From Atribacterota bacterium (lineage in GTDB: Bacteria; Atribacterota; Atribacteria; Atribacterales; Caldatribacteriaceae), in contig JBDIWM010000021.1 of assembly GCA_039638595.1 (NCBI GenBank), positions 1 to 36,799 of the forward strand: a stretch of 36,799 bases of DNA, in the 5' to 3' direction. The notes under the pieces were generated by a model. It was given only the letters and a program-made list of their open reading frames with translations. It was not told where the DNA came from and made no database searches. Positions 1 to 36,799 of the stretch are shown one piece after another; the stretch's first letter is position 1; each line of letters begins with the position of its first letter. The position numbers were made by a program, and so were the translations under genes.

Positions 1-975
1 TTGCAGCAGGAAGGGATCTCTATCCTTTTTGTGAGTCATAAACTCGATGAAGTGCTGGAAATTTCTGAAAAAGTGACTATTCTCCGTAATGGAGAAAATG
101 TTGCTGACGGTGATCGGTCCAATTTCGATCGCAATAAGCTGGTTTTTTATATGACCGGTCGGGAGATAGAAGAGAGTCGTTACCAGTATGCTGGTAATTT
201 GGATGGCAAAGAACCGTTGTTGCGTGTTGAAAACCTGAGTTGTCGGGGAAGTTTCGTTGACGTTTCGTTTGCAGTTTATCCTGGGGAAATTGTTGGCATC
301 ACTGGTTTGCTGGGTTCCGGGCGCACAGAATTGGCTATGGCCCTGTTTGGGTTGAAACCAGCAACCGGGGGACAAATTTATTTAGAAGGAAAAAAAGTTC
401 GGATTCGAAACGTTCAGGATGCTGTCCGACATGGAATTGGCTATGTTCCGGAAGACCGCCTAACTGAGGGTTTGTTTTTGCCCCAATCGATTGGCAATAA
501 CATCATAGTCAGCGTGATCTACCGTTTGTTGAGGAAAATGGGACTTGTGGATCCGGTACAGAAAAATGCACAAATTAAACGCTGGGTTGAGGACCTTAAA
601 ATTGTGACACCATCGCCACTTCTACCGGTAAGAAGCCTTTCGGGAGGAAATCAACAGCGGGTGGTGTTGGCAAAGTGGTTGGCGACGATGCCTAAGCTTC
701 TGGTGCTGAATGGTCCTACCGTGGGTGTTGATATTGGCTCCAAGGCTGAAATTCACAAAATCATCCGTTCCCTGGCTCAACAGGGCATGGGTGTTATTAT
801 TATTTCTGACGATATACCGGAAGTTGTCCAGAATTGTAACCGTGTCTTTTTGATGAAAAAAGGACGAATTGTAGAGGAATTCATTGGGGATCAGATTACT
901 GAGGAAGAGTTGACCAGTAAGATGATTGGAGCTGGTGCTATGGCCCAAAAGCCAGAAAAGGTGACTGCAAAGTGA
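1..975 (+). CDS. Sugar ABC transporter ATP-binding protein (RbsA/MglA/XylG type), 5'-truncated
   Basis: This is the C-terminal 324 residues of a tandem-ATPase subunit that would normally be about 500 residues, so the gene starts before the window and the TTG at base 1 is not a credible start. Residues 8-60 are the tail of the first nucleotide-binding domain, including its switch histidine (VSHKLDE). Residues 73-310 are the second domain: Walker A GLLGSGRT at 102-109, EDR motif near 151, signature LSGGNQQ at 213-219. The Walker B region reads VLNGPT where the family usually has LDEPT, so both the aspartate and the catalytic glutamate are replaced (N237, G238). The protein should power the two permeases encoded directly downstream, 30 bp away, for a pentose, hexose or AI-2-like substrate. 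Family is clear; substrate unknown. Confidence 0.93.
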   Translation: MQQEGISILFVSHKLDEVLEISEKVTILRNGENVADGDRSNFDRNKLVFYMTGREIEESRYQYAGNLDGKEPLLRVENLSCRGSFVDVSFAVYPGEIVGITGLLGSGRTELAMALFGLKPATGGQIYLEGKKVRIRNVQDAVRHGIGYVPEDRLTEGLFLPQSIGNNIIVSVIYRLLRKMGLVDPVQKNAQIKRWVEDLKIVTPSPLLPVRSLSGGNQQRVVLAKWLATMPKLLVLNGPTVGVDIGSKAEIHKIIRSLAQQGMGVIIISDDIPEVVQNCNRVFLMKKGRIVEEFIGDQITEEELTSKMIGAGAMAQKPEKVTAK

Positions 976-1005
976 GATTGCGGGCAAAAGGAGAATGAGG
1001 ATGCT

Positions 1006-2004
1006 ATGAATAAGCTCTTGGAGAAGCATGAGGTATTTGTCGCTTTTATTATTCTGGGTCTTGTAATGGTCTTTGGTGTTATCAATCCCAATTTCTTTAC
1101 CCGAGCGACTTTGTACGACATGTTGCGCTCCAGTGTGGTAATGGGAATTTTTGGAATTGGGGTTTTGATGGTCCTCGTTTCAGGAGGTATTGATATTTCC
1201 TTTACCGCCATCGCCGCTTTTTGCATGTATGTGACCACTCGTTATCTCAAAGGAATTGGTTTTGAAGGTTCGGTTCTCCTTGCCTTTGCAATGTCTGGTG
1301 CTTTGGGAATTCTTCTGGGAATGATTAACGCCTTGCTCATTTCTTCTTTTAAGCTTCCAACGTTGATTGTTACACTTGGTACATCGAACATGTTTCGTGG
1401 ATTCATGCTGGCTTTTATCGGAACAAAAATCATTAGTGTTTTACCACCGGGTATGGTACGTTTTTCCCGCATGGAACTTTTTCCGGTAACCACGGCAATC
1501 GGAGGAACCAACGGTTTGTCAGTGTCGATTTTTGTACTGGCGATTGTTGTCCCAATAACCTGGTTTATTCTGAAATATACCATGTTGGGGCGGGGGATTT
1601 ATGCCCTTGGTGGAGATCGGGTTGCTGCTGAACGTGCTGGTCTTAATGTGAGCGTCATTCAGTTTTTTATTTACTGTTATGTGGGTTTTCTGGCTGGCAT
1701 TGCTGGCGTTGTTCATGCTTCGTTAATTCGGACAGCCAGCCCCTTTGATCTGGTGGGTACAGAACTCTCGGTTATTGCTGCTGTGGTTCTCGGTGGTGCT
1801 CGCATTACCGGTGGACATGGAACGGTTCTGGGTTCTATTCTGGGAGTGTTCCTGGTGGTCATCATGAATAATAGTCTCATCATGATGGGTGTTCCGTCCT
1901 ACTGGCAGAGTGCGGTCATTGGCATCATTATTCTCATCGGTACCAGTATTACTGCGTTTCAGAGTAAACGCACTGGTCGAATAAGCCTTGTAGAGATTGA
2001 ATGA
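1006..2004 (+). CDS. Sugar ABC transporter permease 1 (RbsC family)
   Basis: A 332-residue inner-membrane permease of the BPD_transp_2 (RbsC/XylH/LsrC) family. The sequence is almost wholly hydrophobic, with about 8-10 membrane segments. It carries the family motif LVSGGIDIS near residues 57-65 and the cytoplasmic coupling stretch GRGIYALGGDRVAAERAGLNVS around 195-215. The ATG at 1006 is preceded by AAAGGAGAA at 987-995. An ATG at 1001 is out of frame and is closed by TGA at once. It lies 30 bp after the ATPase and 18 bp before a second permease, so the importer probably has a heterodimeric membrane core like LsrC/LsrD or RhaP/RhaQ. No periplasmic binding protein gene follows; it may lie upstream of the window. 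Confidence 0.93.
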   Translation: MNKLLEKHEVFVAFIILGLVMVFGVINPNFFTRATLYDMLRSSVVMGIFGIGVLMVLVSGGIDISFTAIAAFCMYVTTRYLKGIGFEGSVLLAFAMSGALGILLGMINALLISSFKLPTLIVTLGTSNMFRGFMLAFIGTKIISVLPPGMVRFSRMELFPVTTAIGGTNGLSVSIFVLAIVVPITWFILKYTMLGRGIYALGGDRVAAERAGLNVSVIQFFIYCYVGFLAGIAGVVHASLIRTASPFDLVGTELSVIAAVVLGGARITGGHGTVLGSILGVFLVVIMNNSLIMMGVPSYWQSAVIGIIILIGTSITAFQSKRTGRISLVEIE

Positions 2005-2022
2005 AGGTAAGGAGACGATACC

Positions 2023-3087
2023 ATGGTGATGAATTCACTGACTCGTTCTCAAAAGCTCTCAAATCCTGGGATAAAGTCGTTATCAGCCAGGATGGATAGT
2101 AACCTCTGGCGTTTATTGTTGATTACGATAGCGGTTTTCCTGATTATGGGTTTATTACGTCCTCATACCTTTTTAACCTTGCGTAACTTTCGCTCCATGT
2201 CGTATCAGTTTCCCGAACTCGGGGTGTTATCGATTGCCATGATGTTGACCATGTTAACCGGAGGGATTGACCTCTCAGTAGTGGGGACAGCAAACCTAGC
2301 TGGAATTCTTGCTGCGAAGTTTTTGATCAGTATGGTGCCTGCTGGAAGTGAAGGTCCAGTTGGGGTTGCCATCTTTGGGGCCATCCTGATTGCTCTGGGG
2401 ATTGGCGTGCTCTGTGGTCTTTTCAATGGTTTTCTGGTATCTAAAGCGGGAATTCCTCCGATCCTCGCAACCCTCGGGACCATGCAGCTTTATATGGGTA
2501 TTGCCATCGTAATCACCAAGGGATACGCAGTGTTGGGATATCCGGAACAATTCCTCTTTATCGGTAACGGAGTTTTATGGATTTTTCCAATCCCGCTTAT
2601 TTTGTTCGTGATCGTGGCTGCCATCTTTACGGTGATTCTCAATAAAACCGCTTTTGGCCTTCACGTCTTTATGTTGGGAACCAACGCCACAGCGGCTCGT
2701 TTTTCTGGCATTAATAACACTCTGGTCCTGATGCGTACCTATTTAATATCCGGATTTCTAGCAGGTTTAACTGGTGTCATAGTCATTGCCCGCACGAATT
2801 CTGCTAAGGCCGATTACGGTACTTCCTATGTTTTGCAGGCGGTTCTGGTGTCCATTCTGGGGGGTGTGAACCCAAGCGGGGGCTTTGGCACGGTTTCGGG
2901 GTTGATACTGGCCATTCTCTCCTTACAGTTTCTTTCCAGTGGATTCAATATGCTCCGATTCAGCAATTTCTTTAAAGAATTCATTTGGGGTTTTTTACTT
3001 ATTTTAGTTATGGTCATTAACTATCTCAGCACTTCGTACCAGTATCGTCGCCGGTTAGAAAGACAGAAAAGAATGGCCAAAGCGTAG
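2023..3087 (+). CDS. Sugar ABC transporter permease 2 (RbsC family)
   Basis: A 354-residue paralogue of the preceding permease and the same BPD_transp_2 family. A polar N-terminal segment of about 30 residues precedes the first membrane helix. The family motif is LTGGIDLSVVG near residue 80, and the coupling stretch GLHVFMLGTNATAARFSGINN lies near 213-233. The C-terminus is basic (YRRRLERQKRMAKA), as expected for a cytoplasmic tail. The ATG at 2023 has AAGGAGACG at 2009-2017 as its ribosome binding site; ATG 2029 is an alternative. Last gene of the operon: the following gene is convergent, about 30 bp away, with no obvious terminator hairpin between them. Confidence 0.93.
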   Translation: MVMNSLTRSQKLSNPGIKSLSARMDSNLWRLLLITIAVFLIMGLLRPHTFLTLRNFRSMSYQFPELGVLSIAMMLTMLTGGIDLSVVGTANLAGILAAKFLISMVPAGSEGPVGVAIFGAILIALGIGVLCGLFNGFLVSKAGIPPILATLGTMQLYMGIAIVITKGYAVLGYPEQFLFIGNGVLWIFPIPLILFVIVAAIFTVILNKTAFGLHVFMLGTNATAARFSGINNTLVLMRTYLISGFLAGLTGVIVIARTNSAKADYGTSYVLQAVLVSILGGVNPSGGFGTVSGLILAILSLQFLSSGFNMLRFSNFFKEFIWGFLLILVMVINYLSTSYQYRRRLERQKRMAKA

Positions 3088-3117
3088 GTGGGATACTTTT
3101 TGAAAGCCCAATGTTTA

Positions 3118-4059
3118 TTATAGACGTTGTATTCCCATTTTGAGCAGGGGAATAATCAGTGCGCTGAGGGCGGTTGATGCGGCGATCATGCTGGTAGCGT
3201 ACTCATAGTCAGCTCGGTAGAAGCGGGCAAGAATTGACGCTTGCATCATAACCGGCATGGCTGACATCACCACGAAGACTTCCTTTACCAGCGCGGGAGG
3301 CGGGAACAACTCCGCCACAAGGAGTACAAACAAAGGGGAGATAATAAACCTTCCCAGAAGGACCAGTATCAAATCTTTTGTAAGCCGGATTTTCTTAAAG
3401 TCCACGGTGGTACCAACACAGAGAAGCGATAAAGGTGTGGTGATGTTTCCAATTTTCATTCCAGTGGTAAAAATAATTTGGGGAAGAGGACACTCGAAAA
3501 GGACGAGCACCAATCCTATAAAGAAAGCCACAAACGGAGGGTTACAGAGCCGCTTTATAGTTTTACCCAGGGAAAAGCGTTCATCATCATATATATTTCC
3601 TGAAGAGGCAATACTTAAGGCGCCAAGGGTCCAGAAGAAGGTAGTGTTCACCATGTAGTACAGTAAGATGAACGGCGTAACGCTTTCCCCAAAAAGAATC
3701 TGACATACAGGAAGTCCAACAAAGATGGTGTTGGAAAAAGAGAAAGCAACCAAGAAAACTCCTCGGCGACTTGTAGGGATCTTGAGATAACGCCCCAGGA
3801 CTGTGGCAAGGAGGTACGATAAAAACATTGACAAAAAAGGGACCGGGATGGCTTTTACCAGACTGAGCAAGCTATCTCTGGTAAAGTTCGTGGTGATGTT
3901 CACCACCATATATGGAGGGAGCGTGATATACACCACGAAACGGGTTAAAAACTCGGATTCTGCCTTTTTGATCCATCCGAAACGACTTAAGCAATAGCCA
4001 ATCCCAAGAATGATGAGGATGGTGAAAATGCCCTGTGTTGTCTGGAAAAACTCTTGCAC
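3118..4059 (-). CDS. AEC-family transporter (auxin efflux carrier / malate permease-like)
   Basis: An integral membrane protein of the Mem_trans (AEC) family, secondary carriers that often move organic acids such as malate. The sequence shows about ten hydrophobic helices in two halves. It has the family's conserved LPPYMVVNI stretch in helix 2, N/P-rich breaks such as FSNTIFVGLPVCQILFG, and the C-terminal ARFYRADYEYATSMIAASTALS region. An upstream ATG at 4104 would add 15 charged residues. I prefer the GTG at 4059: it has an AGAGGAAG ribosome site just upstream, it starts the protein shortly before helix 1, and a TATAAT box lies between the two start candidates. That gives 313 residues. Transcribed alone, convergent with the sugar permease operon. 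Substrate not determinable. Confidence 0.88.
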   Translation of the reverse strand: MQEFFQTTQGIFTILIILGIGYCLSRFGWIKKAESEFLTRFVVYITLPPYMVVNITTNFTRDSLLSLVKAIPVPFLSMFLSYLLATVLGRYLKIPTSRRGVFLVAFSFSNTIFVGLPVCQILFGESVTPFILLYYMVNTTFFWTLGALSIASSGNIYDDERFSLGKTIKRLCNPPFVAFFIGLVLVLFECPLPQIIFTTGMKIGNITTPLSLLCVGTTVDFKKIRLTKDLILVLLGRFIISPLFVLLVAELFPPPALVKEVFVVMSAMPVMMQASILARFYRADYEYATSMIAASTALSALIIPLLKMGIQRL

Positions 4060-4080
4060 TTTTTCTTCCTCTTTTTCTCT

Positions 4081-4086
4081 ATTATA
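4081..4086 (-). promoter_or_regulatory. -10 element for the AEC transporter gene
   Basis: A perfect TATAAT on the minus strand. Transcription would start near 4074, leaving a leader of about 15 nt that just contains the AGAGGAAG ribosome site before the GTG at 4059. No good -35 is seen at the right spacing; a TTGACA at 4124-4129 is too far away. Confidence 0.45.
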
Positions 4087-4287
4087 CCCTGGTGTTTTAA
4101 TCATTCCATGAAGTTTTTCAAGTTGTCAATCTGATTGAGCTACTCATTGCTTTTACTTTTGCTGAGTAGGGAATACCAAACTCGAACATGAGGCGCAAAA
4201 GGAGACACAATTCGTTAGAAGGGTGTGTCGATATGGGGTATGGGGACGTCGTCTCTAAAAATTTTTTAAAATTTCCTTAATACCCCC

Positions 4288-4316
4288 TTGACAATTTTTT
4301 CTCCTTCTTGTATTCT
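4288..4316 (+). promoter_or_regulatory. Consensus sigma70-type promoter for the structured RNA
   Basis: TTGACA at 4288-4293, exactly 17 bp, then TATTCT at 4311-4316. This is among the strongest promoter matches in the window, yet no open reading frame with a ribosome site follows for about 750 bp. Start of transcription is expected near 4323. Confidence 0.75.
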
Positions 4317-4322
4317 ATACTT

Positions 4323-4648
4323 ACCACGGGTTCTGGGAAACTGGAATTCGGAGAGTGAAACGAAGAAGAGAGGTATCTTGAAAGAGAAAACTCTCGGTTC
4401 TTCCTGAAAGGGAAGAAGAAAGTTCACTCTGAAGCACCAGGTTGAAGTGGAGAAATTCTAATCAGCTTGGTGAGATAAAGGAAGAAGGTTTGCTGGGACC
4501 TGTGGTGCAGGAAACCGTGGATTCTGAGGAATCGGAAGGTTCAACGAACTGAAGGGGTAAAACCCTGATGTTCCTAAGGGGGCCAGAGAGCTCGGGTCTC
4601 TGAAGAAAAAAGTTGAACAATGAGGGTTCGTTGGAATCCACGGTTTTT
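4323..4648 (+). ncRNA. Candidate structured non-coding RNA (about 325 nt), family unknown
   Basis: The stretch lies between a consensus promoter and a hairpin with a T-run, and it is packed with complementary segments. Domain 1: AGAGTGAA 4352-4359 pairs with TTCACTCT 4423-4430 and encloses the hairpins AGAG/CTCT (4383-4394) and TTCTTCC/GGAAGAA (4398-4417). Domain 2: GCACCAGGT 4434-4442 pairs with ACCT-GT-GGTGC 4498-4508, enclosing CAGC/GCTG (4463-4495). Domain 3: ACCGTGGATTC 4514-4524 pairs perfectly with GAATCCACGGT 4634-4644, enclosing AGGG/CCCT (4553-4566) and CAGAGA/TCTCTG (4584-4602). CAACGAAC 4542-4549 can pair with GTTCGTTG 4626-4633, while the overlapping GTTCAAC 4539-4545 can pair with GTTGAAC 4612-4618; these are mutually exclusive. 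I looked for conserved elements of RNase P RNA, tmRNA, SRP RNA, T-box and common riboswitches and saw none. Minus-strand and short plus-strand ORFs here look spurious. Confidence 0.65.
4634..4648 (+). terminator. 3' arm and T-run ending the structured RNA
   Basis: The 3' arm of the 11-bp stem (partner 4514-4524) runs directly into TTTTT at 4644-4648; a second T-run lies at 4659-4663. The stem spans a 109-nt loop domain, so this is not a compact hairpin, but a GC-rich stem followed by a U-tract fits RNA release here. Confidence 0.5.
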
Positions 4649-4978
4649 CATTTGTCGGTTTTTCCTCCATCCTGCAGGCTTTTATTCTATCTCCCCCTGT
4701 AGTTTGGTCTTCGTTTTGCATTTCAAATCATCTTGCTCATTTCCTGCCATGGCTTCTTTCCGCTTTGGTATTTTCTGGAACATTTATTTACTTTGAATGG
4801 ATTTTCCTTTCTCAGATCGTGCTTTGTTTGTGCTCTATGGTTCACCTGGATGTTTCTTGTTTTTTTCGTTTTTGATTACGACAAGGTGTTCGGGTAAAAA
4901 AGCGCTCATTCGGCGGGAGGGTAAAGGTTATGAACACCCCCTTTTGGATTTATTTAGAATGAATAGCAATACGAAATG
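4649..4978. other. Gene-free stretch, nothing recognised
   Basis: About 330 bases between the end of the structured RNA and the pst control region. A 61-codon frame at 4797-4982 has no ribosome site and an unconvincing product. I see no tRNA, repeat or strong hairpin. Confidence 0.5.
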
Positions 4979-5015
4979 TTAAAGTTTTTTAACCATTGGT
5001 TAAAAATCGTTTGAC
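4979..5015 (+). promoter_or_regulatory. PHO-box-like tandem repeat upstream of pstS
   Basis: Four TT-A/T-A-like hexamers recur every 10-11 bp: TTAAAG 4979, TTAACC 4989, TTAAAA 5000, TTTGAC 5010. Direct repeats at helical spacing just upstream of the -35 are how PhoP/PhoB sites look in Bacillus (TTAACA, 11 bp) and E. coli. The same DNA also contains a perfect inverted repeat, TTTTTAACC-ATT-GGTTAAAAA (4986-5006), which would suit a dimeric repressor instead. Position just ahead of phosphate-import genes favours the PHO-box reading. Confidence 0.55.
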
Positions 5016-5021
5016 CCCTTC

Positions 5022-5051
5022 GTGACAGAATAAAGCCAGGTACTTTATAAT
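5022..5051 (+). promoter_or_regulatory. pst operon promoter
   Basis: GTGACA (5022-5027), 18 bp, TATAAT (5046-5051). Transcription would start near 5058, giving a very short leader that begins at the ribosome site GGAGG (5060-5064) of pstS. The weak -35 beside the tandem repeat fits an activator-dependent promoter. Confidence 0.65.
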
Positions 5052-5073
5052 ACTTTTGAGGAGGAATGAGAGC

Positions 5074-6054
5074 ATGAAGCGATTCGGTGTTGGTATTATG
5101 GTGTTGGTGTTTGTTCTCGGTATAGCGTCTTTAGGATTTGCTCAGAAACTGGTTCAAATCGATGGGTCGAGCACGGTGTACCTTATCAGCGAAGCTGTCG
5201 CTGAAGAATTTCAAAAAGCGTATCCGAATGTCAAGGTTGTAGTGGGAATTTCTGGAACCGGTGGTGGATTCAAAAAGTTCACTCGTGGAGAGACGGACAT
5301 TAGCAATGCGTCACGACCCATTAAATCTTCAGAAATGGAAGCAGCGCAGCAGAATGGTATTGAATACATCGAGATTCCAGTTGCTTTCGATGCCCTGGCT
5401 GTGGTGGTCAACAAGGACAATGATTGGGCAAAATCCATGACGGTGGAAGAACTGAAAAAACTCTGGGAACCCGAGTCGAAGGTGACCATGTGGAGTGATA
5501 TTCGTCCAGAATGGCCCAAGGAGAAGATTACCCTTTTTGGTCCTGGGGTGGATTCTGGTACCTTTGAGTACTTCACAGAAGCGATCGTGGGTGAGGCCGG
5601 TAAATGCCGTGGTGACTTTGTGGCCAGCGAAGATGATAATGTTCTGGTGCAGGGCGTGAGCCAGGACAAGTACGCTTTGGGGTACTTTGGTGTGGCGTAC
5701 TATGTTGAGAATCAGGATGTACTCAATGCCGTGGCCATTGATAGCGGAAATGGTCCTGTAGAACCGCTTCCGGAGAACGTGATTAACAATACCTATCGAC
5801 CCCTGGCAAGGCCGCTATTTATCTACGTGAACAAGAAAAGTGCTGAGCGGGATGAAGTGGCTCGATTCGTGGAATTCTATCTGAAGCACGCTGCGAGGTT
5901 GGCTGAGGAAGTTGGGTATGTGCCACTTCCGGAAAAAGCGTATGAGTTGGCCAGCAAACGTTTTGAAAAGAGAAAAACCGGTTCGGTTTTTGGTGGAAAG
6001 GGAGCTACACCTGGGGTGTCCATTGAGGAAATTTTACGGAAAGAGGGAGAATAG
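5074..6054 (+). CDS. pstS: Phosphate ABC transporter substrate-binding protein PstS
   Basis: An exported phosphate-binding protein of 326 residues. A signal peptide occupies about residues 1-23 (MKRFGVG, hydrophobic core, ending GFA before QKLV). The mature protein opens with the PstS phosphate-loop motif [13 protein letters not shown], followed by [25 protein letters not shown] and later [10 protein letters not shown], the other ligand-contacting segments. The frame continues upstream to a TTG at 5056, but that would precede the signal peptide and overlap the ribosome site. ATG 5074, with GGAGG at 5060-5064, is the start. First gene of the pst operon, just upstream of pstC. Probably induced by phosphate limitation given the repeat array upstream. 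Confidence 0.95.
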
Positions 6055-6056
6055 CT

Positions 6057-7043
6057 CTGAAAGAAACAAAAAAAGCAATACAACGTGGAGTTTCGTCCCC
6101 GGGACTGATTTCTCAGACGGTCCCGGGGATAGGGTCTGGAATAGAGAAAATTGGCGTTTTAAGACGGGCGAAACGTCAGGAGAGTTTTGTTAAAAGGCTG
6201 CTTTTCGTTTTTAGTTTGGTGTCCATTTTTACGACTTTGGGTATCATTTTTATCCTTGTTTTTGAAGCGTTCGGTTTTTTTCGTAAGGTCAGCGTTGTGG
6301 AATTCCTGACCAGCACCAAGTGGACACCTCTTTTTTATGAAAAACATTTCGGTATTCTGCCGCTTCTAACGGGTACAGTGCTTGTTACCGTTATTGCGAT
6401 TCTGGTTGCCGCTCCTTTAGGGATTCTGACCGCACTTTTTTTGAGTGAGTATGCTTCGCCTCAGATGCGGCGGATGGTAAAACCAATTCTTGAGATCCTG
6501 GCAGGTGTTCCAACGGTAGTTTATGGCTATTTTGCTCTCCTGTTTGTGACTCCCCTTTTGCGACGGTTTATTCCCTCTATCGCAGGGTTCAATGCTCTTT
6601 CTCCAGGAATCGTCATGGGAATCATGATTTTACCTCTGGTCGCTTCTTTGAGCGAAGATGCCATGCAGGCCGTTCCGCTCAGTTTGCGTGAAGGTGGTTA
6701 TGCCTTGGGGGCTACCAAATTTGAGGTGGCAACCCAAATTGTTTTTCCGGCCGCCTTTTCAGGTGTTACTGCTTCATTGGTTCTGGCTTTGTCTCGGGCG
6801 GTTGGGGAAACGATGCTGGTCACCATTGCTGCAGGCCAGATGCCCCAGTTCACTTTTAACCCCTTGGTACCCATTGAAACGATGACTGCCTTCATTGCCC
6901 AAATCAGTATGGGTGATACGCCTACGGGAAGCCTTGAATATCAAACTATTTTTGCGGTGGGACTGGTGCTCTTCCTTTTAACATTTTTCCTCAATCTCCT
7001 GGCGCGTCGACTTCGAGAACGTTTCCGGGAGCGTTATCAATGA
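6057..7043 (+). CDS. pstC: Phosphate ABC transporter permease PstC, non-canonical (CTG?) start
   Basis: An inner-membrane permease of the PstC family. The conserved core is present: [57 protein letters not shown] and [15 protein letters not shown]. The first ATG/GTG/TTG in frame is a TTG at 6216, but it falls inside the first membrane helix ([21 protein letters not shown]) and has no ribosome site. The frame is open back to 6027 without any ATG, GTG or TTG. A CTG at 6057 stands 10 nt after GAGG (6043-6046), directly after the pstS stop, and gives a 328-residue protein with a basic cytoplasmic N-terminus before helix 1. I infer initiation there. An ATT start or an assembly error are alternatives. 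The family call is firm; the start is not. Confidence 0.85.
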
Positions 7044-7933
7044 AAAAGAATGAAAAATTGCCATTGCGGGGCGCTCTTCCGAAGAAGAGAATGCAGGAGC
7101 GGATCTTCTTTGTTCTGGCCGCTTTTGCCCTTTTGGTATCGCTCTTAACGCTCTTTGTGCTGCTCATTGATACCCTTCATGATGGTCTTCCGCAATTGAG
7201 TTGGAAGTTCCTCACCGGTTATCCCTCTCGTAAAGCGGAACAGGCTGGTATTTTCCCCGCCCTGGTAGGGAGTATTTACGTCACGCTCCTTACTGTCCTT
7301 TTTGCCATTCCCATAGGGGTAGGAACTGGAATTTATCTTGAAGAATACGCTGAAAAGAACCGGTTAAGTAATACCATTGAAGTCAGCATCTCCACCCTGA
7401 GCGGAGTACCTTCAATCCTCTATGGGATGCTGGGTCTTGAGCTTTTTGCTCGGGCACTTGGTTTTGGAAGGACTATCATTACTGGTGCTTTGACTCTGGC
7501 TCTTCTTGTGTTACCCATTGTGATTGTAACTACCCGTGAAAGCATTCGGGCGGTTCCCCCATCGCTTCGAGAAGCGGCCTTTGCGCTGGGTGCGACTCGT
7601 TGGCAGGTGATCAAAGACCATCTTTTGCCGGTGGCGTTTCCGGGAATTCTTACCGGGGTTATTCTCACCATTTCTCGAGCGATTGGTGAAGCAGCTCCCC
7701 TAATCATGGTGGGGGCTCTCACCTATATTGCGTTTCTTCCTCGGGGTATTACCTCTCCGTTTACGGCTCTCCCGATTCAAATTTTTAATTGGGTTTCACG
7801 CCCTCAAAAAGCATTTCAAGCCAACGCTGCGGCAGGGATTATTGTACTTCTTGCTCTGACTCTGACTTTGAACTCTCTGGCCATTTTTTTACGTAACCGT
7901 TACCAGAAACGGATGTCTTTCCGAGCTTTCTGA
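7040..7933 (+). CDS. pstA: Phosphate ABC transporter permease PstA
   Basis: A 297-residue permease, partner of PstC. Its ATG overlaps the pstC stop (ATGA), so the two are translationally coupled. A basic N-terminus precedes the first of about six helices. Family hallmarks are [54 protein letters not shown] and the coupling motif [30 protein letters not shown], followed by [16 protein letters not shown]. No pstB ATPase or phoU follows, which is unusual; the ATPase must be encoded elsewhere. The 133 bases after it are T-rich, with no clear terminator hairpin. Confidence 0.95.
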
Positions 7934-8066
7934 TTTCTTGGGGCATTTGGATTGAAAATGGTCTTAAAAATTGCTTTTTTATCCTTTTTTCTTTGTTTTT
8001 TTTTGGAAAATGAGTAAACTTATGTTCAAAGAATCTCTTCATTGAGGAGAGATAGGGGGACTGGTG

Positions 8067-8468
8067 ATGGAAAGTAACGAAAAGAAAGTTTTCCGACTGG
8101 AGGGTTCTGATGTGGTGGTTGTTATCCGCGATGGGCGGGTCGACCGGGTTATGTGTGACGATCCCTTGATTAATGTGACCGTAATCAATTTTGGTCAAGG
8201 TCAAGAAGGGTTTTTCCACGAAGCTCGAATGTTCTTTTATCCCCTCAATGAGTGGGATCGATTTGAGTTACAGGAAATTGTCGAAGAGTACAACCAACGG
8301 TACCAATATGGGCGACATATTCCCGGGAACAACCAGGTTTCCTTGGGAACAGAGGAAGGAGAGCTTCCTCGTTCGGATGACTATGATTGGGCTCAGGTAG
8401 ACCCCCATCAATCGCCACCACTTTTTGGAGAAGAAGTCTATAACCCTGGGAAAAGCTGTGATGAATGA
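8067..8468 (+). CDS. Hypothetical acidic protein, first gene of an unknown cassette
   Basis: 133 residues, soluble, acidic, with no signal peptide or membrane segment. I do not recognise the family. The N-terminal half is patterned as beta strands (VFRLEGSDVVVVIRDGRVDRVMCDDP, then NVTVINFGQGQ). The central part is probably helical (EWDRFELQEIVEEYNQRYQ). The C-terminal 45 residues are low in structure and rich in D, E, P and G. The first half loosely recalls short plasmid or phage proteins in which a V-DG-V--V motif precedes a V-V-ID strand, but that is memory-based and weak. ATG 8067 has AGGGGGA at 8054-8060; a GTG at 8064 is too close to it. Followed after 6 bp by the next gene, so co-transcribed. 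Confidence 0.7.
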   Translation: MESNEKKVFRLEGSDVVVVIRDGRVDRVMCDDPLINVTVINFGQGQEGFFHEARMFFYPLNEWDRFELQEIVEEYNQRYQYGRHIPGNNQVSLGTEEGELPRSDDYDWAQVDPHQSPPLFGEEVYNPGKSCDE

Positions 8469-8474
8469 ACGTGC

Positions 8475-9836
8475 ATGGTTCCAGATAGCGAATTGCTCCT
8501 TGAAAGCGCGATAGAGAGCGGAGTCTATTTCCAGTTACTCCATCCTCTGGAGAGGATTGTGTACAACGTGAATACCCTCTGTAACCAGATGGCGGAAAAA
8601 CGACTATGGGAAAAGCTGGGAGCGGTTATCAAAGAGGAAATGAAAAGAGGGATGAAGAGGAACTATGGTATCAACTGTTTATCGCTCCGGGAAATGAAGG
8701 CCATCACCATAGAAGTCCTTAATCGAAAAGAAATTCGTAGAGAACTCGAGACGGCTGCGGTGTTGCGGTGTTTGATTTGTGGAAAAAAGTTGGGGAAATG
8801 GTATGTGACCATCAATGATCGCCGAGTGGAAAGCACAAAAAGAGATAAAAGAGTGAGTGAGGATGAGGCGGTTTTTTATGGAGTGATTCCCAGCCGGGCA
8901 GAAGATAATGAGGAGTACTGTTACGTGCTCCGCGGGGCAATGGATTACTGGGAAGCGGTGATGGAATTGATCCATCACTTGATAAAGGATCATGGAGAGG
9001 AACTGGGGAAGAGGCTTTTACCAAAAGAGCAGTGTACCGAGGCTGATCTTTTCAAGTTAGTCTTTGATCTGGTGGTACAGAGCATTGAGAAGGTCCTCAA
9101 ACAGGAAGTGCTCTTTTACGAGCGGGCAATGCGAGTGAAAGGTTTTCCTTTCCGCTCTTTGGCTCTTGAGAGGCGCATGGTTCGGAGAAAGAAAAAAATG
9201 ACCTTTGAGCGGATCCGAATGGCCTATACAGAGGCAAAAAGTCACGCAGAGGTTCTCCAAAGCCTGGAGTTGTTTGAAGACGGATATTATGATATCGAGG
9301 TTATCTATAAGGATGCACCGAGCGCTGAGGAAATGGCTCTCTATCGGGAAAGCGGAGTCAAATCTTCTGGGAAGGAACGATCTTCCCAGATGAAAGTTTG
9401 GCGGAGGCCATATCTTCAGTCCAAATTATGGGAGGATCTTGAAAGGATGGTAGGGAGTATCGAAAAGGGCATTCCCGTCAAGATATTCTGCGAACAGCGT
9501 GGTAAAGACGCTGGTATTTTTTGCTCATCGGTGGAGGAACTCGTAGCGCATTTGGTTCGCCATCATCCGGATGTCTCTTTGGGAAAGCGTTTTCTGAGAA
9601 AGATTGTGAAGGAATGCACCTCAATAGGGTGGCTCTACCACGCTCGGGAGAAAATGCGCCAGGATGTTTTTGCTTATCTTGGACCACACTATGTTGATAT
9701 GTTACCGCCTGTGGGGCGAAGGTCGTGTGTACAGTATGGCATGCTTCGGCAAGACCAGAACAGGGTCTATGAACTGTACACCAGGTCTTTTGAGCCGTAT
9801 CGAAAATATCTACTTGGGAGGAAGAGGAAAGATTGA
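8475..9836 (+). CDS. Hypothetical protein with two C2H2-like Cys/His clusters
   Basis: 453 residues, soluble, basic and strongly helical. I do not recognise the family. Two regions share a layout of cysteines followed by a helix ending in paired histidines. Cluster 1 has C99-x2-C102, then HHLIKDH at 167-173 after a long insert. Cluster 2 has C339, C350 and then VAHLVRHHP with H359 and H363/H364. The helices EAVMELIHHLIKDHGEELGKR and EELVAHLVRHHPDVSLGKR are alike, including the GKR that follows, so an internal duplication of a zinc-finger-like unit is plausible. A basic stretch (RRMVRRKKKMTFERIRM) lies near 233-249. DNA, RNA or protein binding is possible but unproven. The ribosome site before ATG 8475 is weak; coupling to the gene upstream is likely. 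Confidence 0.72.
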   Translation: MVPDSELLLESAIESGVYFQLLHPLERIVYNVNTLCNQMAEKRLWEKLGAVIKEEMKRGMKRNYGINCLSLREMKAITIEVLNRKEIRRELETAAVLRCLICGKKLGKWYVTINDRRVESTKRDKRVSEDEAVFYGVIPSRAEDNEEYCYVLRGAMDYWEAVMELIHHLIKDHGEELGKRLLPKEQCTEADLFKLVFDLVVQSIEKVLKQEVLFYERAMRVKGFPFRSLALERRMVRRKKKMTFERIRMAYTEAKSHAEVLQSLELFEDGYYDIEVIYKDAPSAEEMALYRESGVKSSGKERSSQMKVWRRPYLQSKLWEDLERMVGSIEKGIPVKIFCEQRGKDAGIFCSSVEELVAHLVRHHPDVSLGKRFLRKIVKECTSIGWLYHAREKMRQDVFAYLGPHYVDMLPPVGRRSCVQYGMLRQDQNRVYELYTRSFEPYRKYLLGRKRKD

Positions 9837-10372
9837 GTAAAACGTCGAAAAAGAGAAAAACCAGTATCATTTTCTGGGGCCTTTTGTGTGTGTTCCTGGG
9901 GGGAGTTTTGTGGCTGGTACATGAAGCCACCCTGGCTTTTCTCGTAGCGGGAGTGGTCTTTGGAGTAGCGACGTTGGTCACCAAGCAAGAGAATGGTAAA
10001 AGTACTGAGAGAGACGCCGAAGAGGCCTGGAAAGAAATTGTCAAAAGACTTCTTGATGAGGAGGTCGAGATTGCTATCCGTGCTCTGGTGAATGAGCAAG
10101 AGGACGTGGTCCTCTATCGAGAGTTTATTGATCCAAAGAGGGTCTTGGGGAAGAATGCTCGCAATATCCCGAATACGGGGTTTGAGGAATTATTTTACTG
10201 TTACTTCCTTTTGAAATGTTTGTCTTCTTGTGATTTAGGGAAAATCGAAGTGATGACGGACCGGGAGATTGAAAGGTGGCGCAAAATATGGTGGCATAAA
10301 TGGAAAGAGGCCTTTTGGTCAGAAGTACCATCATCCCTGCGCCAGGTCCTCGTCGATCATTTTGAAGAGTAG
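9833..10372 (+). CDS. Hypothetical membrane-anchored protein
   Basis: 179 residues, starting with TTG at 9833, which overlaps the previous stop; the ribosome site GGGAGGAAGAGG lies just before it. A lysine-rich N-terminus (MSKTSKKRKTS) is followed by two hydrophobic segments at about residues 12-28 and 32-48. A soluble C-terminal domain of about 130 residues follows (EEAWKEIVKRLLDEEVEIAIRAL... WWHKWKEAFWSEVPSSLRQVLVDHFEE), which is mostly helical. Positive-inside reasoning puts the C-terminal domain in the cytoplasm. I do not recognise the family. The tight overlap with the zinc-finger-like gene implies a shared function. Confidence 0.68.
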   Translation: MSKTSKKRKTSIIFWGLLCVFLGGVLWLVHEATLAFLVAGVVFGVATLVTKQENGKSTERDAEEAWKEIVKRLLDEEVEIAIRALVNEQEDVVLYREFIDPKRVLGKNARNIPNTGFEELFYCYFLLKCLSSCDLGKIEVMTDREIERWRKIWWHKWKEAFWSEVPSSLRQVLVDHFEE

Positions 10373-10387
10373 TGGGGAGAAGTGGTT

Positions 10388-10858
10388 ATGAAAGAAGTCA
10401 TAGTATGCTGTGTCTGTAAGACGGTGTTGGAGCCCGGTACCCATGACTGGTGGGTGAACGAAAAAGGAGAAAGGTTGCCCATATGTCATGCCAGCTGTGC
10501 AGGATACAGCGTAAAACTGTACAATAGGCCGTGTCCTTGTCACAGCTATCACCTGGTACAACCGGAACCGCGGAAGGTTGCCGCTCCCTGCGAAGAGCGT
10601 TTTCATGCTGCGCTGGAACGGTACTGGAAGAATCGAGAAGAAGGAGAAAAGGTGCTCGTGGAAGTGATTGGTGAAGTGTACTTCCATGGGTGCGTCCTGG
10701 GTCTTAATCCCCCCAATGGAGAAGAGTGGTTGCAATATGTCCGGAGTGGGCTGATGTACCATGGTTTCAATGTCGTTGAGGTTGAACGGCTTATTGCCCT
10801 GGCTACCGATGGAGGAGGATGGAAAGAGCCCCACCTCGATAGCACAGGTTTTCCTTAG
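10388..10858 (+). CDS. Hypothetical zinc-ribbon-like protein
   Basis: 156 residues. The N-terminus carries C7-x2-C10 and, 23 residues on, C33-H34-x2-C37, a spacing typical of a zinc ribbon or treble clef; C49 and C51 follow in a CPC motif. The second half (GEKVLVEVIGEVYFHGC to the C-terminus) is helical with no obvious motif. ATG 10388 is 7 nt after GGGGAGA (10374-10380); the GTG at 10382 is too close to it. Last of four adjacent co-directional genes of unknown function (8067-10858). Family not recognised. A metal-binding or regulatory role is only inferred from the cysteines. Confidence 0.68.
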   Translation: MKEVIVCCVCKTVLEPGTHDWWVNEKGERLPICHASCAGYSVKLYNRPCPCHSYHLVQPEPRKVAAPCEERFHAALERYWKNREEGEKVLVEVIGEVYFHGCVLGLNPPNGEEWLQYVRSGLMYHGFNVVEVERLIALATDGGGWKEPHLDSTGFP

Positions 10859-10968
10859 ACGGGTCTTGGTATGAGTAGAAAATTCGAGCCGATAAATTTG
10901 ACTTTCGGTTCTTTCCAAAATTGGGGGAATCCAATACAATTATGGAAAATGAGCAAGGGAGGACAGCG

Positions 10969-11889
10969 ATGCAGGAACTGGAGTGGATATGGGTCAATGG
11001 AAAACTGGTGCGGTGGCAGGAAGCACAGACACATGTTTTGACACATGCTTTGCATTATGGGACAGCAGTTTTTGAAGGGATTCGTTGTTACAAAACCCTC
11101 AAGGGACCGGCTGTTTTCCGCCTGGATGAACATATTCGCAGGCTCTTTGACTCGGCGCATATCATCAAGATGTGTCTTCCCTATACGCAAAAAGAGGTCA
11201 AGGAGGCAACGCTTTCAGTTATTCAAGCGAATAGGGTTGAGGAGTGTTATATCCGACCCCTGACTTTTCGGGGGTATGGGGAGATGGGTGTTGACCCCAC
11301 CAGGTGTGAGGTCGATTTTGTGATTGCGGTTTGGTGCTGGGGAGCGTACATGGGAGAAAAAGCGCTCCGGGAGGGAGTACGGGCGAAAATCTCTTCATAC
11401 GCTCGGAATTATATCAATTCGAGTTCGCCGCGGGCGAAAGTCAGTGCCAATTACCTGAATTCCGCTCTGGCTAAGATAGAGGCCAAAGAGCTGGGATATG
11501 ATGAAGCGATTCTTCTGGATGTGAACGGCTTTGTTGCCGAGGGGAGTGGAGAGAATATTTTTTACGTGAAGAATGGTGTCCTCTATACCCCTCATCCGTA
11601 TTCCATACTCCTCGGTATTACTCGAGATTCAGTGATCCGGATTGCCAAGAATCTTGGTCTTGAGGTACAAGAAACGCTTGTGACTCGTGATGATCTGTAT
11701 CTTGCTGATGAGGCTTTCTTTACGGGAACGGCGGCTGAAATTACCCCCATCGTAGAGATTGATGGGCGGATGGTGGGAACGGGAAAACCTGGGGCAATCA
11801 CCCGTCGTCTACAGGAAGTCTTTTTCAGAGTGGTGCGGGGTGAAGAAGCGGGCTATGAAAGCTGGTTGAGCTATGTCAAGGAGGTTTAA
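10969..11889 (+). CDS. ilvE: Branched-chain amino acid aminotransferase
   Basis: A class IV PLP aminotransferase that interconverts leucine, isoleucine and valine with their 2-oxo acids, using glutamate/2-oxoglutarate. From ATG 10969 it has 306 residues, near the E. coli length. The start is set by GGGAGGA (10956-10962) and by the conserved opening WIWVNGKLV. Earlier in-frame TTG/ATG codons would add residues not typical of the family. Diagnostic parts are [16 protein letters not shown] near 27-41, the PLP lysine K157 in [15 protein letters not shown], and [15 protein letters not shown] around 185-200. A D-amino-acid aminotransferase of the same fold is less likely given the IlvE-like motifs. 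Followed by a small AhpD-like gene 2 bp later. Confidence 0.93.
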
Positions 11890-11891
11890 AA

Positions 11892-12230
11892 ATGATCGGT
11901 CCACAAGAATTTTGGGAAAATTATCGCCAGGGCATCAAAGAGGTAAAGAGTGCTTCTCCTTCCACGGTGGAACATTATTCTTCCTTTTATGCCAAGGTAA
12001 TGCAGGACGGAGCGTTGAGTCTGAAAACGAAGGAACTCATCGCTCTGGCGATAGGACTTGCCATTCACTGTGAGCACTGCATTATCCTCCATGTGCGAGG
12101 TGCACTCAAAAATGGTGCTGCTCTGGAGGAGGTCTGGGAAGCAGCTCAGGTAGGAATAGCCATGGGCGGTGGACCGGCTTTTACCTTTCTTCCTCTGGTG
12201 AAGAAAGCCATGGAGGAATTTGGAAGTTAG
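11892..12230 (+). CDS. Carboxymuconolactone decarboxylase / AhpD-like protein
   Basis: 112 residues, the size of single-domain CMD family proteins. The AhpD-type active-site motif is complete: E48 in KTKELIALAIG, then C60-E-H-C63-x3-H67, followed by the conserved GA-KNGA-x-EEVWEA helix. Members with this CxxC usually act as thiol-disulfide peroxidase partners in oxidative stress defence rather than as decarboxylases. The ribosome site AAGGAGG (11879-11885) overlaps the end of the aminotransferase gene. Its stop overlaps the stop of the convergent hflC by 4 bp, so no room exists for separate terminators. Confidence 0.9.
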   Translation: MIGPQEFWENYRQGIKEVKSASPSTVEHYSSFYAKVMQDGALSLKTKELIALAIGLAIHCEHCIILHVRGALKNGAALEEVWEAAQVGIAMGGGPAFTFLPLVKKAMEEFGS

Positions 12231-13108
12231 GGTGTTTTCTGTTCTATCCCTTTCAGATAACGGAGGACGCTGGACTCGGGGGTGAGGACCAGCGTATCCC
12301 CTTCAGAGAAGGATTTTTCGTAGAGCTCTAAGGTTCTCAAGAACGAGAAGAACTCCGGGTCCTGGGCATAGGTTTCAGCATAAATTTTGAGTGCCCGGGC
12401 CTCTCCTTCTCCTCGGATAATTTGAGCTTGTTTCCGAGCCTCGGCAAGAATTAAGGCTTTTTCTTTATCGGCTTCTGCCCGAATTTTGGTTGCTTCTTCT
12501 TCCCCTTCCGAACGGTACTGTTTGGCCTGCCGTTCGCGTTCGGCTTTCATGCGTTGGAATACGGCCTCTTCGTTTTGTTTGGGAAGGTCAGCACGTTTGA
12601 TGCGCACATCGATTATTTCCACCCCAAATCCTTCTGCTTTGAGGCTGGCATTCCTGGTAACATTCGTCATCACTTCTTTACGGAGTTCTGAAACCAGCTG
12701 GAAAAGGTCTACTTTTCCAATTTCAGTGCGCAATTCAGAGTATACCACGTCATCAATACGCTGGACAGCTCCAGCTTCGGTGACCACGGTCTGAAGAAAA
12801 AGCAGTGGGTCTTTAATGCGCCAGCGGACGTAACTGTCGGTGACCAGGGTTTTTTTGTCTTTGGTGATCACTTCTTCCGGAGGCGAGTCGTATTCAAGGA
12901 TTCGTTTTTCGAATTTGCGAACATTTTGAAAGGGGTAAGGGAGCTTGAAATGTAAGCCGCTTTCGGTGACCGTCTTGAGGGGTCTACCCAGTTGCAAGAT
13001 AACTCCCTGTTCGGTCTCATCCAGAATATACCAGGGTTTGAAAATGGCCAGGAGAATAATGATGATGGAAAATATGGCCAGCGATAATCCCCACTTTTTA
13101 TTCATCAT
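12227..13108 (-). CDS. hflC: HflC-like SPFH/Band 7 membrane protein
   Basis: 293 residues, with one N-terminal membrane helix (about 8-26) and then an SPFH domain beginning VILQLGRPLKTVTESGLHFKLPYPFQNV. It ends in a long charged helix with the flotillin-type repeat of glutamate, alanine and lysine (EEEATKIRAEADKEKALILAEARKQAQIIRGEGEARALKIYAE). HflC forms a large periplasm-facing cage with HflK that modulates the FtsH protease. ATG 13108 lies inside the end of hflK (11-bp overlap) with AAGGAG upstream, so the two are coupled. Confidence 0.93.
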   Translation of the reverse strand: MMNKKWGLSLAIFSIIIILLAIFKPWYILDETEQGVILQLGRPLKTVTESGLHFKLPYPFQNVRKFEKRILEYDSPPEEVITKDKKTLVTDSYVRWRIKDPLLFLQTVVTEAGAVQRIDDVVYSELRTEIGKVDLFQLVSELRKEVMTNVTRNASLKAEGFGVEIIDVRIKRADLPKQNEEAVFQRMKAERERQAKQYRSEGEEEATKIRAEADKEKALILAEARKQAQIIRGEGEARALKIYAETYAQDPEFFSFLRTLELYEKSFSEGDTLVLTPESSVLRYLKGIEQKTP

Positions 13109-14093
13109 TGTGGACTCCTTTTTCCTGATAAAGAGGGAGGAACTTCAACACGTCTTGAGCCGTCTTCTCACTGTCAAATACAAACTTTCTGGTTTTGCTG
13201 AAAACTTTTTGTAAAACTTCTAAGCTGAGGCGTTCCCGAACGATGACTTTTCCCAACCGGTATTCTTCAAGGAGTTTACGAAATCGTTCAGTTTCACCTT
13301 CGGCTTCACGAATGCGAGTTTCCCGAAAGGCTTCAGCTTCTTTGATGATTTGCGCCGCTTCGCCCCTGGCCTGTGGAATGATCTGATTCTGGTAAGCCTG
13401 GGCTTCGTTGATGAATCGGGCACGATCCTCCCGAGCACTGGCCACATCTTTGAAGGCTGACATGACTTCTTGAGGTGGTTGCACATCTTGAAGTTGCACG
13501 GCGATCACCCGAAGACCCGAGCTGTACCGGTCCAGGATATTTTGAAGGAGATTCATGGTTTCGGCTTGAATTGCTGCTCTTCCGATGGTGAGCACCTCAT
13601 CAATGGTTTTTTTGCCCACCACTTCACGCATGGCTGCTTCAGCAGCACTTTTGACAGCCATTTCTGGATTTTTGATGTTAAAAAGATAGCGGTAAGGGTC
13701 AGAGATGCGATATTGCACGATATACTGACAGCTGACGATATTTTCGTCTCCGGTCAGCATCAGGGACTCTTCAGGCCTCAGTTCATATCGGGCAGGAGGT
13801 CCGGGGTGGATGGTCCGAAAGCCGACTTCAACTCGCCTGACTTCGGTAATTTTGGGCCTGGTCACCGCTTCAAAGGGGTAGGGAAGGTGGTAGTGAATCC
13901 CTGGGGGAACGCTGCCTACGAAACTACCCAATCTTTTGATGACTCCCATTTCATCTGGTCCCACAATGTATATTCCACTGAGTAGGTATATGGCGAACAC
14001 GACCAAAACCAGGTATGACCCCAGTTTTTTCAGAAAACGGAGGACTCGGGAATTGTAAATGGTGATTACTTTTCCTTCAAAGTCTTCATACAT
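13098..14093 (-). CDS. hflK: HflK-like SPFH/Band 7 membrane protein
   Basis: 331 residues. A short cytoplasmic N-terminus is followed by one membrane helix (about 24-44), and then the HflK-type SPFH domain: GIYIVGPDEMGVIKRLGSFVGSVPPGIHYHLPYPFE, and VQLQDVQPPQEVMSAFKDVASAREDRARFINEAQAYQN, the HflK signature. The usual glycine-rich cytoplasmic N-terminal region of proteobacterial HflK is absent. It forms the FtsH-regulating complex with HflC encoded next. There is no ribosome site. Instead an extended -10 (TGGTATAAT) ends 6 nt before the ATG, so the mRNA is probably leaderless. Confidence 0.93.
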   Translation of the reverse strand: MYEDFEGKVITIYNSRVLRFLKKLGSYLVLVVFAIYLLSGIYIVGPDEMGVIKRLGSFVGSVPPGIHYHLPYPFEAVTRPKITEVRRVEVGFRTIHPGPPARYELRPEESLMLTGDENIVSCQYIVQYRISDPYRYLFNIKNPEMAVKSAAEAAMREVVGKKTIDEVLTIGRAAIQAETMNLLQNILDRYSSGLRVIAVQLQDVQPPQEVMSAFKDVASAREDRARFINEAQAYQNQIIPQARGEAAQIIKEAEAFRETRIREAEGETERFRKLLEEYRLGKVIVRERLSLEVLQKVFSKTRKFVFDSEKTAQDVLKFLPLYQEKGVHNDE

Positions 14094-14099
14094 ATTTGT

Positions 14100-14108
14100 A
14101 TTATACCA
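14100..14108 (-). promoter_or_regulatory. Extended -10 promoter of hflKC
   Basis: TGGTATAAT on the minus strand. The hexamer ends at 14100 and the hflK start codon begins at 14093, so transcription should start at or one base before the A of ATG. No -35 resembles consensus, which is usual for extended -10 promoters. Confidence 0.65.
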
Positions 14109-14402
14109 TAGGACACCTTTCCTTTTTTGGTTATTCTTGACCTGTATTATTCATTCTCGATTTGATGCCGTCATTAGAGTGCTGGCTCAATCTAATCTGC
14201 TTTAGGGGATTACCCACTTCTCGTAATCCTGGAATGGAAAACTGTGTTCTACCGAATCATTTTCTCCGAATTCGCCTTTTTTTGTGACTCCGTGACTCAA
14301 TCTTGCCCAAATTTCACGGTTCTTCTCCTTCTACTATTCCCAAGGAGAGGGGGAAACGGTATATTTACTTTGTAATCATTTTTGAGAAAGGGGATAATAT
14401 TT
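14109..14402. other. Intergenic region between hflK and the MFS gene
   Basis: About 290 bases between divergent genes. It contains a hairpin GGATTAC (14207-14213)/GTAATCC (14223-14229) without a T-run and a short direct repeat GTGACTC (14284 and 14292). No good promoter for the plus-strand operon was found; a GATAAT at 14393 lies inside its ribosome-site region. No gene is evident. Confidence 0.4.
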
Positions 14403-15563
14403 GTGACCAAACGACTCTTTCTGGTGCCATTCTTCTTTGCACTCATCGTCATCGGTCTGGGTATTTCCGGTGTAGGAACGGTTATTCCGGCTATTTCCAG
14501 GTCTTTTGCTCTTCCCTATCCGGTGGTGGGGCAGATTTTCCTTTTTCAGGGAATCGGGTACTTCCTGTCGCTCTTTGTGGGTGGGTTTCTGGGAAACGTT
14601 GCTTCTCAGAGCCTTATTCTTCGAGTGGGATTTATTCTGGCAACTTTGGGTTTTCTGGGCATTGCCGTTTCCCCTTCCTTTTTCCTGGTGGTGATTGCTT
14701 TTCTCCTTATGGGAGTTGGAGTGGGGTTTGTCGATTGTATGGTCAATCCGGTAGCGACTGCAATATTCAGGGATCGGCCAGGCGAAACACTGAATTTCAT
14801 TCATGCCTTCTTTGGTCTGGGTTCTATGGTCTCACCTCGTTTTTATACTTTATTTTCTTCGGGAAGATATGATTGGCGGGACCTCTACGGGGTAATTACC
14901 GTCTTTACTGCCGTATCCTTGATACTCTTCCTTCTCCCCTTTATTCCCAGGAAGGTACACACCACTTCTTCTTTTCGGGGGTTATTTCCAGTTTTTCGAA
15001 AAAGGGCCTTTTGGCTTATGGGATTCACCATGTTTTTCTATGCTGGAGGTGTGGCTACCCTCAATGGATGGCTGGTGTCATATCTTGTGGAACGGAATTT
15101 GGTCGTTGAACGAGGAGCACTCATTCTTTCCTACTTCTGGTTGGGTCTTTTTGTGGGAAGGATAGCACTGGCTTCAATATCCGACCGGCTGGGGCACCTG
15201 AGGCTGATTCGTTTTGGTTCTCTGAGCGGAGTTGCGATGGTGCTTCTGGCCCTTTTTATGCCGACGGGGTCTTTCTGGTCTTCGTTTTTCTTTTTTGCCT
15301 CGGGTTTTGGGCTTTCAGTCATTATTCCCACCACGCTCGCCTATGCGGTAACTTCTTTCCCCGATATGGCTTCACTTGTTTCGGGATGGGTCCTGTTTAA
15401 TAATGGTTTTGGCACTTTACTTTTTCCCTGGTTAGGGGGGATCGTGGGGGGACGATTAGGGCTTGGAGTAGTGCTTTTTGCAGTGCCATTCTTTCTATTT
15501 ATGATGTTCCTTTGCCAACAACTTTTGGTGAACACGGCTCAGAGGGAAAAGAGAAATGGGTGA
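14403..15563 (+). CDS. MFS transporter
   Basis: 386 residues, with about 12 membrane helices in two halves. The first half has the MFS loop 2-3 region GGFLGNVASQSLILRVGF and the long intracellular loop after helix 6. The second half carries FVGRIALASISDRLGHLRLIRFG, the equivalent of motif A. The start is the GTG at 14403, preceded by AAAGGGG (14388-14394). An upstream TTG at 14382 would place the ribosome site inside the gene. The 8-bp overlap with the peptidase gene after it indicates an operon. Substrate unknown; the topology resembles the FucP/sugar-drug porter groups only in general terms. Confidence 0.88.
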   Translation: MTKRLFLVPFFFALIVIGLGISGVGTVIPAISRSFALPYPVVGQIFLFQGIGYFLSLFVGGFLGNVASQSLILRVGFILATLGFLGIAVSPSFFLVVIAFLLMGVGVGFVDCMVNPVATAIFRDRPGETLNFIHAFFGLGSMVSPRFYTLFSSGRYDWRDLYGVITVFTAVSLILFLLPFIPRKVHTTSSFRGLFPVFRKRAFWLMGFTMFFYAGGVATLNGWLVSYLVERNLVVERGALILSYFWLGLFVGRIALASISDRLGHLRLIRFGSLSGVAMVLLALFMPTGSFWSSFFFFASGFGLSVIIPTTLAYAVTSFPDMASLVSGWVLFNNGFGTLLFPWLGGIVGGRLGLGVVLFAVPFFLFMMFLCQQLLVNTAQREKRNG

Positions 15564-16680
15564 CCATGGTCTTTGGGAAAAGACACTGGAGGTATTGAAG
15601 AAGATAGGAGCAAGGCCTTCTGCGTCGGCAAAAGAAAAGGAGCTCTTGTCTTTTGTGCGGGATACTTTGCAAAATCTTGGTATGATGGTGGAATGGGATG
15701 ATTTTCCAGCACCTTCTACCTATACCTGGGGGCATCTTTTGCTCTGGGTTGGTCTGGCTCAGGCGGGGTTACTGGTGGTGGTGGTACCGCTTTGGTCAGT
15801 TCTTTCAAGCCTTTTTTTCCTCCTTGCGGAGTACCTGGAACTCGCCACCTTTCCGGTTTTGAGTTCGCTTTTTTGTTTTCACCGCTCAGCCAATGTGATT
15901 GGGAAGTATAGTCATATTCCAGAGTTTGTTCTTATGGCCCATGTTGACTCGGCAAGGCCATCAATCTTTTTCCATCCCCGATTTGCAACCAATCCTCGCT
16001 TCTCGCTCTTACTTCTTGTTTACTCTTCACTCTTCATTACTGGAAGTAGTATCTTTGCGATGTTCTGGAGTCGTGAGGTGTTGTTTTGGGTGGCATTTTT
16101 CCCATCACTTTATCTTATTTTTTTAGCACTGGGACACCTACATCGGGAATTCTGGATGGTCCCTTCGCCGGGTGGTAATGACAACGGAAGCGGGGTCGCC
16201 GTGGTTTTAGAGCTTGCTAAAAGACTCAAAGAACGAGGGGTTCCTTTCTGGGTGGTTTTCACTGGGGCCGAAGAGTCGGGCACCTGGGGTGCTCTGCATT
16301 TGCTCCAAAAATATGGTCCCCTTTTGAAGGGAAAGCCGGTGCTGAATATCGATAGCGTTGGCATCGGTGCCTTAACTGTGGCCACCAGGGAAGGAATGTG
16401 GAAATTGTACCAGGCGACACCGGGTCTTGTGGCTGGTTTTCAATCCTTGCAGGAATCTGTACTCCATTTTCGACCCTACCTGGGACTTTCCACCGATGCT
16501 ACGCCACTTTTAGCTCGGGGGTTTGAAGCACTCACCATTATTGCGCTGGGCGAAAATGGTCTACCGGTTCACTGGCACTGGGGTACGGATACCGTTGGAG
16601 CTTTAGAGAGGAACAACCTGGTACAGGTAGTCCAGATTGTGACTCGCTGGGTGGAGGAGCGATATGGTCATGCTTCATAG
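15556..16680 (+). CDS. Membrane-embedded M28-type zinc peptidase
   Basis: 374 residues with the metal-site order of M28 aminopeptidases: H129-x-D131 (MAHVDS), GGNDNGSG with bridging D209, GAEES with catalytic E239 and metal-binding E240, D266 in NIDSVG, and a late histidine pair in VHWHWGTD (339-341). Unlike secreted members, two hydrophobic double-helix segments interrupt the domain. One (about 58-105) lies before HVDS and one (about 149-195) between HVDS and GGNDNGSG. The catalytic domain is thus stitched into the membrane. No signal peptide. Overlaps the MFS gene upstream and the PAP2 gene downstream. Substrate unknown, possibly peptides or amino-acyl conjugates. Confidence 0.82.
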   Translation: MGDHGLWEKTLEVLKKIGARPSASAKEKELLSFVRDTLQNLGMMVEWDDFPAPSTYTWGHLLLWVGLAQAGLLVVVVPLWSVLSSLFFLLAEYLELATFPVLSSLFCFHRSANVIGKYSHIPEFVLMAHVDSARPSIFFHPRFATNPRFSLLLLVYSSLFITGSSIFAMFWSREVLFWVAFFPSLYLIFLALGHLHREFWMVPSPGGNDNGSGVAVVLELAKRLKERGVPFWVVFTGAEESGTWGALHLLQKYGPLLKGKPVLNIDSVGIGALTVATREGMWKLYQATPGLVAGFQSLQESVLHFRPYLGLSTDATPLLARGFEALTIIALGENGLPVHWHWGTDTVGALERNNLVQVVQIVTRWVEERYGHAS

Positions 16681-17521
16681 CGTGGAATTGGTGCTGGCCA
16701 TCCAGAGGATTTCTCATCCTTTCCTGGTTATTCTCTTTCGGGGAATTTCGTTTCTGGGGAGCGAATTTTTCTATTTTGCAGTGCTGGTTTTTCTTTACTG
16801 GGGTATGCATCGGCGTTTGGCTTTCCGTTTGGCTCTGGGTGTGTTATTTTCGCTATACTGGAATTTTCTCCTCAAGGATTTTTTTCAGATTCCTCGACCC
16901 CAGGGAGAGGGGTTGCGAATCTTAGAAAAGCCCGAGGATTTCTCTTTTCCCAGCGGTCATGCGCAATCAGTAGCCACGTTCTGGTTTCTTCTGGCTTTTA
17001 TGATGCATAAATCCCGGTTCTATTTTCTGGCAGGAATTCTAACGGTGCTTATTTCCCTTTCTCGACTCTATCTTGGCGTTCATTTTCTTCAAGACGTTTT
17101 GGGGGGAAGTTTATTGGGGATTATTGTAGCCATTCTCGGTTTTGGTCTTCTGCGGTTCTTTTCTCAACGGAGGTTCTCGTTCCTGTTGACCGTACCGGTG
17201 CTATTTTTGATTAGTTTCCTCCTTTTCCTTTACGCACCTTCTTCCTTAGGAGTGAAAGTAGCGGGGTCGTTGAGTGGGGTTCTTTTTGGTTACTGGTTCA
17301 CCGGTTTTTTTGAATTGCCAGAACGTTCTTTTACAAAGAGGGACTGGTTCTTGGGAATTCTTTCTCTTCTTCTTATCTATTTGGGAGGGAAAATGCTTCC
17401 CTTTTCAGGAAATTGGTGGCTTTTTGTACGGTACGTGATCCTCAATTACTTTGCCACCTTTGGTTTTCCGTTCCTGGTCAACATGAAGGCACGGCCAAAA
17501 GAACCCACAACTCATTGTTAG
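16664..17521 (+). CDS. PAP2-family membrane phosphatase
   Basis: 285 residues with the three PAP2 catalytic motifs in order: K71-x6-R78P79 (KDFFQIPRP), PSGH at 96-99, and S133R-x5-H140-x3-D144 (SRLYLGVHFLQD). About 7-8 membrane helices; the C-terminal third is hydrophobic and not conserved with the core. Such enzymes dephosphorylate lipid phosphates such as undecaprenyl or phosphatidyl-glycerol phosphate at the outer membrane face. GGAGGAG (16652-16658) sets the ATG at 16664, which overlaps the peptidase gene by 17 bp. Third and last gene of the MFS-peptidase-phosphatase operon. The 168 bases after it hold no clear feature. Confidence 0.9.
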   Translation: MVMLHSVELVLAIQRISHPFLVILFRGISFLGSEFFYFAVLVFLYWGMHRRLAFRLALGVLFSLYWNFLLKDFFQIPRPQGEGLRILEKPEDFSFPSGHAQSVATFWFLLAFMMHKSRFYFLAGILTVLISLSRLYLGVHFLQDVLGGSLLGIIVAILGFGLLRFFSQRRFSFLLTVPVLFLISFLLFLYAPSSLGVKVAGSLSGVLFGYWFTGFFELPERSFTKRDWFLGILSLLLIYLGGKMLPFSGNWWLFVRYVILNYFATFGFPFLVNMKARPKEPTTHC

Positions 17522-17689
17522 TCAGGAATTTCATATTTTGCAGAGCTCACACCCCTTTGCGAATTCTCCGCCGGTGTAAGGAGGTACATTTCGATTCATA
17601 GAAGGATTTGATATCATTATAAAAATAATGGTTGTCGGAAAATTTTTATAAGTTTTTGATTGTTCAATACTCAAAAGGGGGCTAACGAT

Positions 17690-19030
17690 ATGGATGAAGT
17701 AGACCTGGAGCAGCAGTTAGACTCATTCTCCTTGGAAGAACGGAAATCGGCTTTTCTGGCGCTTGTAGAGAGGGCAAAACGGGGTGGAGTCGTGTTTCCA
17801 GAGCCATTGCCGCTTGTCAATCTCCATTTTCATACCTTCTTTTCTTTCAACGCCTGCGGGTATTCTCCCCTTCATATTCTCTGGTTAGCAAAAAAACGCG
17901 GTTTACGAATGGCTGGGAGTGTCGATTTTGACGTCCTGCATGCTTTGCCTGAGTTTTTGTGGGGAGGTCTTACGATTCACCTTGCGGTGAGTTCGGGTTT
18001 GGAGACCCGGATTTTTCTCCCAGAATTTCGGGATAAGGAACTGAGTTCTCCCAATGAACCGGGGGTTGCCTATTATATGGGGAATGGTTTTACTCGTCTG
18101 CCAGAGGAGGGTTCTCGGGCTGAGGTCATCCTTACCAAGCTCTATCAGGTTGCTCAGAGCCGGAATCGAAAGGTACTGGAGAAAATTAACAACTATCTTA
18201 CCCCTGTTTCGGTTCATTATGAAAAGGAAGTGCTTCCACTCACGCCTTCCCAAAATCCCACCGAGCGTCATCTCGTGGTGGCACTCGTAGCGAAGGCTGA
18301 GGAAATTATTCCTGATTATGAGGAGCGGGTTCGTTTCTGGAGTGAGAAACTGGAAGAGCAACCGGAGAAGATAAGGACACTTTTTACAGATTTGGCCTCT
18401 TTCTATGACCTAATCCGGATGAAGCTCATGAAGTTCGGGGGGGTAGGGTATGTCAAACAGGACGCAGGAGATTTTCCCACCTTGCAAGAAGTGAATGAGA
18501 TGATTGGAGAGCTTGGTGCCGTTCCCTCATTTTCCTGGTTGTATGGTCTCAGTAGTGGTGAACAGGATACTGCTCAACTCTTTGATTTCTGTCTCGATCG
18601 AGGGGTGGAGACCATCTTCTTCGTACCGGATCGGAACTGGAATGTGCCGAGCGAAGAGGAACGGCGGGTCAAAGTGGAAAAGATGTATAGGATGGTTGAA
18701 GAGGCAAAAAAGCGGAATATGCCTATTTTTGTGGGGACAGAGCTCAACCGGTATGGTCAGAAATTTGTGGACGATTTTGATTCGCCCTATCTTGTTCCTC
18801 TTGTGCCCTACTTTTTGTGGAGTGCGTCACTGCTCTGGGGTCATGTGGTCATGGAGCTTGGAAGTCGAAGGGGCTATTCGAGTTCCTGGGCGAAAAAACA
18901 TCTTCCGGACCGCCGAGTTCGTAACGAATTTTTTGCTCGTCTGGGAGGAAAAATTCCTCCGCTACAAGAAATCATTGATGAAGTCAATCAGAAGTCAACC
19001 AAGGCTTTGGTGGCTGAATTTGTTGGATAG
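17690..19030 (+). CDS. PHP-domain protein (putative metal-dependent phosphoesterase)
   Basis: 446 residues from ATG 17690, which has AAAAGGGG at 17673-17680; the frame also runs up to a TTG at 17660, which is less likely. The first PHP motif is present as NLHFHTFFSFNACGYSP (H46-x-H48) and is followed by the helix LHILWLAKKRGL. The second motif, normally DHD, reads D79-F-D81 (GSVDFDVLHALPEF), so one expected metal-binding histidine is replaced by phenylalanine. Later conserved-looking parts are KFGGVGYVKQD, ETIFFVPDRNWN and FVGTELNRYGQKFVDDF. Only 2 bp separate it from the PfkB kinase gene, so a shared sugar-phosphate pathway is plausible. Activity is not certain. Confidence 0.78.
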   Translation: MDEVDLEQQLDSFSLEERKSAFLALVERAKRGGVVFPEPLPLVNLHFHTFFSFNACGYSPLHILWLAKKRGLRMAGSVDFDVLHALPEFLWGGLTIHLAVSSGLETRIFLPEFRDKELSSPNEPGVAYYMGNGFTRLPEEGSRAEVILTKLYQVAQSRNRKVLEKINNYLTPVSVHYEKEVLPLTPSQNPTERHLVVALVAKAEEIIPDYEERVRFWSEKLEEQPEKIRTLFTDLASFYDLIRMKLMKFGGVGYVKQDAGDFPTLQEVNEMIGELGAVPSFSWLYGLSSGEQDTAQLFDFCLDRGVETIFFVPDRNWNVPSEEERRVKVEKMYRMVEEAKKRNMPIFVGTELNRYGQKFVDDFDSPYLVPLVPYFLWSASLLWGHVVMELGSRRGYSSSWAKKHLPDRRVRNEFFARLGGKIPPLQEIIDEVNQKSTKALVAEFVG

Positions 19031-19032
19031 CC

Positions 19033-19983
19033 ATGATTCTTACCGTAACGCCGAATCCTTGCCTTGACCGAACTCTTTTTGTGAGGGAACACAAAACCAG
19101 TGGAAACATAGAGGTGGAAAGGATTCAAGAAATCGCTGGTGGGAAAGGGTCAAACGTCTGTCGAGTACTGCGGGAACTGGGAAGTGAAACAATTCACCTT
19201 CTTTTCTTAGGAGGATATGTGGGAAGACAGGTCCTTACACTCCTTGAGAAAGAGGGGATTGAGAGTGCGCCAGTGTGGATGGAAGCACCGACCAGGGTCG
19301 TGACTACGGTGGTTGACCGGAACTGGCATCAGCTGGTATACTTTGAACCACCACCTTACGTCACAGAAAACGAAGAAATCGCCTTTCTTTCCCGGTTTCG
19401 GGAACTTGGTGAAAGGGTTGATATGGTTCTTCTTTGCGGAAGTGTTCCACCTTCGCTTCTAGATTTCTATGAAAAGATTCTCGTTTTAAGCCAAAACAGA
19501 CGAGTTCTCATTGACGGAAGAGGACGACTCTTACGAACGCTTTTACGTTATCCTTTCGGTTTAAAAATGAACCGGGAGGAAGCAGAAGTGACCTGGGGGC
19601 AACCATTACACAGTGAAGATGACTGGCAGCAGTTTTTCAACTTCTTTTTCGGTCAGGGTGTGAGAATTTTTCTTCTCACCCTTGGTCAAAAAGGCGCCCT
19701 TCTTGGAACTCCTGAAGGATTTTACGGGGCCATTCCCCCACAGGTGGAGACCATCAATCCGGTTGGCTCAGGCGATGCCTTTCTGGCTGCTTTTGCGCAT
19801 GTGTTTTGTAACACGTTATCCTTGGAAGATGCCCTGCGATGGGCAGTTGTAGCTGGTGCTTCCAATGCCATGGTTTGGGAAGCCGGAAGGGTTGACAGGG
19901 TCTGGGTTACCGAGCATCAGAAAACCGTCAAAGTGATGAAGAGCACTCGTTTATACCATTTCCAGGATTTTTTAAAGTTATAA
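19033..19983 (+). CDS. PfkB-family sugar kinase (1-phosphofructokinase/tagatose-6-phosphate kinase-like)
   Basis: 316 residues of the ribokinase/PfkB fold, closest in pattern to the FruK/LacC/PfkB subgroup, which begins ILTVTPNPCLDRT. It has the first signature AGGKGSNVCRVLRELG (35-50) and LCGSVPPSL near 134-142. The second signature is NPVGSGDAF (242-250), whose D248 would be the catalytic base. ATG 19033 follows the PHP stop by 2 bp with little ribosome site, which implies translational coupling. The usual substrate would be a ketose 1- or 6-phosphate, but lack of neighbouring PTS or lac genes leaves it open. Confidence 0.88.
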   Translation: MILTVTPNPCLDRTLFVREHKTSGNIEVERIQEIAGGKGSNVCRVLRELGSETIHLLFLGGYVGRQVLTLLEKEGIESAPVWMEAPTRVVTTVVDRNWHQLVYFEPPPYVTENEEIAFLSRFRELGERVDMVLLCGSVPPSLLDFYEKILVLSQNRRVLIDGRGRLLRTLLRYPFGLKMNREEAEVTWGQPLHSEDDWQQFFNFFFGQGVRIFLLTLGQKGALLGTPEGFYGAIPPQVETINPVGSGDAFLAAFAHVFCNTLSLEDALRWAVVAGASNAMVWEAGRVDRVWVTEHQKTVKVMKSTRLYHFQDFLKL

Positions 19984-20047
19984 TAGGTTTTTCTTTTGAG
20001 TGTGTATTCTGTCCTGATTTTGGTGTTTCCAAGCGAGGTGTCGAGCA

Positions 20048-23000
20048 ATGGCAAAGAGAGGTCGTCCGGGGGGTCGGATTGCTTCTAAAAAGCGTGATGG
20101 GTTGGTGGAGCGTATCTCTACCTTCCAAGACCGTTTTGAGGCGTTCCTTGAGGCGATAGAGCTTTTTTTGTCTTCAGGGTTGGAAGGGTCAAAGGTCTGG
20201 AAAAAAGAAGGACGACTCTTTTTACAGAAAGTTCGCTTGGTTTTTAATCTTGACTGGGTGGGTGTTTTTGGGGCTTCGGAAAAGAACCGTTTGTCTTGCT
20301 ATGCCGAAGAGTCGGCTCTGCAGGGGGAAGTTTTCCCCACGGAAATCGCGCTTGACGAGTTTCCCTGGTTTAGAGCGCATATTGAAAAAGGAGAGGCTCT
20401 CTTTGTATTTCACGCTACCGGACTTCCTCAGGAAGCCCAAAGAGAAAGAGATTTTCTGGGCGGTCAATCGATTTCTTCGTTTTTTTGTTTTCCGCTCTAT
20501 GGGAGAGATTCGCTGCGCGGGGTTCTCCTTGGCTTTACAGTGGGATACGGGAAAGCTTGGTTAGACTGGGAGAAACGCTTTCTTGAAAAATTGGGACGTT
20601 TGCTCATCATCTTTTGGGAAGCGTATCAGGTTGAGGACCATTCTCAGCAAGAAGCGTCTTTGTTCCGTTTAATCCTCGAAAACGCACCGAGTGTGATTGC
20701 TCTCAAGGACCATCAAAGTCGCTTCCTCTGGACGAGCGCCTTCCATCTCCAAATCATGGGTGTTTCCAGGCTTGAGGATGTGGTCGGCAAAACCGATTTT
20801 GACTTCTTTCCCCAGGAAGAAGCGCAAGGATTTTACCGGGACGAACAAGAAATTATCGCCACCGGAAAGCCGGTTGTGAATAAGGTGGAAAAAGCTCACT
20901 TCCGCGATGGAACCATCCACTGGATGTTGACCACCAAAGTACCAGTAAAAGACGAGAACGGTGAAATTGTGGGAATTCTTATTCTGGCCCGGGATATCAC
21001 CGAGTGGAAAGAAGCTGAGGAGAAATTGGATTTGGAGCGGCGATTTCTTTTGACCGTCTTAAATACGATTCCTGACGCTGTTTATGTGAAGGATACCAAA
21101 CACCGGTTTGTGCTCCTTAACGAGGCCTGTGCGAAACACCTTGGTTTTTCCTCCCCGCAGGAGGTCATTGGAAAAACCGATTTTGACCTCCATCCTCCGG
21201 AGTTGGCTCGGTATTACTGGGAAGAAGAAGAGAAAATTCTTAACACTCGTGGTGCCGAGATTAACGTCGAACGTGAGGTTGACGATTTTTCTGCGGGCGC
21301 AAAGCGGCAGATATGGGTTTTGGTTCATAAGGTTCCGGTTTATGACGAGCATGGTCGAGTTGTGGCCCTTTTGGGAATTAATCGGGATATCACCGAACGG
21401 AAGGAAATGGAAAAGGCATTTCTTTTCGAGAGAAACCTCCTTCGTTCGATTATTAACGCCGTTCCTGACCACGTATACGTTAAAGACCGGGACCACCGTT
21501 TTGTCCTTGTGAACGAGGCGGATGCAAAGCACCACGGTTTTGCTTCTCCGGAAGATATGGTTGGAAAAACCGATTTTGACCTCCATCCTCCGGAGTTGGC
21601 TCGGCATTACTGGGAAGATGAAGAAAGAATTATCCAAACTGGTGAGGTCCTTTTGAACGATGAACATTTAGTGTATGACTTTTCTACCGGAGAGAAGAGG
21701 GCAATCTGGATTTCGACTAATAAAGTGCCACTGTACGATGACCGAGGAAACATTGCGGGTATGGTAGGAGTGAACCGGGATATTACTGGACGTAAGGAGA
21801 TAGAAGAGGCTCTCAGAGCATCTGAACGGGAAAAAGATTTGATCCTCAACGCCCTTCAAGAACAGGTGACCTACTACAATCCGGATTTCCAGATAATCTG
21901 GGTGAATCAGGCGGTGCTTAGGAATTTTGGACTTTCTCCCCAAAAAGTTATTGGAAGACGCTGTTACGAGGTCATTGAGGGAAGAAGTGCTCCTTGCCCA
22001 GGATGTGCGGTGGCGAAAGCGTTCAAAAGCGGAAAACCCGAAGAAGGAGAGGTGACAGCGTATAACGGTACCATATGGCATCAGAAAGCCTACCCCATCC
22101 TTGATGAGAACGGTAAAGCGTTTCGGGTGGTGGAAATCTCTGTGGACATAACGGAACGCAAAAAAGCTGAGGAGCAAATCCGTTATCTCAGTTTTCATGA
22201 TCCTCTTACTGGTCTCTATAACCGCTTTTTCCTGCAGGAGGAACTGAAAAGGCTTGATGCTCCGAGACAACTTCCTTTGAGTATCATTATGGGTGATGTG
22301 AATAACCTCAAATTGGTGAATGACGCTTTCGGACACGAGGTAGGAGACGAACTCCTTAAGCGGATGGCCTCAATTCTTTTGCGCTCTTGCCGAAAGGAAG
22401 ATATTGTGGCTCGCTTTGGGGGTGATGAATTTTTAATCCTCCTTCCCCAGACTTCTTCCATAGCAGTGCAGGAAGTGATTGAAAGAATCAGAAAGTTGTG
22501 CCGAGAAGAGTGGAAGGGAACCGAAAAGCACATTCCTTTGAGTATTTCCTTAGGGTACGCTACAAAGGAGCGGGAAGAGGAAAATGTTCAAGCAGTCATC
22601 AACGAAGCTGAATCGCGGATGTACCGGAATAAGCTCGTGGAGAGCCGCAGTGCCCGTTCAGTCCTCATTGCTTCTTTAGAGCGTTCTCTCTGGGAAATTT
22701 CGGAAGAAACTGAGGCTCATTCCCGGCGTTTGCGGGACATGGCTCTTCGCATGGGTAAGGTGCTCGGTCTTCCTTCTTCTGATCTTGATGCTTTGGAACT
22801 CCTGGCCCGTTTGCATGACCTAGGCAAATTGGGGGTTTCGCGGACGATTCTTTCTAAGCCTGGTCCTTTGAATGAAAAAGAATGGGAAGAAATAAAAAAG
22901 CATCCTGAGATCGGTTACCGGATTGCCCAGGCTTCTCCGGAACTCCTCCCTGTGGCTGAGGGAATTCTCACCCATCACGAACGCTTTGATGGGAGTGGGT

Positions 23001-23233
23001 ATCCTCAGGGCCTGAGGAGAGAGGAGATCCCCATAATTGCCCGCATTATTTCCATCATTGATGCGTTTGACGCTATGACCAGCATACGCCCCTATCGCAG
23101 GCCCTTGACCCGGGAAGAAGCACTCCAGGAAATTCGGAGGAACGCCGGAACTCAATTTGACCTCTTTCTTGTTGAGGTATTTTTCAGAGTTATGGGTGAA
23201 AATACCGATGTAGTCAACTCTCGTCCTCAGTGA
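20048..23233 (+). CDS. GAF-PAS(x4)-GGDEF-HD-GYP cyclic-di-GMP signalling protein
   Basis: 1061 residues, soluble. Order: a basic start (MAKRGRPGGRIASKKRDG), GAF-like domain about 30-195, PAS domains about 202-325, 330-455, 457-585 and 588-708, GGDEF about 712-870, HD-GYP about 880-1050. The diguanylate cyclase site is intact (GGDEF 791-795), and an inhibitory RxxD site (RKED 782-785) sits five residues before it. The phosphodiesterase site has HD at 923-924 and HHERFDGSGYP at 976-986. Both synthesis and breakdown of cyclic-di-GMP are thus possible. PAS 2 and 3 are near copies; PAS 4 has a CPGC cysteine pair (650-653). No membrane helix, so cytoplasmic sensing of small molecules, redox or gas is likely. 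GAGGTG lies before the ATG. Monocistronic. Confidence 0.93.
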   Translation: MAKRGRPGGRIASKKRDGLVERISTFQDRFEAFLEAIELFLSSGLEGSKVWKKEGRLFLQKVRLVFNLDWVGVFGASEKNRLSCYAEESALQGEVFPTEIALDEFPWFRAHIEKGEALFVFHATGLPQEAQRERDFLGGQSISSFFCFPLYGRDSLRGVLLGFTVGYGKAWLDWEKRFLEKLGRLLIIFWEAYQVEDHSQQEASLFRLILENAPSVIALKDHQSRFLWTSAFHLQIMGVSRLEDVVGKTDFDFFPQEEAQGFYRDEQEIIATGKPVVNKVEKAHFRDGTIHWMLTTKVPVKDENGEIVGILILARDITEWKEAEEKLDLERRFLLTVLNTIPDAVYVKDTKHRFVLLNEACAKHLGFSSPQEVIGKTDFDLHPPELARYYWEEEEKILNTRGAEINVEREVDDFSAGAKRQIWVLVHKVPVYDEHGRVVALLGINRDITERKEMEKAFLFERNLLRSIINAVPDHVYVKDRDHRFVLVNEADAKHHGFASPEDMVGKTDFDLHPPELARHYWEDEERIIQTGEVLLNDEHLVYDFSTGEKRAIWISTNKVPLYDDRGNIAGMVGVNRDITGRKEIEEALRASEREKDLILNALQEQVTYYNPDFQIIWVNQAVLRNFGLSPQKVIGRRCYEVIEGRSAPCPGCAVAKAFKSGKPEEGEVTAYNGTIWHQKAYPILDENGKAFRVVEISVDITERKKAEEQIRYLSFHDPLTGLYNRFFLQEELKRLDAPRQLPLSIIMGDVNNLKLVNDAFGHEVGDELLKRMASILLRSCRKEDIVARFGGDEFLILLPQTSSIAVQEVIERIRKLCREEWKGTEKHIPLSISLGYATKEREEENVQAVINEAESRMYRNKLVESRSARSVLIASLERSLWEISEETEAHSRRLRDMALRMGKVLGLPSSDLDALELLARLHDLGKLGVSRTILSKPGPLNEKEWEEIKKHPEIGYRIAQASPELLPVAEGILTHHERFDGSGYPQGLRREEIPIIARIISIIDAFDAMTSIRPYRRPLTREEALQEIRRNAGTQFDLFLVEVFFRVMGENTDVVNSRPQ
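21168..21211 (+). repeat. 44-bp direct repeat, copy 1 (within PAS 2)
   Basis: Identical at every base to 21561-21604, 393 bp (131 codons) away. It encodes the GKTDFDLHPPELAR segment of PAS 2. The third codon positions are also identical, which points to recent duplication or gene conversion. Confidence 0.9.
21561..21604 (+). repeat. 44-bp direct repeat, copy 2 (within PAS 3)
   Basis: Second copy of the perfect 44-bp repeat, in phase with the first. Flanking sequence of PAS 2 and PAS 3 is similar but diverged. Confidence 0.9.
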
Positions 23234-23237
23234 TACT

Positions 23238-23450
23238 TCACTGGCTTTTCTTCCAGAGTATTTTGATATCGCTTTGAAAAAGCTTTTTATTGAGCGCAAG
23301 ATGCCCAATAATCAGAAGGAAGAACACCCATCCTCCGACAGGATGAATGGTGAACACGAAACGCCATAATGTGGCATTGAGTGAAAATCCCTGATTGGCG
23401 AGCCAGAGGATGGTGCCAGTGGTGAACATGAGAAGAACAAGGACAATCAT
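23238..23450 (-). CDS. Small DUF4405/cytochrome-b561-like membrane protein, possibly disrupted at codon 2
   Basis: 70 residues from the ATG at 23450, with two membrane helices. The pattern TGTILWLANQ, then LWRFVFTIHPVGGWVFFLLIIGHLALNKKLF, has two histidines spaced within the second helix as in DUF4405 and b561-type haem-binding proteins. ATG 23450 has a poor ribosome site. A much better one, GAGGAG, sits 8 nt before an ATG at 23486 in the same frame, but the next codon is TAG (23481-23483), after which the frame continues (TTLIKARALG) into this protein. Either a nonsense change has hit codon 2 and translation restarts downstream, or the amber codon is bypassed. Its stop lies 4 bp from the stop of the convergent cyclic-di-GMP gene. 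Confidence 0.6.
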   Translation of the reverse strand: MIVLVLLMFTTGTILWLANQGFSLNATLWRFVFTIHPVGGWVFFLLIIGHLALNKKLFQSDIKILWKKSQ

Positions 23451-23563
23451 TCCCAGAGCCCGCGCTTTGATGAGCGTTGTCTACATGATGAAAATCTCCT
23501 CTTCGAGGGGTAATACTTTTACAGGAATTCTTATTCCCGCGGCTGGTGGAGGAGGCAAAATAG

Positions 23564-23594
23564 ACCACCCCTTCTCGGGGGCTGAAGGGGTGGT
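23564..23594 (-). terminator. Terminator-like hairpin after glutamate dehydrogenase
   Basis: Perfect 11-bp arms ACCACCCCTTC/GAAGGGGTGGT (23564-23574 and 23584-23594) with a 9-nt loop. On the minus strand it is followed by TCTATTTTG, a short U-tract, so it may act as a weak intrinsic terminator 17 bp after the gdh stop. Confidence 0.6.
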
Positions 23595-23611
23595 GGGAAG
23601 AGGAAGGGAGA

Positions 23612-24859
23612 TTATACCCAGCCACGAAGCTTCATGGCTTCAACCACACGTTGAACCGCCGTGACATAGGCAGCCTGGCGCATGTGGATAGAGTAATTTT
23701 TTGAGGTGTTCAAGACGGTGTGGTAGGAGGTGGTCATTTTTTTATCAAGACGTTCCAGGACTTCTTCTTCCTCCCAGTAGTACATGTAAAAGTTCTGGAC
23801 CATTTCGAAATAGGATACTGTAACTCCTCCGGCGTTACAGAGGAAATCGGGGATAACGTGGACACCCTTTTTGTAGAGGATTTGATCGGCTTCAGGAGTG
23901 GTGGGACCATTCGCCAGTTCGGCTACAAGTTTGGCTTTAATGCGGGGAGCATTTTTCTCAGTAATCACATTCTCTAAAGCAGCGGGAACAAGGATATCAA
24001 CTTCGAGTTCCAAAAGGTCTTCGTTCGAAATCCTCTGTCCACCGGGAAGGTTCACTACCGAGCAGGTGTCATTTTTACACCGTAAGGCTTCGTTAGGATC
24101 AATTCCCTGAGGATTGAAAGTCCCTCCCTGGCTATCGCTGACGGCGACGATTTTCGATCCAAAAATGGTGTTGAGGAGCAAAGACGCGTAGTACCCAGCA
24201 TTACCGTATCCCTGTACGGCAACGGTGGCCTGGGAAAGGTTGATTCCCAGAACTTTTGCAGCCTCTCGAATGGCGACCATTCCTCCCCAGGCGGTGGCTT
24301 TATCTCGGCCCTTTGAACCCCCTACGGGGAGCGGTTTTCCGGTAATCACTCCGAATTGATTTTTCCCGGCGATTTTTGAATATTCGTCCATCATCCAGGC
24401 CATAATCTGAGGATTGGTGTATACATCCGGAGCAGGAACGTCCTTATCGGGTCCAATTAAATGGTAAATGGCCTGGATGTATGCCCGGCTCAGCCGTTCC
24501 AGCTCTCTCTGGGACATTTCTTTTGGGTTACAGATAACCCCTCCCTTGGCGCCTCCAAGCGGTAAGTCCATTACGGCGCATTTCCAGGTCATCCAGGCAG
24601 CGAGGGCTCGCACGGTATCAATGGTTTCTTCAGGGTGAAAGCGGATACCACCCTTGGTGGGGCCTTTGGCATCGTTGTACTGAACTCTGAATCCCTGAAA
24701 AACTCGGATAGAACCATCATCCATTCGTACCGGGAGCGAAACGTGAATTTCACGGGCTGGAACACGCAGAACCTGGTGAATCCCAGGGTCCAGGTTCATG
24801 ATCCGAGCGCATTCATCAAGCTGCTGCTGAGCCATGGCAAACGGATTTGAGTGAACCAT
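23612..24859 (-). CDS. gdhA: Glutamate dehydrogenase (Glu/Leu/Phe/Val dehydrogenase family)
   Basis: 415 residues, matching the short hexameric enzymes of thermophiles and Bacillus. It catalyses oxidative deamination of glutamate to 2-oxoglutarate and ammonia with NAD(P). Catalytic parts: [12 protein letters not shown] (K69), [17 protein letters not shown] (K93, K105), [19 protein letters not shown], and the Rossmann motif QGYGNAG (216-222). ATG 24859 is preceded by GAGGAGG with 8-nt spacing. The gene has its own promoter and a 95-nt leader ending in a terminator, so expression is probably controlled by attenuation. NAD versus NADP preference was not judged. Confidence 0.95.
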
Positions 24860-24913
24860 CTTTGGTGCCTCCTCTTCATAGAGTTTTTGTCATACGTCGA
24901 CCAAAATGACCAA

Positions 24914-24952
24914 AAATAAAAAAAGACGTTCCCACTTTCCCTTGAGAACGCC
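24914..24952 (-). terminator. Intrinsic terminator inside the gdhA leader
   Basis: On the minus strand GGCGTTCTC (24952-24944) pairs with GGGAACGTC (24933-24925), nine pairs with two G-U, followed by seven T and then ATTT. It stands about 55 nt before the gdhA start codon, so it can only serve to stop gdhA transcription early. Confidence 0.72.
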
Positions 24953-25008
24953 TTTGTTCCCTTAAGTTACCCTCGCTGGTAACTTCATGATTATTGCTTT
25001 GCAATTAT
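24914..25008 (-). promoter_or_regulatory. gdhA leader with alternative hairpins (attenuator or riboswitch candidate)
   Basis: Transcript expected from about 25008 toward lower coordinates. In order it holds ATTGC-AAA-GCAAT, an 8-bp hairpin AAGTTACC/GGTAACTT (24964-24971 with 24978-24985), then GGGAAC-AAAGGC-GTTCTC. The GTTCTC of this last pairing is also the 5' arm of the terminator, so terminator and upstream pairing exclude each other. No coding leader peptide was seen, and the sequence does not match a riboswitch class I know. Confidence 0.55.
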
Positions 25009-25014
25009 GTAAGA

Positions 25015-25043
25015 AATATAAGAAATATTTTTGAAAATTTCAA
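25015..25043 (-). promoter_or_regulatory. gdhA promoter
   Basis: On the minus strand TTGAAA (25043-25038), exactly 17 bp, TATATT (25020-25015). Transcription start expected near 25008. Confidence 0.65.
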
Positions 25044-25184
25044 GATGGGAAAGAATAAAAATTTCTATTTTCTAAAATTGTGCATTGAGAGGCTATGCAA
25101 GGTAGGGGTTCTTGATTACGGAGGCTTTCGATCTGGAGAGTGAGAAATGAGGAAAAGGTGAGAAGTTTATGACGATTCCTTTTA

Positions 25185-25214
25185 TTGACAGGTTTTACAG
25201 AGTTATGTTAGAGT
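25185..25214 (+). promoter_or_regulatory. Promoter of the FGGY kinase gene
   Basis: TTGACA (25185-25190), 18 bp, TAGAGT (25209-25214) with an extended TGT just before it (25206-25208). It lies about 65 bp before the chosen GTG start. The same extended -10 style (TGT-TAGTTT) recurs before the isomerase gene. Confidence 0.55.
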
Positions 25215-25280
25215 TAATTTGAGATTTGTATCTTGAACTTTTGCTCAAATTTTGAGGCTTGTGAGCTGGAGGGTCAGGTG

Positions 25281-26873
25281 GTGGAGGGATACCTTTTAGG
25301 TATTGACGTTGGGACCAGCGCCGTCAAGGTTGTTCTTTTTGATCTCCAGGGAAAAGTTGTGGCAGCCACAAACAAGACAGTTCCTATTTACAGCGAGAAG
25401 CCGGATTATGCCGAGCAGAACATGAATGAAATCTGGGATATCACCACGCATTCTATCGCCATGTGTCTCGCCGAATCTCGCATTGATCCCACTCGCATTG
25501 TTTCTATCGGTGTGACCGGACAGGGGACCGGTTGCTGGCTGCTTGATGAATCGTTGCAACCGTTGGGTAATGCCGTCATCTGGATCGATGGCCGAGCAAA
25601 ATCGATGCTCGATGAATGGAAAAAGGATGGGAGGCATCTTTTGGCTTTTGAGAGGTCCAGTAACAGCATTTTTACTGGTTCTCCGGTGGCAGTTTTAGGG
25701 TGGCTTAAAGAGGAGAAACCGGAGATACTGAGGCGGGCAAAGCATTTCCTCTTCGCGAAAGATTGGATTCGATATAAACTCACCGGGGTTCTGGCAACTG
25801 ATGCGTCTGATTTCTGTATGTTCCCTCTTTCGTTAGACGGAGAAGTGCATTCTATCTTGGAGATTTTCGGTCTTGAGGAGCTTGAAGAAATCTTTCCTCC
25901 AATGCGAGAAGCATGGGAAGTGGTGGGAACGGTAACCCGGGAAGCTGCTTCGTGCACTGGTCTTCGGGTGGGAACCCCCGTGGTTACCGGAGTCGTCGAT
26001 GTTGCTGCTTGTGCTTTGGCTTTGGGAGTTCTTTGCTCTGGACAGGCCTACTCGATTTTGGGGACGACTTGTTTTAACGCCTTTTTGACTGAGCGATCTT
26101 CTGCGCTTTTTGAACCGCCAGGAGTGGGTATTTCGGTTTTTTACCCTCTGAAGGAAACTTTTTTACGAGCTATGGCTACAATGTCGGGGACATTGAGTCT
26201 TGATTGGTTTCTCACTCATGTTCTGCGAAAGGAAAAAGAATTTTGTGAGCACAAAGAGGCACTTTTTGTTCGTTTAGAGGAAGAAGTCCGGCAAATTCCT
26301 CCTGGGGCAGAAGGCCTGGTTTTCCTTCCGTATATCAGCCCTGGTGGGGAACGGGCACCTTTTGTGGACCCGAGAGCACGAGGGGTATTTTTTGGTTTGA
26401 GTTATGCCCATCGCGATATCCATCTTGCTCGAGCGGTATATGAAGGGATTTCGTTTTCGGTTCTGGATTGTTTCCAGTCCCTTGCCGCCCCTTTCCAGGA
26501 AATGAGGCTTTCAGGCGGAGGAGCAAAAAGTAATTTCTGGTGCCAAATGGTTGCCGATATGACTGGGGTAAAAGTGGTTGTCCCCCGAGTAAGGGAGCTG
26601 GGAGCCCTGGGAGTAGCGCTTTTGGCTGGGGTAGGAGTGGATGTTTTTGCTGATCTTCACCAAGCGGTGGCTGAGACGTTTCAGGTGGATCGAATTTTTT
26701 ATCCTGATTCTTCCTTGCATCAATTCTATCGGGAAAAATTTCTGGTCTATCGAAAACTGCGTGAAGCGCTTGGTGTGATATGGGAAATAAATGACAAAAT
26801 TCAAGAGAAAATACCTTTTCTTTTAGAGGCGGTAAAGAATCATGAAGGCTCTGGTTCAGAAAACCAAAGATAA
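25281..26873 (+). CDS. FGGY-family carbohydrate kinase
   Basis: 530 residues, of the xylulokinase/glycerol kinase fold. It opens with the ATP loop GYLLGIDVGTSAVKVVLFD. It continues with VTGQGTGCWLLD and VIWIDGRA (substrate-side segment), then VTGVVDVAACALALG with the likely catalytic aspartate, and the second FGGY signature MRLSGGGAKSNFWCQMVADMTG. The frame is open to a TTG at 25233, but GGAGGG (25268-25273) lies 7 nt before GTG 25281, and the conserved fold starts there. The gene overlaps the next one by 32 bp. Substrate could be a ketopentose, tetritol or polyol; the neighbouring dehydrogenase and isomerase suggest a polyol pathway. Exact substrate not determined. Confidence 0.9.
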   Translation: MEGYLLGIDVGTSAVKVVLFDLQGKVVAATNKTVPIYSEKPDYAEQNMNEIWDITTHSIAMCLAESRIDPTRIVSIGVTGQGTGCWLLDESLQPLGNAVIWIDGRAKSMLDEWKKDGRHLLAFERSSNSIFTGSPVAVLGWLKEEKPEILRRAKHFLFAKDWIRYKLTGVLATDASDFCMFPLSLDGEVHSILEIFGLEELEEIFPPMREAWEVVGTVTREAASCTGLRVGTPVVTGVVDVAACALALGVLCSGQAYSILGTTCFNAFLTERSSALFEPPGVGISVFYPLKETFLRAMATMSGTLSLDWFLTHVLRKEKEFCEHKEALFVRLEEEVRQIPPGAEGLVFLPYISPGGERAPFVDPRARGVFFGLSYAHRDIHLARAVYEGISFSVLDCFQSLAAPFQEMRLSGGGAKSNFWCQMVADMTGVKVVVPRVRELGALGVALLAGVGVDVFADLHQAVAETFQVDRIFYPDSSLHQFYREKFLVYRKLREALGVIWEINDKIQEKIPFLLEAVKNHEGSGSENQR

Positions 26874-27861
26874 ACAAAGTATTGTCTTGGAGGATATTCA
26901 AGAACCGTTTCCGGGGTATGGAGAGGTGAAGGTAAAAGTTATCGCTGCTGGGATTTGCGGTACCGATGTTCATGGGATTTCTTCGCTTAAACCTCCGGTG
27001 GTTCTGGGTCACGAGTTTGCTGGCGTGGTGGTGGCAATTGGAGAAGGGGTAGAGAAAGTTAAAGTAGGGGATCGGGTGACCTCAGAGACAACCGTTTTCC
27101 ATTGTGGTCAATGTATCTATTGCCGTGAGGGACACTTCAACCTTTGCCCACACCGTAAAGGTATCGGGTCAGGCGTTAACGGAGCGTTTGCCGATTATAT
27201 TGTGGTTCCCGAAGCCACAGTACATGTACTTCCTTCTTTTCTTTCGTTCGAAGAGGGAGCAGTACTTGAACCTTTGGCCTGTGCGGTGCATGCAGTTGTA
27301 GAGCAGGCAAAAGTGGCAGGAGGGGAAAAAGTGCTCGTTCTTGGTCCTGGCCCCCTGGGAATTTTGGTAGCCTGGGTGGCCCGCTCGCAAGGTGCACAAG
27401 TGATTTTAGCTGGTAAAGCCGATGACGGAGAGAGGCTAAAGAAGGCCCAGGCCTATCCCCTTGATTTTATGCTTGATGTGGACTCCATGAACCTTCAGGA
27501 ATTCGTAGGGAGCAAAATCAGTCTCTATGGAGTGGATGTGGTTTTTGAATGCTCGGGAGCCCTTCCGGCAGTGTATTCTGGCCTAGAACTCCTTCGGAAA
27601 AGGGGCCGTTTTTTTCAGTTGGGGATTCTCCATAAGGATGTTTTGCTTGATTTTGATGAGTATCTTTTTTCTCGAGAGCTGGTTCTTTCTGGTTCGAGAA
27701 CTCAGAAAAAATCAAGTTGGGAGAAGGCCATAGCGATGCTCATTGAACACCGATTTCCCCTCCAGGATTTAATTACCCATGTATTGCCTTTGGAAGACTG
27801 GCAAAAAGGATTCATGTTAACCAGGATAAAAGAGGCCATTAAAGTCATTTTGAAACCCTGA
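26842..27861 (+). CDS. Zinc-dependent medium-chain alcohol/polyol dehydrogenase
   Basis: 339 residues, of the sorbitol/threonine dehydrogenase group. Catalytic zinc residues are C39, H57 and E58 (GICGTD, GHEFAG). The structural zinc site is complete: C88-x2-C91-x2-C94-x7-C102. The NAD-binding segment is VLVLGPGPLGILVAWVARSQGA. The third position of the nucleotide motif and the acidic residue normally binding the ribose are replaced in ILAGKADDGERLKKA, so cofactor preference is open. Such enzymes oxidise sugar alcohols or reduce ketoses. It starts inside the kinase gene (32-bp overlap), with GAGGCGG upstream, so the two are co-translated. The module looks catabolic. Confidence 0.92.
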   Translation: MKALVQKTKDKQSIVLEDIQEPFPGYGEVKVKVIAAGICGTDVHGISSLKPPVVLGHEFAGVVVAIGEGVEKVKVGDRVTSETTVFHCGQCIYCREGHFNLCPHRKGIGSGVNGAFADYIVVPEATVHVLPSFLSFEEGAVLEPLACAVHAVVEQAKVAGGEKVLVLGPGPLGILVAWVARSQGAQVILAGKADDGERLKKAQAYPLDFMLDVDSMNLQEFVGSKISLYGVDVVFECSGALPAVYSGLELLRKRGRFFQLGILHKDVLLDFDEYLFSRELVLSGSRTQKKSSWEKAIAMLIEHRFPLQDLITHVLPLEDWQKGFMLTRIKEAIKVILKP

Positions 27862-27895
27862 ATGGGGGAATTGGTCAACATTATTTTAGTGGTGC

Positions 27896-27924
27896 TTGAC
27901 TTTTTGGGCTTTTTTTGTTAGTTT
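27896..27924 (+). promoter_or_regulatory. Promoter of the isomerase and first CUT1 importer
   Basis: TTGACT (27896-27901), 17 bp, TAGTTT (27919-27924) with a TGT extension. The operator-like palindrome begins at the next base, so it would cover the transcription start. Confidence 0.6.
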
Positions 27925-27943
27925 GTTAAATAACAATTGTTAT
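27925..27943 (+). promoter_or_regulatory. Operator-like site, copy 1
   Basis: GTTAAATAACAATTGTTAT. Its last 14 bases (27930-27943) form a perfect palindrome ATAACAATTGTTAT. The entire 19-bp sequence recurs on the opposite strand at 34665-34683. Its place directly after the -10 suggests repression by blocking RNA polymerase. Confidence 0.72.
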
Positions 27944-27973
27944 GTAAATGGAGTACATAAAGGGGTGATCCAT

Positions 27974-28948
27974 TTGGCATTGTTGCAGCTTGCTGTAGGA
28001 ACCTGGTGTATGGGAGGGGTGGCGGACCGTTTTCTCCCTCAAGGATATGAAAACCCGGTTGGTTTGAAGGAGCGCGTTGCACGTATCAAGAAGGTAAAGG
28101 ATATCACCGCGGTTGAGTTTTTCGATGATGAACTGGAGTCAATGGCCCCCCAGGACTTGAAAACGTTGCTCGATGACCAGGGCTTGAAAGTGAGTGGAAT
28201 TAATTTTAACACCCATGGTCGACCAAATTGGCAAAGAGGAGCATTGACCTGTCCTGACACCAAGCGTCGACGCGAGGCGATTGACGGGGCAAAAAGAACG
28301 ATCGATATTTTGGGAATTTTCGACTGTTCCACGCTGGGTTTATGGTTGGGTACCGATGGTTTTGATTATCCATTTCAGGTTGATTATGCGAGAGCCTGGG
28401 ATTCACTGCTTGAAGCCGTTGCGGAAATCGCCGATTACAACCCTTCGGTACGCATTTCCCTTGAGTACAAGCTGAAAGAACCACGTCAGTACATTTTTCT
28501 TGGGAATGCGTTCCAAACCCTCTATCTCATCAAAACCTTAGGAAGGAAAAACGTTGGTGTCACAGTCGATTTTGGCCATGCTCTGATGGCGAAAGAAAAC
28601 CCGGGAGAAGTGGTTTCGATTTTAGCGAAAGAAGGTGTTCTCTATAATATCCATTTTAACGACGCGTACCGGGAATGGGACGATGACCTGATTGCTGGAA
28701 GTACCAACCTTTATGAGACCCTGGAATTTCTCCATTACATTAAAAAATCTGGTTACCAGGGGTATGTTGGTTTTGACATATTCCCCTACCGCATGGACCC
28801 GGTGAAGGCGCTGGAACTTTGTGTGATGAACACCCGGGCTCTTGAGAACCTGCTGAATAGAATTGATTTACAATCCTTAGAAGAAGCGCAGAAAGGAGGA
28901 GATGCTGGTCTTGCACACCAGGTAGTGCGGAAAGTGTTTTTTGATTAA
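27974..28948 (+). CDS. Sugar phosphate isomerase/epimerase-like TIM-barrel protein
   Basis: 324 residues of the xylose-isomerase-like (AP endonuclease 2) superfamily. Probable metal ligands lie in ISLEYKLKEP (Glu), VTVDFGHALM (Asp, His), NIHFNDAYREWDDD (His, Asp) and GFDIFPYRMDP (Asp). Enzymes of this kind isomerise or epimerise free or phosphorylated sugars with a divalent metal. The frame opens at 27896, but that overlaps the promoter; TTG 27974 with AAAGGGGTGA just upstream (27959-27968) is the probable start. It leads the operon of the first CUT1 importer, 60 bp before the binding protein, so its substrate is likely derived from the imported sugar. Confidence 0.85.
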   Translation: MALLQLAVGTWCMGGVADRFLPQGYENPVGLKERVARIKKVKDITAVEFFDDELESMAPQDLKTLLDDQGLKVSGINFNTHGRPNWQRGALTCPDTKRRREAIDGAKRTIDILGIFDCSTLGLWLGTDGFDYPFQVDYARAWDSLLEAVAEIADYNPSVRISLEYKLKEPRQYIFLGNAFQTLYLIKTLGRKNVGVTVDFGHALMAKENPGEVVSILAKEGVLYNIHFNDAYREWDDDLIAGSTNLYETLEFLHYIKKSGYQGYVGFDIFPYRMDPVKALELCVMNTRALENLLNRIDLQSLEEAQKGGDAGLAHQVVRKVFFD

Positions 28949-29008
28949 TTTTTTGGTGGGGAGGGAACCCGTTGTTTTTCTCTGGCGAGTAAGAAAGGAG
29001 GGTGTGTC

Positions 29009-30535
29009 ATGAGAAGGAGTCTGTTATTGATGGTCGTGGTTCTTTTCCTTGTGGGTGTTGTTTTTGGGGTGGAGGCAAAGGTCAAACTTTTCCTCCCCCC
29101 CGGTGAGAAAAATCCGGATGTTGATTTTAGTGGTATCGAGTTGACGGCTATTCATGATTCTGGAGCGGGAAGGATTTTAGAGTGGTACGCACCACTTCTT
29201 GAAAAAGAGTGTGGAGTGAAGATTAAAAGAACCGAGATGGTGGATCTTCCTAAGTTGCGAGAAAAAGCCATGGGGGATCTTCTGGCTGGAAAACCAAGCT
29301 ATCAAATCATCGAAATTAACCCTCGATTCATTGCCGACTTTGCCCTGACAGGTCTCATAGAACCCCTGGACTCCTATTTTGAAATGTACGACGAAGCCGA
29401 TGTCAAAAAATACCTCGACGATGTTCTTCCCACCTATCGGGAATTCTACATGAAGTGGGGTGGAAACTACTGGGCGATACCTTTTGATGGCGATATCCAT
29501 CTTTTCAACTATCGCAAGTCGTACTTTGAAAATCCCGAGTATCAAAAAATGTACAAAGAGCAGTTTGGCAAGGAACTGGCTCCCCCTGAGACCTGGGATG
29601 ATTTTGTGAATCTGGGAAAATTCTTCAAGCAGGTTCTCCCTGCTGACATGTATCCTACCATGTGGTGGTTGCTGCCTCCGGATGGGTCTGCGTTCTATTT
29701 TGACCTGGCAGCTGCCTATGGGGTGATGTATTTCAGTGATGACATGGAGCACGCACTTTGGCCTCGGGATAAAGCCATTGAGGCGATGAAAAAAATGGTC
29801 GAAACCGCTCCCTATTGTCCTCCGGGAGTTGCCAATTTTGGGTTTACCGAAACAGTCGATTACTGGTTAGCAGGGAAGGTTGTTTTCCAGATCTGGTTCA
29901 TTGACATTAACGAATGGGGTCAAATGGGGCAACCTGAAGTTAAGGGTGACGTGGTGAATGCTCCCATGCCCGGGTACAGAGACCCCCAAACTGGTGAGGT
30001 GATTCGTCGGGCCATGGCTCCTTATAACCGGTTCTGGATTATTCCCAAAAATCTTCCTGATAAAGTCAAACAGGCTGCATTTTACGTGATGCTTCGAGTT
30101 TCAAGTCCGGTGTACAGCATGTACTCGGTTGCCGATACCTACTGTGGCATGGATCCGTATCTCTACTCTCATTTCACCGATGAAGCAGCAATGCAGTATA
30201 CCAAGCCAAATCCGCTCCGGGATGTGGCTCCTGATTGGCCGGAAAATATTGCTACTTTTTCCTCTTTTGAAGAAGCTCGCAAACACCTTGACGGAGGCCT
30301 TGCGAATCTGAAGGTGGCTTTCCCGGAAATCAACTGGCCTGGTGCCACTGAGTACACCGAGTCTCTGGCGCGATGGGTCCAGAGGGCTATGAGCGGAGAG
30401 GTCACACCTGAGGTGGCTATAGAAGAAGCAGCCAAGGAATGGGAAGCTATCCGGGATAAGCTGGGCAAGGAAAAACAAAAAGAATATTACCGGGAGTTTT
30501 TAGAGGCTGGTCGTAAAGTAGGGTTCTGGAAGTAG
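29009..30535 (+). CDS. CUT1 ABC transporter substrate-binding protein 1
   Basis: 508 residues, exported. A signal peptide of about 20-22 residues (MRRSLLLMVVVLFLVGVVFG) has no lipobox cysteine, so the mature protein should be free rather than a lipoprotein unless processed otherwise. The body is a family-1 extracellular solute-binding fold: long, with many aromatic residues (PTMWWLLPPDGSAFYFDLAAAYGVMYF) suited to carbohydrate or polyol stacking. AAGGAGG precedes the ATG by a good spacing. Followed by two permeases and two ATPases in one operon. The arrangement matches the glycerol importer glpV-P-Q-S-T of rhizobia, but glycerol as substrate is only a hypothesis. Confidence 0.9.
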   Translation: MRRSLLLMVVVLFLVGVVFGVEAKVKLFLPPGEKNPDVDFSGIELTAIHDSGAGRILEWYAPLLEKECGVKIKRTEMVDLPKLREKAMGDLLAGKPSYQIIEINPRFIADFALTGLIEPLDSYFEMYDEADVKKYLDDVLPTYREFYMKWGGNYWAIPFDGDIHLFNYRKSYFENPEYQKMYKEQFGKELAPPETWDDFVNLGKFFKQVLPADMYPTMWWLLPPDGSAFYFDLAAAYGVMYFSDDMEHALWPRDKAIEAMKKMVETAPYCPPGVANFGFTETVDYWLAGKVVFQIWFIDINEWGQMGQPEVKGDVVNAPMPGYRDPQTGEVIRRAMAPYNRFWIIPKNLPDKVKQAAFYVMLRVSSPVYSMYSVADTYCGMDPYLYSHFTDEAAMQYTKPNPLRDVAPDWPENIATFSSFEEARKHLDGGLANLKVAFPEINWPGATEYTESLARWVQRAMSGEVTPEVAIEEAAKEWEAIRDKLGKEKQKEYYREFLEAGRKVGFWK

Positions 30536-30594
30536 AGGTTGGGGTTCCCTCCCCCGAGATGGTAAGGTGAAAAAAGGAGAAAGGGGTTTCAAAA

Positions 30595-31473
30595 ATGCTT
30601 CGAGGGAAATCGAGGAAGATTAAAACTCCCTATTATCTCATTATGCCGCCTCAGGTTTTGATCTGGGTGGTGGTGATTTTCCCCCTTCTCTGGGCGATTT
30701 ATATTTCCTTCCATGATTGGAATCCGACCATTTCTCCACAAAGAACTTTTGTTGGCATTGGGAATTACCTCAATGTTCTTCGTGATACTCGTTTTCTTTC
30801 CGCTCTGGGAAGGATGCTGTACTATTCGGGATTAGGAGTGACGATTCAACTTTTCTTGGGAACGGCTGTGGCTCTGGCGATTGTGGAATACATTCGTTCA
30901 CCCCGCTGGCGAACTACGGTGCTCGTTCTTTTTCTTCTTCCCATGATGATGGCTGAAGCTGTTGCCGCACAGATGTGGACCCTCCTCATCACTGATACTG
31001 GTACAATTAATAACATCCTGGTATGGCTGGGTTTCTCCCCTGTGGGGTGGCGGACAAAGGAACTGGCTTTGACCACCATCATGATCGTCGATATTTGGCA
31101 GTGGACAGCTTTGCCACTTCTTATTGCCTATGCAGCGCGGATTTCCATTCCCGATGGTCTCTATGAATCGGCACGTCTTGATGGTGCGTCAAAGTGGTTG
31201 ATTTTGCGCAAAATTACACTTCCCTATATGCGTGTCCCTCTGGCGATTGCTTTTCTTTTACGTTTCATGGATTCGTATAAGTTTCTGGATAAGGTATTCA
31301 TTATGACCTATGGTGGTCCGGGAACGGCTACCGAATTACCTACCTTTTATCTCTACCAGACCGCTTTTTCCTATTTTAAGGTTGGCTATGGTGCGGCGAT
31401 GTCCTGGATTTTTGGCATTATTGCGGTAGTTGCTATGTTCTTTTTCTGGAGATTAGCGAAGCGAATGTCTTAA
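30595..31473 (+). CDS. CUT1 ABC transporter permease 1 (MalF/UgpA type)
   Basis: 292 residues, with six membrane helices and the coupling motif ESARLDGASKWLILRKITLPYMRVPLAI, which is the EAA loop that docks with the ATPase. The C-terminal segment YGGPGTATELPTFYLYQTAFSYFKVGYGAAMSW is typical of MalF/UgpA partners. ATG 30595 has GGAGAAAGGGG upstream. Pairs with the permease 13 bp downstream. Confidence 0.93.
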   Translation: MLRGKSRKIKTPYYLIMPPQVLIWVVVIFPLLWAIYISFHDWNPTISPQRTFVGIGNYLNVLRDTRFLSALGRMLYYSGLGVTIQLFLGTAVALAIVEYIRSPRWRTTVLVLFLLPMMMAEAVAAQMWTLLITDTGTINNILVWLGFSPVGWRTKELALTTIMIVDIWQWTALPLLIAYAARISIPDGLYESARLDGASKWLILRKITLPYMRVPLAIAFLLRFMDSYKFLDKVFIMTYGGPGTATELPTFYLYQTAFSYFKVGYGAAMSWIFGIIAVVAMFFFWRLAKRMS

Positions 31474-31486
31474 GGAGTGGGGTTGT

Positions 31487-32302
31487 ATGCGCAAAATGGA
31501 CTGGAAGCGTTTTTTGGGCATATTTGGTCTTGCTGTCTATGGAATATTCGTGCTTTTCCCCATTTACTGGACCATCAACACCTCTTTTAAGGAGGTAGGC
31601 GATGTTTACAAGGTACCCCCCTCTTTTGTTCCCACCAAATTCACTCTGGAAGCGTATAGATTTATTTTTCAGGGAACGGGTCGCCTGGCATTATCCAATA
31701 GCTTAGTGGTGGCTATCGGTGCTACACTCATTGCCGTTTTCCTTGGTACCATGGCCAGCTATGCCTATTCTCGTTATCCATTTACCGGTTTGACCAACGA
31801 AGGGGCACAATTTAATCTCCTCACGGTACGCATGTTTCCGCCGATTGCTTTTCTTTTGCCCATTTTCTGGTTGTGGAAAACGCTTGGACTTCTTGATACC
31901 CACTTTGCTCTCATTGTCACCTACTCTGCGTTTAATCTGCCGTTGGCGGTTTGGCTTTTGAAAGGATTTATGGATTCCTTGCCTCGTAGTATTGAAGAAG
32001 CAAGTTACGTCGATGGGTACAGTTTCTGGCAAACCACTCGAAGGGTTGTTCTACCTCTTATCGGTTCTGGACTTGCAGCCACAGTGGCTCTGTGCTGGAT
32101 TTTTATCTGGAACGAGTTCATCATTGCTTATCTTTTGGGGGGTACCGATGTCATTCTCTACACGGCGTACTTACCAGCTCTGCGGCGGGGAATGCGGATT
32201 ATGTGGAACCAGATTGCGGCTTTGTCGGTTCTTGCGATTATTCCTTCGGTGATTATTCTGGTGCTTTTCAGAAAATATCTGATTAAAATCTACCTTCGAT
32301 AA
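31487..32302 (+). CDS. CUT1 ABC transporter permease 2 (MalG/UgpE type)
   Basis: 271 residues, six helices. The N-terminus has FPIYWTINTSFKEVGDVY, typical of MalG-type subunits. The EAA loop reads EEASYVDGYSFWQTTRRVVLPLIGSGLAA. AAGGAGTGG lies just before ATG 31487. Forms the membrane core with the preceding permease. Confidence 0.93.
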   Translation: MRKMDWKRFLGIFGLAVYGIFVLFPIYWTINTSFKEVGDVYKVPPSFVPTKFTLEAYRFIFQGTGRLALSNSLVVAIGATLIAVFLGTMASYAYSRYPFTGLTNEGAQFNLLTVRMFPPIAFLLPIFWLWKTLGLLDTHFALIVTYSAFNLPLAVWLLKGFMDSLPRSIEEASYVDGYSFWQTTRRVVLPLIGSGLAATVALCWIFIWNEFIIAYLLGGTDVILYTAYLPALRRGMRIMWNQIAALSVLAIIPSVIILVLFRKYLIKIYLR

Positions 32303-32315
32303 CCGGGTGACAAAA

Positions 32316-33437
32316 ATGATTACCGTCTCGGTTTCACATCTTTGGAAGCGATATGGGAAAACGGTGGCACTCCAGGACGTCAGTGCTGAAATTCGTGGTG
32401 GCTCTTTTTTCTGTATACTGGGGGAACCGGGAGCTGGAAAAACCACCCTTTTGCGCATTATTGCCGGACTGGAAGTACCCGATGAGGGGGATGTCTTTTT
32501 CGATGGTCAGAACGTGACCCTGGTACCCGCCCAAAAACGGAATGTAGCCATGGTTTTTCAGGATTTTGCCCTTTATCCCCACATGACCGTTTTTGAAAAC
32601 ATCGCCAGTCCCTTGAGGGCAATAAAGTTCGAGGAGGGGAAAATTCGGGAACGAATCCACAAAGCAGCTACGTTCCTCAAGATAGGCCATCTTCTGGATC
32701 GTTCCCCTCTTTATATTAGCGGTGGCGAAAAACAACGGGTAGCTATTGCCAGAGCCCTGGTGAAAGAGCCTAAAATCTCCCTTTTTGATGAACCACTTGT
32801 GAATCTGGATTTTAAAATTCGTGAAGATATGCGAGCACAGTTTAAACTGATGCAAAAGGAATTCAATCAGACCATTGTTTTTGCCACTCCCGACCCCGTT
32901 GATGCCATGTCCATGGCTGATCAGGTTCTCATTTTGCATGAAGGAAAAGTGCAGCAATTTGCTACCGTTTGGGAAGCCTATTATCGTCCAAGTAACATGT
33001 TTGTAGCTACATACCTGGGATTTCCGCCCATGAATATCCTGCAAGGAGAGTTACGTGAAGAAGAATCGCGTCTTTTCTTTGTGACTTCGGGGCTTAAGGT
33101 GGATGTGACCGATTTACCTCACTTTCGGGAAGTCGGAGAGGGAAAACTACTGGTTGGCATTCGGCCTGAACATCTCCTGTTGGGGGGTGAAGAGGGTGGG
33201 GAAATAGTATGGGACGGAGAGGTTTTGCTGAGCGAAGTTGTTGGTTCAGATACCATTGTTCATCTGAAAATAGGGGGGGATCTGGCGCTCCGCTCTTTTG
33301 TTCCCGGTATTTACCGGGTTGCTGTAGGGTCGCATGTGAAAGTGAATCTTTCGAAAAATACCATTTATGCCTTCAAGGAAAGTGGGGAAAGCGTTGTTTT
33401 TCCTAGAAGACATGAGTCTTTGTCCAGCACTTTTTAA
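32316..33437 (+). CDS. CUT1 ABC ATPase 1, GlpS-like, lacking the switch histidine
   Basis: 373 residues from ATG 32316 (GGGTGA just upstream; GTG 32307 is an alternative). An ABC domain is followed by a TOBE-like C-terminal domain. Walker A is GEPGAGKT (36-43), Q-loop VFQDFALYP, signature ISGGEKQ intact (134-140), Walker B ISLFDEP intact (154-160). The H-loop, normally TH(D), reads FATPDPVDA, so the switch histidine is proline 192. The same loss is seen, from memory, in GlpS of the rhizobial glycerol importer. Alone this site could not hydrolyse ATP normally; the next gene supplies the missing parts. Confidence 0.92.
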   Translation: MITVSVSHLWKRYGKTVALQDVSAEIRGGSFFCILGEPGAGKTTLLRIIAGLEVPDEGDVFFDGQNVTLVPAQKRNVAMVFQDFALYPHMTVFENIASPLRAIKFEEGKIRERIHKAATFLKIGHLLDRSPLYISGGEKQRVAIARALVKEPKISLFDEPLVNLDFKIREDMRAQFKLMQKEFNQTIVFATPDPVDAMSMADQVLILHEGKVQQFATVWEAYYRPSNMFVATYLGFPPMNILQGELREEESRLFFVTSGLKVDVTDLPHFREVGEGKLLVGIRPEHLLLGGEEGGEIVWDGEVLLSEVVGSDTIVHLKIGGDLALRSFVPGIYRVAVGSHVKVNLSKNTIYAFKESGESVVFPRRHESLSSTF

Positions 33438-33450
33438 AGGGTGAGCTCCC

Positions 33451-34542
33451 ATGGCCCATGTTTTTCTTAAAGAAATCAAGAAGGTTTTTGATAACAAAGT
33501 GGTGGCGGTTGACGGTTTAACCTTAGAAATTCCTGACAAAGGTTTGGTAAGCCTCCTCGGTCCTTCGGGGTGTGGTAAGACGACCACCATGCGGATTATC
33601 GCCGGGTTAGAATCTCCCACCAGTGGTCGAGTCTATTTCGATGAACAGGATGTAACCGAAGTTTCTCCTGAAACGAGGGATGTAGCCATGGTATTTCAGT
33701 TTCCGGTTATTTATCCTGGAATGAGTGTGTACGAAAACATCGCCTTTCCCCTTGTGGCTCGTAAAATGGCCAAGGAAGAGATTAAAAAACGTGTTGAGGA
33801 AGTTGCTGAAGTCTTTGAAATCACCGACCTTCTTTCCAAAAGAACGTATGTTCTGGATGCAGGAATGAAACAGAAAGTGGTACTAGCTCGAACCTTTGTT
33901 CGGCGTCCAAAAGTGTACCTTCTCGATGAACCGTTAACGGCGGTAGACCCTAAAACCAGAATGGAATTGCGTACCGTTTTAAAGCGATTGCAATCGGACC
34001 TTGGTCAAACTATGATTTACGTCACCCATGACCAGAGTGAGTCGCTGACGTTAGCAGACAAAATCGCTGTCATGAACGAGGGACGTCTTCTCCAATATGG
34101 TTCACCAGAGGAGGTTTACCGCAATCCTAATAATACCTTCGTCGGATATTTTATTGGAAATCCAGGCATGAACTTCATCAACTGTTCTCTTTCTATCGAA
34201 AACGGTGTTTGTATTCTGGATGCTCAAGATTTTCGCCATTTCGTACCAGAAATCCCTCCCTCTTTGGTCAGGGAAATAGGATACAAACCTCTTATTGTCG
34301 GTATTCGTCCAGAAAATATTGAAGTCAGCTTTGTTCCTCGCGAACACTGGATTGTTTCTCAATGCATTCTTTCTGAACCCATTGGCAGCCGTGTGGTATT
34401 ACACCTCAAAGTAGGGGAAAAAGTGATTAAGGCAAAAGTTCCTCGCATAGAGGTAGAACCGGGAGCATCAACCTGGTTCCGCCTCCCGATAGAGTTCCTC
34501 AAATTTTTTGATGGAGAAACTATGGAAGCCGTGAGGACGTGA
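33451..34542 (+). CDS. CUT1 ABC ATPase 2, GlpT-like, degenerate signature motif
   Basis: 363 residues, with the same domain plan as its neighbour. Walker A GPSGCGKT (37-44), Walker B VYLLDEP (155-161) and switch histidine in VTHDQ (H193) are all canonical. The ABC signature, normally LSGGQ, reads LDAGMKQK (135-142). The Q-loop VFQFPVIYPGMSVYENIAFPL resembles GlpT. A heterodimer with ATPase 1 would pair its good Walker A/B and histidine with the good signature of ATPase 1, giving one full site and one doubly degenerate site. ATG 33451 has AAAGGGTGAG upstream. Last gene of the operon. Confidence 0.92.
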   Translation: MAHVFLKEIKKVFDNKVVAVDGLTLEIPDKGLVSLLGPSGCGKTTTMRIIAGLESPTSGRVYFDEQDVTEVSPETRDVAMVFQFPVIYPGMSVYENIAFPLVARKMAKEEIKKRVEEVAEVFEITDLLSKRTYVLDAGMKQKVVLARTFVRRPKVYLLDEPLTAVDPKTRMELRTVLKRLQSDLGQTMIYVTHDQSESLTLADKIAVMNEGRLLQYGSPEEVYRNPNNTFVGYFIGNPGMNFINCSLSIENGVCILDAQDFRHFVPEIPPSLVREIGYKPLIVGIRPENIEVSFVPREHWIVSQCILSEPIGSRVVLHLKVGEKVIKAKVPRIEVEPGASTWFRLPIEFLKFFDGETMEAVRT

Positions 34543-34664
34543 AGGATTATTTTCTAAAGTCACTATGTGGGGAAATGGAACAGAGAATGGAGTAAATCCC
34601 TTCAGAGTTTTTTATTTGTGGTAGCTTGTGATGATTCCATCCTCCCAAAAATTTCTCAAATTTT

Positions 34665-34683
34665 ATAACAATTGTTATTTAAC
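34665..34683 (-). promoter_or_regulatory. Operator-like site, copy 2
   Basis: On the minus strand this reads GTTAAATAACAATTGTTAT, identical over 19 bp to the site at 27925-27943. It lies 3 bp upstream of a TTGACA -35 element, so the bound protein could block polymerase or contact it as an activator. Confidence 0.72.
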
Positions 34684-34686
34684 GTC

Positions 34687-34715
34687 TTGACAAGCTGCTG
34701 TTGGAAGGAGAAAAT
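34687..34715 (+). promoter_or_regulatory. Promoter of the second CUT1 importer
   Basis: TTGACA (34687-34692), 17 bp, GAAAAT (34710-34715; 4 of 6). It would yield a leader of about 200 nt before the binding-protein gene, containing a small open reading frame. The remaining bases 34543-34664 show nothing else. Confidence 0.55.
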
Positions 34716-34790
34716 GAAAATTGGTAACATTTGTTTTTGGGCAAGTTCTCATTGTTTTGCGGGATAAAAGTACGGAGGTGGTGGTTTTAC

Positions 34791-34904
34791 ATGTTATTAC
34801 CGCCTCTGCGAAGGGGGTGTTATAAAGGATCGAGATTTGCTTTAGGTTTATGGTTCATTTTGGTAACAGTTTATGTATTTGCTAAATTAAAAGAAGGAAA
34901 TTAA
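34791..34904 (+). CDS. Possible 37-residue single-span membrane protein
   Basis: ATG at 34791 to TAA at 34904, product MLLPPLRRGCYKGSRFALG followed by one hydrophobic segment LWFILVTVYVFA and KLKEGN. A GGAGGTGGTGG run (34774-34784) stands before the ATG, and basic residues flank the helix in a positive-inside manner. It ends 18 bp before the start of the binding-protein gene, in the same orientation. Could be a small transporter accessory protein or a chance frame within a 5' leader. No family recognised. Confidence 0.4.
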   Translation: MLLPPLRRGCYKGSRFALGLWFILVTVYVFAKLKEGN

Positions 34905-34922
34905 AAGAAGGGAGGGATTTTG

Positions 34923-36341
34923 GTGAAAAAACTGGTTGTTCTTCTATTGTTGAGCGTGATGAGTTTGGTTTGGGTCAATTTTGCCATATCCCAAGAGGAA
35001 GTTACACTGACTGTGGTATGGCATGCAGGGATTTGTGCTGAAGCGTTGTTAGATATTGCAAAAGATTATGAAAAGGTAGCGGGAGTTAAGGTTGTGGGGG
35101 CTCTGGTTCCCTATGGCCCTCAGTGGCATGACAAAATTGCTTCGGAGTTTGCTGCTAAGGGTAGCGGTTTTGACTTGGCTGCCTGGGACAGTCAGTCTGT
35201 AGCAGAGTTTGCCGGAGGAGGTCATTGTGTTCTGCTGAATCCATATCTGGAGAAGTCCGATAAAGTAAACTTTGACGCTTTCTTGCCAGCGGCTTTGAAA
35301 CGTTATGGGGAATATCCAGATGGAAGTGGTAATCAATATGCGTTGCCGGTAAATCAGGATTGTTTGGGGTTAATTTATCGTCGTGATCTCTTTGAGGATC
35401 CAAAAGAAAAGGAAGCTTTCAAAGCCAGGTATGGGTATGACCTCGAAGTACCTAAAACGTATCGACAACTCAGAGATATCGCTGAATTTTTCACTCGACC
35501 AGACCAGGGGCTGTATGGTTTTGCTCAATATGGTGGTCGAGAGTATGATTATTGTACCAGTATGTCAAACACCTTTATATGGAGTTTTGGTGGTGCACTG
35601 TGGAATCCCAAAACCTTTGAAGTCAAGGGATATTTGAATAGTCCTGCTTCGATTGATGGAGTCAAATTCTACGTTGATCTGTTTAAATTTTGTCCACCTG
35701 GTTCCGAGACCTGGGGTTTTGACGAAGTGAATGTGGCTATGCAACAGGGAAGAGTTGCTATGGCGATGCAGTGGTTCTACTTCTTTGGTTCGATGCTTGA
35801 TCCGAGTGTTTCCAAAATCGTTGACAAAGTGGGATTCGCCATACTGCCCGGTGAGGTTGGTCGAGATGGGAAGTTCAGAAGAGTGTTCAGTATGGGTGGT
35901 CAGGGATTGGGTATCAATAAGTACTCTAAGCATGTTGAAGAAGCCTGGAAGTTTTTGGAGTGGTATATGCAGAAGGACCAACAGATGCGATACGCGAAAT
36001 TCTGTCAGACTGGAAATAAGTATGTTTTAGAAGACCCAGAATGGCTTAAGTTGAATCCTTACAATGTGCTCTTCAAGGACGCCATGAACTATATTAACGA
36101 TTACTGGCATCTCCCTGAATATCCGATTTTGCTGGATATCATGCAGGAGGAAATCCATAATGCTCTAACGGGTAAGAAAACCGTTGAACAAGCACTTGCT
36201 GACTGTGCGGAGAGACACGAAAGGGAACTTCGAAGAGCAGGATATGAGATCAAAAGAACCGAAAATATTCCTGAAGCACCTTATGAACTAGCTTACGGAG
36301 AACCTTACAGTGCCGAGTTAGAGAAATACTATAATTATTAA
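34923..36341 (+). CDS. CUT1 ABC transporter substrate-binding protein 2
   Basis: 472 residues from GTG 34923, which is set by GGGAGGG (34910-34916); TTG 34920 is too close to it. A signal peptide occupies about residues 1-24 (MKKLVVLLLLSVMSLVW), without a lipobox. The mature part is a family-1 solute-binding protein, with the typical RAMYGYDLEVPKTYRQLRDIAEFF-like hinge region present as ARYGYDLEVPKTYRQLRD, and the C-terminal AWKFLEWYMQKDQQ. First main gene of a second sugar importer under the shared operator. Its substrate is probably related to that of importer 1. Confidence 0.92.
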   Translation: MKKLVVLLLLSVMSLVWVNFAISQEEVTLTVVWHAGICAEALLDIAKDYEKVAGVKVVGALVPYGPQWHDKIASEFAAKGSGFDLAAWDSQSVAEFAGGGHCVLLNPYLEKSDKVNFDAFLPAALKRYGEYPDGSGNQYALPVNQDCLGLIYRRDLFEDPKEKEAFKARYGYDLEVPKTYRQLRDIAEFFTRPDQGLYGFAQYGGREYDYCTSMSNTFIWSFGGALWNPKTFEVKGYLNSPASIDGVKFYVDLFKFCPPGSETWGFDEVNVAMQQGRVAMAMQWFYFFGSMLDPSVSKIVDKVGFAILPGEVGRDGKFRRVFSMGGQGLGINKYSKHVEEAWKFLEWYMQKDQQMRYAKFCQTGNKYVLEDPEWLKLNPYNVLFKDAMNYINDYWHLPEYPILLDIMQEEIHNALTGKKTVEQALADCAERHERELRRAGYEIKRTENIPEAPYELAYGEPYSAELEKYYNY

Positions 36342-36353
36342 TATTTTCTAAGG

Positions 36354-36399
36354 CTCTGTTGCAGATAGAGTGAGTGATGCCACTCTATCTGCAACAGAG
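36354..36399 (+). repeat. Perfect 19-bp inverted repeat between binding protein and permease
   Basis: CTCTGTTGCAGATAGAGTG (36354-36372) and its exact reverse complement (36381-36399), with an 8-nt loop. No T-run follows and the next gene starts 24 nt later, so it is not a normal terminator. A hairpin here fits a 3' stabiliser or partial attenuator that keeps the binding-protein mRNA more abundant than the permease mRNA. Confidence 0.85.
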
Positions 36400-36422
36400 T
36401 GGAGAAATTAGGAGGCTAAGTC

Positions 36423-36799
36423 GTGAACGAAAATTATTATGAAAGTATCATTGAAAGAAAGAGTAAAGTAAGCGGTATCATACAAGGTGTGGTCTTGGGT
36501 CTTTTTCTCTTTTTCACCGTTTTTCCTCTTTTCTGGCTCTTTCTTTCTTCTCTTAAGGATCGGCTGGATATTTTTGCTTTCCCACCTCGTTTTGTCTTTA
36601 ACCCTACCATCGAAAATTATCGTGGTCTGTTTGTGAAAACTTTTCTGGAAGGTGGAGCGGGGCAGACTGACTTTGCTCTGTGTCTTATCAATAGTTTCAT
36701 TGCCGCTGGTTTGGGTACCTTTTTGGCGGTTATCCTGGGGGTAATGGCTGGATATGCGTGTTCCCGTTTTCGCTTTTTTGGCAAAAATGACTATTTATT
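36423..36799 (+). CDS. CUT1 ABC transporter permease (MalG type), 3'-truncated by window end
   Basis: GTG 36423 follows AGGAGG with 7-nt spacing. About 125 residues are visible: a polar N-terminus (MNENYYESIIERKSKVSG), a first helix ending FPLFWLFLSSLKDRLDIFAFPPRF, then LINSFIAAGLGTFLAVILGVMAGYACSRFRFFG, all typical of MalG/UgpE-type subunits. The EAA loop would lie beyond the window. It follows the binding protein directly, without a MalF-type gene in between, so the partner is probably downstream. Confidence 0.88.
   Translation, partial: MNENYYESIIERKSKVSGIIQGVVLGLFLFFTVFPLFWLFLSSLKDRLDIFAFPPRFVFNPTIENYRGLFVKTFLEGGAGQTDFALCLINSFIAAGLGTFLAVILGVMAGYACSRFRFFGKNDYL

Follow-up and report, generated by a model that had tools for sequence, protein, structure and literature searches.

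The window, a stretch of 36,799 nucleotides from an Atribacterota assembly (GCA_039638595.1, contig JBDIWM010000021.1), carries on its forward strand a sigma-70-type promoter, TTGACA (4288-4293) and TATTCT (4311-4316) with a spacing of 17, from which transcription is predicted to start at about 4323. An A/T-tract (4258-4287) lies 5' of the -35 box and resembles an UP element, a role that it may have. The predicted transcript runs from about 4323 to 4649 on the same strand and consists of two tandem modules in one RNA. The downstream module ends straight into the T-run TTTTC (4645-4649), which would complete a terminator. The next gene, pstS, is on the same strand 412 nt downstream, and there is a promoter-like site at 5022-5051 that belongs to pstS itself. 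An earlier note on this DNA had proposed the promoter, a structured RNA and a stem leading into the T-run, and all of these held up. The fold of 4323-4650 has a free energy of -139.6 kcal/mol and a z of -9.8, with none of 100 shuffles equally stable, and the z values are -9.0 for module 1 and -5.9 for module 2.

Each module is enclosed by what we call the frame, which is a 14-bp stem made of the module's own ends, a G.G mismatch, five more pairs and then usually a purine loop. In both window modules the 5' side starts RCC...GG..UCYGRGRAAYYGGAA and the 3' side ends GGUUYGYUGGRAYC...GGU. Module 1 (4323-4506) and module 2 (4514-4644) score 110.2 and 90.1 bits to R1, a covariance model restricted to the frame and built from 19 sequences, although both belong to that seed and these are the scores of training members. 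In module 1, the 5' arm of the frame (4323-4346) comprises the stem strand 4323-4336, the mismatched G at 4337, the second stem strand 4338-4342 and GGAA at 4343-4346; the 3' arm is 4484-4506, and the closing stem is 4323-4336/4493-4506. Frame covariation and the fold are the basis for these arms, as they are for module 2, where the 5' arm (4514-4537) has the stem strand 4514-4527, the mismatched G at 4528, the strand 4529-4533 and GGAA at 4534-4537, the 3' arm is 4622-4644, and the closing stem is 4514-4527/4631-4644. Inside module 1 there is a class I interior (4347-4483), in which helices 2, 4 and 5 covary. Its fold has P2 (4347-4349 with about 4481-4483), P3 (4352-4359/4423-4430, enclosing hairpins at about 4368-4395 and 4398-4417) and a P4 hairpin (4435-4471). 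Module 2 has a class II interior (4539-4618) with P2 (4539-4545/4612-4618) and hairpins at 4546-4573 and about 4579-4600, which are helices 2-4 of the class II alignment. In the tandem pairs (the window, L097 and L098) the sequences of the two closing stems differ, so each arm should pair only inside its own module.

This anatomy replaces the three domains of the earlier note with two modules. Of its closing stems, 4352-4359/4423-4430 exists, but as the inner helix P3 of module 1. Another, 4434-4442/4498-4508, competes with the closing stem of module 1, which covaries, and was given up. The 11-bp stem 4514-4524/4634-4644 is real but incomplete, as it is part of the 14-bp closing stem of module 2. 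The note had also seen two mutually exclusive pairings, as in switching RNAs. One of them, 4539-4545/4612-4618, is kept in 11 of 11 homologs with 7 of 7 pairs in each. In the alternative, 4542-4549/4626-4633, not one pair has changed on both sides, and shuffled partners pair at least as well, so a switch is not supported.

We collected about 80 related elements. The initial collection combined a DNA search of 61 genomes with a pattern search for the 3' arm of the frame and gave dozens of elements; the 3' arm pattern had 67 matches, compared with 6 for the reversed pattern. When the 3' arm plus T-run was searched over 84,980 species genomes, 26 stretches matched, nearly all of them from Candidatus Atribacteria, Caldatribacterium or uncultured bins. 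A match in the cyanobacterium Phormidium was set aside as chance, with about one such match expected. R1, which was built without Dictyoglomota and whose E-values are rough, found 1-9 copies in each of the 25 genomes sampled from the order to which the window belongs (Candidatus Atribacteria/Caldatribacterium), no copies beyond marginal scores in 25 genomes from other Atribacterota, and no credible match in about 145 other genomes. Weak R1 matches outside the order look like chance, and so does a match in G200:C36, which has a poor fold and neither promoter nor T-run.

Two complete genomes have nine (G017) and three (G014) copies. The window's genome has at least one further full element, on contig C61, and contig C17 carries the beginning of another at its edge. 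There, the contig breaks off within a second copy of module 1 (G000:C17 1-63, L118), which is identical to the window between about -65 and +60 and shares the A/T-tract. Copy numbers are minima, because assemblies break at these repeats and many of the genomes are drafts. Rfam gave nothing at gathering or relaxed thresholds except a weak match of the frame to Dictyoglomi-1, and no match within the window reached gathering level. We found no description of the family in the literature on Atribacterota non-coding RNAs. From these sequence comparisons we conclude that the window RNA is a member of a previously undescribed multi-copy RNA family in one bacterial order. The earlier note had suggested a new RNA class that has its own promoter and terminator, and this is borne out: covarying homologs with promoters and T-runs occur throughout the sampled order, in 25 of 25 genomes, with compensatory changes in both frame and interiors.

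The frame is the part that all members share. Across 89 distinct rows, 97.9% of the frame cells are paired, and 16 of the 19 pairs have changes on both sides. Double-change cells number 164, against 39.6 in shuffles, and controls in which the pairing was slid collapse. The mismatch sits between A-U pairs and is G.G in 75 of 78 cases. The mean fold z is -7.5 (79 elements). All helices of the class I interiors covary (31 of 42 pairs in total), and so do those of class II, where 14 of 34 pairs in the 11-genome alignment have changes on both sides. Interiors fall into clusters of 50, 10, 5, 4 and 2 members plus singletons. Identity between clusters, in alignments that are sequence-based, is 0.40-0.56, where shuffled sequences average 0.48. 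Judged on such alignments, at least five interior types unrelated in sequence, plus singletons, are held inside a shared frame. Strong divergence, instead of swapping, may also account for the interior classes. We considered whether the GGAGG of class I acts as an anti-Shine-Dalgarno sequence, but discarded the idea, since a covarying helix takes up part of this motif.

The layout seen in the window recurs among the 81 elements with enough flank, which include tandem members; in tandem pairs, downstream modules need no promoter and upstream modules need no T-run. A TTGACA/TATAAT promoter with at least 9 of 12 matches is present in 75 of the 81, compared with 12 of 81 in shuffles, and the -10 box ends 6-7 nt 5' of the frame in 63. 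At least five of the first eight bases 3' of the frame are T in 76 elements. Just upstream of the -35 box, at -56 to -49, AT content averages 79% across elements. Comparing the neighbouring genes among copies, we found no recurring family and no recurring transposase, and the downstream gene is on the same strand in 32 cases and on the opposite strand in 38, which is random. In the same genus, the counterpart of the window element adjoins a URO-D gene, not pstS. With unrelated neighbours, random orientation and this counterpart, we regard the element as a stand-alone RNA gene, not as part of a leader.

Within a species, paralogs are 98-100% identical, and they are 96% identical to the orthologs at the same loci in a second species. 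There are three such shared loci in the two species; the upstream flanks identify two of them (76% and 91%), and neighbouring genes the third. Near-identical paralogs at conserved loci thus evolve in concert, as read mainly from one three-copy set in two species. In several paralog pairs the duplication reaches from near the promoter to just past the T-run, with upstream ends that vary. As far as their sequences tell, the copies behave as a gene family and not as a transposon.

The weak Rfam match deserves some attention. Weinberg et al. (2010, PMC2864571) list Dictyoglomi-1 (RF01703) as a non-coding RNA from a phylum for which genome sequences were few, and marked cis-regulation by it as uncertain. 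The RF01703 model scores the window at 16.8 bits (E 0.13), against a gathering cut-off of 150 bits; it aligns to module 2 through the frame only and skips the interior. Among 195 relatives it gave no match over the cut-off. In the other direction, R1 matches two Dictyoglomi-1 loci of Dictyoglomota at 27.0 and 25.9 bits (E 6e-7 and 1.3e-6) and misses the typical 236-nt members. Dictyoglomi-1 frames score 6-12 with a hand-chosen alignment that has one bulge, the null maximum is 10.9, and at most 6 of 400,000 random closing stems are as high. Like our family, Dictyoglomi-1 is stand-alone, with 1-3 copies per Dictyoglomota genome, and has the same layout of promoter, frame and T-run; its frame has the ACAGG stem, the AA-G.G-AA/UU context and a short second stem. 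It differs in a bulged base in the frame stem and in its interiors, which show no relation to ours and are mostly longer (the whole RNA has about 180-245 nt). Because the frame is similar and the layout is the same, Dictyoglomi-1 is probably related; the two are probably relatives and not one family.

We give about even chances to the following explanation: these are abundant trans-acting structured RNAs of a multi-copy family, in which the shared frame serves as the dock for a common putative partner. From the sequence, the transcript would start with the frame's first nucleotide and terminate in the T-run past its last one, so that the two ends of the RNA would be locked in the 19-pair frame with its G.G mismatch. 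The frame would be the docking site for a putative protein or RNP partner common to all members and would also shield the RNA ends. The interiors would have a binding or regulatory task specific to each class, and strong promoters, several copies and homogenised paralogs would give a high dose. In the window, a class I and a class II module would be joined in one transcript. The odd features of the frame, the G.G between A-U pairs and the purine loop, are conserved while the interiors are free, and this is the pattern expected of a shared docking site. Common descent plus end protection alone could also have conserved the frame. In Y RNAs bound by Ro60/Rsr, a terminal stem is likewise a shared protein handle and the interior is variable; this is an analogy of working only, as the sequence motif is unlike and the TROVE protein is absent from these genomes. 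A bolder form of the docking explanation, which we hold tentatively and think somewhat less probable, is that the frame is the handle of a putative RNP common to Atribacterota and Dictyoglomota, with interchangeable and sometimes tandem interiors, and with paralogs kept identical by gene conversion like ribosomal RNA genes.

The main rival is a family of base-pairing regulatory sRNAs, in which the frame protects the ends and terminates while interior loops pair with mRNAs. Stand-alone units with promoter and intrinsic terminator, and several types in each genome, would suit it. However, the interiors are helix-rich and strongly covarying, in which they differ from most antisense sRNAs, near-identical paralogs point to dose and not to diversity of targets, and Hfq was found in none of the 51 genomes searched, which led us to reject an Hfq-dependent form. 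We consider this rival unlikely, but not negligible. Copies that are several, near-identical within a genome and in both orientations, with contig ends falling within them, could instead suggest a mobile or repeat element that is moved through the genome by its terminal stem acting as an inverted repeat. We think this improbable, since loci are conserved between species with concerted evolution there, upstream duplication ends vary, no transposase or other neighbour recurs, covariation extends past the ends, and phage, plasmid and viral-contig collections contain no match to the family.

A sponge or scaffold RNA of the CsrA or Ro60 type is less probable still. Within Atribacterota, CsrA occurs only in this order (14 of 25 genomes, compared with 0 of 25 outside it), but it does not track the family, as it is missing from one genus that has 3-9 copies, and there is no enrichment of unpaired GGA motifs (1.28 per element vs 1.20 in shuffles). 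A CsrB/RsmY-type sponge therefore failed on both co-occurrence and GGA excess, and a Ro60 scaffold meets the absence of Ro60/TROVE from all 51 genomes. The earlier note had also considered a regulatory leader of pstS. The position of pstS as next gene on the same strand invites this, but the URO-D counterpart, the lack of a conserved downstream gene or orientation and the promoter-like site of pstS itself refute a cis-acting leader, attenuator or riboswitch, and we assign it very little probability. Its other suggestion, a diverged housekeeping RNA such as 6S, is refuted by separate genes for 6S, SRP and RNase P RNA elsewhere in the same genome and keeps hardly any probability; only size and stability spoke for it. 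6S RNA is similar in length (about 160-190 nt) and has paired ends, but our family is multi-copy with varying interiors and without a central open bubble, and RF00013 did not match 4100-5000 even at E up to 5.

Few bacterial non-coding RNAs of unknown function are large, structured and multi-copy, and unusual roles are suspected for several of those. The family described here is universal in the sampled genomes of one bacterial order and probably marks an RNA-based machine or regulator. Its clean conserved frame is usable as bait for the partner, the comparative data from about 80 members make a functional hunt feasible, and the orphan Dictyoglomi-1 RNA gains its first probable relatives.

There are two minor observations on the surroundings of copies. 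Arsenic-type genes are near three of them (L114, L118 and L179: ACR3 with ArsR; an ArsP permease; an ArsR regulator), which may be chance, as other copies have unrelated neighbours. Adjoining a class II copy at L011 is a perfect, roughly 50-nt inverted repeat (1357-1406 of G002:C29) that scored as a miRNA-like hairpin on both strands in the Rfam search and is probably a separate small palindrome.
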